Positions 1 to 64,000 of a stretch of 64,000 nt of DNA are shown in pieces. Origin of the DNA: Streptomyces roseirectus. Its GTDB lineage: Bacteria > Actinomycetota > Actinomycetes > Streptomycetales > Streptomycetaceae. The DNA lies in contig NZ_CP060828.1 of the NCBI RefSeq assembly GCF_014489635.1, forward strand, positions 2,418,001 through 2,482,000. Reading direction: 5' to 3'. A program made the position numbers and the translations under genes. The notes below the pieces were generated by a model. The model saw only the letters and a program-made list of their open reading frames with translations. It ran no database searches and was not told the DNA's origin. Position 1 is the first letter of the stretch, and each line of letters starts with the position of its first letter.

Positions 1-1
1 A

Positions 2-283
2 CGGCAGACCCCGTTGAACGAGATCCTGCCCCCGGCCTGGCCCGCCCGGTGGACCGTCGACCTGCTCGACCTCATCAACGCACTCGGGCTCCTCGTGGCC
101 CTCGAACCCCGACAGGCCCGGCTGCTGGATGCCGTGAGCAGCGGCCCGCTCATCACCGTCGACGACTTACGGGGCGAGGGCATCCTGCCCGTGCCTGCCT
201 ACGCGATCAGGGAACCGAAACCGCCACGGAAGTCTCGACGCACCCCTGGTCCGGGTCAGGAGAGTTTCGACTTTCCTGACTGA
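2..283 (+). CDS. C-terminal fragment, probable type-ISP restriction/modification (DNA methylase) enzyme
   Basis: The reading frame is already open at the window edge, so only the last 93 residues are present and the start lies outside. The fragment carries the run PARWTVDLLDLINALGLL followed by VALEPRQARLLD and a basic tail ending ESFDF. From memory, streptomycete proteins annotated as type ISP restriction/modification enzymes (N6-adenine methylase plus helicase-like parts) end this way, with a tryptophan-rich segment and the substrate-recognition end of the protein. No catalytic motif is present in the visible part, so the assignment rests on the tail alone. It converges on the RNA methyltransferase on the minus strand with 39 bp between stop codons. 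An unrelated conserved protein remains possible. Confidence 0.5.
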   Translation, partial: RQTPLNEILPPAWPARWTVDLLDLINALGLLVALEPRQARLLDAVSSGPLITVDDLRGEGILPVPAYAIREPKPPRKSRRTPGPGQESFDFPD

Positions 284-322
284 CGCCCACGACGTCGAGG
301 GAAGCCGTACGCCATAGGCGCC

Positions 323-1675
323 CTACTTCACCGGCTCCAGAATCGCCACGCATTCGACGTGGTGGGTCATCGGAAACAGATCGAACGCCCGAAGCGTCCG
401 CACCCGATACCCCCCCTCCCGGAAGTACCCCAGATCCCGAGCCAGCGCAGCAGGATCGCAGGCGACGTAAGCGATCCGCCGAGCCCCGAGGGAGGCGAGG
501 TGCTGGACGGTGGAGCGCCCGGCGCCCGCGCGGGGCGGGTCGAGGACGATGAGGTCGACCTCGGTGATGCCGGTGCGAGGCAGGACGGAGTCGACCTTGC
601 CCTGCTCGATGCGGACACGGGGGAACCCGGCGAGATTGTGCCGCGCGTCCTCGACGGCCCGCTTGCCGGACTCGATGCCGAGGACGGCGCCGGCCTCGCC
701 GAGCCGGTCCGCGAGGGCGCCCGCGAAGAGCCCCACCCCGCAGTACAGGTCGAGCGCCATCTCGCCCTTGCGCGGCAGCAGCCCCTGCATGACCGCGAGG
801 ACGAGCGTGTCGGCCGCCTTGGGGTGAACCTGCCAGAAACCGCCGCTGCCGACCCGGTGCGTACGCCCGTCCGCACGCTCGCGGACGAAGGCCCGCCCGT
901 GGACACGGTGCACACCCCCGTCCCGCTCCTCGACGCGCATGACGGAGACGGGCTTGTCGAGTTCGACGAGGGGCAGGCGGGCGCCGGGACGGGGCGTGAG
1001 GATGACCTGCCGGTCCTGGGAACCGGTCGCGGCGATCGCCTCGACGGACTCCATCCCGGCCCAGTCCCGCTTCTCGACGCCGAGTTCGCTGACCCCCGGC
1101 GCCGCGATCATGCAGTGGTCGACGACCTCGACCTCGTGGGACCGGTGCCGGCGCAGACCGGCGTTGCCGTCCGCGTCGACGGCGTACTGCACCCGCGTCC
1201 GCCACTGCGGGACCTCGCCCGCGGGCAGCTTGTCACCCTCGGCCGGCATGACCGTGCCGTCCCAGCCGACGTCCTCGGGGGTGAGCCCGGCGAGGCGCAG
1301 CAGCTGCTCGGCGATGACCTCGCCCTTCATGCGCCGCTGGGCGCCGGGCTTGGCGTGCTGCCAGTCGCAGCCCCCGCACTTCCCGGGCCCGGCGAAGGGG
1401 CACGGCGCCTCGACCCGGTCCTTGGACGCCGTCCGGATCTCGACGGCGTCGGCGCGCAGGAACCGTGCACCCTCCTCGCCCTCGGTGACCCGCGCGAGCA
1501 CCCGCTCACCGGGCAGCGCGTGCCGGACGAACAGCACCTGGCCCTCGTCCGTGCGCGCGATGCAGTGCCCACCGTGGGCGACGGGGCCGATCTCGACCTC
1601 GTACTCACGGCCGACGAGCGAGACCCGCTCGTCGAGAGACTTCCCCGCCTGCTGTTTCTTCGGTTCTGCCTGCAT
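323..1675 (-). CDS. TrmA/RumA-family class I SAM-dependent RNA 5-methyluridine methyltransferase
   Basis: 450 residues. The protein probably methylates C5 of a uridine in tRNA or 23S rRNA. A TRAM-like RNA-binding region (about residues 12-75) is followed by a Cys cluster with C92, C100 and C103 (CPFAGPGKCGGC), the [4Fe-4S] site of RumA/RlmD-type enzymes. The SAM-binding loop is LDLYCGVGLFA. The catalytic Cys406 lies in ACDPAALARD and the general base Glu441 in HHVECVAI. I chose the ATG at 1675 because the protein then begins directly before the TRAM domain. The frame stays open upstream to about 1960 only because it reads through a 38-bp tandem repeat. The gene lies downstream of the KimA permease on the same strand, the order remembered for M. 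tuberculosis Rv2690c-Rv2689c. Which RNA position it modifies cannot be told from sequence. Confidence 0.88.
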   Translation of the reverse strand: MQAEPKKQQAGKSLDERVSLVGREYEVEIGPVAHGGHCIARTDEGQVLFVRHALPGERVLARVTEGEEGARFLRADAVEIRTASKDRVEAPCPFAGPGKCGGCDWQHAKPGAQRRMKGEVIAEQLLRLAGLTPEDVGWDGTVMPAEGDKLPAGEVPQWRTRVQYAVDADGNAGLRRHRSHEVEVVDHCMIAAPGVSELGVEKRDWAGMESVEAIAATGSQDRQVILTPRPGARLPLVELDKPVSVMRVEERDGGVHRVHGRAFVRERADGRTHRVGSGGFWQVHPKAADTLVLAVMQGLLPRKGEMALDLYCGVGLFAGALADRLGEAGAVLGIESGKRAVEDARHNLAGFPRVRIEQGKVDSVLPRTGITEVDLIVLDPPRAGAGRSTVQHLASLGARRIAYVACDPAALARDLGYFREGGYRVRTLRAFDLFPMTHHVECVAILEPVK

Positions 1676-1806
1676 GGCGGGGTGACTCCAGATCGGGGAG
1701 GTGAGGGGGCGCGGCGGCCTGCGGACCGCCGTACGACGACAGCCGTCCAGTCTAGGCCCTCGGCCAGGAAGCGACGACCGCCGCCGCACGGGAAGCCGAC
1801 CGCCGT

Positions 1807-1987
1807 ACGAGGCGCCCGGCCCGGTACCTGAAGCCCATCGCCATACGAGGAGCCCAGCCCGGTACGGGAAACCCACCGCCGCACGAGGAGCCCAGCCCGG
1901 TACGGGAAACCCACCGCCGCACGAGGAGCCCAGCCCGGTACGGGAAACCCACCGCCGCACGAGGAGCCCAGCCCGGTACGGGAAACC
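1807..1987. repeat. 38-bp tandem repeat (minisatellite), about 4.8 copies
   Basis: The marker octamer ACGAGGAG recurs at 1845, 1883, 1921 and 1959, exactly 38 bp apart. The copies beginning at 1845, 1883 and 1921 agree except for a few changes in the first. A more diverged copy begins at 1807, and a partial copy runs off at 1987. The array sits in the 338-bp gap between the permease stop and the methyltransferase start, so it lies in the 5' leader of the methyltransferase if the two are co-transcribed. The period is not a multiple of three, so it does not encode a repeated peptide. Confidence 0.93.
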
Positions 1988-2013
1988 GCGCCCGCTCCCC
2001 TCCCCCGCCCCCG

Positions 2014-4071
2014 CTACTCGCCGCCCCCGCTAGTCTCCCGCGTCCGCTCAGGCGCCCCCGCCGGCCCCCGCCGCACAGCCCCCGGCGCGTTCCACTCCTG
2101 CCGCCGCCGGGCCCGCTGCTTGGCCGCCTCGGAGGACTGGAGCTGGTAGGGGACGGAGGTGACCATGATCCCCGGCGTGAACAGCAGCCGCCCCTTGAGG
2201 CGCAGCGCGCTCTGGTTGTGCAGCAGATGCTCGTACCAGTGCCCGACGACGTACTCGGGGATGATCACCGACACCGCGTCGCGCGGCGACTCCCGCCGCA
2301 GACTCTTGACGTACTCGATGACCGGCCGCGTGACCTCGCGGTAGGGCGAGTCGAGGACCTTGAGCGGCACATCGATCCCGCGCCGCTCCCACTCCTCGCG
2401 CAGCGCCTTCGTCTCGACGGGATCGACGTTGACGGTCAGCGCCTCCAGCGTGTCGGAGCGCATGAGCTTCGCGAAGGCCAGCGCCCGCAGCGTCGGCCGG
2501 TGGATCTTGGAGATGAGCAGCACGGAGTGCACCCGCGACGGCCGCACGCTGTCGTCGCTGGGCCCCTCGCTCGCCGCCAGCTCCGCCGCGACCCCGTCGT
2601 AGTGGCGCCGGATCGCCGTCATCGTCGCGAAGAAGATGACCATCCCGAGCAGCGCGACCCACGCGCCGTGGGTGAACTTCGTGACGAGGACGACGACGAG
2701 GACGAGCCCGGTGAAGAACGCGCCGAACGCGTTGATCGCCCGCGAGCGGACCATGTGCCGGCGCTTGGCCGGGTCGCTCTCGGTCGCGAGGTGGCGGTTC
2801 CAGTGCCGGACCATGCCGGTCTGGCTGAGCGTGAAGGAGACGAACACGCCGACGATGTAGAGCTGGATGAGGCGCGTGGAGTCGGCGCCGTAGATCCACA
2901 CGAGGAGCATCGCGGCGCCCGCCAGCAGCACGATGCCGTTGGAGAACGCGAGCCGGTCGCCGCGGGTGTGCAGCTGACGCGGCAGGTAGCGGTCCTGCGC
3001 GAGGATCGAGCCGAGCACGGGGAAGCCGTTGTACGCGGTGTTCGCCGCGAGGAACAGCACGAGCGCGGTGGCCGCCGCGAGCACCACGAACAGGAAGCTG
3101 CCCTTGCCGAACACGGCCTCGGCGACCTGCGTGATCACCGGGTTCTGCACGTACCCGGCCCCGACCTCGACCCCGTTCTTCAGCAGGTCCGTCGCCGGGT
3201 GCTCCGCCATGCGGACGTCCGTGGCGAGCGCGAGGACGATGATCCCGCAGAACATCGTCACCGCCAGCAGGCCCATCGCGCTGAGCGTGGTGGCCGCGTT
3301 CCTCGACTTCGGCTTGCGGAAGGCGGGAACGCCGTTGGAGATCGCCTCGACGCCGGTCAGCGCGGCGCAGCCGGAGGAGAACGCCCGCAGCAGCAGGAAC
3401 ACCAGCGCGAACCCGGCGAGCCCCTGGTGCTCGGCCTTGATCTCGTACTGCGCGGTCGGCGCCCGCATGCTGTCGTCCAGCACGAGCCCCCGGAACGCGC
3501 CCCACGCGATCATGATGAAGACACCCGCGACGAACACGTACGTCGGGATCGCGAAGAGCTTCCCGGACTCCTTCACGCCGCGCAGGTTCATCAGCGTCAG
3601 CAGGACGATGACGGCGACGGCGCACGCCGTCTTGTGCTCGACGACGAACGGGATCGCCGAGCCCAGGTTCTCGATGCCGGAGGAGATGGAGACGGCGACG
3701 GTCAGGACGTAGTCGACGAGCAGCGCGCTCGCGACGGTCAGGCCCGCCTTGGGCCCGAGGTTGGTGGTCGCCACCTCGTAGTCGCCGCCGCCGCTCGGGT
3801 ACGCGTGGACGTTCTGCCGGTAGGAGGCCACCACCGTGAACATCAGGACGACGACCGCGACGGCGATCCAGGGCGAGAAGTGGTACGCCGACACGCCCGC
3901 GATGGACAGGACCAGCAGCACCTCCCCGGGCGCATACGCCACGGAGGACAGCGGGTCGGAAGCGAAGACAGGGAGGGCGATGCGCTTCGGCAGGAGCGTT
4001 TCCCCAAGCCGATCACTGCGCAGAGCGCGCCCGATCAGGATCCGTTTGGGCACGTCGGTCAGTTTGGACAC
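2014..4071 (-). CDS. kimA: KimA-type potassium importer (APC superfamily permease with C-terminal USP-like domain)
   Basis: 685 residues. The N-terminal 470 or so residues form about 12 hydrophobic segments of an amino-acid permease fold. The family blocks KRILIGRALRS, ASDPLSSVAYAPGE, YPSGGGDYEVA and AFSSGCAALTGVEAISN match B. subtilis KimA (YdaO) as remembered. The cytosolic tail, with LLISKIHRPTLRALAFAK and HLLHNQSALRLKGRLLF, matches the KimA C-terminal domain that binds c-di-AMP in that protein. KimA is a high-affinity K+/H+ symporter, so the frequent annotation 'amino acid permease' is probably wrong. The GTG at 4071 (VSKLTDVP) was chosen because similarity begins there; an upstream GTG at 4110 adds 13 dissimilar residues. 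It is divergent from two TrkA-type regulators, which supports a K+ role. The substrate is inferred. Confidence 0.82.
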   Translation of the reverse strand: MSKLTDVPKRILIGRALRSDRLGETLLPKRIALPVFASDPLSSVAYAPGEVLLVLSIAGVSAYHFSPWIAVAVVVLMFTVVASYRQNVHAYPSGGGDYEVATTNLGPKAGLTVASALLVDYVLTVAVSISSGIENLGSAIPFVVEHKTACAVAVIVLLTLMNLRGVKESGKLFAIPTYVFVAGVFIMIAWGAFRGLVLDDSMRAPTAQYEIKAEHQGLAGFALVFLLLRAFSSGCAALTGVEAISNGVPAFRKPKSRNAATTLSAMGLLAVTMFCGIIVLALATDVRMAEHPATDLLKNGVEVGAGYVQNPVITQVAEAVFGKGSFLFVVLAAATALVLFLAANTAYNGFPVLGSILAQDRYLPRQLHTRGDRLAFSNGIVLLAGAAMLLVWIYGADSTRLIQLYIVGVFVSFTLSQTGMVRHWNRHLATESDPAKRRHMVRSRAINAFGAFFTGLVLVVVLVTKFTHGAWVALLGMVIFFATMTAIRRHYDGVAAELAASEGPSDDSVRPSRVHSVLLISKIHRPTLRALAFAKLMRSDTLEALTVNVDPVETKALREEWERRGIDVPLKVLDSPYREVTRPVIEYVKSLRRESPRDAVSVIIPEYVVGHWYEHLLHNQSALRLKGRLLFTPGIMVTSVPYQLQSSEAAKQRARRRQEWNAPGAVRRGPAGAPERTRETSGGGE

Positions 4072-4349
4072 AACAGAGAATCGTAAGCCTTCGAACAGGC
4101 AGCCGCCCACCTCCCGGGCTCACCTTCATCACACGGCCACATGGAACCCTCCGCTCCGTCGCCGGGATGCCGATCTGGGGAAGGGCGCCCGAGTCCCCCT
4201 CCCGCGAGGCCGCCGCCGAGAGGGGCTACGTTGGAGGTGGGCAATCGACGGCAGCCCCCGGCCCTCGGCCGGCGGATTCCCGGGCATGATGTTTGCCTGG
4301 CGATCGCAATCAGGCCGCGACGCACCGCCCGAAGAGCCGAGAGAGGGAC

Positions 4350-4400
4350 ATGAGAACGACAGCGACGCAGGTCACCGTGCCTGTGGGGAGCGTGGTGTAG
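4350..4400 (+). CDS. possible 16-codon leader peptide before ceoB
   Basis: A short open frame, MRTTATQVTVPVGSVV, starts at an ATG preceded by a strong Shine-Dalgarno sequence (GAGAGGG, 3 nt before the ATG). It stops 4 nt before the ceoB ATG and is in a different frame. The ceoB start itself has only a weak, distant purine stretch, so ribosomes ending here could re-initiate on ceoB. The peptide has no recognisable attenuator codons. It could be a leader peptide controlling K+ regulator translation, or simply a chance ORF behind a ribosome site that belongs to ceoB. Evidence is sequence only. Confidence 0.4.
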   Translation: MRTTATQVTVPVGSVV

Positions 4401-4404
4401 GGCC

Positions 4405-5076
4405 ATGCACATCGTCATCATGGGCTGCGGCCGGGTGGGCTCCGCCCTCGCGCAGACCCTGGAGCGCCAGGGGCACACCGTCGCGGTGATCGACCAGGAC
4501 CCGACCGCGTTCCGGCGCCTCGGCTCCTCCTTCGGCGGGCGCCGGGTCACCGGCATCGGCTTCGACCAGGACACCCTGCGCGAGGCGGGCATCGAGGAGG
4601 CGGGCGCCTTCGCCGCCGTCTCCAGCGGTGACAACTCCAACATCATCGCCGCGCGGGTGGCCCGCGAGATGTTCGGCGTGGAGAACGTCGCGGCGCGGAT
4701 CTACGACCCCCGCCGCGCCGAGGTCTACCAGCGGCTGGGCATCCCGACGGTCGCCACGGTCCGCTGGACCGCCGACCAGATGCTGCGCCGGCTGCTGCCG
4801 TCCGGGGCCGAGCCGCTGTGGCGCGACCCCACCGGCGGGGTCCAGCTCGCCGAGGTGCACACCTCGCCGTCCTGGATCGGCCACAAGATCAGCACGCTCC
4901 AGGAGGAGACCGGGGTCCGTGTGGCCTTCCTCACCCGCCTGGGCGAGGCGATCCTCCCCACCTCCCAGACGGTCCTCCAGGAAGGCGACCTCGTCCACGT
5001 CATGATGCGCACCGACGAGGTCGAGAAGGTCGAGGCCGTGTTCGCCGAAGGTCCCCAGGAAGGCGGTCACCGATGA
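4405..5076 (+). CDS. ceoB: TrkA-family potassium uptake regulatory protein (RCK, NAD-binding), first of pair
   Basis: 223 residues. An N-terminal Rossmann RCK_N domain begins MHIVIMGCGRVGSALA with the GxGxxG dinucleotide-binding loop (GCGRVG) and an acidic end of beta-2 (VIDQD). It is followed by an RCK_C domain (about residues 140-220, VQLAEVHTSPSWIGHKI to GDLVHVMM). Such proteins sit on the cytosolic face of K+ channels or transporters and gate them according to nucleotide or c-di-AMP binding. The ATG at 4405 gives the glycine loop at the usual position. The next gene starts inside the stop codon (ATGA), so the pair is translated together. The order permease / trkA / trkA matches mycobacterial Rv2690c-CeoB-CeoC as remembered. 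No dedicated TrkH membrane subunit is visible, so KimA or a distant channel would be the partner. Confidence 0.88.
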   Translation: MHIVIMGCGRVGSALAQTLERQGHTVAVIDQDPTAFRRLGSSFGGRRVTGIGFDQDTLREAGIEEAGAFAAVSSGDNSNIIAARVAREMFGVENVAARIYDPRRAEVYQRLGIPTVATVRWTADQMLRRLLPSGAEPLWRDPTGGVQLAEVHTSPSWIGHKISTLQEETGVRVAFLTRLGEAILPTSQTVLQEGDLVHVMMRTDEVEKVEAVFAEGPQEGGHR

Positions 5077-5750
5077 GGGTCGCCATCGCCGGAGCCGGCG
5101 CCGTGGGCCGCTCGATCGCGGGCGAGCTGCTGGAGAACGGCCACGAGGTGCTGCTCGTGGACAAGGCCCCCACCGCGATCTCGGTGGAACGGGTCCCCCA
5201 GGCCGAATGGCTCCTCGCCGACGCCTGCGAGATCACGTCCCTGGACGAGGCCGCGCTCCAGCGCTGCAACGTCGTGATCGCCGCGACGGGCGACGACAAG
5301 GTCAACCTGGTCGTGTCGCTGCTGGCCAAGACGGAGTACGGCGTTCCCCGGGTGGTGGCCCGGGTGAACAACCCCAAGAACGAATGGCTCTTCAACGAGT
5401 CCTGGGGCGTCGACGTAGCCGTCTCCACCCCCCGCCTCATGTCGGCCCTCGTCGAGGAGGCCGTCTCGGTGGGCGACCTCGTCCGTCTCCTGCGCTTCAG
5501 CCACGGCGACGCCAACCTCGTCGAGCTGACCCTCCCCGAGGAGTCGGCCCTGGCCGGCACGCAGGTGGGCGACGTCGAGTGGCCCGAGGACACGTCCCTC
5601 GTCACCATCATCCGCGGCACCCGAGTCCTCACCCCCACTCCGGAAGACTCCCTCGAACCCGGCGACGAACTCCTGTTCGTGGCAGCCCCGGCAAGAGAGG
5701 AACAGCTGGAGGACCTGTTGTCGGTCCGGAGGGAAGAGACGGACGCGTAA
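5073..5750 (+). CDS. ceoC: TrkA-family potassium uptake regulatory protein, second of pair
   Basis: 225 residues, with the same two-domain plan as its upstream neighbour: RCK_N with GAGAVGRSIA (GxGxxG) and VDKAP at the end of beta-2, then RCK_C from about residue 140 (LVRLLRFSHGDANLVELTLP) to GDELLFVAAP. The start overlaps the upstream stop as ATGA at 5073. The two paralogues probably form a hetero-oligomeric ring, as TrkA dimers do elsewhere. A strong hairpin terminator follows 13 nt after the stop codon. Regulation is expected to be joint with ceoB from a promoter in the 4072-4350 region shared with the divergent permease. Confidence 0.88.
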   Translation: MRVAIAGAGAVGRSIAGELLENGHEVLLVDKAPTAISVERVPQAEWLLADACEITSLDEAALQRCNVVIAATGDDKVNLVVSLLAKTEYGVPRVVARVNNPKNEWLFNESWGVDVAVSTPRLMSALVEEAVSVGDLVRLLRFSHGDANLVELTLPEESALAGTQVGDVEWPEDTSLVTIIRGTRVLTPTPEDSLEPGDELLFVAAPAREEQLEDLLSVRREETDA

Positions 5751-5763
5751 GGGTCTTGATGAG

Positions 5764-5803
5764 AGAAGTTGGGCCCCCTGCACATGCAGGGGGCCCAACT
5801 TCT
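5764..5803 (+). terminator. intrinsic terminator after ceoBC
   Basis: A nearly perfect 19-bp stem (AGAAGTTGGGCCCCCTG pairing with CAGGGGGCCCAACTTCT) with a tiny loop is followed by TTTTTG on the plus strand. It lies between the convergent ceoC and DUF3159 genes and could act in both directions. Confidence 0.9.
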
Positions 5804-5819
5804 TTTTGCTTTTAGCTTT

Positions 5820-5880
5820 TAGGGGCGCGGGGAACTGCGCGAACAACCACAGCGATCCCGCACCCGCCCCACAACCGACA
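5820..5880. repeat. dispersed Streptomyces intergenic repeat, copy 1
   Basis: The core GGGGCGCGGGGAACTGCG followed by CGA, then a CCACA motif and a C-rich CCCGCACCC tail, recurs at 53850-53905 in the same orientation. Both copies lie just after a hairpin terminator in a gap between genes. I recall this element as common in streptomycete intergenic regions; its function is unknown to me. Confidence 0.75.
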
Positions 5881-5955
5881 AACCCCCCACAGTAGGCGAG
5901 GGGGGTCCGGGGGCACATCCCCGGGGTCGGGAAGGGAAGGGGCGGCGGGGGCGAC

Positions 5956-6678
5956 CTACTCGCCCCCCCGAGCGGCAGCTTTCCGCTCAGCCTCAGCCTT
6001 CTCCTCCGCCTCCATCTCCGCGAACACATCAATAGGCGCCGGAGCCTTCGCAAGGAACACCCACGTCAACCACACCGCCAACAGGAACGGCGGAATCTTC
6101 AACGCGATGAGCACCCACCCCAACTGCGTGGTGTCCGCCCACCAGTACAGCGGAAACAGAATCGCGCACTTGGCGAGCAGAATGAGCCCCCAGGCCCAAC
6201 TCGCCTTGGCGTACGCCTTCTTGCGCCCAGGATTCCGCGTCCGCCAGGACAGGTTCTCCTTGAACACGGGCCCGAGCATGAGCCCGATCAACGGCACCCC
6301 GCACAACGTCGTGACGATGTACGCGAGCGACAGCCCCAGCGTGTAGAGCATCCCCGGCAGATAGAAGTCCTTCGCATTGCCGGTCATCATCGCGAAGACG
6401 ACCCCGAAGGCGACCCCGAACACCCCGCTGAACGCGTGCTTGACCGTCCCCCGCCTGGCCAGCCGCACCACGACCAGCACGATGGACACGGCCAGCGCGG
6501 CGATCGCCGACATGTGGAGATCTTGGTTGATCGTGTAGATCGTGACGAACAGCAGACCGGGCACAACCGTCTCGACCATGCCCCGCACACCGCCGAACGC
6601 CTCGAACAGCGCGGCCTCGGTCACCGCCCGAGCGTCCCGCGCCTGCGCTTCTTCGGTCGGCTTGTCGAGCGACGTCAC
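5956..6678 (-). CDS. DUF3159 membrane protein
   Basis: 240 residues with about five to six hydrophobic segments (for example PGLLFVTIYTI, IAALAVSIVLVVV, GVFGVAFGVVFAM, ILLAKCAILFPLYWW, PPFLLAVWLTWVFLA) and an acidic, lysine-rich tail rich in AEE/KAE. The family DUF3159 is actinobacterial and has no assigned function; the mycobacterial counterpart is Rv2693c. It starts with GTG 3 nt after the stop of the OB-fold gene, with AGGGAG overlapping that stop, so the two are translationally linked. Position next to K+ transport genes is conserved, but a K+ role is only a guess. Confidence 0.82.
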   Translation of the reverse strand: MTSLDKPTEEAQARDARAVTEAALFEAFGGVRGMVETVVPGLLFVTIYTINQDLHMSAIAALAVSIVLVVVRLARRGTVKHAFSGVFGVAFGVVFAMMTGNAKDFYLPGMLYTLGLSLAYIVTTLCGVPLIGLMLGPVFKENLSWRTRNPGRKKAYAKASWAWGLILLAKCAILFPLYWWADTTQLGWVLIALKIPPFLLAVWLTWVFLAKAPAPIDVFAEMEAEEKAEAERKAAARGGE

Positions 6679-6681
6679 CGG

Positions 6682-7080
6682 CTACTCCCTACCGAGGGGT
6701 CTCAGTTCGTACTTCGGATTGAACAGCACGCGCCGCCCCCGGCTCATCGACACCCTGCCGGACGCGATGAGCCGGCGTCCAGGCTCTATGCCGACGATGG
6801 AGCGCCGCCCCAGCCACACCACGTCCAACGCGGCGGATCCGTCGAACAGTTCCGCCTCCAGTGCCGGAACCCCGGCCCGCGGGCGCAGAGTGACCGTGCG
6901 CAACGTACCAGTAACCGTCACTATCTGCCGATCCTGGCAGTCCCCGATCCGCGTACACCCGGCGGTCTCGGCATCCTCCCGCAGCTCCTCGGACTCCAGG
7001 TCCTCCTGCGACGAGGAAAGCCGGTCGAGCATACGCCGGAACCGGCCCACCGGCTTCTCGGAATGCGGCACAGCACTCAT
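6682..7080 (-). CDS. OB-fold nucleic-acid-binding domain protein
   Basis: 132 residues. An N-terminal acidic helix (about residues 15-40) precedes a small beta-rich OB fold (about 50-130) with VTVTGTLRTVTLRP, ALEAELFDGSAALDVVWLGRR, PGRRLIASGRVSM and a closing NPKYELRP strand. These are the strands expected of a tRNA-anticodon/ssDNA-type OB fold. The mycobacterial neighbour in the same place is Rv2694c. The ATG at 7080 is the first in frame. It is the upstream partner of the DUF3159 membrane protein (3-nt gap). The ligand is unknown; the family name only says nucleic acid binding. Confidence 0.82.
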   Translation of the reverse strand: MSAVPHSEKPVGRFRRMLDRLSSSQEDLESEELREDAETAGCTRIGDCQDRQIVTVTGTLRTVTLRPRAGVPALEAELFDGSAALDVVWLGRRSIVGIEPGRRLIASGRVSMSRGRRVLFNPKYELRPLGRE

Positions 7081-7121
7081 ACCTGAAAGCGTACCGGCCC
7101 CCACCGACACACCTCGCCCCC

Positions 7122-7838
7122 TCACCTCTCGAACCGGTATCCCATCCCCGGCTCCGTGATGAAGTGCCGAGGGTGCGCCGGGTCCCCCTCCAGCTTCCTG
7201 CGCAACTGCGCCATGTACACCCGCAGATAGTTCGTCTCCGTCCCGTACGACGGCCCCCACACCTCCTGCAACAACTGCCGCTGGCTGACCAGCCGCCCGG
7301 TGTTGCGCACCAGCACCTCCAGCAGATGCCACTCGGTGGGCGTGAGCCGTACGTCCTTGCCGCCGCGGTTGACCTTCTTCGCCGCGAGGTCGACGGTGAA
7401 CCCCTCCGTCTCGACCAGCACCTCCCCCTCCCCCGGCCCCACCGGCTCCGCCCTGCGCACGGCCGCCCTCAGCCGCGCCAGCAACTCGTCCATCCCGAAC
7501 GGCTTGGTCACGTAGTCGTCCGCCCCCGCGTCCAGCGCCTGCACCTTCTCGTCGGACGAGTGCCGCGCCGACAGCACGAGGATCGGCACCCTCGTCCACC
7601 CCCGCAGCCCCTTGATCACCTCGACCCCGTCCATGTCCGGCAGCCCCAGGTCGAGCACGACGACGTCGGGGTGCCGCGCCGCCGCCAACTGCAACGCGCT
7701 CGCCCCGTCGTGCGCCGCGTCCACCTCGTACTTGCGCGCCTTCAGGTTGATCACGAGCGCCCGCACGATCTGCGGCTCGTCGTCGACCACGAGCACCCTC
7801 GTGGGTCCCTGGGCACTCCCCCCACCGGAGCTCATCAT
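7122..7838 (-). CDS. kdpE: KdpE-type OmpR-family response regulator
   Basis: 238 residues. The receiver domain (about 13-125) has the acidic pair in VVDDE, the phospho-acceptor Asp in VVVLDLGLP, Ser/Thr in LVLSARH and Lys in YVTKPFG. The C-terminal winged helix (about 140-236) has LTPTEWHLLEVLVRN and ends TEPGMGYRFER, as in KdpE. It receives phosphate from KdpD and normally activates kdpFABC, the ATP-driven K+ pump. The ATG at 7838 overlaps the kdpD stop (ATGA). No kdpFABC genes are in this window, so its target is elsewhere or different. Confidence 0.9.
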   Translation of the reverse strand: MMSSGGGSAQGPTRVLVVDDEPQIVRALVINLKARKYEVDAAHDGASALQLAAARHPDVVVLDLGLPDMDGVEVIKGLRGWTRVPILVLSARHSSDEKVQALDAGADDYVTKPFGMDELLARLRAAVRRAEPVGPGEGEVLVETEGFTVDLAAKKVNRGGKDVRLTPTEWHLLEVLVRNTGRLVSQRQLLQEVWGPSYGTETNYLRVYMAQLRRKLEGDPAHPRHFITEPGMGYRFER

Positions 7839-10456
7839 GCGCCCTGCCTCTCGGACGTTCCCAACCGTTCTCCCGGCACACCGCCGCCGGCCCCGGACAC
7901 CACGCTCCCGGACACCGCGCTCCCTGGCACCGCGCTCCCGGAGCCCCCCGCAGCCGGCCCTCCGCCCGCCGCCCGCAGCGTCAGCACCATCGTCAGCCCA
8001 CCCCCCGGCGTGTCCTCGGCGGCCAGTGTGCCTCCCATCGCCTCGACGAACCCCCGCGCCACGGCGAGCCCGAGCCCGACCCCCGCACCACGCGGGGCGT
8101 CACCGTACCGCTGGAAGGGCGCGAAGATGCGCTCCTTGGCCTCGTCGGGCACCCCCGGCCCGCGGTCCACGACCCGCACCTCGACCCGGTCCGACAGCGC
8201 ACTCGCGGCGACCAGCACACACTCCCCGGCCGGGCTGTACTTGACGGCGTTCTCCACCAGGTTGGCGACGGCCCGCTCCAGCAGCCCCGCGTCCACGGAC
8301 ACCATGGGCAGCGTCTCCGGGATGTCCAGCTCCACGCTGTCCTCGGGCACCCCGCCGAGCGCCATCGGCACCACCTCGTCGAGGTCGATCTCCCGCACGA
8401 TCGGCGTGACGGTCCCCGTCTGGAGCCGGGACATGTCGAGCAGGTTCCCGACCAGGTGGTCGAGCCGGTCGGCGCCCTCCTCGATCCCTTCGAGCAATTC
8501 CGACTGGTCCTCCTCGGACCACGCCACGTCGTCCGAGCGCAGACTCGACACCGCAGCCTTGATCCCCGCGAGCGGCGTCCGCAGGTCGTGGCTGACCGCG
8601 GCCAGCAGCGCCGTGCGGATCCGGTTGCCCTCAGCGAGCGCCCTCGCCCGGTCGGCCTCCTCCTGGAGCCGTCTGCGGTCGAGGACGACGGCGGCCTGCG
8701 CCCCGAACGCCGCGAGCACCCGCCGGTCCTCGGCCGGCAGCACCCGCCCGGTCAGCGCGAGCGCCATGTGGTCGCCGACGGGTACGTCCACGTCGGCGTC
8801 CTCGGGCCGCTCCACCGCCCGCCCGAGCCCGACGCGCCCGGCGCAGGTCCACGGCGCGACGTCGCCCTCCCGCTCCAGCAGCGCCGCCGACTCCATCCCG
8901 AACGTCTCCCGCACCCGCTCCAGCAGCGCCTCCAGGCTGGTCTCCCCCCGCAGCACGTTCCCCGCGAGGAACGACAGGATCTCCGACTCGGCCCGCAACC
9001 TGGCCGCCTGGTGCGTGCGCCGCGCGGCGAGGTCGACGACGGACGCGACCGATATCGCCACCCCGACGAAGATCACGATGGCGACGATGTTCTTCGGGTC
9101 GGCGATCGTGAACCGGTGCAGCGGAGGTGTGTAGAAGTAGTTCAGCAGCAACGAGCCCAGCGCCGCCGAGGCCAGCGAGGGCAGCAGCCCGCCCAGCAGC
9201 GCGGCGGCCACCGTCAGCGCCAGGAACAGCAGCATGTCGTTGGCCAGCCCGAGGTGGACGGCGTTCAGCAGCAGCGCGAGCACCACCGGGCCGCCGACGC
9301 CCACGACCCAGCCCCACAGGATCCGGGCCCGCCCGAGCCGGGCGCCCCGGGCCACGGGCAGTCCACGCCCCTTGGCGACCTCCTCGTGGGTGACGATGTG
9401 CACGTCCAGGTCGGGACCCGACTCCCGGGCGACGGTCGCGCCGACGCCGGGGCCGAACATGTACTGCCACGCCTTGCGCCGCGACGACCCGAGCACGATC
9501 TGTGTCGCGTTCGCGCCCCGCGCGAAGTCCAGCAGCGCCGCGGGGATGTCGTCCCCGACGACGTGGTGGAACGTGCCGCCCAGGTCCTCGACCAGCGTCC
9601 GCTGCACGGCGAGTTCCTTCGGCGAGGCCGAGGTGAGGCCGTCGCTGCGGGAGATGTAGACGGCGAGCACTTCGCCGCCGGCGCCCTTCTCCGCGAGCCG
9701 CGCCGCCCGCCGGATCAGGGTGCGTCCCTCGGGGCCGCCGGTCAGCCCGACGACGATCCGCTCCCGCGAGCCCCAGATCGCCGAGACGCGGTGCTCGCTG
9801 CGGTACTGCTTCAGGTACTCGTCGACCCGGTCGGCCACCCACAGCAGCGCCAGCTCCCGCAGCGCGGTGAGGTTCCCGGGGCGGAAGTAGTTCGACAGCG
9901 CCGCGTCGACCTTGTCCGGCCGGTATATGTTGCCGTGCGCCATCCGCCTGCGCAGGGCCTGCGGCGACATGTCCACCAGTTCGACCTGGTCGGCCCGGCG
10001 CACCATCTCGTCCGGCACGGTCTCCCGCTGGCGCACCCCGGTGATCGACTCGACGACGTCTCCCAGCGACTCCAGGTGCTGGATGTTCACCGTCGACACG
10101 ACGTCGATCCCGGCGGCCAGCAGTTCCTCGACGTCCTGCCACCGTTTGGCGTTGCGCGAGCCCGGCACGTTGGTGTGGGCGAGTTCGTCCACCAGGGCGA
10201 CCGCCGGGGCCCGCCGCAGCACCGCCTCCACGTCCATCTCCGTGAACGCGGTGCCCCGGTAGTCGATCGTCCGGCGTCCGATCTCCTCCAGGCCGCGCAG
10301 CATCACCTCGGTACGCGGCCGGCCGTGATGCTCGACGAAGGCCACCACGCAGTCCGTACCGCGCTCGACCCTGCGGTGCGCCTCCGACAGCATCGCGTAC
10401 GTCTTCCCGACGCCCGGCGCCGCACCGAGATAGATCCGAAGCTTCCCGCGCGCCAT
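7835..10456 (-). CDS. kdpD: KdpD-type sensor histidine kinase
   Basis: 873 residues. It begins with the KdpD domain containing Walker A (GAAPGVGKTYAML, residues about 9-21) and DELAHTNVPGS. A USP domain with IVVGLTGGPEGRTLIRRA (about 235-360), four transmembrane segments (about 390-490), a GAF-like region, and the HisKA motif AVSHDLRTPLAG with HATPase N and G boxes (NLVENAVKYSP, GVGLGLAVA) follow. A 30-residue Gly/Ser/Val-rich tail follows the kinase core and is unusual. It senses K+ limitation or ionic strength, and c-di-AMP binds the USP domain in some KdpD proteins. The ATG at 10456 gives the standard MARGKLRIYLG start with GAGGG just upstream; the frame is open for 30 more codons. The pair lies upstream of the OB-fold and DUF3159 genes on the same strand. 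Confidence 0.92.
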   Translation of the reverse strand: MARGKLRIYLGAAPGVGKTYAMLSEAHRRVERGTDCVVAFVEHHGRPRTEVMLRGLEEIGRRTIDYRGTAFTEMDVEAVLRRAPAVALVDELAHTNVPGSRNAKRWQDVEELLAAGIDVVSTVNIQHLESLGDVVESITGVRQRETVPDEMVRRADQVELVDMSPQALRRRMAHGNIYRPDKVDAALSNYFRPGNLTALRELALLWVADRVDEYLKQYRSEHRVSAIWGSRERIVVGLTGGPEGRTLIRRAARLAEKGAGGEVLAVYISRSDGLTSASPKELAVQRTLVEDLGGTFHHVVGDDIPAALLDFARGANATQIVLGSSRRKAWQYMFGPGVGATVARESGPDLDVHIVTHEEVAKGRGLPVARGARLGRARILWGWVVGVGGPVVLALLLNAVHLGLANDMLLFLALTVAAALLGGLLPSLASAALGSLLLNYFYTPPLHRFTIADPKNIVAIVIFVGVAISVASVVDLAARRTHQAARLRAESEILSFLAGNVLRGETSLEALLERVRETFGMESAALLEREGDVAPWTCAGRVGLGRAVERPEDADVDVPVGDHMALALTGRVLPAEDRRVLAAFGAQAAVVLDRRRLQEEADRARALAEGNRIRTALLAAVSHDLRTPLAGIKAAVSSLRSDDVAWSEEDQSELLEGIEEGADRLDHLVGNLLDMSRLQTGTVTPIVREIDLDEVVPMALGGVPEDSVELDIPETLPMVSVDAGLLERAVANLVENAVKYSPAGECVLVAASALSDRVEVRVVDRGPGVPDEAKERIFAPFQRYGDAPRGAGVGLGLAVARGFVEAMGGTLAAEDTPGGGLTMVLTLRAAGGGPAAGGSGSAVPGSAVSGSVVSGAGGGVPGERLGTSERQGA

Positions 10457-10668
10457 GCCCTCATTGTCTTCCGCCGACCACCATGTGTGCAGCGAAGACG
10501 TTACGACCCTTTCGTCAGACAAATCAGACACTCCCTTCGCCACCACCTCTCCTTTGACGCAACTCTGACGCTCTGCCGCCGCCCCGGCCGAGCCGCCGAG
10601 TCCTTCTGCCCCTTCATCGGACGAGGCCCGCCGATCGGTTCACGCCTCGCAAGATTTTTTTCCCGCCC

Positions 10669-10728
10669 CGTGAAACCCCGCCTCGTGAAACCCGACGTCG
10701 CGAATCCCGGCCTCGCGAAAACCGCGCA
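10669..10728. repeat. four imperfect 15-bp tandem repeats in intergenic DNA
   Basis: Units starting at 10669, 10684, 10699 and 10714 share the pattern CGYGAAWMCC followed by a G/C-rich pentamer. They lie in the 347-bp gap between kdpD and the DUF3710 gene, just outside the terminator. The rest of this gap (10457-10660) holds the kdpD leader and a short T-tract (GATTTTTTTCCC) but no gene that I can support. Confidence 0.6.
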
Positions 10729-10736
10729 AAAACAAA

Positions 10737-10769
10737 GAAGGGCCGAATCCCCACGGGATCCAGCCCTTC
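10737..10769 (-). terminator. intrinsic terminator after DUF3710
   Basis: GAAGGGC pairs with GCCCTTC and an inner ATCCC pairs with GGGAT. On the minus strand the stem is followed by TTTGTTTTTG, so it ends the dut-DUF3710 transcript. Confidence 0.8.
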
Positions 10770-10803
10770 CTCCGCCTCGCCTCAGTCTCGCGAGGAAACC
10801 CGC

Positions 10804-11574
10804 TCAGCGCACCTCGGTGATCTCCGGCCCACGCTGCAACTGCCCCATGCCACCGGAGAAGCGCGACCCTTCCTCCTCCTGCTGCTGCACGCCCTCGGGG
10901 ACCATCTGGGCGTCGTTGGGCAGCTTGAGGACGATCGGGTCGCGGGGAGCCATCGGCCCCTCGCCGCGCACGACGACCGTGTCACGGAAGATCTGCTCCA
11001 GCAGCCCGGCGGCCTGCGGCTGCACCGCGCCCTGCCCGGAGATCACCCCGCGCAGGAACCACCGCGGCCCGTCCACGCCGACGAACCGGACGACGTGGAA
11101 GCCGCTCTGCCCGTCCGGCAGTTGCACCGGAACCTGTGCGCGCAGTTCCCAGCCCAGCGGACCCTCGACCTCGTCGATGATGCCGCCCTGCTGGGTGATG
11201 CCGGAGGCGATCTCCTCGCGCACCTCGCCCCAGATGCCCTCGCGCTTGGGCGCGGCGAACGCCTGGAGCTGGACCGCGCTGTCGCGCAGCACGACGGTCG
11301 CCGCGACGATCGCGTCGCCCGCGACCTCGACCCGCAGCTCCATGCCGTCGACACCGGGCACGAAGAGTCCGCCGAGGTCGACGCGGCCCTCGGCGGGGTC
11401 GCTCACCTCGGTGCTGTCCCAGGGGCCGTCGGGCCGGGGCTCGGGTTCGAGCCGTACGCGCTCGCGCGGGCCCGCGTCCGTCTCGTCCGCCTCAGTGTCG
11501 ACGCTGTCGACGACCTGCTCGGCCTCGCCGGCCGCGCCCTCGGCGGCATCCTTCTTCTTGCGACGTCCGAACAC
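10804..11574 (-). CDS. DUF3710 family protein
   Basis: 256 residues. A basic N-terminus (GRRKKKD), an acidic low-complexity stretch (about 10-60) and a beta-rich DUF3710 core (about 65-215) with LRDSAVQLQAFAAPKREGIW and VRFVGVDGPRWFLRGV are visible. The tail is Gln/Glu-rich. DUF3710 is widespread in Actinobacteria beside dut (mycobacterial Rv2696c) and has no established function that I can name. GTG at 11574 has GGAAGG upstream. It begins 1 nt after the dut stop codon, so dut and this gene form one unit that ends at the terminator near 10750. Confidence 0.87.
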   Translation of the reverse strand: MFGRRKKKDAAEGAAGEAEQVVDSVDTEADETDAGPRERVRLEPEPRPDGPWDSTEVSDPAEGRVDLGGLFVPGVDGMELRVEVAGDAIVAATVVLRDSAVQLQAFAAPKREGIWGEVREEIASGITQQGGIIDEVEGPLGWELRAQVPVQLPDGQSGFHVVRFVGVDGPRWFLRGVISGQGAVQPQAAGLLEQIFRDTVVVRGEGPMAPRDPIVLKLPNDAQMVPEGVQQQEEEGSRFSGGMGQLQRGPEITEVR

Positions 11575-11575
11575 G

Positions 11576-12133
11576 TCACTGTCCTTCCCGGTCGGATACG
11601 ACCGAAGCGTATCGATTCCCACCCGTTGTGCCGCCCGTGGCGGCGTCACCGCTCGTACCGTCCGTCCCCACCGCGGCATGACCGCCGGTGGACCCGAAGC
11701 CCCCCTCGCCCCGAGCCGAGCCGGAGAGTTCCGCGACCTCCTGGAAGCGGACCCTCTCGACCTGCTGGACGACCAGTTGGGCAATCCGGTCGAAGCGCTC
11801 GAACCGCACAGCCTCGCGCGGATCGAGATTCACCACGATCACCTTGATCTCCCCACGGTACCCGGCATCAACCGTCCCCGGGGCATTCACGAGGGCGACT
11901 CCGCACCGGGCTGCGAGCCCGGAGCGGGGGTGCACGAAGGCCGCGTACCCCTCGGGCAGCGCGATCGCCACCCCGGTGGGCAGCACGGCCCGCTCGCCGG
12001 GCTTCAGCTCGCACGCCTCGGTGGTCCTGAGGTCGGCTCCCGCGTCACCGGGGTGCTCGTACGCGGGAAGCGGTACGTCCGCGTCGACGCGCCGGATCCG
12101 TACGGCGAGTTCTTCACGGGGTTCACGGCTCAC
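11576..12133 (-). CDS. dut: deoxyuridine 5'-triphosphate nucleotidohydrolase (dUTPase)
   Basis: 185 residues. It hydrolyses dUTP to dUMP and pyrophosphate, keeping uracil out of DNA and supplying dUMP for thymidylate. All five trimeric dUTPase motifs are present in order: DAGADLR, PRSGLAARCG, NAPGTVDAGYRGEIKV, FDRIAQLVVQ and, near the C-terminus, RGEGGFGSTG, the flexible P-loop-like arm that closes the site. A 40-residue Gly/Thr-rich extension after motif 5 is longer than usual. GTG at 12133 is used; it overlaps the stop of a small upstream ORF as GTGA. It is coupled to DUF3710 downstream. Confidence 0.95.
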   Translation of the reverse strand: MSREPREELAVRIRRVDADVPLPAYEHPGDAGADLRTTEACELKPGERAVLPTGVAIALPEGYAAFVHPRSGLAARCGVALVNAPGTVDAGYRGEIKVIVVNLDPREAVRFERFDRIAQLVVQQVERVRFQEVAELSGSARGEGGFGSTGGHAAVGTDGTSGDAATGGTTGGNRYASVVSDREGQ

Positions 12134-12417
12134 GGGGTCACCTCGAAGGCGCGCAGGCGCCGCATCCGGTCCGGGCCGTCCTGTACGGCCCGGATCTCTT
12201 CCGCCCGCCCGCGGCCCGCGAAGCGCGCGGCTCCGGCCCGCGTGGGCAGCGCGCCCGCGCGGGAGGCCGGGTGCGGCCGGCGGGCCTGGTCCTCGCCACG
12301 TCCGAAACACTGTTCGCAGTGGGTACCGTGAAGCCCGCCGTGCGCGGGGGCGTCAGGGCGGCGCACCGGTCGCGGGGCGCCGGCCGGAGGCTGAGGAGCT
12401 GCGGAAGTACCACTCAC
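12130..12417 (-). CDS. small hypothetical protein coupled to dut
   Basis: 95 residues if the GTG at 12417 is the start (MSGTSAAPQPP); the frame is open to 12468. The visible features are a proline-rich N-terminus, a CEQC cysteine pair preceded by a His, and a basic C-terminal half (RHPASRAG region, RFAGRGRAEEIRAVQDG, RMRRLRAFEVTP). Codons in the last third are strongly G/C in the third position, and the stop overlaps the dut GTG by GTGA, both of which favour a real gene. I do not recognise the family. It could instead be a chance frame in the dut leader. Confidence 0.5.
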   Translation of the reverse strand: MSGTSAAPQPPAGAPRPVRRPDAPAHGGLHGTHCEQCFGRGEDQARRPHPASRAGALPTRAGAARFAGRGRAEEIRAVQDGPDRMRRLRAFEVTP

Positions 12418-12545
12418 AGCCGCAGACCTTACCCGCCTGTCCCTCACCCTCGGCCACCTCGTGCTCACCGCTCTTACCGACCGGTCACCTCCGCGCGTCC
12501 CGCCCCGGCCCCGGCACTGTCGGTCCCCCGTGCCAAGCTTGGCCC

Positions 12546-13010
12546 ATGCAGCTCTCCACCGCCCCGTACGAAGAACGCCTCACCGCCCCCCGCTCGTGGT
12601 GGTTCCTGTCCTTCCTCGTGGGCGTCGCGATGGCCCTGATCATGCTGCCGTTCGGCACCCTGCCGCTGCTCGGCGGCCTGGTCGGGGGCACTGCGGTGGC
12701 GGCGGTCGTGGCCAGCGCGTACGGCTCCCCGCGCATCCGCGTGGTGGGCGGTTTCCTGATCGCGGGAGAGGCGAAGATCCCGGTGACGGCACTCGGCGAG
12801 GCCGAGGTGCTGGACCAGGAGGAGGCCCGCGCCTGGCGGACGTACAAGGCGGACACGCGCGCGTACCTGCTGCTGCGCGCGTACATCCCGGGCGCGCTGC
12901 GCGTCCTCGTCACCGACCCCGAGGACCCGACGCCGTACCTGTACCTGTCGACGCGAGAGCCCGAGCGGCTGGCCCAGGCCCTCAAGGAGGCCCGCGAGGC
13001 CGCCGTCTAG
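12546..13010 (+). CDS. DUF3093 family membrane protein
   Basis: 154 residues. Two adjacent hydrophobic segments near the N-terminus (about 18-60: WFLSFLVGVAMALIMLPF and LLGGLVGGTAVAAVVAS) anchor a soluble domain with IRVVGGFLIAGEAKIPV, an RAYLLLRAYIPGALRVLV strand and a conserved DPEDPTPYLYLSTREP motif. This is the DUF3093 pattern (mycobacterial Rv2698, next to dut and DUF4193). Function unknown. The ATG at 12546 follows a spacer lacking a strong SD. It converges with the next minus-strand gene with only 4 nt between stop codons. Confidence 0.85.
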   Translation: MQLSTAPYEERLTAPRSWWFLSFLVGVAMALIMLPFGTLPLLGGLVGGTAVAAVVASAYGSPRIRVVGGFLIAGEAKIPVTALGEAEVLDQEEARAWRTYKADTRAYLLLRAYIPGALRVLVTDPEDPTPYLYLSTREPERLAQALKEAREAAV

Positions 13011-13014
13011 CGCG

Positions 13015-13944
13015 TCAGCGCCCCAGTTCCTCGCGGCCGGCCCGTTCCTCGATGGGGAGCGGGTCGGTCGGTTTCTCCAGGGGCGGGAGGGCCGGCAGAG
13101 CGTCCCAGGGGACCTGCCGCTTTCTGAGGTCGGCACGGAGTTTCGCGGCGAGTTTCCTGGTGTCTCTGCGGTTCATGACGGCGCCGACGGCGGCTCCGAC
13201 CATGAACGGGACCAGGTTGGGCAGGTTGCGCACCATGCGTTTCATGATCTGCTGGCGCAGTTCGCGCTTCATCTGGCTGCCGAGCGCGGAGTTCACGGAG
13301 GACGGCTTGAGCACGTCGACGCCGCGTTCGCCGGACCAGGAGCGCAGGTAGGCGGTGCTGCGGTCCTTGAGGGTGCCGGGTGGTCTGAGGCCGTACACCT
13401 CGTGCAGTTCGGCGATGAGTTTCAGCTCGATCGCGGCGACGCCGGTGATCTCCGCCGCCAGTTCCGCGGGCATCGCGGGCGGGACGGGCAGCATGGCGGC
13501 GGCGCCCACGCCCGCGCCGACGGTCGCCGAGGCGTTCGCGGCGCCCGCCACGAGCTTGTCGGCCAGTTCCTCGGGTCCGAGACCGGGGAACTGCCCCTGA
13601 AGCGTCCTGAGGTCGCGTACGGGGATTCTGGGGGCGTTCTCGATGACCCGGTCCGCGAGGTACCCCAGGCCGGCCCTGGCCCTGTCACGGCCCTTGTGGA
13701 CGCCGTCCCGGGCCAGGTCCCGGGCTCTGTCCCTGATCACCGCGGCCGACCGCCTGGCGACGGCCGCGGTGCCCCGTTCCGGTACCGGGAGCTCGCTCCC
13801 GTTCCCGGCCGGTTCGAGCGAGGCCGATCCGGTGGCGGATGAACCTCGCTCGTCGTCACGCACGCCGAGAGGGCCGTCGTGCGGCCCTTGGTCCGCTTTC
13901 CTCAGGGGGAAGCGGCGCTTCCGAGGAGGGGTCGAGCCAGTCAC
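13015..13944 (-). CDS. conserved hypothetical protein, possible EcsC-like region
   Basis: 309 residues. A charged, Pro/Arg-rich N-terminus (1-75) is followed by a helical core. AANASATVGAGVGAAAMLPVPP is a small-residue hydrophobic stretch, EITGVAAIELKLIAELHEVYGL resembles the EcsC-type repeat, and PNLVPFMVGAAVGAVMNRRDTRKLA is a second hydrophobic helix. The C-terminus is proline-rich. It starts with GTG 13 nt after the DUF4193 stop, with GAGGGAGGG as the ribosome site overlapping that stop, so it is the second gene of a DUF4193 operon. Function not established; the EcsC comparison is tentative. Confidence 0.78.
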   Translation of the reverse strand: MTGSTPPRKRRFPLRKADQGPHDGPLGVRDDERGSSATGSASLEPAGNGSELPVPERGTAAVARRSAAVIRDRARDLARDGVHKGRDRARAGLGYLADRVIENAPRIPVRDLRTLQGQFPGLGPEELADKLVAGAANASATVGAGVGAAAMLPVPPAMPAELAAEITGVAAIELKLIAELHEVYGLRPPGTLKDRSTAYLRSWSGERGVDVLKPSSVNSALGSQMKRELRQQIMKRMVRNLPNLVPFMVGAAVGAVMNRRDTRKLAAKLRADLRKRQVPWDALPALPPLEKPTDPLPIEERAGREELGR

Positions 13945-13957
13945 GGCCGACCCTCCC

Positions 13958-14254
13958 TCAGTCGCAGTCGCGGCAGATCGGCTGACCGTTCTTCTCGCGG
14001 GCCAGCTGGCTGCGGTGGTGCACCAGGAAGCAGCTCATGCAGGTGAACTCGTCCTGCTGCTTGGGCAGCACCCGGACGGCCAGCTCCTCGTTGGAGAGGT
14101 CGGCTCCGGGCAGTTCGAGGCCCTCGGCGGCCTCGAACTCGTCGACGTCGACCGAGGACGCCGACTTGTCGTTCCTCCGGGCCTTCAGCTCTTCAAGGCT
14201 GTCGGAGTCGACGTCGTCGTCGGTCTTGCGTGGGGTGTCGTAATCGGTTGCCAT
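13958..14254 (-). CDS. DUF4193 family small zinc-binding-type protein
   Basis: 98 residues. A highly acidic first half (DDDVDSDSLEELKARR) precedes a compact C-terminal block FTCMSCFLVHHRSQLAREK ending ICRDCD. The two CxxC pairs plus His residues look like a zinc ribbon. DUF4193 is present throughout Actinobacteria at this position (mycobacterial Rv2699c) and has no firm function. The ATG at 14254 is preceded by GGGGGAGAGCG. It heads a two-gene unit with the EcsC-like gene. Confidence 0.87.
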   Translation of the reverse strand: MATDYDTPRKTDDDVDSDSLEELKARRNDKSASSVDVDEFEAAEGLELPGADLSNEELAVRVLPKQQDEFTCMSCFLVHHRSQLAREKNGQPICRDCD

Positions 14255-14650
14255 ATTCGCTCTCCCCCTCTGGGTGAATGCGGTGTCTCCAGCGCACGTA
14301 ACGCGTGAGAGGCCGGACTTGTGCCCGCCTTGAGCGGGAGATTTTGCCTCACATCAAGGTCTGTTACTCAATCGACACCCAACCGGCCCCCTCACGGGTG
14401 ATCGGGTTGGATGGCGATCGGGACCGTACACGGTCCGAATGTCGCACTTCAAAGGCGCCCCACCGTGTACTTCCCGTCATCCGGACCCTCGAAAACCCGG
14501 ATTTTCCGGGCCTTACGGCGGCCTCCATGATCACGGTGAGTAGATGGCCGGAAATTCGTCCTTGTGATCGATCACACACATGAGCACGGGGACGAAGCCC
14601 CGAAAATTCCGCGCAAAGCGAACGCCCCCGCGTGTGTCGGGCCCATGATC
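14255..14650. other. 396-bp non-coding gap with two palindromes
   Basis: The gap lies between DUF4193 (minus, upstream end) and the end of cutS (minus). It contains no supported ORF. Two perfect palindromic elements are visible: GGACCGT-AC-ACGGTCC at 14421-14436 and TGTGATCGATCACA at 14563-14576. The first lies 167 nt upstream of the DUF4193 start and could be an operator or a short stem-loop. The sequence around 14560-14600 is less G/C-rich than the flanks. Confidence 0.6.
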
Positions 14651-15910
14651 TCAGAGGGGCAGGGTGACACGCATCACCAGTCCCCCTCCCTCTCTCGGCT
14701 GAGCCGAGATGTGCCCGCCGTGGGCGCGCGCGACCGACCTCACGATCGACAGCCCGAGCCCCACCCCCTTGTCGCTGCCCGTGCGCTCCGTACGCAGCCG
14801 CCGGAACGGCTCGAAGAGGTTGTCGATCTCGTACGCCGGGACCACCGGACCGGTGTTCGACACCACCAGCACCGCCTGCCCGTGCTGCACCTCGGTGGTC
14901 ACCTCGACCCAGCCCTCCTCGGGCACGTTGTAGCGCACCGCGTTCTGCACCAGGTTCAGCGCGATCCGCTCCAGCAGCACGCCGTTGCCCTGGACGACGG
15001 CGCTCTGCCGCTCGCCCCGGATCGTGACGCCCTTGGCCTCGGCCTCGCCGTGCGCCTGGTCGATCGCCTGCCCGGCCACCTCCGCCAGGTCGACCGGCTT
15101 GCGCTCGACGATCTGGTTGTCGCTGCGGGCGAGCAGCAGCAGCCCCTCCACGAGCTGTTCACTGCGCTCGTTGGTGGCCAGCAGCGTCTTGCCGAGCTGC
15201 TGGAGCTCCACGGGCGCGTTCGGGTCGGAGAGGTGGACCTCCAGGAGCGTCCGGTTGATCGCGAGCGGTGTACGCAGCTCGTGCGACGCGTTCCCGACGA
15301 ACCGCTGCTGCGCCGTGAACGCACGCTGCAGGCGCGCGAGCATGTCGTCCAGCGTGTCCGCCAGCTCCTTCAGCTCGTCGTCCGGGCCGTCCAGCTCGAT
15401 CCGGCGGGACAGGTCCGAACCGGCGACCGCGCGCGCGGTGCGCGTGATGCGGCCCAGCGGGGTGAGCACCCGGCCCGCCATCGCGTACCCGAAGGCGAAC
15501 GCGATCACCGCGAGCCCTAGGAGGGCCAGCAGGGAGCGGCTGAGGAGGTTGTCCAGCGAGTCCTGGCGGCGCTCGTCCACACACGCGCTGATCGCCGCGT
15601 TGAACGTCGACAGGTACACCTCTCCGTCCGCGTTGGTCGCGGCGTTGACGGCCGGGCAGGACGAACTCGTCACTCTCATCGAGTTACCGGTGACGATCTT
15701 GAACGGCGGTTCGTTGCCGGTGTTGATCGCCTGGGCGGCCAGCAGGTAGATGATCGACAGCAGCAGGATGCCGGCGATCAGGAACATGCCGCCGTACAGC
15801 AGCGTGAGCCTTATCCGGATCGTCGGGCGCAGCCACGGGAACGGCATCTCGGGGCGGCGGGGGTCCCAGGTGGGTTTCGGGGGCGCCTTGGGGGGCGCGG
15901 GCGCGGCCAC
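14651..15910 (-). CDS. cutS: CutS sensor histidine kinase
   Basis: 419 residues. A proline-rich cytosolic N-terminus, TM1 (about 35-60), an extracellular sensor loop (61-122) and TM2 (about 123-147) are followed by HAMP, HisKA with ASHELRTPLAINRTLL, and HATPase_c with NLVQNAVRYNVP and GVGLGLSIVRSV. Cys85 and Cys110 in the sensor loop correspond to the two conserved extracellular cysteines described for CutS, which is thought to respond to disulfide or secretion stress. The start at 15910 gives a normal length. CutR lies 6 nt upstream. CutRS was first linked to copper metabolism in S. lividans. Confidence 0.92.
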   Translation of the reverse strand: MAAPAPPKAPPKPTWDPRRPEMPFPWLRPTIRIRLTLLYGGMFLIAGILLLSIIYLLAAQAINTGNEPPFKIVTGNSMRVTSSSCPAVNAATNADGEVYLSTFNAAISACVDERRQDSLDNLLSRSLLALLGLAVIAFAFGYAMAGRVLTPLGRITRTARAVAGSDLSRRIELDGPDDELKELADTLDDMLARLQRAFTAQQRFVGNASHELRTPLAINRTLLEVHLSDPNAPVELQQLGKTLLATNERSEQLVEGLLLLARSDNQIVERKPVDLAEVAGQAIDQAHGEAEAKGVTIRGERQSAVVQGNGVLLERIALNLVQNAVRYNVPEEGWVEVTTEVQHGQAVLVVSNTGPVVPAYEIDNLFEPFRRLRTERTGSDKGVGLGLSIVRSVARAHGGHISAQPREGGGLVMRVTLPL

Positions 15911-15916
15911 GGTGGA

Positions 15917-16570
15917 TCAGATCCGGTAGCCGGAACCGGGCACGGTGACGATGACGGGCGGCTCACCGAGCTTGCGGCGCAGCGTCATCACCGTCACGCG
16001 TACGACGTTGGTGAACGGGTCCGTGTTCTCGTCCCACGCCTTCTCCAGCAGTTGCTCCGCCGACACCACGGCTCCCTCGGAGCGCATCAGGACCTCCAGC
16101 ACCGCGAACTCCTTCGGCGCCAGCTGCACCTCGCGGCCGTCCCGGAACACCTCCCGGCGGTTGGGGTCCAGCTTGATGCCCGCGCGCTCCAGGACCGGCG
16201 GCAGCGGCACGCTCGTACGCCGCCCCAGCGCGCGTACGCGCGCGATCAGCTCGCTGAACGCGAACGGCTTGGGCAGGTAGTCGTCGGCGCCGATCTCCAG
16301 GCCCTCGACGCGGTCGCTCACGTCACCGGACGCCGTCAGCATCAGCACGCGCGTGGGCATGCCGAGTTCGACGATCTTGCGGCAGACGTCGTCGCCGTGG
16401 ACCAGCGGGAGGTCGCGGTCGAGGACGACCACGTCGTAGTCGTTGACGCCGATGCGCTCCAGGGCGGCCGCACCGTCGTACACGACGTCGACGGCCATGG
16501 CCTCCCGGCGCAGTCCGGTGGCCACCGCATCGGCGAGCAGTTGCTCGTCCTCGACGACGAGTACGCGCAC
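15917..16570 (-). CDS. cutR: CutR response regulator (OmpR family)
   Basis: 217 residues, the length I recall for CutR. The receiver domain has VVEDE, phospho-acceptor Asp in VVLDRDLPLVHGD, LTASGD and the switch Lys in YLPKPFAF. The winged-helix domain has LAPKEFAVLEVLMRSEG and DPFTNVVRVTVMTLRRKL and ends VPGSGYRI. GTG at 16570 is the first codon before the VRVLVVED strand. In Streptomyces CutR controls, among other things, secreted chaperone/protease genes and antibiotic production. The DNA upstream (16571-17015) carries ATAAG-N6-GTAAG at 16668-16683, the 11-bp-spaced direct repeat typical of OmpR-type sites, which may reflect autoregulation. Confidence 0.92.
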   Translation of the reverse strand: MRVLVVEDEQLLADAVATGLRREAMAVDVVYDGAAALERIGVNDYDVVVLDRDLPLVHGDDVCRKIVELGMPTRVLMLTASGDVSDRVEGLEIGADDYLPKPFAFSELIARVRALGRRTSVPLPPVLERAGIKLDPNRREVFRDGREVQLAPKEFAVLEVLMRSEGAVVSAEQLLEKAWDENTDPFTNVVRVTVMTLRRKLGEPPVIVTVPGSGYRI

Positions 16571-17015
16571 GTCGCTTGTCCTTCCTGTGTCCACCCGCGT
16601 AGCTCCATGAGGGCGCGCGGGCAGGGGTCCGCATGATGTGTGTGAACCCCATCCTGCCCTTTTCGGCCATAAGTCGGCTGTAAGGCGGGTGCGGGCCGGA
16701 CGGGGGCGGGCCGGTGAGCGCCGGATGAAGGGAAGGTGTGAGACCCGGGAATGCCAGATTTTCTCGTCGGGTTGAGGTTTCCGTGGAAGGGAGCGGGGGG
16801 AGGAAGCGTTACACCCCGCGATCACACTCTGCCTGTGCCGCATCCCCGTGCGGTACGGCCGCTTTCGTTTCGTCTCGCAGAGCGGACGTGGGTGCCCGGC
16901 ACCGTCGCCGCCCAGCGCGTCCGGTGTGCTGGGCATCTGCCGCAGACGTGATCGCCCCTTCCGACTGGCACACCCCCGTGCCATCGACCCACGACCCAGG
17001 ACGAGGGGGCGCAGC
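16571..17015. other. 445-bp divergent intergenic region, cutR to 54-aa ORF
   Basis: No gene is supported. It must hold the cutRS promoter on the minus strand and a promoter for the 54-residue ORF on the plus strand. The only motif I would point to is the direct repeat around 16668-16683 described at cutR. Confidence 0.5.
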
Positions 17016-17180
17016 ATGGACGCTTTCACCACAGGACTCCTCCAGCGCATAAGGGCGACCGAAACCGACCTGAGCCGGGCTCGTGACGAGGGGGACGACT
17101 TCCTCGTCGAGGTGGAGCAGGCGGAACTCGACGATCTGCGGCGGCTGGCCGCGGAGCACGGGGTCGAGGTCGGCGCCTAG
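17016..17180 (+). CDS. conserved 54-residue hypothetical protein
   Basis: The protein is acidic and helical throughout: MDAFTTGLLQRIRATE, DLSRARDEGDDFLVEVEQAE and LDDLRRLAAEHGVEV. Heptad-like leucines suggest a short coiled coil or helical hairpin. The ATG has GAGGGGG 7 nt upstream. I recall near-identical short ORFs between cutR and the inositol monophosphatase in other streptomycetes, which supports it being real. No function is known to me. It ends 53 nt before a bidirectional terminator. Confidence 0.75.
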   Translation: MDAFTTGLLQRIRATETDLSRARDEGDDFLVEVEQAELDDLRRLAAEHGVEVGA

Positions 17181-17233
17181 GGCGGCTTGAGGACGGCGTC
17201 CTGAGAAACGGTGTCTTGAGAACGGCATGACGA

Positions 17234-17270
17234 CGAGAGCCCCCGGCGAATCCAGCGCCGGGGGTTCTCG
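17234..17270. terminator. bidirectional terminator
   Basis: A 15-bp stem (CGAGAGCCCCCGGCG with CGCCGGGGGTTCTCG, one G-U pair) and 7-nt loop between the convergent 54-aa ORF and the inositol monophosphatase. Confidence 0.8.
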
Positions 17271-17286
17271 CTGTCGTCGGCCCGGA

Positions 17287-18108
17287 TCAGCCGCGCCAGG
17301 CTCCCAGGTCCTCCAGCAGCGCCTGGAGGGGCGTGAAGACCCCTTCGGGGGCGGCGATGGTCAGTTCCGTCGAGAGGGGGGTGCCCGCCCGGCCGCCGGT
17401 GAGCGCGCCCGCCTCCCTGGCGATCAGGTCGCCCGCCGCGTAGTCCCAGGGGTTCAGGCCGCGTTCGTAGTAGCCGTCCAGACGGCCGGCCGCCACGTCG
17501 CACAGGTCGATGGCCGCCGAGCCGCCCCGGCGGATGTCGCGGACCTGCGGGATCAGGGCCGCCGCCACCGCCGCCTGGGAGGTGCGGCGTTCGGTGGTGT
17601 AGCCGAAGCCCGTGGAGATCAACGCCCGCTCCAGGGGCGGTGCTTCGCGGACCTTCAGGGGGAGGGTGCTCTCCTGCTCGTCCGTGATCCAGGCGCCCCG
17701 GCCCAGGACGGCCTGGTAGGCCTCGCCGCGCAGGGGCGCGTGGACGACGCCCACGACCGTCTCGCCGTTGTGCTGCGCGGCGACGGAGACGGCCCAACTG
17801 GGGAGCCCGTAGAGGTAGTTGACGGTGCCGTCGAGCGGGTCGATGATCCAGCGGACGCCCGAGGTGCCCTCGACGGAGGCGCCTTCCTCGCCGAGGAAGC
17901 CGTCGTCGGGGCGGTGGTCCGATATCAGGCCGGTGATGAGTTTCTCGGCCGCGATGTCCATCTCGGTGACGACGTCGATGGGGCTCGACTTGGTGTGGGC
18001 GACCGTGAGGTCCGTGGGGCGGCCGTCACGCAGGAGGGCGCCCGCGCGCCGGGCGGCCTCCTGCGCGAGGCCGAGGAGTTCGTCGTACAGGGTCTCTGCG
18101 GCGGTCAT
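17287..18108 (-). CDS. inositol monophosphatase family protein
   Basis: 273 residues. It is a Mg2+-dependent phosphatase of the IMPase/FBPase/CysQ superfamily. Metal and catalytic motifs are in place: VVTEMDIAAEK, GEEGAS, WIIDPLDGTVNYLYG (the DPLDGT signature) and LNPWDYAAGDLIAREAGA (WDxAAG). The substrate could be inositol-1-phosphate, histidinol phosphate or an NADP-type compound; sequence does not decide. The ATG at 18108 is 8 nt after the ferrochelatase stop, so both genes are co-transcribed. In mycobacteria the equivalent position holds suhB. Confidence 0.9.
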   Translation of the reverse strand: MTAAETLYDELLGLAQEAARRAGALLRDGRPTDLTVAHTKSSPIDVVTEMDIAAEKLITGLISDHRPDDGFLGEEGASVEGTSGVRWIIDPLDGTVNYLYGLPSWAVSVAAQHNGETVVGVVHAPLRGEAYQAVLGRGAWITDEQESTLPLKVREAPPLERALISTGFGYTTERRTSQAAVAAALIPQVRDIRRGGSAAIDLCDVAAGRLDGYYERGLNPWDYAAGDLIAREAGALTGGRAGTPLSTELTIAAPEGVFTPLQALLEDLGAWRG

Positions 18109-18116
18109 GGGGCTCC

Positions 18117-19244
18117 TCACGCGTAGGGGCTGTCGGCGCCCGCGGCGGCGGGCTTGGGGGCACGGGTGGGGCAGCAGCCGATGGGGCACAGGTTCGCGGT
18201 GGCGCCCAGGCTGCCGAGGGCGCAAGGGGTGACCTCACGGCCGGATTCGGCGGCGGCGCGCTCCAGGACGAGGTCGCGGACGGCCGCGGCGAAGCGGGGG
18301 TCGGCGCCGACCGTGGCCGAGCGGCGCATGGGCAGGCCCAGTTCCTCAGCCTTGGCCTTGGCCTCGGTGTCGAGGTCGTACAGGACCTCCATGTGGTCGG
18401 AGACGAAGCCGATGGGGGCGATGACCACCGCGGGAGCGCCCGCGGCGTGCAGCTCCTCCAGGTGGTCGCAGATGTCGGGTTCGAGCCACGGGATGTGCGG
18501 GGCGCCGGAGCGGGACTGGTAGACGAGCTTCCAGGGGCGGTCGACGCCGGTGCGCTCGCGTACGGCGTCGGCGACGAGGCGGGCGGTCTCCAGGTGCTGC
18601 TCGACGTACGCGCCGCCCTCGCCGTGGGACTCGACAGGGCCGGAGGTGTCGGCGGAGGCGGTGGGGATGGAGTGCGTCGAGAAGGCGATGTGGGCGCCGT
18701 CGCGGACGTCCTCGGGAAGGTCCGCGAGGGACTGCACGACGCCGTCGATCATCGGGTCCAGGAAGCCCGGGTGGTTGAAGTAGTGGCGCAGTTTGTCGAC
18801 CTTCGGCAGGTCGAGGCCCTCGGCCTCCAGGGTCGCCAGCGAGTCGGCCAGGTTCTCGCGGTACTGGCGGCAGCCGGAGTAGGAGGCGTAGGCGCTGGTG
18901 GCGAGGACGAGGACGCGGCGGCGGCCGTCGGCGGTCATCTCGCGCAGGGTGTCCGTCAGGTACGGGGCCCAGTTGCGGTTGCCCCAGTAGACCGGCAGGT
19001 CCAGGCCGTGCTCGGCGAAGTCCTTGCGCAGGGCGTCCAGCAAGGCGCGGTTCTGGTCGTTGATCGGGCTGACCCCGCCGAAGAGGAAGTAGTGCTGCCC
19101 GACTTCCTTGAGGCGTTCGGTGGGGATGCCTCGCCCGCGCGTCACGTTCTCCAGGAACGGGACCACGTCGTCCGGACCTTCGGGGCCGCCGAAGGACAGC
19201 AGGAGCAGGGCGTCGTAGGGGGTGGCATCGAGCGCGTCTGACAT
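18117..19244 (-). CDS. hemH: coproporphyrin III ferrochelatase
   Basis: 375 residues. It inserts Fe2+ into coproporphyrin III (Actinobacteria use the coproporphyrin-dependent haem route). The N-terminus [18 protein letters not shown] and the porphyrin-cleft loop [12 protein letters not shown] fit the family. The catalytic His is in AFSTHSIP. Cysteines in SYSGCRQY and in the C-terminal LCPIGCCP group match the four ligands of the [2Fe-2S] cluster of actinobacterial ferrochelatases. The ATG at 19244 begins [16 protein letters not shown]; the frame is open upstream without similarity. It is divergent from an MFS gene; the promoter region has an inverted repeat at 19363-19377. Confidence 0.93.
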
Positions 19245-19362
19245 GGGTCGATCCTGCCACCCGCCGCTGACAACCGGGAAACGGCGGGGTGCCTCGGAGA
19301 AGTTCCCGAAGCCGGGAAGTGTGGTGCGTTCGGGTGACCCGGCCCGTAAGCTGTATAGGCCG

Positions 19363-19377
19363 CGTAAGCACCTTACG
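19363..19377. promoter_or_regulatory. inverted repeat in hemH / MFS divergent promoter
   Basis: CGTAAG-CAC-CTTACG is a perfect 6-3-6 inverted repeat, and a third GTAAG half-site lies at 19346-19350. Between them is TGTATAGG, whose complement gives a TATACA -10-like hexamer for hemH. The arrangement looks like an operator; the regulator is not known. Confidence 0.5.
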
Positions 19378-19539
19378 ATCTCGGTACGGCCCTCGGGCGC
19401 GGGCCGCCGGGACCGATCCGCCGCCCGAGCCGGGCCGACCGCTCCCCGGTCCGCCTCCCCGCACCACCGCAGAGCCGCCACCGTCCGCACCGTGCCGAGC
19501 CGTCGGCCGGGTGCGGCCACCGCTTGACCGGAGACCGCC

Positions 19540-20781
19540 TTGGCCAGCCCTTATCGCGCACTGTTCGCCGCTCCCGGCACGAAGGGTTTCGCCGCCGCGG
19601 GGTTCGTCGGGCGGATGCCGCTGTCGATGATGGGCATCGGCGTGGTCACGATGATCTCCCAGCTGACCGGGCGCTACGGGCTCGCGGGCGCGTTGTCGGC
19701 GACCATCGCGCTGTCGGCCGCGCTGATCGGCCCGCAGATCTCCCGGCTGGTGGACCAGCACGGCCAGCGCCGGGTGCTGCGCCCGGCGACCCTGGTGGCG
19801 CTCGTGGCCTCGGCGGGGATGCTTCTGGCGGCGCACTTCTCGTGGCCCGACTGGGCGCTGTTCGTGTGCGCGGCGGGCATCGGCTCGGTGCCGAGCCTCG
19901 GGGCGATGGTCCGCGCGCGGTGGGCCGCGCTCTACCGGGGGACTCCGCAGCTGCACACGGCGTACTCGTTCGAGTCGGTGGTCGACGAGGTGTGTTTCAT
20001 CTTCGGGCCGATCATCTCGATCGGGCTGTCGACCGCCTGGTTCCCGGAGGCGGGGCCGCTCCTGGCGGCCGGTTTCCTCGCGGTCGGCGTGTTCTGGCTG
20101 ACCGCGCAGCGGGCCACCGAGCCGAAGCCGCACCCGCGCGGGCGCCGGGGCGAGGGTGGTTCGGCGCTGCGCTCGCGCGGCCTCCAGGTGCTGGTGGCGA
20201 CGTTCGTGGCGACCGGGGCGATCTTCGGGGCGGTGGACGTGGTGACCGTCGCGTTCGCGGACGAGCGGGGCCACAAGGCGGCCGCGAGCGTCGTCCTGGC
20301 GGTCTACGCGGCCGGGTCCTGCGTGGCGGGGCTGGTGTTCGGCCTGCTGCGGTTCTCCGGGGCGCCCCAACGCCGTTGGCTGCTGGGCATCTTGGCGATG
20401 GCCGTGAGTATGATCCCCCTCCTACTGGTCGGAAACTTGCTGTTTCTGGCCGTGGCGCTCTTCGTCGCGGGCCTGTCCATCGCTCCCACGATGATCACGA
20501 CGATGTCCCTGATCGAAGAGCACGTACCACGCGCGCAGCTCACCGAGGGCATGACCTGGATCAGTACCGGGCTCGCGGTCGGGGTGGCGCTCGGTTCCTC
20601 GGTGGCCGGATGGGTGATCGACGCGGCCGGGGCGCGCGCGGGGTACGGGGTCTCGGCGGTGTCCGGGGCCGTCGCGGTCGTGGTGGGTTTCCTGGGGTAT
20701 CGCCGGCTCAGCAGGCCGGCTACGGGTCGGGGAGGCACCGTTGAGCAGCACAGCGAGCGGGAAGAGCGGCACGTGGCGTAA
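19540..20781 (+). CDS. MFS transporter
   Basis: 413 residues with 12 hydrophobic segments in two halves. The family loop after TM2 reads [19 protein letters not shown] and a conserved loop reads [15 protein letters not shown]. The start is TTG at 19540, as the protein otherwise lacks TM1. The second half includes [31 protein letters not shown], a pattern seen in a streptomycete MFS group of unknown substrate. The 3' end overlaps the lactone oxidase start by 41 nt in another frame, so the two are likely one operon, expressed from the promoter shared with hemH. Confidence 0.85.
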
Positions 20782-22060
20782 CTGGGGCGGCAACGTCGTC
20801 GCGCGTCCCGCGCGGGAGGTCGAGCCCGCCTCGGTGGAGGAGCTGGCCGCGGCCGTGCGGCGGGCCGCCGAGGACGGCCTGAAGGTGAAGGCGGTCGGTA
20901 CGGGGCACTCGTTCACGTCGATCGCCGCGACCGACGGCGTGTTGATCCGCCCTCAACTGTTGACCGGTATCCGCAACATTGATCGCGACACCATGACGGT
21001 CACGGTGGAGGCCGGCACTCCGCTCAAGAGGCTCAACATGGCTCTCGCGCGCGAGGGCCTGTCGCTGACCAACATGGGCGACATCATGGAGCAGACCGTC
21101 TCCGGCGCCACGTCCACCGGGACGCACGGGACGGGGCGCGAGTCCGCCTCGATCGCCGCCCAGATCAAGGGACTTGAGCTGGTGACGGCGGACGGCTCGG
21201 TGCTCGTCTGCTCCGAGAAGGAGAACCCGGAGGTCTTCGCGGCGGCCCGGATCGGCCTGGGCGCCCTGGGCATCGTCACCGCGATCACGTTCGCCGTGGA
21301 GCCGATCTTCCTGCTCACCGCGCGCGAGGAGCCGATGCCGTTCGAGAAGGTGCTCGCCGAGTTCGACGAACTGTGGGCCGAGAACGAGCACTTCGAGTTC
21401 TACTGGTTCCCGCACACCGGCAGCACCAACACCAAGCGCAACAACCGCAGCGCGGGCCCGCGCCGGCCGGTGAGCCAGGTCAAGGGCTGGGTCGAGGACG
21501 AGCTGCTGTCCAACGGCGTCTTCCAGGTGGCCCAGTGGGTCGGCCAGGCGGTGCCCGCGACGATCCCGGCGATCGCCCAGGTCTCCAGCAAGGCACTCTC
21601 CGCGCGCACGTACACCGACATCCCGTTCCGGGTGTTCACCTCGCCGCGCCGGGTGCGGTTCGTGGAGATGGAGTACGCCGTCCCGCGCGCGGCGGTGACC
21701 GAGGTGCTGCGCGAGCTGAAGGCGGCCGTCGAGCGCTCGGGGCTGCGGGTCAGCTTCCCGGTCGAGGTGCGCACCGCCCCGGCCGACGACATCACGCTGT
21801 CCACGGCGTCGGGCCGCGACAGCGCCTACATCGCCGTCCACATGGTCCGGGGGACCGCGTACCAGGCGTACTTCACAGCAGCCGAGCGCATCTTCACCGC
21901 GCACGAGGGGCGCCCGCACTGGGGCAAGATCCACACGCGTGACGCGGAGTACTTCGCGCGCGTGTACCCGCGCTTCGGGGAGTTCACCGCGCTGCGGGAC
22001 CGGCTGGACCCGGACCGGCTGTTCCAGAACGACTATCTGCGCCGCGTTCTGGGCCAGTAG
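20741..22060 (+). CDS. FAD-linked D-arabinono-1,4-lactone oxidase family protein
   Basis: 439 residues. It belongs to the vanillyl-alcohol-oxidase-type flavoproteins: FAD_binding_4 (about 15-150) with GTGHSFTSIA, where His is the expected site of covalent FAD, and SGATSTGTHGTG contacting the pyrophosphate. The ALO domain (about 175-437) ends with the HWGKIH motif and RLDPDRLFQND. Family members oxidise aldono-lactones or alditols with O2. The start TTG at 20741 lies inside the MFS gene; a later start would cut the WRNWGGN segment that the family conserves. The actual substrate is unknown. Confidence 0.88.
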   Translation: MSSTASGKSGTWRNWGGNVVARPAREVEPASVEELAAAVRRAAEDGLKVKAVGTGHSFTSIAATDGVLIRPQLLTGIRNIDRDTMTVTVEAGTPLKRLNMALAREGLSLTNMGDIMEQTVSGATSTGTHGTGRESASIAAQIKGLELVTADGSVLVCSEKENPEVFAAARIGLGALGIVTAITFAVEPIFLLTAREEPMPFEKVLAEFDELWAENEHFEFYWFPHTGSTNTKRNNRSAGPRRPVSQVKGWVEDELLSNGVFQVAQWVGQAVPATIPAIAQVSSKALSARTYTDIPFRVFTSPRRVRFVEMEYAVPRAAVTEVLRELKAAVERSGLRVSFPVEVRTAPADDITLSTASGRDSAYIAVHMVRGTAYQAYFTAAERIFTAHEGRPHWGKIHTRDAEYFARVYPRFGEFTALRDRLDPDRLFQNDYLRRVLGQ

Positions 22061-22479
22061 AGGCGGCGGGACGAAACCGACAGTTCCGGTTCCGGACGAT
22101 GCGTGAGGTACGCCACGTTCAAGATCCCGGGGACGGGGTAGCGGGCGGCCAAGTCGCACCTCTCGCCAGAAGTTGAGGGGCGCGGCAATCCACGCACGTG
22201 GGCCAAATGGAGTACTGTTGCGAGCCCTGGGCCCGGCCTCCCTACAGGGTGTCCGGGGCCTTGCTGGACCGCCAGGAGGGGAACTAGTTGCACAGGGTGA
22301 CGGGGTCAGTCACTTAGCGTGGCGAATAGGTAACCGTGCCATAACGGCGATCCAGGGCCCGAGCCCGACACGCCGGGCAACTCGGCAAGGTTGTGGCAGG
22401 CTGCACCCGGGCAGGCCACACTCGACTAGCGGAAGCAGCGACGCACGTGACGTCGGCAGGCACCACCCGGGAGGTCCCC
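22061..22479. other. 419-bp gap upstream of sepH
   Basis: No ORF is supported. It holds the 3' end of the oxidase transcript and the sepH promoter and leader. GTGAC-N7-GTCAC at 22296-22312 is an inverted repeat that could be a regulator site. I could not place a convincing -35/-10 pair. Confidence 0.45.
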
Positions 22480-23499
22480 ATGCCCGAACTGCGGGTCGTG
22501 GCCGTCTCGAATGACGGAACACGGCTGGTGCTGAAAGCTGCCGACTCCACGGAGTACACACTCCCCATCGACGAGCGCCTGCGCGCGGCCGTGCGCGGCG
22601 ACCGGCCCCGGCTCGGCCAGATCGAGATCGAGGTGGAGAGCCACCTCCGCCCCCGCGACATCCAGGCGCGTATACGCGCGGGTGCCACCGCGGAAGAGGT
22701 CGCGCAGCTCGCCGGGATCCCCGTCGACCGCGTCCGCCGCTTCGAGGGCCCCGTCCTCGCCGAACGCGCCTTCATGGCCGAACGCGCCCGCAAGACCCCC
22801 GTACGCCGCCCCGGCGAGAACGCCGGTCCCCAGCTCGGCGAGGCCGTCCAGGAGCGACTGCTGCTGCGCGGCGCCGAGAAGGACACCGTCCAGTGGGACT
22901 CCTGGCGCCGCGACGACGGCACCTGGGAGGTCATGCTGGCCTACCAGGTGGCGGGCGAGCACCACTCCGCGAGCTGGACGTACGACCCGCCCCGCAGGCT
23001 CGTCCAGGCCGTCGACAACGAGGCCCGGTCCCTGATCGGCGAGTCCGACGACCTCGCCGCGCCGGAACCCAGCTTTCCGTTCGTGCCGCGTATCGCGCGC
23101 CTGCCCCGGGACCGCCCGCTGGACCGCGAGCGCCCCGCCCTGCCTGCCCCGGCGCCCGAACCCGCCGAGGAGGCGGTGGGCGAACGGGACTCGCTGACCA
23201 GCCTGTTGGAGGCCGTACCGAGCTTCCGGGGCGACATGGTCGTGCCCGAGCGCCCCGCCGAGGACGCCGAGGAGACCGAGCAGGAGGCCGACGTCGAGGA
23301 GCCCCCGGCGCCCGCCGCGTCCGCCGGTTCCGCCTACGCGGACGTCCTCATGCCGCGCTCCGTGGGCAGCCACCGTGACCGCCTCGTCGGCGCCACCGAC
23401 CGCCAGGCCGAGGCCGACGGCGTCCGCCCCGGCCGCCGGGCGGCCGTCCCCAGCTGGGACGAGATCGTGTTCGGGACGCGGCGGAAGAAGCAGGAGTAG
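22480..23499 (+). CDS. sepH: SepH, septation protein stimulating FtsZ assembly
   Basis: 339 residues. The N-terminal DUF3071 domain (1-165) opens MPELRVVAVSNDGTRLVL and contains a helix-turn-helix-like element (ATAEEVAQLAGIPVDRVRRFEG, about residues 68-90). A long acidic and Pro/Ala-rich linker (175-300) ends in a conserved basic tail, PSWDEIVFGTRRKK. This is the architecture of actinobacterial SepH, which binds FtsZ and promotes its assembly during sporulation septation. The ATG at 22480 has GGGAGG upstream. A rhodanese converges on it, with a terminator between. Confidence 0.93.
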   Translation: MPELRVVAVSNDGTRLVLKAADSTEYTLPIDERLRAAVRGDRPRLGQIEIEVESHLRPRDIQARIRAGATAEEVAQLAGIPVDRVRRFEGPVLAERAFMAERARKTPVRRPGENAGPQLGEAVQERLLLRGAEKDTVQWDSWRRDDGTWEVMLAYQVAGEHHSASWTYDPPRRLVQAVDNEARSLIGESDDLAAPEPSFPFVPRIARLPRDRPLDRERPALPAPAPEPAEEAVGERDSLTSLLEAVPSFRGDMVVPERPAEDAEETEQEADVEEPPAPAASAGSAYADVLMPRSVGSHRDRLVGATDRQAEADGVRPGRRAAVPSWDEIVFGTRRKKQE

Positions 23500-23711
23500 C
23501 GCGCCGGGCGGCGGAAGCACTGGGGGCTGCTGTCGGGCGCCGGCTTCGCCGTGTGCGTGTACCCGACGCGGAAACAGCCCTCCCGCGCGTGGGCGTCGGC
23601 GCCCCTCTCTGAGCGCGCCGTCCACAGCTCCCGGGTCCACACGCCCGGCGCCCGCGCGGCGCGAAGTCCCGTCGCACGGCGGGGTCTTCGGCGCGCGGGC
23701 GGCTCGTTCGG

Positions 23712-23737
23712 CCGGGAGAACCGTACGGCTCTCCCGG
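23712..23737. terminator. terminator between sepH and rhodanese
   Basis: CCGGGAGA pairs with TCTCCCGG around an inner CCG-TA-CGG mini-hairpin. It lies 5 nt beyond the rhodanese stop and most likely serves the minus-strand gene. Confidence 0.65.
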
Positions 23738-23742
23738 GCGTC

Positions 23743-24591
23743 CTACTGCGGGTCCAGGCCCACCGCGACCGGGCGGGACGGGTCGGCGGACCACTCCGAC
23801 CAGGAACCCACGTACAGGGCCGCCGGGATGCCCGCCACCGCCAGCGCAAGGACCTCGTGCGCCCCCGAGACGCCCGAACCGCAGTACACGCCGACCTCGG
23901 TGCCCTCGGCGGCTCCCAGGCCCCGGAAGCGGTCCTTCAGCGCCTCGGCGGGCAGGAAGCGTCCGTCGGGGCCGACCGTCTCGGTGGTGGGCGCGGAGAC
24001 CGCGCCGGGGATGTGGCCGCCGACCCGGTCGATGGGCTCGACCTCGCCCCGGTAGCGTTCACCCGCGCGTGCGTCGAGGAGCAGGCCGGAGCGGGCGAGG
24101 GCGGCGGCGCCGTCGGCGTCCAGGAGGCCGGTGGCGCCGGGGACCGGTGTGAAGTCGCCTTCCGCGGGCGCGGGCAGGTCGGCCGAGATCTCCCCCTCCC
24201 AGGCCGGCAACCCGCCGTCGAGGACCCGCACGTCCGGGTGACCCGTCCAGCGCAGCAGCCACCACGCGCGCGCGGCGGCCCAGCCCTGCCCGCCGTCGTA
24301 CACGACCACTGGGGTCGCCGCCGAGACGCCCGCCCGGCGCATGGCCGCGCCGAACCCATCGAGGTCGGGCAGCGGATGACGGCCCGAGGCACCCGGCGCG
24401 CCCGCCAGTTCACGGTCCAGGTCGACGAAGACGGCGCCCGGGACGTGCCCCGAGGCGTAGGCGGCGTGCCCGTCGAAAGGCGGTCCGTCGGCCTTGGCGA
24501 GGGTGAGCTGCCAGCGGACGTCCAGGACCACCGGCGGGTGGTTTCCGGCCAGTTCGGCCGCCAGGTCGGATGCGGAAATGATGGCGTTCAT
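23743..24591 (-). CDS. sulfurtransferase (two-domain rhodanese)
   Basis: 282 residues. Two rhodanese domains are visible: an inactive N-terminal one (about 5-130, VVLDVRWQL, GHVPGAVFVDLD) and a C-terminal one (about 155-280) with the active-site loop YCGSGVSGAHEV, where Cys is the persulfide carrier. The CGSGVT-like loop indicates thiosulfate or 3-mercaptopyruvate sulfurtransferase activity; loop sequence alone does not separate them. The ATG at 24591 (MNAIISASDL) is preferred over one 9 nt upstream because it begins at the family start. It is divergent from the VOC gene. Confidence 0.9.
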   Translation of the reverse strand: MNAIISASDLAAELAGNHPPVVLDVRWQLTLAKADGPPFDGHAAYASGHVPGAVFVDLDRELAGAPGASGRHPLPDLDGFGAAMRRAGVSAATPVVVYDGGQGWAAARAWWLLRWTGHPDVRVLDGGLPAWEGEISADLPAPAEGDFTPVPGATGLLDADGAAALARSGLLLDARAGERYRGEVEPIDRVGGHIPGAVSAPTTETVGPDGRFLPAEALKDRFRGLGAAEGTEVGVYCGSGVSGAHEVLALAVAGIPAALYVGSWSEWSADPSRPVAVGLDPQ

Positions 24592-24863
24592 GGCGTCCAT
24601 CCTTGCGCACGGGGTGGCCCCGCCGCCCGCGTCCGGCTACTCTGCCCGCCGGACAGACTCGATCACCAGGTGTACGGGATCGAGCACACCGAGTACAGCC
24701 GATCAACACGTGACGGCAATCAATGTGAAACGGGCGCGTCACCGCCGCCCCCGCGCGGCGGTGCGCTCCGGGACGCGGGGCCGCACGGGTGGTGCGAGCA
24801 TCGGCACGGGGGTTCCAGGGCGGAACGGCACGGCCACCTCCGGGGGCCGAGGAGAGAGTGACG

Positions 24864-25688
24864 ATGACCGAGGCACAAGGTTTTGAACCGCACGGCGAGA
24901 CGCACGACCGGTACGCGCCCGGTACGCCCTGCTGGGTCAGCCTGATGGTGCACGGACTGACGGCGACCCAGGAGTTCTACGGCGAGCTGTTCGGCTGGGA
25001 GTTCCTTCCCGGGCCGCGTCAACTGGGCGCCTACGCGCGCGCCTTGCTCGACGGCCACGACGTCGCGGGCATCGGGCAGCTCCCGGCGGACCGTCATCTC
25101 CCGGTCGCCTGGACGCCCTACCTCGCCTCCGACGACGTCGACCGGGACGCCGAGCGCGTGCGCCTGTGCGGCGGCACCGTCGGGGTCGGCCCCCTCGACG
25201 CGGGCGACGCCGGCCGCCTCGCCATCTGCTCCGACCCCGCCGGTGCCGTCTTCGGCCTCTGGCAGGCGTCCGCGCACCTCGGCACCACCGTCGCGGGCGC
25301 GCACGGAACGCCCGCCTGGAACGAACTCCTCACGTTCGACACGGAGACCGTGACCAAGTTCTACGAAACGCTCTTCGGCTACGACACCACCCCTGCCGCC
25401 GACGCACCCTCCGCCCCCGACGCGGACGCCGACATCGACGCCGTCACCCTCCGCCTCGACACCCACCCCGTCGCCGCCCTCCGCGGCCTCGGCCCCGCCC
25501 TCCCACGCCACCGCGGTCCCCACTGGCTGACCTACTTCCAGGTCACCGACACGGACACGGCCCTGGCCCGTGTGACGTCCCTGGGCGGCCACACCCTCAC
25601 CGACCCCGCCGACACCCCCCTGGGCCGCGTAGCAACAGCCTCCGACCCCGAGGGCGCCCCCTTCGCCCTCCTCCAACGCGCCTCCTGA
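24864..25688 (+). CDS. VOC family protein (two glyoxalase-like domains)
   Basis: 274 residues. There are two similar halves, each with a vicinal-oxygen-chelate fold: GTPCWVSLMVHGLTATQEFYGELFGW in the first and GTPAWNELLTFDTETVTKFYETLFGY in the second. Each ends with a DPAGAVFGLWQ / DPEGAPFALLQ strand. Such proteins often bind a metal or a small ligand, in some cases an antibiotic. No strict His/Glu metal set is obvious, so an enzymatic role is uncertain. ATG at 24864 follows GGAGAGAG. Third positions become almost purely C in the second half. Confidence 0.87.
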   Translation: MTEAQGFEPHGETHDRYAPGTPCWVSLMVHGLTATQEFYGELFGWEFLPGPRQLGAYARALLDGHDVAGIGQLPADRHLPVAWTPYLASDDVDRDAERVRLCGGTVGVGPLDAGDAGRLAICSDPAGAVFGLWQASAHLGTTVAGAHGTPAWNELLTFDTETVTKFYETLFGYDTTPAADAPSAPDADADIDAVTLRLDTHPVAALRGLGPALPRHRGPHWLTYFQVTDTDTALARVTSLGGHTLTDPADTPLGRVATASDPEGAPFALLQRAS

Positions 25689-25762
25689 CAACTCGGCTCG
25701 CCGACCTCGCGGTCCGGGCGGACGATGGTGACATCTGCCGCTCCGCTACACCGGGAGGAGCG

Positions 25763-26380
25763 ATGCGACGTCGTACCGCGCCCTTGCTGATCTGTCTGCC
25801 GGCGGTGTTCACGCTGGCTCTGGCGCCTGTGTCGTCCGACGGGAGGGTCGGGGACACGCTGAGCCTCACGGGTAACTCGGACGGGGAGAAGCTTGACGTG
25901 ACGGTGGTCAAAGTGGTGGACCCCGCGCGCGCGAAGGGCTCCTTCTCCTCGCCGGACCCCGGCAACCACCTCGTTGCCGTCCAGTTCCGTCTGAAGAACA
26001 CCGGCACCGCCGTCTACAACGACTCGCCCTCGAACGGCGTGAACGTGATCGACCAGGACGGCCAGCGTTTCGACACGGCCTTCTTCTCCGGCACCACGGC
26101 CGGCGCCGAGTTCCCCGGAAGCATCACCGTCCTGCCCGGAAGGAGCGCCCTCGGCTACCTCACCTTCGAAGTGCCGGACACCTCGCGTGTGGTGACCGTC
26201 CAGTTCTCGATGAACAGCGGCTACTCCGACGACATCGGCGAGTGGACGACGTCCGCTACACCGCCTGAACCGGCAGCACATCAGGCGACAGCGCCGCGGC
26301 CTTGGCCGACGCCGCTGTCATCCTCCGCCGATGATGCCGCCGGCACAGCACCTCGTACCCGATCGTGTCCGCCTGGTTGA
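25763..26380 (+). CDS. secreted DUF4352 protein, C-terminus reading over tdk
   Basis: 205 residues. The N-terminus is a signal peptide (RRR, then LLICLPAVFTLALAPVSS). The DUF4352 immunoglobulin-like core (about 30-155) has VGDTLSLTG, VTVVKVVDP, NHLVAVQFRLKNTGTAVYND, GRSALGYLTFEVP and VTVQFSMNSG. No lipobox Cys is present. GGGAGGAG precedes the ATG. Similarity to the family stops at about residue 165 (GEWT). The remaining 40 residues are proline-rich and come from DNA antisense to the tdk 3' end, an overlap of 125 bp. A stop occurs in another frame at about 26268, so a small deletion or sequencing error may have extended the frame. Confidence 0.7.
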   Translation: MRRRTAPLLICLPAVFTLALAPVSSDGRVGDTLSLTGNSDGEKLDVTVVKVVDPARAKGSFSSPDPGNHLVAVQFRLKNTGTAVYNDSPSNGVNVIDQDGQRFDTAFFSGTTAGAEFPGSITVLPGRSALGYLTFEVPDTSRVVTVQFSMNSGYSDDIGEWTTSATPPEPAAHQATAPRPWPTPLSSSADDAAGTAPRTRSCPPG

Positions 26381-26903
26381 CGTCGCCGACGACGACCTGG
26401 GCGCCTTCGACGACCATGACGCCGCCGACGGTGCGGGCGTTGTGGGTGGCGCGGGCGCCGCACCAGCACAGGGCCTCGACCTGAAGGACCTCGACGCGGT
26501 CGGCGAGTTCGACGAGGCGCTGGGAGCCGGGGAAGAGCTTGGAGCGGAAGTCGGTGGTGATGCCGAACGCGTAGACGTCGAGCCCGAGATCGTCGACCAC
26601 GCGCGCGAGCTGGTCGATCTGCTCCTCCGCGAGGAACTGCGCCTCGTCGGCGATGACGTAGTCCGCGCGCCCGCCGTGGGAGAGGTGGTCGACGAGGTAG
26701 GCGTACAGATCCTGCCCGTCCTCGATCTCCACGGCGTCGGTGACGAGACCGAGGCGGGAGGAGAGCTTGCCCCGGCCCGCGCGGTCGTCACGGCTGAAGA
26801 TCATCCCTTTGAGCCCGCGAGCCGATCGGTTGTGCTCTATCTGGAGCGCCAGGGTCGACTTCCCGCAGTCCATGGTTCCGGAGAAGAACACCAACTCGGA
26901 CAT
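26256..26903 (-). CDS. tdk: thymidine kinase
   Basis: 215 residues. It phosphorylates thymidine to dTMP. The P-loop lies in FFSGTMDCGKSTLALQ, Walker B and the catalytic Glu in VIADEAQFL, and the substrate lasso is near GGVMVVEGAQVVVGD. Zinc ligands appear as CWCG in the middle and CRRHH near the C-terminus. Length and motif order are those of type II TK. The ATG at 26903 is the first in frame. The 3' end overlaps the convergent DUF4352 frame. Confidence 0.93.
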   Translation of the reverse strand: MSELVFFSGTMDCGKSTLALQIEHNRSARGLKGMIFSRDDRAGRGKLSSRLGLVTDAVEIEDGQDLYAYLVDHLSHGGRADYVIADEAQFLAEEQIDQLARVVDDLGLDVYAFGITTDFRSKLFPGSQRLVELADRVEVLQVEALCWCGARATHNARTVGGVMVVEGAQVVVGDVNQADTIGYEVLCRRHHRRRMTAASAKAAALSPDVLPVQAV

Positions 26904-26964
26904 GGCGAGGTGAGCACCTTTCGGCGAGACGGCCCCACAGGGGCAGAGAAACGGTCGGAATCGG

Positions 26965-28143
26965 TCAGGAGCGTACTTCGAGCAGAGGCACGAACTGCTC
27001 AGCCGGGGTCATCGAGCCGTGGTTGCCGACCATCGCGGACTCCTTGGGTTCCCGCTCGGAGGCGATGATCAGGACGTCGTCCCGCGCGGCGGCGATCACG
27101 TCGCCGAGCCGGTCGTACACCCGCTCGTCGACGTGCGGACCGAACCACCCGGCGGCGATGGCCTCGTCCCGGGAGGCGACCCAGAACTGTTCGCCCAGGA
27201 CCTCGCGCCAGCAGGCCAGGACGTCACCGGCGGCACCCGGCACGGCGTACACGTGCCGCGCGCGCCCCTCGCCCCCGAGGAGGGCGACCCCGGCGCGCAG
27301 CTCCCAGTCCTCGTCGAAGTCGATGCGGTGCTGTTCGTCGAAGGGGATGTCGACCATGCCGTGGTCGGCGGTGACGTACAGCGCGCTGCGCGGCGGAAGC
27401 TGCTGCGCGAGCCGCTGGACGAGCCGGTCGACGTACATGAGCTGGCCGCGCCAGGTGTCGGAGGCGATGCCGTAGCGGTGCCCGGCGCCGTCGAGTTCGG
27501 CGTAGTACGTGTAGACGAGGGCCCGGTCCCCGGCGGCGAGCTGCGCCGCGGCGAGGTCCATGCGCTCCTCGCCGGTGAGCCGCCCGTGAAACGTTCCGCC
27601 GCTGAGCGCGATCTTGGTCAGCGGGGTGTTCTGGAAGGCGGGCGAGGAGACCTGCGCGGTGTGGACGCCGGCGGCGTCGGCGAGCTGGAAGACCGTCGGG
27701 TAGGGCTGCCAGACCTGCGGGGAGGTCCAGGGCTGCCAGCGGAGCTGGTTCATCAGCGCGCCGGTCGCGGGGTCGCGCACGGTGTAGCCGGGCAGTCCGT
27801 GGGCGCCCGGCGGGAGGCCGGTGCCGACGGAGGCCAAGGACGTCGCCGTGGTGGCCGGGAAGCCTGCCGTGAGATGGCCCGTGGAGGCCGTCAGGAGGCC
27901 GTACAGGTACGGAGCCTCGTCCGGGTGGGCCCTGACCTGTTCCAGGCCGAGACCGTCGACGAGGAAGACGCACACGCGGTCGGCGGGGACAAGGCCGTCG
28001 ATCGTGGCGGTGAGTCCGGGTACGCCGAGCCCGGCGGCCACGGTGGGGAGCAGGTCGGCGAGGGAGCCGGTGCCGTAGCGCGGGACGGGCGCGGAGTCGA
28101 CGCGGAGGGGTTCGGGGTGGTCCCAGGGGGCGAGCTGGGACAT
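26965..28143 (-). CDS. alkaline-phosphatase-superfamily phosphodiesterase/nucleotide pyrophosphatase
   Basis: 392 residues. Metal site and nucleophile elements are present: CVFLVDGLGLEQ (first Asp), AGFPATTATSLASVGTGLPPG (Thr nucleophile in the TTAT context), ELDGAGHRYG (Asp/His) and TADHGMVDI (DHG). These make it a type I phosphodiesterase/nucleotide pyrophosphatase relative. The natural substrate is not known. Start at ATG 28143 overlaps the upstream DUF5998 stop as ATGA, so the two are translated together. It ends 61 bp upstream of tdk. Confidence 0.88.
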   Translation of the reverse strand: MSQLAPWDHPEPLRVDSAPVPRYGTGSLADLLPTVAAGLGVPGLTATIDGLVPADRVCVFLVDGLGLEQVRAHPDEAPYLYGLLTASTGHLTAGFPATTATSLASVGTGLPPGAHGLPGYTVRDPATGALMNQLRWQPWTSPQVWQPYPTVFQLADAAGVHTAQVSSPAFQNTPLTKIALSGGTFHGRLTGEERMDLAAAQLAAGDRALVYTYYAELDGAGHRYGIASDTWRGQLMYVDRLVQRLAQQLPPRSALYVTADHGMVDIPFDEQHRIDFDEDWELRAGVALLGGEGRARHVYAVPGAAGDVLACWREVLGEQFWVASRDEAIAAGWFGPHVDERVYDRLGDVIAAARDDVLIIASEREPKESAMVGNHGSMTPAEQFVPLLEVRS

Positions 28144-28724
28144 CAGAGGGCCGCGGTCGCCTCGGAGAGCGACTGCGCGAAGGCGAGCGCCTGACGCACC
28201 GTCTCCGGGCCGTCGCCCGCCTCGCTGACGCGCAGACTCAGGTCGTCCGCCGTCGAGTTGCCCGTGTAGCCGTGGTCGGCGTCGCAGTTGGGGTCGCCGC
28301 AGGCGGCGGGCTCCAGGTCGATGCGGGAGACGGCTCCCCAGCCGATCGTGAGCATCACCTCGCGCGGGAGCGTGCCGGGCGCGTACGACTCCGGGTTGGC
28401 GACGACGCGGCTGACGACGACGGAGGAGATCCGGCCGAGCTTCACGGACTCCGTGGAGGTGGTCGCGTACGGCGTCGGCGACGTCGTGTCGGCGGCCTGT
28501 TCGTCGGTGTGGCTGACGATGAAGCGGTTGCCGGTGAGCACGAGGACGGTCACGTGCCTGCGGACCTCGTTCTGGTCGAACGTGGTCTCCTGATGGACCA
28601 GGTACGACCGGATCGGCTCGCCGCCCACGGCGGCCTCCACCGCCTCGGCCACGAGGGCCGGGTAGTAGCCGCTGCGCTCGATCGCCGCGCGAAGCCCCTG
28701 GGTCGTCGTACTGGTCTTGGCCAT
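28143..28724 (-). CDS. DUF5998 family protein
   Basis: 193 residues beginning MAKTSTTTQGLRAAIERSG. A mixed alpha/beta domain includes YLVHQETTFDQNEVRRHVTVLVLTGNR and FIVSHTDEQ, a paired CGDPNCDADHG near residue 150 that looks like a small metal site, and a helical C-terminus. Actinobacterial-specific; I cannot assign a function. The start at 28724 matches the family; the frame is open for 15 more codons. It precedes and overlaps the phosphodiesterase gene. Confidence 0.82.
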   Translation of the reverse strand: MAKTSTTTQGLRAAIERSGYYPALVAEAVEAAVGGEPIRSYLVHQETTFDQNEVRRHVTVLVLTGNRFIVSHTDEQAADTTSPTPYATTSTESVKLGRISSVVVSRVVANPESYAPGTLPREVMLTIGWGAVSRIDLEPAACGDPNCDADHGYTGNSTADDLSLRVSEAGDGPETVRQALAFAQSLSEATAAL

Positions 28725-28785
28725 GCCCTCCATCCTACGGGGGCCCACTGACTGCGAGGGACCCCGCACAGGGCGGCACGGGCTC

Positions 28786-31700
28786 TCAGTATGCGGGCAG
28801 GGTGCGCGGGCCGAGGTCGTCGCGGGCGGGCGGCGGGGCGAGGCGCACGGAGGCGCCGAGGACGCTCACGCCGTGCGGGGCGACGACGACGGGCTCCAGG
28901 GTGACGGCGACGACCTCGGGGTGGTCGTCGACCAGGCGGGAGACACGCAGGAGGAGTTCTTCCAGGGCCGGGGTGTCGACGGGGGTGGAGCCGCGCCAGC
29001 CGAACAGCAGGGGCGCCGTGCGGATCGAGCGCACCAGGGACGTCGCGTCCCGGTCGGTGACCGGCACCAGGCGGTGTGCCATGTCGCCGAGCAACTGCGA
29101 GGCGGCGCCCGCGAGTCCGAAGGACAGCACCGCTCCGGCGGCCGGGTCGATCACCGCGCGCACGACGGTGTCGACCCCGCGCGGGGCCATCGCCTGGACG
29201 ACGGGCCGCAGTTCCTGGGGCGCCCCGAACAGCTCGGTCAGCTCACCGTACGAGCGCCGCAGCTGCTCCTCGTCCGTGAGGTCGAGGCGGACGCCGCCGA
29301 GGTCGGCGCGGTGGCGCAGGTGCGGGGCGGTCGCCTTCAGGGCGACGGGGTAGCCCAGGGCGCGCGCGGCCGCAACGGCGTCCTCGGGGGTGGGCGCGGG
29401 GAGGGCCCGGCGGACGTCGACGCCGTAGCGGCCCAGGAGTTCGCAGGTCTCCTCGGCGCCGAGGGTGAGGCCCTGCCCGCGCGCGAGGAGGCCGCCGATC
29501 AGCCGTGCGGCGCCCTTCTCGTCGATGTCGTCGTACTCGGGCACTTTGCCGGGGTCGGCCGCCTCCCGGCGCCACTGCGCGTACTTGACGGCCTCCGCGA
29601 GGGCCCGCACGGCGCGTTCGGCGGCCGGGTAGGCGGGGATGAGGCGGGGGCCCTGCGGGGGCGTGAGGGGGGCTTGTGGGGCTTTGCCGGGGGACGGAGC
29701 GGGCTGCGGGGCCGAGGCGGCCGCCGGGGGCTTCGCGGGGGTGTGCGGCGGCACCTGGGGCGCAAGGGCCTCGGAGGCCGGGGCTTGGGCGGGTGCCGGG
29801 CGGGCCCCCGAGATCGACTGCGGTTGCGGCTCGTCCCTGGGGCTCGTGCCCGATGTGCCGCTCGGCTGCGCCTCTCCAGCCGTTCCGGATCGCGACGACG
29901 GCGACAGACGCGCGCGTACCGCGTCCATCGCGCTCGCGCTGAAGCCCGCGCCCGCGACCACCGTGTGCCCCACCACCCCGGCACCCTCCGGCCCCGCGCC
30001 AGTCCCCGCCCCCTGCGGTGCCGTGCTCATGGCCGCCGACAACGCCGCCGCCAGTCCCCCGAGTTCCACATGGACGACGAGGACCGGCTTGGCGGGCACC
30101 TCGGCGGCGGCTGACCGCAGGGCCTCGGCGAGTTCGGCGTCGTCCGCGGACGCCTCGCCGATGGCCGGTATGGCGGTGACGACGACGGCGTCGCAGGTCT
30201 CGTCGGCGAGCGCGCGCGTGAGGGCGTCGCGGAAGTCCTGCGCGGAGGCGCCGGTCGTGAGGTCGAGGGGCCGCAGCGGGCGCAGGCCCTCGGAGAGGCA
30301 GGCGTCGTAGGTGAGCAGCCCCAGGGACTCGGAGTTGCCGAGGATCGCCACACGCGGGCCCGCGGGGAGGGGCTGGCGGGCGAGCAGGAGGCCCGTGTCG
30401 ACGAGTTCGGTGATGGTGGCGACGCGGATCACGCCGGCCTGGCGCAGGAGCGCGGAGACGGTGGCGTGGGGCAGCCGCGTCGCGCGGACCGCGTGCCCCT
30501 GGGGTGCCGATCCGGCGCCCTGGACGACGACGAGGGGCTTGGCCGCGGCCGTGCGCCGGGCGAGGCGGGTGAACTTGCGGGGGTTTCCTATGGACTCCAG
30601 GTACATGAGGACGACGTCGGTGTCCGGGTCGTCGTACCAGTACTGGAGGACGTCGTTGCCGGAGACGTCCGCGCGGTTGCCGGAGGAGACGAACGTCGAC
30701 ACCCCGGTGACGCCGGTGACGCCGCCGCCCCGGCGGTGCAGCCGGGAGAGCAGGGCGACGCCGATCGCGCCGGACTGGGCGAACAGCCCGATGCGGCCGG
30801 GGCGGGGCACCTCGGGCGCGAGGGAGGCGTTGAGCCGTACGCCGGGCGCGGTGTTGATGATCCCGAAGGCGTTGGGGCCGATGATGCGCATCCCGTACGC
30901 GCGTGCGAGGCGGACGAGTTCGCGCTGGCGCTCGCGCCCGTCGGGGCCGCTCTCGGCGTACCCGGCGGAGACGACGACCAGCCCCTGGACGCCGTGTTCC
31001 CCGCACTCGGCGACGACCCCGGGCACGGCGTCGGCGGGGACGGCGACGACCGCGAGGTCGACGGGGCCCGCGATGTCGCGCACGAAGCGGTGGGCCGGGA
31101 CGCCGTCGAGCTCCTTGACGCCGTCCGGGAGCGCCTTGTTGACGGCGTGCAGGGTGCCCGTGAAGCCTGCCGCGCGGAGGTTGGCGAGGACCGCGCGGCC
31201 GACGCCTCCGGGGGCGCGTCCGGCGCCGACGACGGCGACGGATCCGGGGGCGAGCAGCCGGCGTACGGAGTGGGCCTCGGCGCGCTGTTCGCGGGCGCGC
31301 TGGACGGCGAGGGAGCGTTCGGTGGGTTCGAGGCCGAACTCCAGGCGGACGACGCCGTCCTCGAAGCTGCGTTTCTGGGTGTAGCCGGCGTCGGTGAAGA
31401 CCTTGATCATCCGGGAGTTGGCAGGCAGGACCTCGGCGGCGAAGCGGCGGATCCCCCGCTCGCGCGCGACGGCGGCGATGTGTTCCAGGAGGGCGGAGGC
31501 GACGCCGCGGCCCTGGTGGGCGTCCTGGACGAGGAAGGCGACCTCCGCCTCGTCGGCGGGGCCGGTGGCGGGCAGGCCGTCGGGGCCGATGCGGTCATAG
31601 CGTACGGTGGCGATGAACTCGCCTCCGACGGTGGCGGCGAGTCCCACCCGGTCCACGAAGTCGTGGTGCGTGAAGCGGTGGACGTCCTTCGCGGACAGGC

Positions 31701-31881
31701 GCGGGTAGGGCGCGAAGAAGCGGTAGTACTTCGACTCGTCCGACACCTGCTCGTAGAAGCTGACCAGGCGCTCGGCGTCGTCGGCGGTGATGGGCCGCAC
31801 GCGCGCGGTACCGCCGTCGCGCAGCACCACGTCGGCTTCCCAGTGGGCGGGGTACTCGTGCCGCTCCTGCGCGCTCTGCAT
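28786..31881 (-). CDS. GNAT acetyltransferase / ADP-forming acyl-CoA synthetase-like fusion (Pat-type protein acyltransferase)
   Basis: 1031 residues. A GNAT domain is at the N-terminus (about 15-190), with AEVAFLVQDAHQGRGVASALL supplying the acetyl-CoA pyrophosphate loop QGRGVA. A succinyl-CoA-ligase-like CoA-binding region (about 205-640, APGSVAVVGAGRAPGGVGRAVL) and a C-terminal ATP-grasp region (about 760-1030, GYPVALKATAPHLRHRADLGGV) follow. Between them, about 660-745, is a Pro/Ala/Ser-rich linker encoded at 29647-29904. This order (GNAT first) is that of S. lividans PatA, a lysine acetyltransferase acting on acyl-CoA synthetases, and is opposite to enterobacterial Pat. The ATG at 31881 was chosen at the family N-terminus. 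Acetyltransferase activity is inferred. Confidence 0.87.
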   Translation of the reverse strand: MQSAQERHEYPAHWEADVVLRDGGTARVRPITADDAERLVSFYEQVSDESKYYRFFAPYPRLSAKDVHRFTHHDFVDRVGLAATVGGEFIATVRYDRIGPDGLPATGPADEAEVAFLVQDAHQGRGVASALLEHIAAVARERGIRRFAAEVLPANSRMIKVFTDAGYTQKRSFEDGVVRLEFGLEPTERSLAVQRAREQRAEAHSVRRLLAPGSVAVVGAGRAPGGVGRAVLANLRAAGFTGTLHAVNKALPDGVKELDGVPAHRFVRDIAGPVDLAVVAVPADAVPGVVAECGEHGVQGLVVVSAGYAESGPDGRERQRELVRLARAYGMRIIGPNAFGIINTAPGVRLNASLAPEVPRPGRIGLFAQSGAIGVALLSRLHRRGGGVTGVTGVSTFVSSGNRADVSGNDVLQYWYDDPDTDVVLMYLESIGNPRKFTRLARRTAAAKPLVVVQGAGSAPQGHAVRATRLPHATVSALLRQAGVIRVATITELVDTGLLLARQPLPAGPRVAILGNSESLGLLTYDACLSEGLRPLRPLDLTTGASAQDFRDALTRALADETCDAVVVTAIPAIGEASADDAELAEALRSAAAEVPAKPVLVVHVELGGLAAALSAAMSTAPQGAGTGAGPEGAGVVGHTVVAGAGFSASAMDAVRARLSPSSRSGTAGEAQPSGTSGTSPRDEPQPQSISGARPAPAQAPASEALAPQVPPHTPAKPPAAASAPQPAPSPGKAPQAPLTPPQGPRLIPAYPAAERAVRALAEAVKYAQWRREAADPGKVPEYDDIDEKGAARLIGGLLARGQGLTLGAEETCELLGRYGVDVRRALPAPTPEDAVAAARALGYPVALKATAPHLRHRADLGGVRLDLTDEEQLRRSYGELTELFGAPQELRPVVQAMAPRGVDTVVRAVIDPAAGAVLSFGLAGAASQLLGDMAHRLVPVTDRDATSLVRSIRTAPLLFGWRGSTPVDTPALEELLLRVSRLVDDHPEVVAVTLEPVVVAPHGVSVLGASVRLAPPPARDDLGPRTLPAY

Positions 31882-32028
31882 GGGGCCCAGGGTACGGCTC
31901 GCGTCCGACAACGGCGCGAGGCAGTCTGGGGGACGGAAGACGGCACGAGCCGGACCGAGGCCGCGGTCCGGACAAGCCGCCTCGGAGGGGCCGTCGCGCC
32001 TGCTCCGGGGACGCTTCACGTGTGGAAA

Positions 32029-32044
32029 AATGGTCTAGACAACC
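32029..32044 (+). promoter_or_regulatory. DasR-type operator (dre) upstream of ptsH
   Basis: AATGGTCTAGACAACC matches the remembered dre consensus ACTGGTCTAGACCACT at 12 of 16 positions, including the whole TGGTCTAGAC core. It lies 25 nt before the HPr start codon. DasR is the GntR repressor released by glucosamine-6-phosphate that controls PTS and chitin genes in Streptomyces. Confidence 0.85.
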
Positions 32045-32068
32045 CTGAACACCGAAGGGCAGCATCAC

Positions 32069-32350
32069 ATGGCTGAGCGCCGCGTCACCATCGGCTGGGC
32101 GGAGGGCCTTCACGCCCGCCCCGCCTCCCTCTTCGTCCGAGCCGCCACGGCCACAGGCGTCCCGGTCACAATCGCCAAGGCGGGCGGCAGCCCCGTCAAC
32201 GCGGCGTCCATGCTGGCCGTCCTCGGCCTCGGCGCCCAGGGCGGCGAGGAGGTCGTGCTGACCGCCGACGCCGAGGGCGCCGACGCGGCCCTCGACCGGC
32301 TGGCCAAGCTGGTCTCCGAAGGTCTCGACGAGCTTCCCGAGACCGTCTGA
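32069..32350 (+). CDS. ptsH: HPr, phosphocarrier protein of the PTS
   Basis: 93 residues. HPr takes phosphate from enzyme I and passes it to sugar-specific IIA domains. The active-site His lies in GWAEGLHARPASLFVRAA, and the regulatory Ser region appears as NAASMLAVLGLGA. The helix and C-terminal acidic tail are normal. ATG at 32069 follows GAAGGGC. A terminator follows 22 nt after the stop, so it is a single-gene unit under the upstream dre. Confidence 0.95.
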   Translation: MAERRVTIGWAEGLHARPASLFVRAATATGVPVTIAKAGGSPVNAASMLAVLGLGAQGGEEVVLTADAEGADAALDRLAKLVSEGLDELPETV

Positions 32351-32371
32351 ACCGGCGCTCCACGCGCGCGT

Positions 32372-32403
32372 GAGCCGCGCCGCCCCACCGGGCGGCGCGG
32401 CTC
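32372..32403 (+). terminator. intrinsic terminator after ptsH
   Basis: A perfect 14-bp stem, GAGCCGCGCCGCCC with its complement, and CACC loop, followed shortly by a GTTTT tract. Confidence 0.85.
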
Positions 32404-32564
32404 CGCCGTTTTCCGGGAACCCGGGAATGAATTGCCCCGCGCAGGATTAGGGCCGCGTGAACACATGCGGAGGGCGTACGCCGGGGAATTCACGGCGCAC
32501 CCGGGAAAAGGGCAGCGGAAATACACCTCCGCCGAATATCTCTTCTTTGTATACGGCGCCCGTG

Positions 32565-33248
32565 TTAATGCCGCAGGCCGGACATGTTTACGGCGTGTTG
32601 CGAAGTCCTCACACGGTCGGCGCCGGCGAAGCGCAGCCGGTGCGCGGCCGTGGAGCGCTCGGTGTGCAGCGCGGTGACCGCCCGCGCGCGCTCGGCGTCC
32701 CCGCGCGCGACGGCGTCCACGATCGCTCCGTGCTCGGTCCAGGAGTCGACAGGGCTGGCCGGCGGCTCCACGGCGTACATCCAGGCGATCTTGTGGCGCA
32801 GCTGGGTCAACGTCGAGGTCAGGGCATGGCTTCCGCACGCCTGGGCCAGCGTCTCGTGGAACCAGCCGCCCAGGGAACGTAGATCCTCGCTGTTGCCCCT
32901 CCTGGCGCGCTCCTGGCCCAGCCTGACGAGTCCGCGCAGCACCTTCAGGTGGGCCTCCGTGCGCCGCTGCGCGGCACGGGCGGCGCCCAGCGGCTCCAGC
33001 AGCAGGCGCATCTCCAGCAGGTCGGCGGCCTCCTGCTCGGTCGGCTCGGCCACGCACGCGCCCGCGTGGCGCCGTGTCACGACGAACCCCTCGGCCTCCA
33101 GCGTGCGCAGCGCCTCACGGACCGGGACGCGGCTGACGCCATACCGGCGCGCGAGAAGTTCCTCGGTGAGGCGGCTGCCACGCTCGTAGACACCCGCGAC
33201 GATGTCGTCCCGGATGGCCGTGCACACCGAGTGCGCCGGAATACGCAT
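32565..33248 (-). CDS. GntR-family (FadR subfamily) transcriptional regulator
   Basis: 227 residues. An N-terminal winged helix (about 5-70) contains LTEELLARRYGVSRVPVREALRTLEAEGFV, the standard GntR recognition pattern. An FCD effector domain follows (about 78-205) with LEMRLLLEPLGAARAA and FHETLAQACG. FCD members sense organic acids or sugar acids through a metal-His site. The ATG at 33248 is followed by RIPAHSVCTAIRDDI. Sits next to ptsH but on the opposite strand; whether it regulates ptsH is unknown. Confidence 0.85.
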   Translation of the reverse strand: MRIPAHSVCTAIRDDIVAGVYERGSRLTEELLARRYGVSRVPVREALRTLEAEGFVVTRRHAGACVAEPTEQEAADLLEMRLLLEPLGAARAAQRRTEAHLKVLRGLVRLGQERARRGNSEDLRSLGGWFHETLAQACGSHALTSTLTQLRHKIAWMYAVEPPASPVDSWTEHGAIVDAVARGDAERARAVTALHTERSTAAHRLRFAGADRVRTSQHAVNMSGLRH

Positions 33249-33397
33249 GACCGACCTCCGCCTTAATCCCCGTGAAACGCCGCCGAACGCGCCGATCGAC
33301 GTGTGTTCCGTGACTCTATTGCAATGAGCGGGAATTTCCGATGGCGAGCCGGAATCCAGGGATATTTTTTGGACAGGAGAGCGTGCGAAACGCCGAA

Positions 33398-33422
33398 AGC
33401 CCCGGCTGGAGGAGCCGGGGCT
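33398..33422 (-). terminator. terminator after M23 peptidase
   Basis: AGCCCCGGCT pairs with its complement around GGAGG. On the minus strand it is followed by TTTC and GTTT. It lies 20 bp beyond the peptidase stop codon. Confidence 0.8.
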
Positions 33423-33441
33423 GGACGATCTCGCGCAGAGG

Positions 33442-34194
33442 TCAGACGTCGACGCCGTGCGCGCGCAGATAGGCGACCGGGTCGATGTCGGAGCCGTACT
33501 CCGCCGTCGTGCGCGCCTCGAAGTGCAGGTGCGGGCCCGTCACGTTGCCGGTCGCGCCCGAGTAGCCGATCAGTTCGCCGGGGGTGACCGTCTGGCCCAC
33601 CGCCACGGAGATCGCCGACAGGTGGCCGTACTGGGTGTACGTCCCGTCGTGCATCCGGACGACGACCTGGTTGCCGTAGGCGCCGCCCCAGCCCGCCTCG
33701 ACGACGGTGCCGAGGCCCACGGCGTGCACCGGGGTGCCGGTGGCGGCGTGGAAGTCGATGCCCGTGTGGCTGCCGGAGGACCACAGGGAGCCGCCGCTGC
33801 GGTAGCCGGTGGAGACGTAGGAGCCGGTGATCGGCGCGACGAACGCGTTGAGCCGGGCCCGTTCCGCCTCGCGCGCGGCGCGTGCCTCGGCCGCGCGAGC
33901 CGCCCTCGCGTCCTCGGCTGCCTGGGCGCGCAGAGCCTGCGCCTGCGCGCGTACGGCCGCCTGCTGGACGGCGTGCTGCTGCGCGTCCGCGCGGTCGGCG
34001 GCCTGCTCGGTGACGTCGAGGCGCATGGTGACCGTGTCGTCCGCGAGCGTCATGGCGTTCGCGGCCGTCGGTTCGGGGGGAGAGCCGGCCGCCAGTGCCG
34101 ACGTCGTCAGCGCCGCTATGCCGGCCGCGCGGGCCGTCGTGCGCTGGATCCGGGTCGCCTTGCGGCGCTTCCCGGTGGCGCAGGTGAACGCCAT
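33442..34194 (-). CDS. secreted M23-family peptidoglycan peptidase
   Basis: 250 residues. A basic N-terminus and Ala-rich hydrophobic stretch (about 15-45) suggest export, although the signal is atypical. An Ala/Gln/Arg coiled coil (about 55-120) leads to the LytM/M23 domain with SHTGIDFHA (H and D zinc ligands), TYTQYGHLSAI and GPHLHFEA (the HxH site). It should cut peptide cross-links of peptidoglycan. The ATG at 34194 has GGAAAGGA upstream and follows a c-di-AMP riboswitch, so expression probably depends on c-di-AMP level. Terminator downstream. Confidence 0.9.
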   Translation of the reverse strand: MAFTCATGKRRKATRIQRTTARAAGIAALTTSALAAGSPPEPTAANAMTLADDTVTMRLDVTEQAADRADAQQHAVQQAAVRAQAQALRAQAAEDARAARAAEARAAREAERARLNAFVAPITGSYVSTGYRSGGSLWSSGSHTGIDFHAATGTPVHAVGLGTVVEAGWGGAYGNQVVVRMHDGTYTQYGHLSAISVAVGQTVTPGELIGYSGATGNVTGPHLHFEARTTAEYGSDIDPVAYLRAHGVDV

Positions 34195-34222
34195 GAGGTC
34201 GAGTTCGTCCTTTCCTTCCCTC

Positions 34223-34346
34223 TCGCCTACCGGGTTAGCTGACGGGTTCGGAGCAGGAAGGTCTCCTACGGGCGCACGCGCCCGATTCACCCCAGGGACT
34301 GTGGGTCCCCGGCTCCCCTGGCTCGCGCCGTGCGGGGACTCGGCGA
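34223..34346 (-). promoter_or_regulatory. c-di-AMP riboswitch (ydaO/yuaA class) in leader of M23 peptidase
   Basis: Read on the minus strand, the leader shows the ydaO hallmarks in order: GGGGAGCCGGGGACCC, CTGGGGTGAATCGG, GTAGGAGACCTTCC, TGCTCCGAACCCGTC and AGCTAACCCGGTAGGCGA. TCGCC at 34342-34346 pairs with GGCGA at 34223-34227 as P1. In actinobacteria this class sits upstream of cell-wall hydrolases and switches them off when c-di-AMP is high. The peptidase start lies 29 nt downstream. No gene is present from 34347 to 34595. Confidence 0.9.
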
Positions 34347-34595
34347 TCGCTGTCCGGTGCCGCGGTGTGCGGCGCACTGCCCGACGAACAGCCCGGACGA
34401 CGCTAGAGGGGCACACCGCCGATTCCCAAACGCACAGCGGTTTTTGTAGCGCAGACCACAGGGCAGAGGTGCACCCTCCGGGCGAAAACGGTCATCCCCG
34501 AGGAACGTTTCCGGGCAGGGTGTCGATGTGCGAACAGGCGAACGAGGCAGGGCGGGGGGAAGGTTCGGCGCACGCGCGCGGGCCGGTACGACGGA

Positions 34596-34627
34596 GCCGC
34601 CGCCCGGAGATGTCTCCGGACGGCGGC
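34596..34627 (-). terminator. terminator after M16 peptidase pair
   Basis: A 15-bp stem (GCCGCCGCCCGGAGA side) with one mismatch and a two-base loop, 71 bp downstream of the M16 stop on the minus strand. Confidence 0.65.
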
Positions 34628-34697
34628 CCAGGGCGCGCACGGCAGTGGTCCCACACGCGCGTGCCCGAACGGTCGCACCCGCGCGTACGCCGGCCGG

Positions 34698-36086
34698 CTA
34701 CTCCGCCGTCACCACCTGCACCGGCCCGATCCCCAGGGCCTCGACCGGCTCGCGGATCTCCTTCGCGTCGCCGACCAGGACGGTCACCAGGCGGTCGACC
34801 GGGAAGGCGTTGACGACGGCGGCGGTGGCCTCGACGGTCCCGGTGGCGGCGAGCCTGCGGTACAGGGTCGCCTGGAAGTCGTCGGGCAGGTGCTGCTCGA
34901 CCTGGTCGGCGAGGGTCCCGGCGACGGCCGCGGCGGTCTCGTACTTGAGCGGCGCCACCCCGACGAGGTTCTGGACGGCGAAGTCGCGCTCGGCGTCCGT
35001 CAGGCCCTCGGCGGCGAGCGTGCGCAGGACGGTCCACAGGTCCGCGAGGGCGGGCCCGGTGTTGGGCGTGTCCACGGAGCCGCTGATGGCGAGCATGGAC
35101 GCGCCGGTGCCGTCGGGGGCGGAGCGCAGGACCTGGCCGAAGGCGCGCACGCCGTAGGTGTAGCCCTTCTCCTCGCGCAGGACGGCGTCCAGACGGGACG
35201 TCAGGGTGCCGCCGAGGCAGTACGTGCCGAGCACCTGGGCGGCCCACACGCGGTCGTGCCGGTCGGCGCCCACGCGCCCGATCAGCAGCTGCGTCTGGAC
35301 GGCGCCGGGCCGGTCGACGATGACGACGCGCCCGGTGTCGTCGGCGGTGATCGGCGGGACGGGCCGGGGCTGCGCCGGGGTACCCGTCCAGGCGCCCAGG
35401 GTCTCGCCGAGCAGCGCGTCGAGGTCGACGCCGTCCAGGTCGCCGACGACGACCGCGGTGGCCGTGGCGGGGCGCACGTGCCGGTCGTAGAAGGCGCGGA
35501 CGGCGGCGGCGTCGATCTTCTCGACGGTGTCCTCGGTGCCCTGGCGCGGGCGCGACATGCGCGCGGTCGCCGGGAACAGCGCCTTGGAGAGCTCCTTGGC
35601 GGCCCGCCGGGACGGGTTGGCGAGTTCGTGGGGGATCTCGTCGAGGCGGTTGCGCACCAGCCGTTCGACCTCGCCCTCGGCGAACGCGGGCGCGCGCAGG
35701 GCGTCGGCGAGCAGCCCGAGCCCCTTGGCGAGCCGGGAGGCCGGGACCTCCAGGCTGAGGCGGACGCCGGGGTGGTCGGCGTGCGCGTCGAGCGTGGCGC
35801 CCGCGCGCTCCAGCTCGGCCGCGTACTCCTCGGCGGAGTGCCGGTCGGTGCCCTCGGAGAAGGCCCGCGCCATGATCGTGGCGACACCGTCCAGGCCGGT
35901 CGGCTCGGCCTCCAGGGGCGCGTCGAGCAGGATCTCGACGGCGACGACCTGCTGGCCGGGGCGGTGGCAGCGCAGGACGGTCAGACCGTTGGCGAGGGCG
36001 GCGCGCTCGGGCGCGGGGAACGCCCACGGCTTGGCCTCGCCCGCCTGGGGCTGCGGGTGGAAGTCCATCGTGGCGAGCTCGGTCAC
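34698..36086 (-). CDS. M16-family peptidase homologue lacking the zinc motif (non-catalytic partner)
   Basis: 462 residues with the insulinase/M16 two-domain fold: LANGLTVLRCHRPGQQVVAVEILLDA, PHELANPSRRAAKELSKALFP and ATATAVVVGDLDGVDLDAL. At the place of HxxEH the sequence reads GLDGVATIMARAFSEGT, so the zinc ligands are absent. In processing-peptidase-type pairs this subunit supports the active one. The GTG at 36086 overlaps the stop of the upstream active gene as GTGA, which fits a 1:1 complex. Fourth part of a two-gene operon ending at a terminator. Confidence 0.88.
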   Translation of the reverse strand: MTELATMDFHPQPQAGEAKPWAFPAPERAALANGLTVLRCHRPGQQVVAVEILLDAPLEAEPTGLDGVATIMARAFSEGTDRHSAEEYAAELERAGATLDAHADHPGVRLSLEVPASRLAKGLGLLADALRAPAFAEGEVERLVRNRLDEIPHELANPSRRAAKELSKALFPATARMSRPRQGTEDTVEKIDAAAVRAFYDRHVRPATATAVVVGDLDGVDLDALLGETLGAWTGTPAQPRPVPPITADDTGRVVIVDRPGAVQTQLLIGRVGADRHDRVWAAQVLGTYCLGGTLTSRLDAVLREEKGYTYGVRAFGQVLRSAPDGTGASMLAISGSVDTPNTGPALADLWTVLRTLAAEGLTDAERDFAVQNLVGVAPLKYETAAAVAGTLADQVEQHLPDDFQATLYRRLAATGTVEATAAVVNAFPVDRLVTVLVGDAKEIREPVEALGIGPVQVVTAE

Positions 36087-37477
36087 TTGCCCGTCTCCTC
36101 GTTGTCGTCGGCAGCCTCTACGGTCGCTTCGCGCGCGGGGTCCCCGGGGACGTCGGCGTCCTCGGCGTCGTCCGGGTGCTTGGGCTCGTAGACGAGCACC
36201 GCGCGGTTGTCGGGCCGCAGGCGGGCCTTGGCGACCTCCTGGACCTCCTCCGGGGTGATCTCCAGCACACGCTGGACGGCCGTGAGGGCGAGCTGCGCGT
36301 CGCCGAACAGGACGGCGAAGCGGCACAGTTCGTCCGCGCGGCCCGCGACCGTGCCGAGCCGGTCCAGCCACTCGCGCTCCAGCTGCGCCTGCGCGCGCTC
36401 CATCTCCTCGGCGGTGGGTCCCTCGGCGGCGAACCGGGCCAGCTCCTCGTCGATGGCGGCCTCGATGACGGGCACCTCGACGTCCCCGGACGTCTTGACG
36501 TCCAGCCAGCCCAGGGAGGGCGCGCCGGCCAGCCGCAGCAGGCCGAACCCGGCGGCGACGGCCGTCCGGTCGCGCCGTACGAGGCGGTTGTAGAGGCGGG
36601 AGGACTCGCCGCCGCCCAGGACGGTGAGCGCCAGGTCGGCCGCGTCCCCCGCGCGCGTGCCGTCCTCGGGGAGCCGGTAGGCGGCCATCAGGGCGCGCGC
36701 CGGGACCTCCTCGACGACGACCTCGCGCAGTTCCTCACCGATGACGTCCGGCAGGGAGCCGTCGCGCGGTTCGGGCTTGCCGTCGTGCGCGGGGATGGAG
36801 CCGAAGTACTTCTCGACCCAGGCGAGCGTCTGCTGCGGGTCGATGTCGCCGACGACCGACAGGACGGCGTTGTTCGGCGCGTAGTACGTGCGGAAGAACG
36901 CGCGCGCGTCCTCCAGGGTCGCCGCGTCCAGGTCGGCCATCGAGCCGATGGGCGTGTGGTGGTAGGGGTGGCCGTCCGGGTAGACGAGGGCGGTCAGCTT
37001 CTCGAACGCGGTCCCGTAGGGGACGTTGTCGTAGCGCTGGCGGCGCTCGTTCTTGACGACGTCGCGCTGGTTCTCCATGGACTCGTCGTCCAGGGCGGCC
37101 AGCAGGGAGCCCATCCGGTCGGCCTCCAGCCAGAGGGCGAGCTCCAGCTGGTGCGCGGGCATGGTCTCGAAGTAGTTGGTGCGCTCGAAGCTGGTGGTGC
37201 CGTTGAGGGAGCCGCCGGCGCCCTGGACCAGTTCGAAGTGGCCGTTGCCCTTGACCTGGGCGGAGCCCTGGAACATCAGGTGCTCGAAAAGGTGAGCCAG
37301 TCCGGTGCGCCCCTTGACCTCGTGGCGCGAGCCGACGTCGTACCAGAGGCACACCGCCGCGACGGGGGTCAGATGGTCCTCGGAGAGCACCACGCGCAGG
37401 CCGTTGGCCAGGCGGTGCTCGGTCGCTGTCAGGCCCCCGGAGCCTGCCTGGGCTGTGGCCGTGTGACCCATGGGCAT
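36083..37477 (-). CDS. M16-family zinc metallopeptidase (active subunit)
   Basis: 464 residues. The inverted zinc motif HxxEH is intact in GLAHLFEHLMFQGS, with the downstream Glu in ENQRDVVKNERRQRYDN. The N-terminus LANGLRVVLSEDHLTPVAAVCLWYDVG and the C-terminal domain pair are normal. It probably degrades or processes peptides in the cytosol; no signal peptide is seen. ATG at 37477 follows GAAGGGACG with good spacing; a second ATG 6 nt later is also possible. It is divergent from parC, with 371 bp between. Confidence 0.88.
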   Translation of the reverse strand: MPMGHTATAQAGSGGLTATEHRLANGLRVVLSEDHLTPVAAVCLWYDVGSRHEVKGRTGLAHLFEHLMFQGSAQVKGNGHFELVQGAGGSLNGTTSFERTNYFETMPAHQLELALWLEADRMGSLLAALDDESMENQRDVVKNERRQRYDNVPYGTAFEKLTALVYPDGHPYHHTPIGSMADLDAATLEDARAFFRTYYAPNNAVLSVVGDIDPQQTLAWVEKYFGSIPAHDGKPEPRDGSLPDVIGEELREVVVEEVPARALMAAYRLPEDGTRAGDAADLALTVLGGGESSRLYNRLVRRDRTAVAAGFGLLRLAGAPSLGWLDVKTSGDVEVPVIEAAIDEELARFAAEGPTAEEMERAQAQLEREWLDRLGTVAGRADELCRFAVLFGDAQLALTAVQRVLEITPEEVQEVAKARLRPDNRAVLVYEPKHPDDAEDADVPGDPAREATVEAADDNEETGK

Positions 37478-37848
37478 GTACGTCCCTTCGATGGCGGACG
37501 CGGTCGTCGAACCGCGGACTTTCCTGCCGGTCCTGTCACTGTATGCAAGCGCGCGGACGGTCGGCGAAGTTCCCGGCGCGCGTACGCCGAGAGCGGATCG
37601 CGTAACCTGCGGGCGGCCGTGGGGGAACGGCCCGCGCTCGCCCGGCCGGGCCCGTGACACCGGGCCTTGGCCCGGGTTGTCAGTGCCACGGTCCACAATG
37701 GTCGACGTCAGACCCTTCACCACCGTACGTACGAGCAAGTCCGGCCCCTTCCCGGGGTCCGGGCTACCGGGGCAGGGGCAACCCGGCCCGCTCGGCACCG
37801 ACTTGAGCGCCCCGCAGGTAAGCGACCAGAAAAGAGGAGCCGGCAGCG
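37478..37848. other. 371-bp divergent intergenic region, M16 pair and parC
   Basis: No gene. A hairpin TGACA-CCGGGCC / GGCCCGG-TGTCA (37655-37682, two-base bulge) lies about 170 bp before parC and could be an operator or attenuator. AGAGGAG just before 37849 is the parC ribosome site. Confidence 0.5.
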
Positions 37849-40305
37849 ATGGCCCGCCGCAGCACGAAGACCCCACCGCCCGACGACTCGTTCGAGGAGC
37901 GGATCCTCGACATCGACGTCGTCGACGAGATGCAGGGCTCCTTCCTCGAGTACGCCTACTCGGTCATCTACTCCCGCGCCCTGCCCGACGCCCGCGACGG
38001 CCTGAAGCCGGTCCACCGCCGCATCGTCTACCAGATGAACGAGATGGGCCTGCGCCCCGACCGGGGCTACGTCAAGTGCGCCCGTGTGGTGGGCGAGGTC
38101 ATGGGCAAGCTGCACCCGCACGGCGACGCGTCGATCTACGACGCGCTCGTGCGTATGGCGCAGCCGTTCTCCATGCGCGTGCCCCTCGTCGACGGGCACG
38201 GCAACTTCGGCTCCCTGGGCAACGACGACCCGCCCGCCGCCATGCGGTACACGGAGTGCCGGCAGGCCGAGGCGACGAGCCTGATGACGGAGTCGATCGA
38301 CGAGGACACGGTCGACTTCGCGCCCAACTACGACGGCCAGGAGCAGGAGCCGGTGGCGCTGCCCGCCGCCTTCCCGAACCTCCTGGTGAACGGCTCCTCC
38401 GGGATCGCCGTCGGCATGGCGACGAACATGCCGCCGCACAACCTGGGCGAGGTCGTGGCCGCCGCCCGCCACCTGATCCGCTACCCGAACGCGGACCTGG
38501 ACGCCCTGATGAAGTTCGTCCCGGGCCCCGACCTGCCCACGGGCGGGCGGATCGTCGGCCTGGGCGGCATCCGGGACGCGTACGACACGGGCCGGGGCAC
38601 GTTCAAGATCCGGGCGACGGTCTCGGTCGAGACGGTGACGGCCCGCCGCAAGGGCCTGGTCATCACCGAACTGCCCTTCACCGTCGGCCCCGAGAAGGTC
38701 ATCGCCAAGATCAAGGACCTGGTCGGCTCGAAGAAGATCCAGGGCATCGCCGACGTCAAGGACCTCACCGACCGCGCGCACGGGCTGCGCCTGGTCATCG
38801 AGATCAAGAACGGCTTCGTCCCGGAGGCCGTCCTGGAGCAGCTCTACAAGCTCACCCCGATGGAAGAGTCCTTCGGCATCAACAACGTGGCCCTGGTGGA
38901 CGGCCAGCCGCTCACGCTGGGCCTCAAGGAACTGCTCGAGGTCTACCTGGACCACCGGTTCACCGTCGTGCGCCGCCGCAGCGAGTTCCGGCGCGGCAAG
39001 CGGCGCGACCGGCTGCACCTGGTGGAGGGCCTGCTCACCGCGCTCGTCGACATCGACGAGGTCATCCGGCTGATCCGGTCCAGCGACAACAGCGCGCAGG
39101 CGAAGGAGCGCCTGATGGAGCGCTTCTCGCTGTCGGAGATCCAGACGCAGTACATCCTGGACACCCCGCTGCGCCGGCTCACCCGGTTCGACCGGATCGA
39201 GCTGGAGTCGGAGAAGGAGCGGCTGACCGCGGAGATCGCCGAGCTGACCCGGATCCTGGAGTCGGACGCGGAGCTGCGCAAGCTGGTCTCGGCCGAACTG
39301 GCCGCGGTCGCCAAGAAGTTCGGCACCGAGCGGCGTACGGTCCTGCTGGAGGCGTCGGGCGCCACCGCGTCCGCCGTGCCGCTGCAGGTGGCGGACGACC
39401 CGTGCCGGGTACTGCTGTCGTCGACGGGGCTGCTGGCCCGTACGGCGAACGGCGAGCCGTTCGCGGCGGAGGAGGGCGCCACGCGTGCGAAGCACGACGT
39501 GATCGTCTCCGCGGTGCCCGCGACGGCGCGCGGCGAGATCGGCGCCGTGACCTCCGAGGGCCGGCTGCTGCGGATCAACGTCGTCGACCTGCCCCAGCTG
39601 CCGGACACGGCGGCCGCGCCCAACCTGTCGGGCGGCGCCCCGGTGGCGGAGTTCGTGTCGCTGGCGGAGGGCGAGACGCTGGTCTGTCTGATGACGCTGG
39701 ACGAGTCGTCGCCGGGCCTCGCGCTCGGCACGGAACAGGGCGTCGTCAAGCGCGTGGTGCCGGACTACCCCTCCAACAAGGAGGAGCTGGAGGTCATCAC
39801 CCTCAAGGACGGCGACCGGATCGTCGGCGCGGTCGAACTGCGCACGGGCGAGGAAGACCTCGTCTTCATCACGGACGACGCCCAGCTGCTGCGCTACCAG
39901 GCGTCCCAGGTGCGCCCCCAGGGTCGTCCCGCGGGCGGTATGGCGGGCATCAAGCTCACGGACGGCGCGAAGGTCATCTCGTTCACCGCGGTCGACCCCG
40001 CGGCGGACGCGATGGTGTTCACCGTCGCGGGCTCGCGCGGCACGCTGGACGACTCGGTGCAGACGACGGCCAAGCTGACCCCGTTCGACCAGTACCCGCG
40101 CAAGGGGCGCGCGACGGGCGGCGTGCGCTGCCAGCGGTTCCTGAAGGGCGAGGACTGCCTGTCGGTCGCCTGGGCGGGTCCGGTGCCCGCGCGGGCCGCC
40201 CAGAAGAACGGGATGCCCGCCGAGCTGCCGGAGATCGACCCGCGCCGGGACGGTTCGGGTGTGTCGCTGCCGAAGACGGTGGCGGTGGTCGCGGGGCCGT
40301 TCTAG
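37849..40305 (+). CDS. parC: DNA topoisomerase IV subunit A (GyrA/ParC family)
   Basis: 818 residues. The breakage-reunion domain has LEYAYSVIYSRALPDARDGL, KVHPHGDASIYDALVRMAQ-like text around 100-130 and AAMRYTECR with the catalytic Tyr. A dimer coiled coil (about 350-430) follows, and the C-terminal six-blade beta-pinwheel has repeats such as LVCLMTLDESSPG and LVFITDDAQLLRY. No GyrA box (QRRGGKG) is apparent, which favours ParC over GyrA. Together with the ParE-like gene at 53951 it decatenates daughter chromosomes, important for sporulation septation. ATG at 37849 has AGGAG. Converges on the CobW gene with 7 nt between stops. Confidence 0.92.
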   Translation: MARRSTKTPPPDDSFEERILDIDVVDEMQGSFLEYAYSVIYSRALPDARDGLKPVHRRIVYQMNEMGLRPDRGYVKCARVVGEVMGKLHPHGDASIYDALVRMAQPFSMRVPLVDGHGNFGSLGNDDPPAAMRYTECRQAEATSLMTESIDEDTVDFAPNYDGQEQEPVALPAAFPNLLVNGSSGIAVGMATNMPPHNLGEVVAAARHLIRYPNADLDALMKFVPGPDLPTGGRIVGLGGIRDAYDTGRGTFKIRATVSVETVTARRKGLVITELPFTVGPEKVIAKIKDLVGSKKIQGIADVKDLTDRAHGLRLVIEIKNGFVPEAVLEQLYKLTPMEESFGINNVALVDGQPLTLGLKELLEVYLDHRFTVVRRRSEFRRGKRRDRLHLVEGLLTALVDIDEVIRLIRSSDNSAQAKERLMERFSLSEIQTQYILDTPLRRLTRFDRIELESEKERLTAEIAELTRILESDAELRKLVSAELAAVAKKFGTERRTVLLEASGATASAVPLQVADDPCRVLLSSTGLLARTANGEPFAAEEGATRAKHDVIVSAVPATARGEIGAVTSEGRLLRINVVDLPQLPDTAAAPNLSGGAPVAEFVSLAEGETLVCLMTLDESSPGLALGTEQGVVKRVVPDYPSNKEELEVITLKDGDRIVGAVELRTGEEDLVFITDDAQLLRYQASQVRPQGRPAGGMAGIKLTDGAKVISFTAVDPAADAMVFTVAGSRGTLDDSVQTTAKLTPFDQYPRKGRATGGVRCQRFLKGEDCLSVAWAGPVPARAAQKNGMPAELPEIDPRRDGSGVSLPKTVAVVAGPF

Positions 40306-40312
40306 CCCGCGC

Positions 40313-41416
40313 CTAGCCCTCGTCCGGGAGGTCGTCGTCCCGGGGGTCCTCGACGAGAGGGTCCTCGCCGGGGGCCTCCTGCTCGGCCTCCGGGTCGCGC
40401 ACGTACCTCAGGACGCCCCACATGCCGCGCTCGTCGGCCTGTGGGGCGTCCTGCACGCACGCGTGGAGCTCTTTGGCGAGCGCGTCCCGGTCGATCCCCG
40501 CGCCGATCAGGACAAGCTGCGTACGGCGCTCCTCGCCCTCGCTCCAGGGCTCCGGGACAAACCTGAGGAACCGTCCGACCGCGTGCACGGCGTACCGGTT
40601 GAGGGGGTCGTTCGGCCCGAGGTCGACGTACCCCTTGATCCGGTACAGCCCTTCGGAACGGCCGTCCAGGAACGTCATCAGCCGCCTCGGGTCCAGGGGC
40701 GCGGCCGAGGCGAAGGAGACGCTGTCGTACGCGGTGTGCAGGTGGTCCGCGTGGTCGTCGTCATGGCGGTGCAGGTCGTCGAAGGAGAGCTGCCCGACGC
40801 GCTCCTCGCTCGGCCGGCAGTCGAACAGGAACTCCGGGTCGATGCGGCCGTAGCGGGCGGGTACGACGGCCGCACTCCCGGCAAGGGAACGAACGAGCCC
40901 GAGCACACGTTCCCCGTCGTCCGCGCGGTCCAGCTTGTTGACGACGACGAGGTCGGCGAGGCCGATGTGCCGGTCGATCTCGGGGTGCCGCGCGCGTGTG
41001 GCGTCGAACTCGGCGGCGTCGACGACCTCGACGAGCCCGCCGTACTCGATCGCCGGGTGTTCGCTCGCGAGCACCATGCGGACGAGTTCACCGGGCTCGG
41101 CGAGGCCGCTGGCCTCGATGACGATGACGTCGACACCGACGGCCGGCGCGGCCAGGCGCTCCAGGTAGGAGTCCAGTTCGCTCGCGTCGACGGCGCAGCA
41201 CAGGCAGCCGTTGCCGAGGGACACGGTCGAGTCGCCGAGGGCTCCGGCGACGGCCATGGCGTCGATCTCGATCGCCCCGAAGTCGTTGACGATCGCGCCG
41301 ATACGGCTGCCTCCGCTGCGGTGCAGCAGGTGGTTGAGCAGCGTCGTCTTGCCGGAGCCGAGGAATCCGGCGAGGACGACGACGGGGATCTGCTTCGGGG
41401 TGCGGCCCTGCGCCAC
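40313..41416 (-). CDS. CobW/COG0523-family G3E GTPase, probable metallochaperone
   Basis: 367 residues. The GTPase domain has Walker A FLGSGKTTLLNHL, the metal-binding CxCC in GNGCLCCAVD, EASGLAEPGE and NKLDRA (base specificity). A His/Asp-rich stretch (RHDDDHADHLH, near residue 225) precedes the CobW_C domain (about 245-340). The acidic tail is low complexity. COG0523 members deliver zinc or cobalt to client enzymes under scarcity. No zinc-regulator box is convincing upstream. The GTG at 41416 is the first codon before the conserved PVVVLAGFLG strand. Confidence 0.87.
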   Translation of the reverse strand: MAQGRTPKQIPVVVLAGFLGSGKTTLLNHLLHRSGGSRIGAIVNDFGAIEIDAMAVAGALGDSTVSLGNGCLCCAVDASELDSYLERLAAPAVGVDVIVIEASGLAEPGELVRMVLASEHPAIEYGGLVEVVDAAEFDATRARHPEIDRHIGLADLVVVNKLDRADDGERVLGLVRSLAGSAAVVPARYGRIDPEFLFDCRPSEERVGQLSFDDLHRHDDDHADHLHTAYDSVSFASAAPLDPRRLMTFLDGRSEGLYRIKGYVDLGPNDPLNRYAVHAVGRFLRFVPEPWSEGEERRTQLVLIGAGIDRDALAKELHACVQDAPQADERGMWGVLRYVRDPEAEQEAPGEDPLVEDPRDDDLPDEG

Positions 41417-41735
41417 GTACGACCTCTTTCGCGCCTGCGCGTGCGCCGGTTCACGCTCCGGAGCACGGCCGAGGGATGACTGCGACCTCAGGATACGAGC
41501 CGGAAGAATCACCGCGAAGTGAACGATTGTTAGCTGCGTGTCCGGGGCAGACGTCAGGCAAGGCGCCGGGGTGTGCGACCCTCGCTTCCTTCCGTGCGCC
41601 TCCTCTCCGCCTCCCCGCCGATCAGAGCCGCTCGGCACTCTGGGAGACGGCAAGCGCCGCCCACCGCTCGCCGGTCCCCGTCACCACACCCGCACCCCGA
41701 CGACCGGCGCACGGCCGCCTGGACCGGGGGTTGAC

Positions 41736-42242
41736 ATGGCCACACAGACTGCAGGGATCCGCGGGATCGTCTCGGCCGCGAAGCAGAGATTCTCGGTCAC
41801 CCTCGACTCCCTGGGCATACCGGGCGCCGGCCATCGCAGGCGGGCCGCCCTCACCGAACAGCACAGGCTGTCCTTCGACCTGCTCTGCAAGGCCATGGAC
41901 GATCCCGCCCTCGCCGCCGTCCTCGACACCTACGAGTCCGACGTGCCGCTCGACAAGCAGCGGCAGTTCCTCTTCGCCAACGCCCTGTACGTCAACAACC
42001 TGTACTTCTACCGGATCGGCGCGCTCACGCGCGCGGAGCTGTACGGGCACCTGCGCGTGATGTGCCGGAACAAGGTCTTCCGCGAGTACTGGGAGGCCAC
42101 CCGGCACCACCGCAAGAGCCTGCCGGAGACCTCCGAGGAGTACATCCTCGGGCGGATGATGGACGACCTCATCCACGATCTCGACGACGCCGACACGGAC
42201 GAGTGGTGGGTGGTGGGCGAACCTCCGGAGGAGTCCGCGTGA
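41736..42242 (+). CDS. DUF6082 family protein
   Basis: 168 residues, helical and acidic. Conserved features are LTEQHRLSFDLLCKAMDDP, the tyrosine-rich NALYVNNLYFYRIG and FREYWEATRHHRKSLP. The last 30 residues are very acidic (DDLIHDLDDADTDEWW). DUF6082 is a streptomycete family without a known role. ATG at 41736 lacks a strong SD but similarity begins there. It is followed by a small convergent gene of another type. Confidence 0.75.
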   Translation: MATQTAGIRGIVSAAKQRFSVTLDSLGIPGAGHRRRAALTEQHRLSFDLLCKAMDDPALAAVLDTYESDVPLDKQRQFLFANALYVNNLYFYRIGALTRAELYGHLRVMCRNKVFREYWEATRHHRKSLPETSEEYILGRMMDDLIHDLDDADTDEWWVVGEPPEESA

Positions 42243-42309
42243 GGCGGCCGGAGGGGGGCGTCACGAGGCCCGGTGCCATCGCTCCGGGCCTCGGCGGGGA
42301 GGTGGCGCG

Positions 42310-42546
42310 TCAGGCGTCGGGGATGTCCTGCTTGGCGCGGACGAGCGTCTCGCGCGTGATGACGACGATCCGCTCGTAGTCGGCTCGTGCGGCGTCCGAG
42401 GGCAGCTCACGGTCGAGTTCCTCGGTCGCTTCGCGCCCGATCACGGCGAAGTCGCCGTTGCTGAGCTCGAAGATGTCGGGGCAGGTCTGCCCTGTGGTGC
42501 TGCCGCGCTCCCTGGGGGACGCCCCGACCCGTCGCACGATCTTCAC
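42310..42546 (-). CDS. small conserved streptomycete protein (78 aa)
   Basis: 78 residues. A basic N-terminus, a CPDIFELSNGDFAVIGREATEEL core and a C-terminal amphipathic helix are visible, with VVITRETLVRAKQDIPD at the end. I recall many paralogues of this size in Streptomyces, often near regulator/DUF397-type genes; I do not know the function. The start is GTG at 42546 with AAGGCGG upstream. Confidence 0.68.
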   Translation of the reverse strand: MKIVRRVGASPRERGSTTGQTCPDIFELSNGDFAVIGREATEELDRELPSDAARADYERIVVITRETLVRAKQDIPDA

Positions 42547-42835
42547 GAAAACGTACCGCCTTCTTATGACTTGGAGGGATGGCTGTGCCCTCCGAAGTCA
42601 GCCGCGGTGGTGGTCGGTGGTGGTCGGAGTGCGCTCTCCGCGCGCAGGGGTGTTCGCCGGAGCGCCCTGAGCGGGCCAGCACAACATACCCACTCGCTTT
42701 GCCCGGCCGCGCACGCTACTCCGGAAAGCGCAGGGAAATTCACCGGACCTGCCCGCCGTCCCGCAGTGGCCCGAAGCACCTCACCCGGAGGGGTATCTGA
42801 CCTTGCGTCAGCTCCCGAAGGTGCGCTTGCCCCTG

Positions 42836-44005
42836 TCAGCTCACGACCGGTACCGCCACCGGTGCCTCCGGGCCCACGTACCGGGCCGCCGGGCGGATGA
42901 TCTTCGGGTCCTGGGACTGTTCCAGGATGTTGGCGCTCCATCCGACGACGCGGGCAGCGGCGAAGGTCGGGGTGAACATCTCGCGGGGGAGGCCACAGAG
43001 TTCCATCACGACGCCGGCGTAGAACTCGACGTTGGTGTGGAGTTCGCGGCCGGGTTTGAGTTCGGCCAGGATCGCCTCCACCTGGCGTTCCACCTCGACG
43101 GCGAAGGCGACACGCGGCCCGCCGAAGCGCTGGGCGATCTCACGGAGCATCCGGGAGCGAGGGTCCTCGGTGCGGTAGACGGCATGACCGAACCCCATGA
43201 TCCGGTCGCCGGCCAGTACATGTTCCCGGATCCATGGATCAATGCGTTCGGGGGTGCCGATCGCGTCCAGGGTGTCGAGGGCCCGGCTGGGCGCCCCGCC
43301 GTGCAGAGGCCCGGAGAGCGCGCCGACGGCGCCGACGAGGCAGGCGGCGACGTCCGCACCTGTGGATGCGATGACGCGCGCGGTGAATGTTGACGCGTTG
43401 AAGCCGTGGTCAATGGTGGAGATCAAGTATTGCTCGATCGCCCGCGCCTTGTGTTGATCAGGTTCAGCGCCAGTCAACATATACAGATAGTTCGCCGCGT
43501 AGGACAGATCCGCCCGGGGCTCGACCGGTTCGAGCCCCTTCCCCAGCCGGTACAGCGCGGTGAGCAGCGTCGGCACCGCCGCGGCCGCCACGAGCGTGTC
43601 CGCACGCCGCCGGCCGGCGTCCGTGTCGTACACCGGCCGGAACCCCTCGACCGCGCCCAGCAGCGACAGCGCCGTCCGCATCCCCGCGAGCGGCCCGGCC
43701 CCGCCCACGCTCGACGCGGCGACGGCGGGCAGGGCGGCCGCGATCTGGGCGGGCAGCGCACGCAGGGCCGCCGTCTCGGCCGCGAAGGCGGACGCCCGTG
43801 CGGGATCGGGGAGTTCGCCGTGGACGAGGAGGTACCAGACGTCCTCGAAGGAGCGGGTCTCGGCGAGTTCGACGGCGGAGTACTGGCGGTAGTGGTAGAA
43901 GCCCTCAAGGCCGCGCACGTCACCGACCCGGGTGTCGGTGACGACGACGCCGGCGAGTCCGCGCGGGACGTCGACGAAGGACGCGGTGGACCTGTTGACA
44001 GACAT
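42836..44005 (-). CDS. citrate synthase (citrate synthase 2 / 2-methylcitrate synthase type)
   Basis: 389 residues. It condenses acetyl-CoA (or propionyl-CoA) with oxaloacetate. Catalytic and binding motifs: STIDHGFNAST, GPLHGGAP, MGFGHAVYRTEDPR (His) and ELHTNVEFYAGVVM (Asp is replaced locally by the EFY context typical of this short class). The C-terminus has KIIRPAARYVGP. The short length and absence of the N-terminal extension place it in the small citrate synthase group. The ATG has AAGGAGGG. It is divergent from a citrate synthase with an N-terminal DNA-binding domain. Confidence 0.9.
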   Translation of the reverse strand: MSVNRSTASFVDVPRGLAGVVVTDTRVGDVRGLEGFYHYRQYSAVELAETRSFEDVWYLLVHGELPDPARASAFAAETAALRALPAQIAAALPAVAASSVGGAGPLAGMRTALSLLGAVEGFRPVYDTDAGRRRADTLVAAAAVPTLLTALYRLGKGLEPVEPRADLSYAANYLYMLTGAEPDQHKARAIEQYLISTIDHGFNASTFTARVIASTGADVAACLVGAVGALSGPLHGGAPSRALDTLDAIGTPERIDPWIREHVLAGDRIMGFGHAVYRTEDPRSRMLREIAQRFGGPRVAFAVEVERQVEAILAELKPGRELHTNVEFYAGVVMELCGLPREMFTPTFAAARVVGWSANILEQSQDPKIIRPAARYVGPEAPVAVPVVS

Positions 44006-44040
44006 GGATTCCCTCCTTGAACTTGATTCGACTGTCCATC

Positions 44041-44078
44041 ATTGACTAAATTGCTGTCAATATTGATCCAATCAATAT
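44041..44078. promoter_or_regulatory. overlapping AT-rich palindromes in divergent citrate-synthase promoter
   Basis: ATTGAC-N9-GTCAAT at 44041-44061 is followed by ATATTGAT-CCA-ATCAATAT at 44060-44078. The half-site ATTGAY occurs four times in 38 bp, in a stretch far more A/T-rich than its flanks. The whole intergenic gap is 99 bp, so a protein bound here would control both citrate synthases. Confidence 0.8.
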
Positions 44079-44104
44079 GTACTCATCCGGATACGGTGAC
44101 CCCC

Positions 44105-45394
44105 ATGCGCGATCAGGAACCCGCCCCCGGCCACCCCGAACGGCGTCTGACCACCAAGGAGGCCGCCGAACTGCTGGGCGTGAAGCCCGAGACGGTGTAC
44201 GCGTACGTCAGCCGGGGCCAGCTCAGCAGCAGACGCGTGCCCGGCGGCCGCAGCAGCACCTTCGACGCCGCCGAGGTCGAGGCACTGGCGCGCCGCAACA
44301 GGCGCGAGAGCGCCGGGACTCCGGGCACGAGCGGCGAACCGGCCGTCCGCACGCGCCTCACGTACATCGACGGCGACCGGTACTACTTCCGGGGCGTCGA
44401 CGCGGTCGACCTGGCCGTCGCGCACTCCTACGAGGCGGTCGCGGAGTGGCTGTGGACCGGAGAACTGCGCGCGGGAGCCACGTTCACCGCACCCGAGGCG
44501 TCCCTGAAGGCCGCCCGCAGAGCGGCCCGCGCGCTGCCCGAGCACACCGGCCCCGCCGACCGCCTGCGCGCCGCGGCCGTGGCGGCGGCCGTGGCGGACC
44601 CCCTGCGCTTCGACCTGTCCGAGGACGCCGTCGTCGGCACCGGACGGACCCTGATCCCGACCCTGGTCGCCGCCCTCCCGCCGAAGCACCCCGGCCACCG
44701 GGACGAAGGACCCCTGGCCCGGCGTCTGTGGGCACGGCTGACGACGCGCACGCCCGACGAGGCGTCCTTGAACGTCCTGGACACGGCGCTCGGCCTGCTG
44801 GCCGACCACGACCTCGCCGCCTCGACGCTGGCCGTCCGGGTCGCCGCGTCGGCCCGCGCACACGCCTACGCGGCCGTCTCGGCGGGCCTGGGCGTCGTCG
44901 AGGGTCCGCTGCACGGCGCGGCCAGCGGACTCGCGCACCGGCTGCTGGACGAGGTCCTGGAGCGAGGCGACGCGGCGCCGGTGATCGCCGAGGAGTTGCG
45001 GGCGGGCCGGCGGATCCCGGGCCTCGGCCACCGGCTGTACCCGGGCGAGGATCCACGCGCGCGTGCCCTGTTCGCCCTCCTGGAGGAGATCCCCGACGCG
45101 CACCCGGCACGCGCGGCGGCGCGGGACGTCGTGGCCACCACCGCCCGCCACACACCCCTGCACGCCAACGTCGACCTCGCCCTCGCCGTCCTGACCCTGT
45201 CCTTCGGCATGCAGCCGGCGGCCGGCGAGGCGATCTTCGCCGTGGCCCGTACGGCGGGCTGGATCGCGCACGCGCTGGAGGAGTACGGCGAACGCCCGCT
45301 GCGGATGCGCCCCAGCGGCCTCTACGTGGGCCCCAAGCCGCCCCGACCGCTCCCCGCGGACCACGCACGCGCACCAGGCGCGCACTCTGCGTGA
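44105..45394 (+). CDS. citrate synthase-like protein with N-terminal helix-turn-helix (excisionase/MerR-type)
   Basis: 429 residues. An N-terminal DNA-binding module (about 10-65) reads LTTKEAAELLGVKPETVYAYVSRGQ, then a GGRSSTFDAAEVEALARR wing, as in MerR/excisionase HTH_17. A citrate synthase domain (about 80-425) follows, with GPLHGAASGLAH, IPGLGHRLYPGEDPRA and LHANVDLALAVLTLSFG. Several catalytic positions are altered: the first His motif (SxxDH) reads as AVRVAASARAHAYAAV, and Asp is in NVDLAL. It may be a citrate/acyl-CoA sensor that regulates the divergent enzyme. ATG at 44105 keeps the HTH complete. Confidence 0.85.
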   Translation: MRDQEPAPGHPERRLTTKEAAELLGVKPETVYAYVSRGQLSSRRVPGGRSSTFDAAEVEALARRNRRESAGTPGTSGEPAVRTRLTYIDGDRYYFRGVDAVDLAVAHSYEAVAEWLWTGELRAGATFTAPEASLKAARRAARALPEHTGPADRLRAAAVAAAVADPLRFDLSEDAVVGTGRTLIPTLVAALPPKHPGHRDEGPLARRLWARLTTRTPDEASLNVLDTALGLLADHDLAASTLAVRVAASARAHAYAAVSAGLGVVEGPLHGAASGLAHRLLDEVLERGDAAPVIAEELRAGRRIPGLGHRLYPGEDPRARALFALLEEIPDAHPARAAARDVVATTARHTPLHANVDLALAVLTLSFGMQPAAGEAIFAVARTAGWIAHALEEYGERPLRMRPSGLYVGPKPPRPLPADHARAPGAHSA

Positions 45395-45471
45395 TCCGCC
45401 AGGCCGAGCCCCCTCACGGAAACCCGACCGGATCAGGACACACCGCCGTCGACAAGTCACCCTGCGCCAAG

Positions 45472-45490
45472 TCAGGTTAGGCTCACCTCT
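45472..45490 (+). promoter_or_regulatory. iron box (DmdR1/IdeR type) abutting a leaderless start
   Basis: TCAGGTTAGGCTCACCTCT matches the remembered iron-box consensus TTAGGTTAGGCTAACCTAA at 15 of 19 positions. It ends immediately before the GTG at 45491. Within it, TAGGCT can serve as the -10 hexamer, so the transcript would start at or near the start codon. Confidence 0.85.
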
Positions 45491-46438
45491 GTGAGTACGT
45501 GCACGACTGTCGCGCGGGATCTCGACGAGCCCTTTTCCGGGACCGCGGCCACGGCGACGACCTGGCTCCTGCTGGAACAGCCGGGCCCCTGGGGCGCCAA
45601 GGCGCTCACCGAGAGCCACCTGGACCGGCACCTGGGCCGCGCCCTGGAGAGGGCCGCCAAGGGCACGGGCGTCCGGGTCGCGCTCATCCGCCGCCCCGGG
45701 CGCCACGCCGACGTCGGCGCCCCGCCCCCGCGCCAGGTGTTCGCCGCGCACACCGTCCCCGGCGGGGTGTGGCTGCGCGCCGCCACGATCCAGGACCCCC
45801 GACAGCTCCTGGACCTCGACCTCGGCGCGCTCGGCCGGGGCGACCACCGCACGTTCGACACCGTCCTCGGCGGGCGCCCGCACACGGGCGACCCGCTCGC
45901 CCTGGTGTGCACGAACGGCAAGCGCGACCGCTGCTGCGCCCTCCTCGGCCGCCCCCTGGCCGCCGAGCTGACGGCCTCCGACGTACCGGGCGTCTGGGAG
46001 GTCACCCATCTGGGTGGTCATCGTTTCTCCCCCACGGTGCTCGTCCTGCCCTACGGCTACGCGTACGGGCGCGCCGAGGCCCACACCGTCAAGGACGTCC
46101 TGCACGCCGCCCGCGAGGGTCGCGTCGTGGTCGACGGGTGCCGCGGGTGCTCGGCCTGGGAGCGGCCCGGCCAGGCAGCCGAACTCGCCGTCCGCACGGC
46201 CGTCCACGAGTACACCGCCGAGGCGCTGGGCGTCGTCCGCACGACGGGGGACGCGCCCCGCTGGGAGGTCACCGTCGCCCACACGGACGGCCGGCGCTGG
46301 CGGGTCGTCGTCGCCCAGAGCAACCCGCTGCCGGCCCGCCCGGAGAGCTGCGGGGCGTCGGTGCTGGGGACTCCGGCGCGGATGGACGTCGTCGAGGTGC
46401 GGGAGCTGACGGCGGCGAGGGCGGCGCTGGCGAGCTGA
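45491..46438 (+). CDS. sucrase/ferredoxin-like family protein (thioredoxin-fold Fe-S), iron-regulated
   Basis: 315 residues. The fold is that of Suc_Fer-like proteins. It has CTNGKRDRCCALLGRPLAAEL, with the paired cysteines, and VWEVTHLGGHRFSPTVLVLPYGYAYG, with the HxGGHRF signature, plus DGCRGCSAWERPGQ, a third cysteine pair. The His and Cys residues are expected to hold a [2Fe-2S] cluster. These proteins are linked to siderophore iron release or iron stress. No SD precedes the GTG; an iron box directly abuts it, so it is probably repressed by iron-loaded DmdR1 and made from a leaderless mRNA. Confidence 0.87.
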   Translation: MSTCTTVARDLDEPFSGTAATATTWLLLEQPGPWGAKALTESHLDRHLGRALERAAKGTGVRVALIRRPGRHADVGAPPPRQVFAAHTVPGGVWLRAATIQDPRQLLDLDLGALGRGDHRTFDTVLGGRPHTGDPLALVCTNGKRDRCCALLGRPLAAELTASDVPGVWEVTHLGGHRFSPTVLVLPYGYAYGRAEAHTVKDVLHAAREGRVVVDGCRGCSAWERPGQAAELAVRTAVHEYTAEALGVVRTTGDAPRWEVTVAHTDGRRWRVVVAQSNPLPARPESCGASVLGTPARMDVVEVRELTAARAALAS

Positions 46439-46511
46439 CGCGGCCGGTCCGCGAGAGATCCCCGCCACACACCCCTACGGCACTGTCACACCCTCCGCGT
46501 ACCGTCGAGGC

Positions 46512-48185
46512 ATGAGTCCCACCGCCCCCGTCCGCCGTCTGCGCCTCGGCCTTCCCCGGCGCGCCTTCTCGCAGATCCTGCTGATGCAGCTGTCGATCGC
46601 GGCCGGCGTGGTGGTGCTCGCGACGGGCCTGTTCCTGGCCCCGCTGAGTGACCAGCTGGACGACCAGGCGATGCGCCGCGCGCTGGCGATCGCCCAGACC
46701 ACCGCGGCGATGCCGCGGCTCGCCGAAGACCTGAAGCACAGCTCGCCGTCGGTGGACGGCCCGGTCCAGCGGGAGGCCGAGCGCATCCGCCGGGCCAGCG
46801 GGGCCGAGTACGTCGTGGTCATGAACGGCGCCGGGGTGCGCTGGTCGCACCCCGACCCCGCCCAGATCGGCGGCGTCGTCTCCACGGACCCGCACAAGGC
46901 GCTGGCGGGCCAGGCGGTCATGGAGATCGACGACGGCACCCTGGGCCGCTCCGCGCGCGGCAAGGTGCCCCTGCGAGGCGACGACGGGCGGATCGTCGGG
47001 GCGGTGTCGGTCGGCATCGAGTACGACAGCGTGCGCGCCCGCCTGGTCCACGCGATCCCGGGGCTGTTCGCGTATGCGGGCGGCGCCCTCGCGGTGGGCG
47101 CGCTGGCGGCCTGGCTGATCTCGCGCCGGGTGCACCGGCAGACCCGGGACCTGGCGTTCTCGGACATCTCGGCGCTGCTCGCGGAGCGCGAAGCGATGCT
47201 GCACGGCATCCGGGAGGGCGTCGTGGCACTGGACCGCGCGGGCCGCGTACGGCTCCTGAACGACGAGGCGCAGCGCCTGCTGGGCATCGGCGACGAGACG
47301 GTGGGCCGCTCCCCCGACGAAGCGCTCGGCGCGGGCCGCACGGCCGACGTCCTGGCCGGCCGGGTGACCGGCACCGACCTGCTGACCGTGCGCGGCCCGC
47401 GCGTCCTGGTCGCCAACCGCATGCCCACGGACGACGGCGGCGCGGTCGCCACCCTGCGCGACCGCACGGAGCTGGAGCAGCTGGGCCGTGAACTCGACTC
47501 CACGCGCGGGCTGATCGACGCCCTGCGCGCGCAGGACCACGAGCACGCCAACCGGATGCACACGCTCCTGGGGCTGCTCGAACTGGAGATGTACGGCGAG
47601 GCGGTGGAGTTCGTCGGCGAGGTGGTCGGCGACCACCGGGCCACCGCCGAGGAGATCACCGAGCGGATCCAGGACCCCCTGCTCGCGGCGCTGCTGGTCG
47701 GCAAGGCGACGGTCGCGGCGGAGCGCGGCGTCGCCCTGAAGGTGTCCGACGGCACGCGGCTCCCGGACCGGCTGGTCGACCCGAGGGGGCTGGTGACGAT
47801 CGTGGGCAACCTGGTCGACAACGCGCTGGACGCCGTCGCGGGCACCACACACGCACGCGTGGAGGTCGAGTTGCGCGCCGAGGGGCGTACCGCCGTCCTG
47901 CGGGTGCGCGACACCGGTCCCGGGATCCCAGCAGACAAGCGTGAGCTGGTGTTCACGGAGGGCTGGTCCACCAAGAAGCCTCCGGCGCACGGCCGTCGCG
48001 GCATCGGACTGTCCCTGGTGCGCCGGCTCGCCGAACGGCAGGGCGGGCGAGCCTCCGTGGGAGAGGCCGAGGGCGGGGGCGCGGAGTTCAGCGTGATCCT
48101 GCCCGACGCGCTGTCCGAGGACGCCCCGGCGGCCCCGACAGCCCCCGCCGTCACCGCGCGTACCGCCGAGGAGGAGGCACGGTGA
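46512..48185 (+). CDS. CitA/DcuS-type sensor histidine kinase
   Basis: 557 residues. TM1 (about 22-46), a periplasmic-type sCache/PAS-like sensor (about 47-190) with GAEYVVVMNGAGVRWSHPDP, and TM2 (about 190-212) are followed by a cytosolic PAS (about 225-330). The SpoOB-type dimerisation helix has DHEHANRMHTLLGLLELE carrying the phospho-His. HATPase has NLVDNALDAV, DTGPGIP and GIGLSLVRR. Kinases of this type detect C4 or citrate-like carboxylates. ATG at 46512. It overlaps the response regulator gene as GTGA. The symporter gene lies downstream on the other strand. Confidence 0.9.
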   Translation: MSPTAPVRRLRLGLPRRAFSQILLMQLSIAAGVVVLATGLFLAPLSDQLDDQAMRRALAIAQTTAAMPRLAEDLKHSSPSVDGPVQREAERIRRASGAEYVVVMNGAGVRWSHPDPAQIGGVVSTDPHKALAGQAVMEIDDGTLGRSARGKVPLRGDDGRIVGAVSVGIEYDSVRARLVHAIPGLFAYAGGALAVGALAAWLISRRVHRQTRDLAFSDISALLAEREAMLHGIREGVVALDRAGRVRLLNDEAQRLLGIGDETVGRSPDEALGAGRTADVLAGRVTGTDLLTVRGPRVLVANRMPTDDGGAVATLRDRTELEQLGRELDSTRGLIDALRAQDHEHANRMHTLLGLLELEMYGEAVEFVGEVVGDHRATAEEITERIQDPLLAALLVGKATVAAERGVALKVSDGTRLPDRLVDPRGLVTIVGNLVDNALDAVAGTTHARVEVELRAEGRTAVLRVRDTGPGIPADKRELVFTEGWSTKKPPAHGRRGIGLSLVRRLAERQGGRASVGEAEGGGAEFSVILPDALSEDAPAAPTAPAVTARTAEEEAR

Positions 48186-48862
48186 TCGAGGTCCTGGTCG
48201 TCGACGACGACACCCGGGTCGCCCGGGTCAACGCCGCCTACGTCGAGAAGGTGCCGGGCTTCTCCGTCGCCGGTCAGGCGCACAGCGCGGCCGAGGCGCT
48301 GCGTCTGCTGGAGCTGCTGCCCCGGGTGGACCTCGTGCTCCTGGACCACTACCTGCCCGACGCGACGGGCCTCGACGTCGTCCAGGAGATGCGCCGCCGC
48401 GGCCACCAGGCGGACGTCGTCATGGTGACGGCCGCGCGGGACGTCACGACGGTCCAGGCGGCGATGCGGCACGGCGCGCTCCAGTACCTGGTCAAGCCGT
48501 TCGCCTTCGCGGGCCTGCGCGCCAAGCTGGAGGCGTACGGCGAGCTGCGCCGCACCCTGGACGTCGGCGGCGAGGCCGAACAGGCCGACGTGGACCGCAT
48601 GTTCGGCGCCCTGTCCGCGCCGTCGGAGCCCGGTCTGCCCAAAGGGCACTCCCCCACCACCACCGAGCTGGTCCGCCAGTGCCTGATGCACGCCGACGGA
48701 CCGCTGTCCGCCCAGGAGATCGCCGACCGCACGGGCGTGAGCCGTCAGACCGCCCAGCGTTATCTGAAGCTCCTGGAGCGCACCGGCCGCGCGCGGCTGA
48801 CCCTCAAATACGGCGACGCGGGCCGCCCTGAGCACCGTTACGTGTGGGCGACCCGCGCCTGA
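48182..48862 (+). CDS. CitB/DctR-type response regulator
   Basis: 226 residues. The receiver has VVDDDTRVAR, the Asp in VLLDHYLPDATG, VTAARD and LVKPFAF. The C-terminal DNA-binding part has SAQEIADRTGVSRQTAQRYLKLLERTG, an HTH as in CitB/DpiA. It pairs with the upstream kinase and is read from a GTG overlapping that gene's stop. Expected targets are carboxylate transport or metabolism genes; the sodium:solute symporter ending 229 bp away on the other strand is an obvious candidate. Confidence 0.9.
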   Translation: MIEVLVVDDDTRVARVNAAYVEKVPGFSVAGQAHSAAEALRLLELLPRVDLVLLDHYLPDATGLDVVQEMRRRGHQADVVMVTAARDVTTVQAAMRHGALQYLVKPFAFAGLRAKLEAYGELRRTLDVGGEAEQADVDRMFGALSAPSEPGLPKGHSPTTTELVRQCLMHADGPLSAQEIADRTGVSRQTAQRYLKLLERTGRARLTLKYGDAGRPEHRYVWATRA

Positions 48863-49090
48863 GAGCACGGCTCGTTGAGCATCTTGACGAGTACCGAATG
48901 CCTTGATGAGTACCAGGCACCGTGATTGATGTATGGACCAACTTCTGCACGGATCATCAATGTCGTCCACATGTACGGACGACCCGCCCGCCCCTGCCCG
49001 CCGCCGCGCCTGGGCCGCGCCATGACCCAAGCCCCGCGACCCGCCGCACGGCTGTCCCGTGTGCCGTACGGCAGTGAGGGCACCGCCGCG

Positions 49091-50683
49091 CTACACGGCT
49101 CCCGCTCCTGTCAGCGAACGCACCTCCGTCTCCGCGTGCCGGGCCTCGTCGGGCTCCTCGGACGAGGTGACCGTGCCGAACCAGCCCGCGAGGAAGCCCA
49201 TCGGGATCGAGATGATGCCCGGGTTCTGGAGCGGGAAGAGCTGGAAGTCGACGCCGGGGATCAGCGACTCGGGGCTGCCCGAGACGACCGGCGACAGCAC
49301 GACGAGCAGCAGCGCCGGGATCAGCCCGCCGTAGACCGCCCACACCGCGCCCCGGGTGGTGAAGTTGCGCCAGAACAGCGAGTAGAGCAGCACCGGCAGG
49401 TTCGCCGACGCGGCGACGGCGAAGGCGAGGCCGACCAGGAACGCGACGTTGAGTTCGCGGGCCAGGATGCCGAGCGCGATCGCGACGATGCCGATGCCGA
49501 CGGCCGCGACCCGTGCGACCCCGACCTCGCTGCGCTGCTTGGCGTGCTTGCGGCGCAGCGACGCGTACAGGTCGTGGGCCACGGACGCCGAGGAGGCGAG
49601 CGTGATGCCGGCGACCACCGCGAGGATGGTGGCGAAGGCGACGGCGGCGACGACCGCGAACAGCACCGTGCCGCCCATGGAGTCGGCGCCGCCGCCGAGG
49701 TCGAGGGCGAGCAGCGGGACCGCCGTGTTGCCGGCCGCGTTGGACTGGCGCACGGCGTCCGGCCCGACGATCGCGGCGGCGCCGAAGCCCAGCACGATCG
49801 TCATCAGGTAGAAGCTGCCGATCAGGCCGATCGACCAGACCACCGAGCGGCGGGCCGCCCGCGCGGTCGGCACGGTGTAGAAGCGGGACAGGATGTGCGG
49901 CAGGCCGGCCGTGCCCAGCACGAGGGCGAGACCGAGGCTGATGAAGTCGAAGCGCGAGGTCCAGTCCGCGCCGTACTTCAGGCCGGGCGCCAGGAAGTCG
50001 ATGCCGTGCCCGCTGCGTTCGGCCGCGGTGAGCAGCAGCCGGTCGAAGTCGCCGTGGAAGCGGACGAGGACGAGGACGGTCAGCGCGACCGTGCCGCCGA
50101 GCAGCAGGACCGCCTTGACGATCTGGATCCAGGTGGTGGCGCGCATGCCTCCCAGCGACACGTAGATGACCATCAGCGCGCCGACCCCGATGACCGTCCA
50201 CACCTGGGCCGCCGCCCCGCTGCGGCCCAGCAGGAGCGCGACCAGACTGCCCGCGCCGACCATCTGCGCGACCAGGTAGAAGATGGACACGATGACGGAG
50301 GAGGCGCCCGCCGCGATGCGCACCGGCCGCTCGCTCATCCGCGCCGCGACGACGTCCGCGAGCGTGAACCGCCCGCAGTTGCGCACGAGTTCGGCGATGA
50401 GGAGCAGCACGACCAGCCAGGCGACGAGGAAGCCGACCGAGTACAGCAGGCCGTCGTAGCCGAACAGGGCGATCAGGCCGGAGATGCCGAGGAAGGAAGC
50501 GGCCGACATGTAGTCGCCCGCGATGGCGAAGCCGTTCTCCATCGGGGAGAACAGGCGCCCGCCCGCGTAGAACTCCTCGGCCGAGCCGTGCCGGTTGCGG
50601 CTGACCCAGGTCGTGATGCCCAGTGTGACGGCGATGAACACGCTGAACAGCACGAGGGCCAGGGTCTGATGGTTACCGCTCAC
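49091..50683 (-). CDS. sodium:solute symporter (ActP/MctC-type carboxylate transporter)
   Basis: 530 residues with 13 hydrophobic segments. Family blocks: ISGLIALFGYDGLLYSVGFL, FLVAQMVGAGSLVALLLG, GGMRATTWIQIVKAVLLL and LGLALVLGTAGLPHILSRFYTV, typical of SSSF transporters for acetate and other short carboxylates. GTG at 50683 overlaps the DUF485 stop (GTGA), matching the YjcH-ActP pair. It moves the carboxylate with Na+ or H+. It ends near the CitAB-like genes and follows a NarL-type two-component operon on the same strand. Confidence 0.9.
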   Translation of the reverse strand: MSGNHQTLALVLFSVFIAVTLGITTWVSRNRHGSAEEFYAGGRLFSPMENGFAIAGDYMSAASFLGISGLIALFGYDGLLYSVGFLVAWLVVLLLIAELVRNCGRFTLADVVAARMSERPVRIAAGASSVIVSIFYLVAQMVGAGSLVALLLGRSGAAAQVWTVIGVGALMVIYVSLGGMRATTWIQIVKAVLLLGGTVALTVLVLVRFHGDFDRLLLTAAERSGHGIDFLAPGLKYGADWTSRFDFISLGLALVLGTAGLPHILSRFYTVPTARAARRSVVWSIGLIGSFYLMTIVLGFGAAAIVGPDAVRQSNAAGNTAVPLLALDLGGGADSMGGTVLFAVVAAVAFATILAVVAGITLASSASVAHDLYASLRRKHAKQRSEVGVARVAAVGIGIVAIALGILARELNVAFLVGLAFAVAASANLPVLLYSLFWRNFTTRGAVWAVYGGLIPALLLVVLSPVVSGSPESLIPGVDFQLFPLQNPGIISIPMGFLAGWFGTVTSSEEPDEARHAETEVRSLTGAGAV

Positions 50684-51231
50684 GACGTACCGCCCTTCAC
50701 GCCGCGCGTCAGCTCCTGGGTGTCCCAGCGCAGGTCGAGGGCGGCCCGGTCCCTGCGCAGCCTGGCGTGCCTGGCGTAGGCCCAGGCCAGCACGAAGGTG
50801 GTGAGGAACTGGCCGAGACCGGCGACCAGTGCCACGTTGACGGCGCCCACGACGGGACGGGCCATGAACCCGGGCGCGGTGGTCGCGGCGACGACGTACG
50901 CCACGTACCAGAGGAAGAAGCCGATGCCCGCCGGGACCACGAACCGCCGGTAGCGGCTGCGCACTTCCTGGAAGGCGGCGCTGCGCTGGACGGCGAGGTA
51001 GACCTCCGCCATGGCGTCGCGGGCCGGTTCCTGGCGGGGAGCGGGGACCGCCGGCGCGGGTGCGCCCGGTGGTTCCGTTCCGGGCCAGTCCGGAGCCAGG
51101 GCGCCGAACCAAGGATCGTCATGACGCACGCCCGCCGGCTCTTCGGGGACCGGGGGTCGCACCTCTCGGTGCTCGCGTGCTCTCTCGGGACCGCCCCCGC
51201 CACTGCGGGCACGGTCGTTGCTCAACTGCAT
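50680..51231 (-). CDS. DUF485 membrane protein, symporter partner
   Basis: 183 residues. A Pro/Ala-rich cytosolic N-terminus (about 1-75) precedes the DUF485 domain with VYLAVQRSAAFQEVRSRYRRF, and two TM segments (about 98-120 and 133-155, IGFFLWYVAYVVAATT and VNVALVAGLGQFLTTFVLAWAY). DUF485 proteins are encoded with acetate permeases. ATG at 51231 is chosen over the TTG 6 nt upstream; neither has a good SD. The long N-terminal extension is typical of actinobacteria. Confidence 0.85.
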   Translation of the reverse strand: MQLSNDRARSGGGGPERAREHREVRPPVPEEPAGVRHDDPWFGALAPDWPGTEPPGAPAPAVPAPRQEPARDAMAEVYLAVQRSAAFQEVRSRYRRFVVPAGIGFFLWYVAYVVAATTAPGFMARPVVGAVNVALVAGLGQFLTTFVLAWAYARHARLRRDRAALDLRWDTQELTRGVKGGTS

Positions 51232-51310
51232 ACCCAATGATGGACAGAACGGGAAGATCCCCTACTCTCTTTCCCGCATTCTTCACCCCATCAAGCGACA
51301 ATGGGCCGAC

Positions 51311-52003
51311 TTATCCCATTTCCGATTTTGGTGGTTTTACCAACCCCTTTCTGTATGCGTAACTCACTGCCTGCGCACGGTCCTTGAGCCCCGTCTTCGC
51401 GAACAGGTTGTTGATGTGGGTCTTTACCGTCGTCGTGGAGACGTGGAGTCTCCGGGAGATCTCCTGGTTGCTCAGCCCCTCGGCGATCAGGGTCAGAACT
51501 TCGGCCTCGCGCGCCGTCAACCCGTCGGGCGGCCCCGCCGGCTCGACCGGCTCCGGTTCCGGCTCCGACAGCCGCTCCAGCAGCCGCCGTTGGATGCTCG
51601 GCGACAGTCCCGCGTCCCCGGACAGGACGCTGTGCACCGCCCGGACGATCTCCTCGCCGCCGGCGTCCTTCGTCAGGTAGCCGCGGGCGCCTGCCCGAAG
51701 CGCCGGGAACAGGGACTCGTCGTCCGCGAACGTCGTGAGCACCACGACCTGGGTGCCGGGGTGACCGGCCCTGATCCGCCGGGTCGCCTCGACGCCGTCG
51801 CAGCGGGGCATGCGCAGGTCCATCAGGACGACGTCCGGGGCGAGTTCGGCGACCAGCCGCACCGCGTCCTCGCCGTCCACCGCGGCGCCCACCACCTCCA
51901 CCTCGGGCAGCAGCCCGAGCAGCGTCACGATGCCCTCGCGGACGACGGTCTGGTCGTCCGCCACCAGCACCCGCGCGGGCCTCCTCGCCGTGTCCAGCGT
52001 CAT
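51311..52003 (-). CDS. NarL/LuxR-family response regulator
   Basis: 230 residues. The receiver has VADDQTVVREG, phospho-Asp in VVLMDLRMPRCDG, LTTFADD and YLTKDAGGEE. A C-terminal LuxR HTH (about 165-225) reads LTAREAEVLTLIAEGLSNQEISRRLHVS, TVKTHINNLFAKTGL. Its ATG overlaps the kinase stop (ATGA). The gene ends with TAA, 79 nt before the symporter operon starts on the same strand, so it may control or be co-transcribed with it. Confidence 0.9.
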   Translation of the reverse strand: MTLDTARRPARVLVADDQTVVREGIVTLLGLLPEVEVVGAAVDGEDAVRLVAELAPDVVLMDLRMPRCDGVEATRRIRAGHPGTQVVVLTTFADDESLFPALRAGARGYLTKDAGGEEIVRAVHSVLSGDAGLSPSIQRRLLERLSEPEPEPVEPAGPPDGLTAREAEVLTLIAEGLSNQEISRRLHVSTTTVKTHINNLFAKTGLKDRAQAVSYAYRKGLVKPPKSEMG

Positions 52004-53151
52004 ACCGGCACCCTCAGCCTCACCGTGAACCCTTCCTCGTCCGGCCCCGCCTCCAGGGAGCCGCCCAGCAGTTCGGCACGCTCCCGCATGCCGAGGAGAC
52101 CGTATCCGCCTCCGGCACCCGCGAGTTCACCCGGCGAGCCGCCCGAGTCCCGCACGTCGAGGGTCACTTCACCGGGGCCGTACGCGAGCCGGAGGCTCAC
52201 CCTGGCGCCGGGGGCGTGTTTGCGGACGTTCGTCAGGGCCTCCTGCGCGACCCTGCGCACGGCCTGGGACGCCTCCACCGGCAGGGGTCTGCGCTCACCC
52301 TCCACAGTGACCTCCGTGCCGTCGGCACCGCGCGCAAGGCCGGTCAGGAAGTCCTCCAGCGGGGTCAGGTCGCCGCGCAGGGCGGACAGCGCCTGGCGGG
52401 TCTCGTCGAGGCCGTCACGGGCCATGGCGCGGGCCGCCACGACCCGGTCGAGGATCTGCTGCCGGTCGGCGCCCCGCTCGATGAGGAGCCGGGCCGCCTC
52501 CAGGTGGACGAGCTGGGCGGAGAGACTGTGGGCCAGCACGTCGTGGATCTCCCGGGCGATGCGGGCCCGTTCGGTCAGCGCGGCCGACTCCGCCTCGGCC
52601 TCCCGCGCGGCCCGCTCCTGGGCGAGCAGCCGGGCCGCGCTGCCCCGCGCCTCGGCGTCGAGGCGCAGGGTATAGCCGACCATGGCCAGGGCGCCGAGCG
52701 TGGCCGCAGTGGTCAGCCACATGTCCTCGTTGACGGCGGCGAACGCGCTCAGGGCGACCGAGGCGAAGGGGAGCGCGGCGCCCAGCGGAAGCCGCTCCAG
52801 CGCCACGACGGCGCAGCCGCACCACAGAACGATGGCCGGCGAGCCGAACCCCAGCGCCTCGGCCGCGACCGCGAGCCCCAGCAGGAGCGTCAGGAGCAGC
52901 AGGGACGGCCACAGCCGGTGAGCCAGCGTCATCCGGAAGAACCCCCGCGCCGCCCCCGCCGCGACGAGGACGATCGCTCCCCCGGCGGCCAGCGTCCAGC
53001 CGTGCGCACGCGGGCTGTCGACCGCGCTCCACAGCAGGACCCCGAGCGCCAGCAGCCGCAGCGCCCGGCCCAGCGAGCGCCGGGCCGGGGTGTCGTCTTT
53101 ACGGGCCAGCGCCTCCCGGGACGGCCAGCGCGTCCATGGGTTCTCGGTCAC
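52000..53151 (-). CDS. NarL-partner sensor histidine kinase (HisKA_3)
   Basis: 383 residues. Five or six hydrophobic segments at the N-terminus (about 28-165) form a membrane sensor without a large external loop. A coiled coil leads to HisKA_3 with RARIAREIHDVLAHSLSAQLVHLE and the phospho-His in EIHDVLAHSL. HATPase has EALTNVRKHAPG and GYGLLGMRERAELLGG. GTG at 53151 overlaps the upstream CcdC-type gene stop. Signal unknown. Confidence 0.9.
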   Translation of the reverse strand: MTENPWTRWPSREALARKDDTPARRSLGRALRLLALGVLLWSAVDSPRAHGWTLAAGGAIVLVAAGAARGFFRMTLAHRLWPSLLLLTLLLGLAVAAEALGFGSPAIVLWCGCAVVALERLPLGAALPFASVALSAFAAVNEDMWLTTAATLGALAMVGYTLRLDAEARGSAARLLAQERAAREAEAESAALTERARIAREIHDVLAHSLSAQLVHLEAARLLIERGADRQQILDRVVAARAMARDGLDETRQALSALRGDLTPLEDFLTGLARGADGTEVTVEGERRPLPVEASQAVRRVAQEALTNVRKHAPGARVSLRLAYGPGEVTLDVRDSGGSPGELAGAGGGYGLLGMRERAELLGGSLEAGPDEEGFTVRLRVPV

Positions 53152-53672
53152 ACGCGCTCCTTCGTGCGGTACCGGGGCGTCTCGTCACCGTACGGCGCGG
53201 GGCTCTCGCGCGCCTTGTCGAGCCACTGCGCACGCCAGGCCACGACCCCGGAGCGCACGAGCAGCGTGGCCGCCAGCGACAGCATCAGGGCAGAACTGTG
53301 CGGGTGGACGCCGATCGCGGCCCCGATCCCGATGAGCCCCACCCGCAGCACGACCCCGACCCCCCAGACAGCGGCACTCGCCTTCCCGCTCCTGCACCAC
53401 ACGACCCCGTCCGCGGCGACCCACATCCGCGTGGTCCACGCCCACCCGGCCCCGGTCACCAGCCCGACCAGCACCTCACTCCCGAGCAGTACGGCCGAAG
53501 CGGTCCGATGCCCGGCGTCGAGCAGCCCAGGCTCCCGCACCGCCATGACGGCCAGCACCCCGGGCACGAGCCACCACCGCCGCCCGGCGTCGACCGGCGC
53601 CGCCCGGAACTGCCGCACGACCACGAGAGCGACGACCGCCCCTATCACCAACGCATCGACAAACCCGGCCAT
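53148..53672 (-). CDS. CcdC/DUF1453-like membrane protein
   Basis: 174 residues with four to five hydrophobic segments: ALVIGAVVALVVV, WWLVPGVLAVMAV, TASAVLLGSEVLVGLVTGAGWAW, AVWGVGVVLRVGLIGIGAAIG and SALMLSLAATLLV. The Trp/Arg-rich turns fit the CcdC/DUF1453 family, but the match is weak. It is the first gene of a three-gene unit with the kinase and the NarL regulator, so it may modulate the kinase. Start ATG 53672. Confidence 0.65.
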   Translation of the reverse strand: MAGFVDALVIGAVVALVVVRQFRAAPVDAGRRWWLVPGVLAVMAVREPGLLDAGHRTASAVLLGSEVLVGLVTGAGWAWTTRMWVAADGVVWCRSGKASAAVWGVGVVLRVGLIGIGAAIGVHPHSSALMLSLAATLLVRSGVVAWRAQWLDKARESPAPYGDETPRYRTKERV

Positions 53673-53790
53673 CCCAGCCTCCGTGAACGAAGAACACCGA
53701 CGGCACCACCACCGCCACCTCCGAACCTACGGAAACCAGCCCCTGCACCGGATCGGAGCCAGGGTGGATCAAGGGTGGACATCCCCCTCA

Positions 53791-53818
53791 CCCTTCTCCA
53801 CCCAGAGGTGGAGAAGGG
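53791..53818 (-). terminator. terminator hairpin 1 after parE
   Basis: CCCTTCTCCACC pairs with GGTGGAGAAGGG around CAGA. It lies immediately next to a second hairpin. Confidence 0.75.
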
Positions 53819-53852
53819 CCCTGTCAGTGCCCCCGAAGGGGCACTGACAGGG
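53819..53852 (-). terminator. terminator hairpin 2 after parE
   Basis: CCCTGTCAGTGCCCC pairs with its complement around CGAA (15-bp stem). It abuts hairpin 1 and the dispersed repeat. Confidence 0.75.
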
Positions 53853-53905
53853 GCGCGGGGAACTGCGCGACAAGCCACACACAACCCGCACCCCGACAAC
53901 ACCCC
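53850..53905. repeat. dispersed Streptomyces intergenic repeat, copy 2
   Basis: GGGGCGCGGGGAACTGCG plus CGA, CCACA and CCCGCACCC spaced as in copy 1 at 5820. It follows directly on the parE-side hairpin. Confidence 0.75.
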
Positions 53906-53950
53906 GAACCCACCACGACGAACCGCCCCGGCCAAAGCCGAGCGCAGCGG

Positions 53951-56074
53951 CTACGCGTCGATCCGCGACCGGTCCAACGTGGCCGCCGAGCTGGAGATGA
54001 ACTCCTTACGAGGTGCCACGTCGTTGCCCATCAGCAGGTCGAACACCTGCTCCGCCGCCTCCAGGTCGGACAGGTTGATCCGCCGCAGCGTCCGGTGCCG
54101 GGGATCCATCGTCGTCTCGGCCAGCTGGTCCGCGTCCATCTCGCCGAGACCCTTGTACCGCTGGATGGAGTCCTTGTACCGCACGCCCTTGGTCTGGAAC
54201 TCCATGAGCTTGTCGCGCAGTTCACGGTCCGAGTACGTGTAGACGTACTTGTCCTGGCCCTTCTTCGGCTGGACGAGTTCGATCCGGTGCAGCGGCGGGA
54301 CCGCGGCGAAGACGCGCCCGGCCTCGACCATGGGCCGCATGTACCGCTGGAACAGGGTCAGCAGCAGGCAGCGGATGTGGGAGCCGTCCACATCGGCGTC
54401 GGTCATCATGATGATCTTGCCGTAGCGGGCGGCTTCGAGATCGAAGGTCCGGCCGGACCCCGCTCCTATGACCTGGATGATCGCGCCGCACTCGGCGTTC
54501 TTCAGCATGTCCGTGACGGACGACTTCTGGACGTTGAGGATCTTGCCGCGGATCGGCAGCAGCGCCTGGAACTCGGAGTTGCGGGCGAGCTTGGCGGTGC
54601 CGAGCGCGGAGTCGCCCTCGACGATGAAGAGTTCGCTGCGGTCGACGTCGTCGCTGCGGCAGTCGGCGAGCTTGGCCGGCAGGGAGGACGACTCCAGGGC
54701 CGTCTTCCTGCGTTGCGCGTCCTTGTGCTGGCGGGCGGCGACACGCGTGCGCGCGGCGGCGACGACCTTCTCCATGACGACGCGGGCCTGGGCGGCGGCG
54801 TCCCGCTTGGTGGAGGTCAGGAACGCCTTGAGCTCCTTGGCGACCACCTGGGCGACGATCCGGCGGGCCGCCGAGGTGCCGAGGACTTCCTTGGTCTGGC
54901 CCTCGAACTGCGGTTCGGCGAGCCGGACGGTGACGACGGCGGTCAGGCCCTCCAGGGCGTCGTCCTTGGTGACGCCGTCCTCGGCGACGCGCAGCAGCTT
55001 CTTGGCGCGCAGCACCTCGTTCATGGTCGTCGTGACGGCCTGCTCGAAGCCGGCGACGTGGGTGCCGCCCTTGGGGGTGGCGATGATGTTCACGAACGAC
55101 TTGAGTGTCGTGTCGTAGCCGGTGCCCCAGCGCAGGGCGACGTCGACGCCGAGTTCGCGGGTGACCTGGGTGGGGGTCATCTGGCCGTGCTCGTCGAGGA
55201 CCGGGACGGTCTCGCGGAAGGTGCCCTGGCCGGTGAAGCGGAGGATGTCGCAGACCGGCTTGTCGGCGGCCAGGTACTCGCAGAACTCGCTGATGCCGCC
55301 GTCGAAGCGGAAGGACTCCTCGCCCTTGCTGCCGCCCTCACCGAGGCCGAGTTCGTCGCGGACGACGATGGTCAGGCCGGGCACCAGGAACGCGGTCTGG
55401 CGGGCGCGCTGGTGGAGGTGTTCCAGGGAGAGCTTGGCGTCCTTGAGGAAGATCTGACGGTCGGCCCAGTAGCGCACGCGCGTGCCGGTACGGGTCTTCG
55501 CGACCCGCTTGGTCTTGCGCAGTCCGCTGTCCGGGTCGAACTTGGCGTCGGGCCCGGCTGCCGCGAAGGCGCCGGGGACACCGCGGCGGAAGCTGATCGC
55601 GTGCGTGTTGCCGCCGCGGTCGACCTCGACGTCGAGCCGGGCGGAGAGTGCGTTGACGACGGAGGCGCCCACGCCGTGCAGACCGCCGGAGGCGGCGTAG
55701 GAGCCGCCGCCGAACTTGCCGCCCGCGTGGAGCTTGGTCATGACGACCTCGACGCCGGACAGGCCGGTCTTGGGCTCGACGTCGACCGGGATGCCTCGGC
55801 CGTTGTCGCGGACCTCCACCGAGCCGTCGTCGTGGAGCACGACGTCGATGTGGTCGCAGAAACCGCCCAGCGCCTCGTCGACGGAGTTGTCGATGATCTC
55901 CCACAGGCAGTGCATCAGACCGCGGCTGTCGGTCGAGCCGATGTACATGCCGGGGCGCTTGCGTACGGCTTCAAGTCCTTCGAGGACGAGCAGGTGCCGC
56001 GCGGTGTAGTTGGAGCCGTCCCGGTCTGCTCCTGCCAGCAGCGCTGTGGACGGCACGGACGTATCGGCGGTCAC
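53951..56074 (-). CDS. parE: DNA topoisomerase IV subunit B (GyrB/ParE family)
   Basis: 707 residues. GHKL ATPase: EIIDNSVDEALGG, DNGRGIPVD, GLHGVGASVVNALS. Transducer and TOPRIM domain: ELFIVEGDSALGTAKLARN, MTDADVDGSHIRCLLLTLF (the DxD metal site). C-terminus IQRYKGLGEMDADQL. This is the ATP-driving partner of ParC (37849). GTG at 56074 follows GAGGAGCG. The frame stays open upstream without similarity. Tandem hairpins follow its stop. Confidence 0.92.
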   Translation of the reverse strand: MTADTSVPSTALLAGADRDGSNYTARHLLVLEGLEAVRKRPGMYIGSTDSRGLMHCLWEIIDNSVDEALGGFCDHIDVVLHDDGSVEVRDNGRGIPVDVEPKTGLSGVEVVMTKLHAGGKFGGGSYAASGGLHGVGASVVNALSARLDVEVDRGGNTHAISFRRGVPGAFAAAGPDAKFDPDSGLRKTKRVAKTRTGTRVRYWADRQIFLKDAKLSLEHLHQRARQTAFLVPGLTIVVRDELGLGEGGSKGEESFRFDGGISEFCEYLAADKPVCDILRFTGQGTFRETVPVLDEHGQMTPTQVTRELGVDVALRWGTGYDTTLKSFVNIIATPKGGTHVAGFEQAVTTTMNEVLRAKKLLRVAEDGVTKDDALEGLTAVVTVRLAEPQFEGQTKEVLGTSAARRIVAQVVAKELKAFLTSTKRDAAAQARVVMEKVVAAARTRVAARQHKDAQRRKTALESSSLPAKLADCRSDDVDRSELFIVEGDSALGTAKLARNSEFQALLPIRGKILNVQKSSVTDMLKNAECGAIIQVIGAGSGRTFDLEAARYGKIIMMTDADVDGSHIRCLLLTLFQRYMRPMVEAGRVFAAVPPLHRIELVQPKKGQDKYVYTYSDRELRDKLMEFQTKGVRYKDSIQRYKGLGEMDADQLAETTMDPRHRTLRRINLSDLEAAEQVFDLLMGNDVAPRKEFISSSAATLDRSRIDA

Positions 56075-56196
56075 GCGGTTCGCTCCTCGCTGAATTTCAG
56101 GTGGGGCCCTTCTGGGTAAGGGCACGGCTTCGGTCGCCGTCAAGAGGGTACCGAGGCCAGGTAGAGCCGTTGTCACGCCACCCTCGTCTGGAGTTC

Positions 56197-56226
56197 AGAC
56201 TAGTCCAGGATCGCATGCGTGTTCGA
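56197..56226 (-). promoter_or_regulatory. candidate housekeeping promoter of parE
   Basis: On the minus strand TCGAAC, 18 nt, then TAGTCT resemble -35/-10 of HrdB promoters. It lies 123 nt before the parE GTG, in the 443-bp gap (56075-56517) that otherwise holds no gene. Confidence 0.45.
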
Positions 56227-56517
56227 TCGCTCGATGGAGTGAAGTACATATCACGTTCCCTTCGAGGCATGAACCATTTAGGCTCCGGGCACGTCCTCAA
56301 GAACGAACCGGCAACCCCGCCGGGAGGACCGACCACATGATCGACAGCGCGAAACCGTAAGCACACCAGATACGCAATACGGCACATTCGCCGCCAACCC
56401 GGCAGCAGACAGCCGCCTCGAAAGATTTTTTCGAGGGAAAGCCGCAAGCGGGAACGTTTGAGGCTGGTTGGATGTTGACCCTGGTACGACAGCTCGTCGA
56501 GCTAGAGAAGAGGCGAC

Positions 56518-56748
56518 GTGACTACTGTTCTGACCCCCGCGAGCCCGCTGACGGCCGGCGATCGCTGCGACCGCTGCGGCGCCCAGGCATACCTGCGCGT
56601 TGTCCTGGCGAGCGGCGGAGAACTGCTCTTCTGCGCCCACCACGGCCGGAAGTTCGAGCCGGAGCTCAAGAAGATCGCCGCTGAGATACAGGACGAGACG
56701 GAGCGGCTGACGGCCGTTCCCGCGACCGCCTCCGAGGATGAGCGCTGA
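56518..56748 (+). CDS. DUF7455 small zinc-ribbon-like protein
   Basis: 76 residues. SPLTAGDRCDRCGAQAYLRVV gives a CxxC, and ELLFCAHHGRKFEPEL gives a CxHH; together they form a likely zinc site. The tail is acidic and helical. The family is restricted to actinobacteria and often sits beside parE/hrdB. GTG at 56518 has GAGAAGAGG upstream. Function unknown. Confidence 0.8.
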   Translation: MTTVLTPASPLTAGDRCDRCGAQAYLRVVLASGGELLFCAHHGRKFEPELKKIAAEIQDETERLTAVPATASEDER

Positions 56749-56790
56749 CCTTCGGCGTTCACGACGAGCAGCAAAACCGGCACAGGCCGG

Positions 56791-56834
56791 CGTGAGGGCG
56801 GCGGTCCCTGGAAACAGGGGCCGCCGCCCTCACG
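56791..56834. terminator. terminator between DUF7455 and protease
   Basis: A 14-bp G/C-rich stem (CGTGAGGGCGGCGG with complement) around a TCCCTGG-AAA-CAGGGG inner hairpin between convergent genes. Confidence 0.85.
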
Positions 56835-56853
56835 CGTTGCCCGTCAAGGCCGC

Positions 56854-57720
56854 TCAGCGCCCGCCTGACGGCCCGGCAGCCCCTCCCAGCCGTGCGGTAC
56901 CGCCCAGCACCCGCAGGACGTCGGACAGGCGCGTGTAGACCCCGGGGCTCCCGGCGCGTGCGCAGCCGCTCCCCCAGGACACCAGGCCGATCAGTCTGCC
57001 CCGTGCCACCAGCGGCCCGCCGCTGTCACCCTGACAGGCGTCCCGGCCACCCCCGATCTCCCCGGCGCACAGCATCGTCCGTGCGTCGTAGGTGCCCTCG
57101 GGCCCGCCCGGATAGGCCCGCTCGCAGCGCGAGTCGGCCAGCACGTGCACCCGCGCCGCCCGCAGGCTGCGCGGGTAACTGCCGTACCCGGTGGTGTCGC
57201 CCCAGCCGTAGACCGTGGCCTCCGTCCCCGCCTCGTACGCGGTGTCACCGGCGCCGGCCGCGCCGATGACCGAGGTCTCGGGCAGCGGTTCGGCGAGGAT
57301 GAGGACGGCGAAGTCGCCGGAGTTGCTGTAGCGGTCGTACTCCGGGTTCACCCAGGTGTCCGACACGGCGATCTCCCGGCCGGCGTCCGAGTACAGGTCG
57401 GTGCGTCCGGCGATGACCTTGAAGTCGCGCACCTCGTTCGCGGGCGCCCCCAGGACGTCCTCGCCGACGCAGTGGGCCGCCGTGAGGACCGCGGTCGGGG
57501 CGACCACCACACCGCCGCAGAACTGGCCCGACCGCGTACCGCCGAACCGGTCACGGCTGGACAGCGCGACCGTCCAGGGGCTCTGGGAGACGTCGATCGG
57601 GAAGCCGCCGACGACGATGGTGTCGGAGGCCGCCGGGGCGGCGTTCATCAGCGGTATGGCGACCGCCGCGGTAGCCAGGACCAGCGGCCGGGCGAGCGCC
57701 CGGACCAGGGGACGACGCAT
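56854..57720 (-). CDS. secreted trypsin-like (S1) serine protease
   Basis: 288 residues. A signal peptide (RRPLVRALARPLVLATAAVAIPLM, then AAPAAS) precedes the activation-like site IVVGG. The triad is complete: His in VLTAAHCVG, Asp in SGDFAVLIL, Ser in CQGDSGGPLVA. An Asp in GGGRDACQGDSG, at the base of the S1 pocket, indicates trypsin-like specificity for Arg/Lys. Six Cys form the usual disulfides. ATG 57720 with GAGG 7 nt upstream is preferred over ATG 57726. It converges on DUF7455. Confidence 0.92.
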   Translation of the reverse strand: MRRPLVRALARPLVLATAAVAIPLMNAAPAASDTIVVGGFPIDVSQSPWTVALSSRDRFGGTRSGQFCGGVVVAPTAVLTAAHCVGEDVLGAPANEVRDFKVIAGRTDLYSDAGREIAVSDTWVNPEYDRYSNSGDFAVLILAEPLPETSVIGAAGAGDTAYEAGTEATVYGWGDTTGYGSYPRSLRAARVHVLADSRCERAYPGGPEGTYDARTMLCAGEIGGGRDACQGDSGGPLVARGRLIGLVSWGSGCARAGSPGVYTRLSDVLRVLGGTARLGGAAGPSGGR

Positions 57721-57800
57721 GCGCATTCCTCACTCTGGGATTAGTAGTGAAAACCCAGAGTGATCGAGGGTGCTTCGGCGCGCACGCGCACGGGGAACGC

Positions 57801-57835
57801 GAAGGCCCGGCTCCCCTTGAGGGAACCGGGCCTTC
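57801..57835 (-). terminator. terminator after hrdB
   Basis: GAAGGCCCGG pairs with CCGGGCCTTC around a smaller inner stem, 17 bp past the hrdB stop. Confidence 0.8.
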
Positions 57836-57852
57836 GGCGTCGTACGACAGAC

Positions 57853-59397
57853 CTAGTCGAGGTAGTCGCGCAGCACCTGGGAGCGGGACGGGTGGCGCAG
57901 CTTGGACATGGTCTTGGACTCGATCTGGCGGATCCGCTCGCGGGTGACGCCGTAGACCTTGCCGATCTCGTCGAGGGTCTTCGGCTGACCGTCGGTGAGA
58001 CCGAAGCGCATGGAGACGACGCCCGCCTCGCGCTCGGAGAGCGTGTCGAGGACGGAGTGCAGCTGCTCCTGGAGGAGCGTGAAGCTGACCGCGTCGGCCG
58101 GGACGACGGCCTCGGAGTCCTCGATGAGGTCACCGAACTCGCTGTCGCCGTCCTCGCCCAGCGGGGTGTGCAGGGAGATGGGCTCGCGGCCGTACTTCTG
58201 GACCTCGATGACCTTCTCGGGGGTCATGTCGAGTTCCTTGGCCAGCTCCTCCGGGGTGGGCTCGCGGCCCAGGTCCTGGAGCATCTGGCGCTGCACGCGC
58301 GCGAGCTTGTTGATGACCTCGACCATGTGCACCGGGATACGGATGGTGCGGGCCTGGTCGGCCATCGCGCGGGTGATCGCCTGCCGGATCCACCAGGTGG
58401 CGTACGTGGAGAACTTGTAGCCCTTGGTGTAGTCGAACTTCTCGACCGCGCGGATCAGACCGAGGTTGCCCTCCTGGATGAGGTCCAGGAAGAGCATGCC
58501 GCGGCCGGTGTAGCGCTTGGCCAGCGAGACCACCAGACGGAGGTTGGCCTCCAGGAGGTGGTTCTTGGCGCGGCGGCCGTCCTCGGCGATGATCTCCAGC
58601 TCGCGCTTGAGCTTCGGGGCCAGCTTGTCGGCGTTGGACAGCTTGTCCTCGGCGAACAGGCCCGCCTCGATGCGCTTGGCCAGCTCGACCTCCTGCTCGG
58701 CGTTGAGCAGGGGGACCTTGCCGATCTGCTTGAGGTAGTCCTTGACCGGGTCGGCGGTGGCACCGGCGGCGGCGACCTGCTGGGCGGGCGCGTCGTCCTC
58801 GTCCTCGTCGGAGAGGACGAAGCCGGCGCTCTCGGTGCCCTCGGGCTCGTCGCCGGTCTTGCCGCCGGGCGCGTCCTCGAGGACCTCGTCCTCAAGGAGC
58901 TCGACGTCGTCCTTCTTGGCCGCGGTCTTCTTCGCGGCCGTCTTCTTGGCGGGGGCCGCCTTCTTCGCGACCGCCTTCTTGACCGGCGCGGCCTTCTTCG
59001 CGGCGGCCTTCCTGGCGGTCGTCTCCTCGGCGTCGTCGCCCGCCGGGGAGGCGGACGGGGCGGCCGTGGTGGCGGTGGCCTTCCGGGTGGTCACCGTCTT
59101 CGCGGCGACCGTCTTGGTGGCGGTGCGCTTGGCCGGACTCTTCGCCGCGACGCTCTTTCGGGTGCGCTTGGGCTCTGCGGCACTGACCATCAGCGTCACA
59201 CCCTCTTCCTCAAGAATCTGGTTGAGGCTGCGCAGTACGTTCTTCCACTGAGTGGCCGGGATCTGGTCAGCTTCGAAGGCCCGACGCACATCGTCGCCGG
59301 CGATCTGCCCCTCAGCCTTTCCCCGCTCAATGAGCGCCATGACAGAGACGGACTCGGCGATCTCCGGCGGGAGCGTACGGGATGTGCTGGCCGACAC
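57853..59397 (-). CDS. hrdB: principal RNA polymerase sigma factor HrdB (sigma-70 group 1)
   Basis: 514 residues, close to HrdB of S. coelicolor. Region 1.1 (1-75) includes [26 protein letters not shown] Lys/Ala/Thr-rich linker (75-160) is followed by an acidic stretch. Region 1.2 has [21 protein letters not shown], region 2 [44 protein letters not shown], broken here into shorter shared motifs as DLIQEGN and [12 protein letters not shown], and region 4.2 [13 protein letters not shown] at 59397 follows GAGAGG. It directs most vegetative transcription. Confidence 0.97.
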
Positions 59398-59551
59398 GAA
59401 CAACCTCTCGGAACGTTGGAAAACGGCTTCCGGCCCCGTCCATGACGGACAGGAGCCGACCACCGGCCTTGGGGATTGGGCCGACGGCGCGGGCGGGGGC
59501 CGGGAGAATGCACAGCGCCATGAACGGCGTCCGTATTCCCTCCTCGGCTGT

Positions 59552-59623
59552 CACCTCTTAGGTCATCGCGCTGTTCCCACGAGTGTTACGCCCAATCTAC
59601 GTGGCCCGAGTCACACCCCGTAA
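59552..59623 (-). promoter_or_regulatory. hrdB promoter region (housekeeping and sigma-R-like)
   Basis: On the minus strand TTACGG, 18 nt, TAGATT (59618-59594) look like an HrdB-type promoter. Further on GGGAAC, 18 nt, GTG (59573-59552) fits the thiol-stress sigma-R pattern GGGAAT-N18-GTT except at two bases. Known hrdB genes have both kinds; the exact start points here are inferred. Confidence 0.6.
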
Positions 59624-59697
59624 GCGCTCAAAATCGGTCAGACATGGTCAGAGGTGTCGCTCTCGTGATCGAAGCGGCTCTCCGGCCGTGTCGCACC

Positions 59698-59740
59698 GTC
59701 GGACTCCGCAGGGCCCGCGACGGGTCCTGCGGAGTCCGAC
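59698..59740 (-). terminator. terminator after whiH
   Basis: A 15-bp stem (GTCGGACTCCGCAGG and complement) with a 13-nt loop, 76 bp beyond the whiH stop. No T-run follows, so it may be inefficient. Confidence 0.6.
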
Positions 59741-59815
59741 CGGAGGGCGGGGCACCGGCCCTGAGGGACGCGGGAGGGGAAGAGCGTCCCCGGCCGCACC
59801 GCCCGTGAGGCGCGG

Positions 59816-60694
59816 TCAGTGCTCGCGCGGCGCCGGGACCACGCGCTCCACCTCGGGGTGGACGGTCAGCAGCTGCCGCATGGCCGCCTCCGCGCCCGCG
59901 CCGTCACCCGCGCCGAGCGCGTCGACCATGCGCGCGTGGTGCGCGAGGGACGCCTCGTTCGGCCGGTCGCAGCCGGTGGCCGGGCCGCCGGAGACCTGGA
60001 GGGCGGCCGAGACGATCCCGGACAGGTGCTCCAGCATGCGGTTGCCGGCGACCTGGATGAGCAGCGTGTGGAACTCGGCGTCCGCGCGCGAGTACGTCAG
60101 CGCGTCACCCTGCGCCATGGCGTGGCCCATGATCTCGACCATGTCGGACAGTCGCTGCTGGACGTCCTCCCGGCCGTGCCCGGCGGCGAGGCGGGCGGCG
60201 AGCGGTTCGATGGTCCAGCGCAGCTCGGTCAGCTCGCGGCGCTGGTCGTCGCGCTGCGGCCCGAAGGCGCGCCACTCGATGATGTCGGGGTCGAGCAGGT
60301 TCCAGTCGGCGACCGGGCGCACGCGCGTGCCGACGTTCGGCCTGGCGCTGACCAGGCCCTTGGCCTCCAGGACGCGCAGCGACTCGCGGACGACGGTGCG
60401 GGAGACCTCGAAGCGCTGCCCGATCTCCTCGGGCACCAGGGGGCGGTCGGCGCCGAGGTCGCCGGAGACGATCATCTGGCCGAGCTGCTGGACGAGTTGG
60501 CCGTGCAGCCCGCGTCCTCGGCTGCCCGTGGCGCGGCGGCCCACGCGGCCCAGCTCGGGCTCGACGCCGTCCCAGATGGGAGAGCGGTCGGCGGGGGTCT
60601 CGGCGTAGGGGTAACGGTCGAGTTCGCCCGGGGCGGCCAGACCGGAGTCGGCGGAACGGGCGGCGGTCATCATGGTGTGCGCAAGGGTACTCAC
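59816..60694 (-). CDS. whiH: WhiH, GntR-family sporulation regulator
   Basis: 292 residues. An 80-residue N-terminal extension precedes a GntR winged helix (about 85-150) with LVPEEIGQRFEVSRTVVRESLRVLEAKGL. An FCD effector domain (about 165-280) with ELTELRWTIEPLAARLAAGH and AEFHTLLIQVAGN follows. Adjacent hrdB and the long extension identify WhiH, which is needed for sporulation septation in aerial hyphae. GTG 60694 (VSTLAHTMM) has AAGGA; the frame is open 18 codons upstream. Proposed to be read by sigma-WhiG. Confidence 0.9.
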   Translation of the reverse strand: MSTLAHTMMTAARSADSGLAAPGELDRYPYAETPADRSPIWDGVEPELGRVGRRATGSRGRGLHGQLVQQLGQMIVSGDLGADRPLVPEEIGQRFEVSRTVVRESLRVLEAKGLVSARPNVGTRVRPVADWNLLDPDIIEWRAFGPQRDDQRRELTELRWTIEPLAARLAAGHGREDVQQRLSDMVEIMGHAMAQGDALTYSRADAEFHTLLIQVAGNRMLEHLSGIVSAALQVSGGPATGCDRPNEASLAHHARMVDALGAGDGAGAEAAMRQLLTVHPEVERVVPAPREH

Positions 60695-60786
60695 GGATCC
60701 TTTGTCGGCGCCGTCCCCAACTCCCTTGAGGGCTTTGGTGAAAAGCACACGAAAGGGTGATCGCTCACCCCGTCGGAATTGACGCC

Positions 60787-60813
60787 TTATCGGAAAGAAA
60801 TGGGCTTTCTACG
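60787..60813 (-). promoter_or_regulatory. candidate sigma-WhiG promoter of whiH
   Basis: On the minus strand TCCGATAA at 60787-60794 matches the sigma-WhiG -10 consensus GCCGATAA in 7 of 8 bases. CGTA at 60810-60813, 15 nt before it, is a poor match to the -35 TAAA. Known whiH promoters are sigma-WhiG dependent. Confidence 0.6.
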
Positions 60814-60846
60814 GGGAGTTGTGCGCACCGCGTCCACCGGCGGCCG

Positions 60847-62682
60847 TCAGCGGGTCCGGCCGCGCAGGGTCGTGAGCAGATACGCGCACAACAGGGTGGT
60901 GAGCGACAACGCCAGTGCGCCGCCCACGGGTTGGGCCACCACGCGCGCGGCGGCGTCGAGGTAGCGCTCGCCCCCGAAGGGCCAGCGCAGCAGGAACATC
61001 TCGCGCGCCCGCGCGGGCATCCCGGCGGCCACGCGCACGGAGGAGCCCTCCAGGAGCCGGTGCAGCAGCGGCACGACGGCCACCGGTACGGCGAGCACGG
61101 CCGCGAGCCCGGCCGTCGTCGACCGGAACACGCCGGCCGCGAGGACCCCGGCCCAGGCGCACCCGACCACCAGGCCGGTCCAACTCGCGCCGAGCGAGAG
61201 CCAGTCCGCAGGAACTTCCGCGACCTCCCGTCCGTAGACCAGGTACAGCGCCTCGGCGTCGCAGCCCACCGTGAGGAAGGCCAGCATCATCGCGGTGAGG
61301 GCGCTGACGAGGAGTTTCGCGGCCAGCAGCCCCAGCCGCCGGGGCACGGTGCCGCGGTCCGCGGCCAGCGAGGGATGCCGGAACTCGTCCCCGAAGGCCA
61401 GCGCCCCCAGCAGCCCCGCGCCCAGGGCCGCCGGAGGCAGCGGCGACTGCACGGGCCACGCCGCGAACAGCCGCTCCCGCGGGGTGTGTCCGAGCCGGGC
61501 CAGCAGCAGCGCGGTGACCACGGAGACGACCAGCACTCCGGCGCCGACGAGGAACCCCGTGCTGATCCCGGCGGCCCGGCGGAGTTCGTAGCGCAGGGGG
61601 CGCAACGGGGTGGGGGCGGGGCGGACGGCGATGGGGGGCGGGAGGGAAGTCCCCGGCGCGCGAAGGGAGGAGGCGGGCTTCGGCTCGTCCCGCCGGTCCG
61701 GGACACCGCCGTCGGAGGCGTCGTCGGAGGCGTTGTCCGGTCCCTCGCCGGAGCTCATGGTGTCCGTGCGGCCCTCCGGGCGGGCGGGCGCGCGGGTGGG
61801 CGCGCCGGGTCCCATGTCGCCGATCTCGTCGGCGAGTTGGTGGACGAGGATGCCGTGCCGGAAGGCGACGTCCCCGATGTCCGCGCAGTTGCTGCCGTAC
61901 ACGGAGAGGTGGTTGCCGTCCTCCTGGACGACCTCGACGGAACGCCGGGCCGTCCGGGCCTCCTTGGAGAGTTCGGCGGCGAGGCGGGCGGCGTGCGGGG
62001 TGCGGACGGCGACGCGGGGGCGCAGGCGGGTGCGCGCGAAGGCGGACGAGTCCTGGTCGGCGACGACACGGCCCTGGTCCAGGGTGACGACCCGGTCGGC
62101 CGTGCGGGCGGCCTCCTTGGGGTCGGCCATGGTCAGCAGAACGGTTCCGCCGTGCCGGGCGTGCGCCGTGAGCATGTCGTACAGCCAGCGGCTCTCGCGC
62201 GCGCCGAGGCCGTCGGCGGGGTCGTCGAGGACGAGGGTGTGCGGGTCGGCGAGGAGGGCGCAGGCGAGGCCGAGGCGGCGGTCCATGCCCCGGGAGAGGG
62301 TGCCCAGGCGCTCCTCGCGCAGGCTGACCAGGCCGACGGCTTCAAGGACCTCGTCGGCCCGCCGCACCGGTACGCCCGTCGCCGCGCACAGCATCCGCAG
62401 GTGACCGCGGACCGTTCGGCCCGGGTGCCCCGGCACGTCGCCGAGCAGGACGCCGACCTCGCGCGCGGGGTGCGCGATGCGATGCAGGGGGCGGCCTCTG
62501 AAGTACGTGACGCCACGGCCCCGTTGGAGTTCGAGCAGGAGTCTCAACGCCGTGCTCTTGCCCGCGCCGGGGGCGCCGAGCAGCACGGTGACCTGTCCGA
62601 CCGGCGCCTCGAAGGAGACGTCGTCGACCGTGGGAGGGAGATCCTTGCGGGGGATGCTGGTCAGTCCGAATGCCTGGATCAC
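60847..62682 (-). CDS. ABC transporter ATPase fused to membrane domain
   Basis: 611 residues. The ATPase (1-225) has Walker A GAPGAGKST, signature LSRGMDRRLGLA and Walker B LVLDDPADGL, in which the usual catalytic Glu is Asp. A linker (about 290-360) is Pro/Ser-rich, followed by a membrane part (about 365-610) with six hydrophobic segments. This half-transporter plan suggests export of a small molecule or lipid. GTG at 62682 (MIQAFGLTS) is chosen from similarity as remembered; the SD is weak. It ends 152 bp before whiH on the same strand. Confidence 0.8.
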   Translation of the reverse strand: MIQAFGLTSIPRKDLPPTVDDVSFEAPVGQVTVLLGAPGAGKSTALRLLLELQRGRGVTYFRGRPLHRIAHPAREVGVLLGDVPGHPGRTVRGHLRMLCAATGVPVRRADEVLEAVGLVSLREERLGTLSRGMDRRLGLACALLADPHTLVLDDPADGLGARESRWLYDMLTAHARHGGTVLLTMADPKEAARTADRVVTLDQGRVVADQDSSAFARTRLRPRVAVRTPHAARLAAELSKEARTARRSVEVVQEDGNHLSVYGSNCADIGDVAFRHGILVHQLADEIGDMGPGAPTRAPARPEGRTDTMSSGEGPDNASDDASDGGVPDRRDEPKPASSLRAPGTSLPPPIAVRPAPTPLRPLRYELRRAAGISTGFLVGAGVLVVSVVTALLLARLGHTPRERLFAAWPVQSPLPPAALGAGLLGALAFGDEFRHPSLAADRGTVPRRLGLLAAKLLVSALTAMMLAFLTVGCDAEALYLVYGREVAEVPADWLSLGASWTGLVVGCAWAGVLAAGVFRSTTAGLAAVLAVPVAVVPLLHRLLEGSSVRVAAGMPARAREMFLLRWPFGGERYLDAAARVVAQPVGGALALSLTTLLCAYLLTTLRGRTR

Positions 62683-62816
62683 CCGCAGCAAGATAGCGTC
62701 CCATTTGGGGGTTTTGAGGCAGCGCGGGGCCAAGCGGGGGTGTCTGGGCGGGGCGGGCGGGGGCGGGCCGCCTCCGGGCAGTCGGCGAGGGGCGTGTCAG
62801 GCCGGCGCCCTTCCGC

Positions 62817-63575
62817 TCACACCTCGGGCCGCAGCATCGGCGGGTTCAGCAGCGTCGCGCCGCCCGCGCGGAAGAGCTGGGCCGGTCTGCCGCCCTGGCG
62901 GGTGGTGGTGCCGCCCGTGGGGACGAGGAAGCCCGGGGTGCCCGTGACCTTGCGGTGGAAGTTGCGCGGGTCGAGGGCGACGCCCCACACGGCCTCGTAG
63001 ACGCGGCGCAGCTCGCCGACGGTGAACTCGGTGGGGCAGAACGCGGTCGCGAGGGAGGAGTACTCGATCTTGGAGCGGGCGCGTTCGACGCCGTCGGAGA
63101 GGATCTGGGCGTGGTCGAAGGCGAGCGGGGCGACCGGGTCGCCGTCGCGGCCGTAGCCGCCCTGGTGCAGCAGTTCCTCGACCGGCGCCCAGCGCGCGTT
63201 GCTGGCGTCGCCGCCCGCGCGGGGGGCCGGCAGGTCGGGGGCGAGCGCGAGGTGGGCGACGCTGACGACGCGCATCCGGGGGTCGCGCTTGGGGTCGCCG
63301 TAGGTGGCGAGCTGTTCCAGGTGGGCGCCGTTGTCCTGGGCGGGGACGGCGGGGTCGTGAGCGCGCAGCCCGGTCTCCTCGGCGAGTTCGCGGGCCGCCG
63401 CCTGGGACAGGTCCTCGTCGGCCCGTACGAAGCCGCCGGGCAGCGCCCATCTGCCCTGAAACGGCGGTTCGCCCCGGCGGACCGCCAGTGCGCACAGGGC
63501 GTGGCGCCGCACGGTCAGCACGACCAGGTCCACGGTGACGGCGAAGGGCGGGAAGGCTGACGGGTCGTAGGGCAT
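62817..63575 (-). CDS. Nudix hydrolase with C-terminal NrtR-like winged helix
   Basis: 252 residues. The Nudix box is intact: GGFVRADEDLSQAAARELAEETGL-type layout with RELAEETGL at its end. The C-terminal part (about 165-235), AFCPTEFTVGELRRVYEAVWG, DPRNFHRKVTGTPGF, matches the winged helix of NrtR-type NAD-metabolism regulators as remembered. It could hydrolyse an ADP-ribose-like nucleotide or act as a sensor-repressor. ATG 63575. Downstream of a debranching-type gene on the same strand. Confidence 0.87.
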   Translation of the reverse strand: MPYDPSAFPPFAVTVDLVVLTVRRHALCALAVRRGEPPFQGRWALPGGFVRADEDLSQAAARELAEETGLRAHDPAVPAQDNGAHLEQLATYGDPKRDPRMRVVSVAHLALAPDLPAPRAGGDASNARWAPVEELLHQGGYGRDGDPVAPLAFDHAQILSDGVERARSKIEYSSLATAFCPTEFTVGELRRVYEAVWGVALDPRNFHRKVTGTPGFLVPTGGTTTRQGGRPAQLFRAGGATLLNPPMLRPEV

Positions 63576-63696
63576 GCGGCGATCTTAGTCGTCTGCCTGA
63601 CGATAAACACTCCCTTCGCCGGCCCCGGGACAGGCCGGCCCGCTTGGGCCGGACATCGCTGTCATCCACTCTCGCGCGCACCCCGTCCCCGGCCGC

Positions 63697-64000
63697 TCAC
63701 ACCCCCAGCTGGAGCCCGTCGCCGGCCTCCTCGACCATGGCAAGACCGAGCCTGCTGACGCGCACGGCGAACGGCTCGCCCGCCACGCGCAGTCCGCTGA
63801 GGCCGATCTCGCCGAGGGGCGCGCTGTGGACGGGGCGCAGGGTGACCGTCCGGGCCGGGGCGTCGGGGCGGATGCCCGCCAGCGTGGTCAGCAGCAGAAT
63901 CCCGGCGCCGGCCGCGGTGGCGGCGGGACGGCAGGCGGCGGGGTGAGGCACAGGGGCGCTCCCGTCGGTGCGCTGCTCGCCCGCGTACATCTCGGGCAGC
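63697..64000 (-). CDS. C-terminus of glycogen-debranching (MGH1-type) enzyme, cut by window edge
   Basis: About 101 residues are visible; the gene begins outside. LPEMYAGEQRTDGSAPVPHP followed by AACRPAA and a helix matches the (alpha/alpha)6 barrel end of amylo-alpha-1,6-glucosidase-type proteins, with a beta-rich tail (RTVTLRPVHSAPLGEIGLSG). The catalytic part is not in the window. Confidence 0.75.
   Translation of the reverse strand, partial: LPEMYAGEQRTDGSAPVPHPAACRPAATAAGAGILLLTTLAGIRPDAPARTVTLRPVHSAPLGEIGLSGLRVAGEPFAVRVSRLGLAMVEEAGDGLQLGV

Follow-up and report, generated by a model that had tools for sequence, protein, structure and literature searches.

Why would a protein with a citrate synthase domain carry a DNA-binding head and be encoded divergently from a second citrate synthase gene? 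This question was raised by two genes in the window, that is, the whole stretch of 64,000 nucleotides analyzed here. The initial annotation had read their layout as an enzyme turned sensor that controls its neighbor through palindromes in the gap between them. Both open reading frames were recovered as described, divergently oriented and separated by 99 bp (44006-44104), and the fused protein, HTCS, would very probably be a regulator that senses a ligand, acts locally, and is dedicated to the citrate-forming enzyme encoded across the gap. The start of HTCS was set at the ATG at 44105, and an upstream TTG was set aside. The coding features are the following:

42836..44005, minus strand: CS1, 389 aa, of the citrate synthase / 2-methylcitrate synthase family
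44105..45394, plus strand: HTCS, 429 aa, with a winged HTH ahead of a citrate-synthase domain
44147..44302, plus strand: HTH_17/MerR-like winged HTH of HTCS, residues 15-66, from profile matches
44327..45313, plus strand: Citrate_synt domain of HTCS, residues 75-403, from a profile match
44912-44914, 45029-45031 and 45173-45175, plus strand: catalytic codons of HTCS for H270, H309 and D357, respectively

Both proteins exceeded the cut-off of the PF00285 Citrate_synt profile (27 bits; CS1, 368.6; HTCS, 212.6), and they fell into separate clades, a placement to be read with caution on account of long branches. CS1 passed the NCBIfam subfamily model NF009005 (346.7 against 332) and failed the other citrate synthase models among those listed, such as TIGR01800 (344 against 421.3), while HTCS stayed below the cut-off of every NCBIfam citrate synthase model listed (best 158.1 against 332). 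Of the two active sites, that of CS1, the supposed "true" enzyme, was the less canonical one, with the Asp replaced by Glu (NVEFY in the window protein). NVE instead of NVD was found in all 140 aligned CS1 sequences, drawn from loci up to L177 (the most distant CS1 lie outside this set), and also in the best solved match, citrate synthase 1 of B. subtilis (2c6x).

By synteny, the pair corresponds to SCO5831/SCO5832 of S. coelicolor, and beside it the window carries the same neighbors, a sucrase/ferredoxin-like gene (SCO5830) and a two-component system (SCO5829/5828). HTCS is thus likely the orthologue of SCO5831 (citA3), from synteny with SCO5830/SCO5829/SCO5828, and CS1 likely that of SCO5832 (citA4), from synteny and the distance to a published MtrA site. 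Ten neighboring ORFs from eight loci, chosen by codon-position GC, had no family in common that could serve as a pathway clue. Both S. coelicolor genes are treated as putative citrate synthases in the available text of PMC12323332, and SCO5831 is given as a citrate synthase or citrate synthase-like protein in the available parts of PMC9739823, PMC8981147, and PMC7324645; these portions of the four articles mention neither an HTH in SCO5831 nor any regulatory function for it.

The fusion of an HTH to the citrate-synthase domain was borne out. The head of HTCS exceeded the cut-offs of HTH_17 (41.8 against 27), MerR (29.8 against 28.2) and excise (34.1 against 28.8), and the Pfam matches of the protein were HTH_17, MerR, MerR_1, and Citrate_synt only, with no LysR HTH or substrate domain. 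The nearest solved chains by sequence were those of BldC (6ama/6amk), a weak match (E 0.009), and the BldC subfamily model NF033787 was not reached (29 bits against 77). Conservation was higher in the HTH than in the enzyme domain (mean identity to the group consensus of 0.916 against 0.872 over 112 sequences), and T30, Y32, Y34, S36, R37, and G38 were present in 170 of 171 orthologues. This alignment joined two sets of 151 and 20 sequences, the former without L130, L133, and loci below 40% identity, and excluded L199-L210, a range that includes L208 and L210, the copies with the weakest likeness to HTCS.

The catalytic His motif, described initially as altered, proved intact in HTCS, since PLHGA, GLGHRLY, and ANVD were all in place with His270, His309, and Asp357. 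H235, H270, R318, D357, and R382 were conserved in 171/171 aligned orthologues and H309 in 167/171, so that most copies may still catalyze. With the His argument wrong, the case for an enzyme turned sensor is better made from three other changes. The basic CoA-binding residue after GH..Y, at a position that we take to be equivalent to pig Arg324, is Pro313 in the window protein; K/R was lost here in most of the 171 orthologues (Pro in 99, Arg in 22), whereas at the equivalent position all 140 CS1 had R and the genome's three remaining PF00285 proteins had K or R. Asn was replaced by Ala at position 238 in every aligned sequence. Finally, His309 was replaced in four orthologues, which retained the HTH, the operator, and a divergent CS1. 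The residues that we assign to the oxaloacetate site were invariant or nearly so across the 171 sequences. The AlphaFold model of HTCS was fair (mean pLDDT 74.7), and its active-site geometry was set aside because confidence fell partly below 50 in that region.

These residues bear directly on the strongest alternative, a bifunctional trigger enzyme like PutA, in which HTCS would retain citrate (or methylcitrate) synthase activity alongside DNA binding. Such a protein would agree with the near-universal catalytic and site residues and with the retention of HTCS where CS1 is missing; the substitutions at 313 and 238 and the four orthologues that dispense with His309 argue against it, and we regard it as a serious but rather doubtful possibility.

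For HTCS as a dedicated regulator, further evidence came from the intergenic region, in which the following elements were distinguished:

44023..44039, no strand assigned: Streptomyces-conserved block TTGATTCGACTGTCCAT, holding the presumed CS1 -10 (GACAGT)
44041..44047, no strand assigned: extra half-site ATTGACT, strongly conserved in Streptomyces and weakly elsewhere
44055..44060, minus strand: presumed CS1 -35 TTGACA, 18 nt from GACAGT at 44036-44031, sharing bases with the operator core
44056..44078, no strand assigned: operator core GTCAATATTGATCCAATCAATAT with the consensus GTCAAYRTTGAY-N3-6-RTCAAYRT, where HTCS is proposed to bind
44092..44097, plus strand: presumed HTCS -10, TACGGT within GGATACGGTG, 7 nt upstream of the start codon

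The two palindromes first noticed were both present, ATTGAC-N9-GTCAAT at 44041-44061 and ATATTGAT-CCA-ATCAATAT at 44060-44078. The second, once extended to the left as GTCAAYRTTGAY-N3-6-RTCAAY, was strongly conserved outside Streptomyces, and in the window this core reads GTCAAYRTTGAY-N3-RTCAAY (44056-44076). The first was rejected as an operator, its ATTGAC half being weakly conserved beyond Streptomyces and its right half lying within the core and the presumed CS1 -35; conservation of the core, block, and half-site was counted on gaps with the anchor CAA[CT][AGT]TTGA only. At up to three mismatches, the degenerate core had four matches in the window against a shuffle mean of 0.15, more than chance would give: an exact match and a second that overlaps it, both at the operator, and two elsewhere with three mismatches. 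Symmetry of the outer arms in 159 operators (112 symmetric at the first position and 97 at the second, where shuffles gave 101 and 79; 110 at the third, as in the shuffles) lent weak support from covariation. The promoter elements were inferred from the sequence, and a consensus scan of 43900-44200 returned no sigma-70-type promoter. The presumed HTCS -10 was retained in loci without the operator, and its distance of only 7 nt from the ATG suggests a leaderless or near-leaderless mRNA.

Within Streptomyces, the exact operator GTCAAYRTTGAYNNNRTCAAY occurred as one copy each in 68 of 121 genomes. All 68 copies adjoined at least one of the two genes, with 66 lying upstream of CS1 and 66 upstream of HTCS. 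The 42 Streptomyces genomes that had neither gene at the thresholds used contained no copy, and a reversed-pattern control gave no match. The two genes were adjacent and divergent in 70 of the 73 genomes scored with both, and the exact match was missing in six of these 70 pairs. A wider regulon was rejected, since TGTCAATATTGATNNAATCAA at up to three mismatches matched only the HTCS/CS1 locus in its own genome. With a looser pattern at up to two mismatches in 14 genomes, the matches outside the locus were scattered and all had two mismatches; the genome of the window accounted for one of them and a genome that has no HTCS for two.

Furthermore, the linkage extended to other actinomycete families, where the operator persisted between the pair with HTCS identity down to 43-62%. 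Of 167 distinct HTCS/CS1 gaps, 163 contained the palindrome TTGA[TC]N2-6[AG]TCAA, where shuffled sequence would give 1.5; the 204 loci were reduced to 186 by merging identical upstream sequences, and five of the 186 were without an HTCS N-terminus. The operator also moved with CS1, with which it stayed when CS1 lay 2.4 kb from HTCS (L018) or elsewhere in the genome (L228), and a rearrangement left the palindrome at both genes in L241. It was gone from HTCS loci without an adjoining CS1 (L020, L052, L071, L109, L135, L229, and L245) and was found at none of eight inspected CS1 orthologues without an HTCS neighbor, comprising all seven inspected in one family (7 of its 10 genomes) and L243. What computation established is the domain composition of HTCS, the presence and conservation of the operator, and the fact that it is linked to the gene pair.

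The conserved block could instead belong to other regulators (MtrA, GlnR, or a two-component system of the SCO5829/5828 type), with HTCS inactive on it. According to the available text of PMC12323332, MtrA shifts a citA3-citA4 (SCO5831-SCO5832) probe and both genes are higher late in an mtrA mutant; citA and citA4 of Saccharopolyspora are under GlnR control according to the accessible part of a review; and repression of SCO5831 by SCO5829/5828 in phosphate limitation is suggested in the available parts of PMC9739823. These reports indicate that part of the block may serve other regulators. Nevertheless, TTGACTTAACTGTCCA, the MtrA site published for the SCO5831-SCO5832 gap, has its counterpart in the left block at 44023-44038, matching the first 16 bases of TTGATTCGACTGTCCAT at 13 of 16 positions as counted by eye, and not in the GTCAAYRTTGAY core. 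A global site would hardly be expected once per genome, and the core was missing at the inspected CS1 promoters without an HTCS neighbor and kept with an unrelated partner gene, all of which makes this explanation improbable.

That partner was found in five genomes, in which HTCS and the operator faced an HMGL-like synthase that is non-homologous to CS1. Its profiles were homocitrate/isopropylmalate synthase-like and under all NCBIfam cut-offs listed; it may be a Re-citrate synthase. Ordinary divergent paralogues, forming mixed HTCS-CS1 oligomers with the HTH as a relic or oligomerization module, would fit the shared PF00285 family and the citrate synthase labels in the available literature, but are very improbable given an HTH that is the better conserved part (key residues in 170/171), the pairing of HTCS with a protein of another family, and the separate clades (with the same caution about long branches).

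Taken together, operator-pair linkage across families, movement with CS1, the lack of the operator at the inspected CS1 without an HTCS neighbor, and the non-homologous partner strongly supported the layout reading of HTCS as a local regulator; the altered-His argument had to be dropped. We infer the DNA binding, ligand, sign, and dimer geometry of HTCS as follows. HTCS would regulate transcription, with a domain that was once a citrate synthase serving as its sensor. Citrate synthases are dimers, and an HTCS dimer would set two MerR/BldC-like winged HTHs on the symmetric operator between the HTCS and CS1 promoters. Oxaloacetate or citrate, favored over acyl-CoA as the probable ligand, would be bound at the conserved carboxylate site of the citrate-synthase domain. 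Citrate synthases undergo an open-to-closed movement upon binding, which in HTCS would alter the HTH spacing and with it the affinity for DNA. The output would be local and dedicated: HTCS would set how strongly the gene of the facing citrate-forming enzyme is transcribed, and probably its own gene as well. Repression relieved by the substrate is slightly preferred to activation, because the core overlaps the presumed CS1 -35 and adjoins, upstream, the presumed HTCS -10.

More broadly, the chances are about even that HTCS founds a family of transcription factors with a citrate synthase fold, sensing the oxaloacetate/citrate pool and dedicating a single operator to whichever citrate-forming enzyme faces it, CS1 of the Si-type fold in most of the actinomycete loci examined and, in others, an HMGL-type (Re-citrate synthase-like) enzyme that is non-homologous to it. 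A parallel exists in CitR-citA of Bacillus subtilis, where CitR is a dedicated and local regulator encoded divergently from citA, the gene of a minor citrate synthase, and represses it; CitR is of the LysR type, whereas HTCS would sense through a citrate synthase fold and carries a MerR/BldC-type HTH. PutA, NadR, and BirA are trigger enzymes or enzyme-derived regulators that likewise fuse a metabolic enzyme fold to a DNA-binding domain and act on their own pathway, but in the window the enzyme paralogue and the regulator are separate neighboring genes. To our knowledge, no such protein is based on citrate synthase. BldC shares with HTCS a small MerR-like winged HTH, weakly matched in sequence; according to the available text of Schumacher et al. 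2018 (PMC5859096), it lacks an effector domain and sits head-to-tail on the direct repeats AATTXXXX(C), whereas in HTCS a large domain derives from an enzyme and the operator is an inverted repeat.

If correct, this reading would recast an enzyme of central carbon metabolism, counted as such in the available literature, as a gene switch at the entry to the TCA cycle of antibiotic-producing actinomycetes. It would also help to explain the several citrate synthase-like genes per Streptomyces, provide a natural sensor for oxaloacetate/citrate, and give a case of a regulator that retains its operator while the facing enzyme is exchanged for an unrelated one.

Two further observations concern loci that have lost CS1. 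The CS1-less genome G143 (L082/L231) is an exception in that it retains the palindrome. Additionally, the HTH was conserved in HTCS of Streptomyces without CS1 and operator, where HTCS may have another role or the losses may be recent.

The divergent arrangement proposed in the initial annotation, two genes facing away from each other across 99 bp, was borne out, both reading frames being present at the positions it had assigned:

42836-44005, minus strand: CS1, a citrate synthase/2-methylcitrate synthase family protein of 389 aa (open reading frame; Pfam Citrate_synt throughout)
44105-45394, plus strand: HTCS, a 429-aa protein joining a winged HTH (MerR/BldC-type) to a citrate-synthase domain (open reading frame, ATG at 44105; Pfam HTH_17 at residues 15-66 and Citrate_synt at 75-403)

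The proposed HTCS binding site, hereafter the operator, lies in the gap between them (core 44056-44078), next to a conserved left block (44023-44039). In the 80 best of 505 related loci, the nearest named relatives were S. acidiscabies (90% protein identity) and S. niveiscabiei (89%), and CS1 was on the strand opposite HTCS in 75 of the 80, in one case (L018) 2363 bp away. The S. roseirectus genome carries five PF00285 genes, including a weak one. In the window, HTCS is followed by a sucrase/ferredoxin-like gene, a sensor kinase and a response regulator, matching the order SCO5831, SCO5830 and SCO5829/SCO5828 reported for S. coelicolor in PMC9739823, and by this order HTCS is very probably the orthologue of SCO5831, and CS1 that of SCO5832. 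Ten ORFs flanking the pair at eight loci had no family in common, suggesting a self-contained unit. A DUF485 protein, followed by an apparent acetate permease-type symporter (family assigned by eye), was noted at 49091-51237 (minus strand), near two two-component systems.

The distribution of the operator was analyzed in 186 distinct HTCS loci. CS1 or a fragment of it adjoined HTCS in 167, and the palindrome TTGA[TC]N2-6[AG]TCAA was present in 163 of these gaps, compared with 1.5 predicted by dinucleotide shuffles. In four loci CS1 was replaced by a non-homologous synthase (HMGL partner), with the palindrome in 4/4; ten had neither partner within 700 bp, three of them with the palindrome, and five lacked the HTCS N-terminus. 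In L017, L105 and L092 only fragments of CS1 stood beside HTCS; the first two are included in the loci with CS1, and L092 in those lacking it. The Streptomyces consensus, obtained from the 135 gaps holding the anchor, was TTGATTcGACTGTCCATGnTTGACTnaatnncTGTCAATATTGATTgAATCAAT, and the part retained in 22 more distant gaps was mainly GTCAACGTTGAT plus the following tcAacgt. The fuller core, at up to three mismatches, occurred in the S. roseirectus genome only at the HTCS/CS1 locus. By eye, the lengths of the gap at 44006-44104 and its orthologues clustered at about 98 and 110 bp, values that differ by roughly one turn of DNA, and the longer gaps often carried an extra TCAATG half-site.

The search was also made from the operator, using exact GTCAAYRTTGAYNNNRTCAAY in 121 Streptomyces genomes with the reversed pattern as a control. 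Sixty-eight matches in 68 genomes were obtained, and none with the control in the same genomes. HTCS was scored in 77 of the 121 (E <= 1e-60), CS1 in 75 (E <= 1e-150) and both in 73, being divergent neighbours in 70. Each match lay next to at least one gene of the pair (upstream of CS1 in 66/68 and of HTCS in 66/68), and none was found in the 42 genomes with neither gene; six adjacent pairs lacked an exact match. Two genomes were scored as CS1-only: in G601, HTCS was actually there, truncated by the contig end, and the operator was present, and G524 had neither an HTCS match nor the operator and retained ACTGTCCATG.

In a class-wide sample, a CS1 orthologue was found in 55 of 394 genomes (E <= 1e-120), with HTCS divergent beside it in 52 (coordinates compared by eye; L227 and L203 cover two broken contigs). 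The exceptions were G012 and G032, both rearranged, and G352, where both genes are at contig ends. CS1 at just 60-63% identity still faced HTCS across a palindrome in L195-L198. Ten genomes from a related family within the order carried CS1 orthologues (67-69% identity), and the HTCS matches from this family sat on contigs other than those of CS1; in the seven of these genomes inspected, no palindrome was found within 600 bp upstream of CS1.

When the pair was split in L018 (CS1 2.4 kb away), the entire block travelled with CS1, and only GGATACGGTG was left ahead of the HTCS ATG. The block was also on the displaced CS1 copy of L228, and the rearranged L241 had a full site at CS1 and a separate palindrome at HTCS. 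HTCS without operator was observed where CS1 was missing within a stretch of about 13 kb (L020, L052, L071) or had no match anywhere in the genome (L109, L135, L229, L245), with L082, whose genome has no CS1 match and retains the palindrome, as a counter-case. This pattern of linkage fits a putative dedicated local regulator and is hard to obtain otherwise. The persistence of HTCS without CS1 in Streptomyces means either a second role or a recent loss of CS1. A GGATACGGTG-like box was kept with HTCS in all seven operator-less loci, the HTH being conserved in the five examined. CS1 appeared as a recurrent breakpoint (L017, L018, L105, L241 and L246; G012, G032 and G512), since in several genomes insertions or rearrangements separate the pair or interrupt CS1 close to codon 37 or to codons 85-99.

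In L131, L193, L194 and L202 an HMGL-like protein stood opposite HTCS with the operator in between. These partners, 78-83% identical to the L194 copy, matched PF00682 and HCS_D2, the top profile being nifV homocitrate synthase (229.8 of 462.9 bits) and the solved relatives homocitrate and isopropylmalate synthases; we suspect a Re-type citrate synthase. The partner was found in 4 of 394 genomes (E <= 1e-90), adjoining HTCS in three; in the fourth (L225), HTCS starts immediately on the other side of the operator and is cut short by the contig end. No CS1 match was detected in these four genomes (E <= 1e-120), and a fifth (G005, with L131) had a CS1 orthologue elsewhere (L237) without operator. 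Three of the HTCS proteins that face the HMGL-like partner clustered with support 100/99 in a tree carrying a long-branch warning. Divergent HTCS-like copies (37-38% identity) with different neighbours, in L208 an FAD-type oxidoreductase by eye, and operator-like repeats were noted in L208 and L210; these are possibly paralogous regulators with other targets.

For S. coelicolor, PMC12323332 terms SCO5831 (citA3) and SCO5832 (citA4) putative citrate synthases, reports that MtrA binds a probe derived from the DNA between the two genes, and describes higher expression of both at late times in an mtrA mutant. The MtrA site published there, TTGACTTAACTGTCCA, placed at -92 and -16 relative to the two start codons, corresponds to 44023-44038, in the left block, adjoining the core and outside it. 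SCO5831 was more abundant under phosphate proficiency in two of PMC9739823, PMC8981147 and PMC7324645, and one of these two, PMC9739823, suggested its repression by the neighbouring two-component system. No paper on a citrate synthase-HTH regulator was evident among titles and abstract openings of open papers, a weak test.

Conservation was scored as identity to a consensus built from 120 close orthologues. Mean identity was 0.916 for the HTH versus 0.872 for the enzyme domain (112 copies, with the CS1-less or displaced set apart); the HTH was retained (0.84-0.92) in seven HTCS copies whose CS1 was missing or decayed, and reached 0.98 in L018. The AlphaFold model of HTCS, built from an alignment of 26 sequences, comprised the HTH, a two-strand wing, a helix, a low-confidence linker (70-82) and the synthase domain. 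The best 50 Foldseek matches listed were citrate and methylcitrate synthases (TM-scores of about 0.6), and the closest solved winged HTHs by sequence were BldC chains, which matched weakly.

The initial annotation had also described an apparently altered catalytic His in HTCS, and this was wrong: when 171 HTCS and 140 CS1 sequences were aligned, His235, His270, Arg318, Asp357 and Arg382 were kept in 171/171 HTCS, His309 in 167 and Arg402 in 169, its two absences coinciding with an apparent broken reading or contig end. Mapped by motif, these positions are the equivalents of H238, H274, R329, D375, R401, H320 and R421 of pig citrate synthase, its oxaloacetate/citrate ligands and catalytic residues. 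The basic residue expected on the CoA side (His309 + 4) was Pro in 99 of 171 HTCS, Arg in 22 and mixed in the rest, whereas 140/140 CS1 have Arg at this position and the genome's three remaining PF00285 proteins have Lys or Arg; in 171/171 HTCS, Ala takes the place of the Asn in HxxNxST. The carboxylate site is thus intact, and the CoA side has drifted. His309 was replaced by Ala, Met, Met and Ile in L183, L185, L187 and L188, all of genus g68, and the operator and divergent CS1 were retained there despite this loss. In CS1, the catalytic Asp was Glu in 140/140, as in L003, a second citrate synthase-like protein of the genome, and in B. subtilis citrate synthase 1, whose structure is solved.
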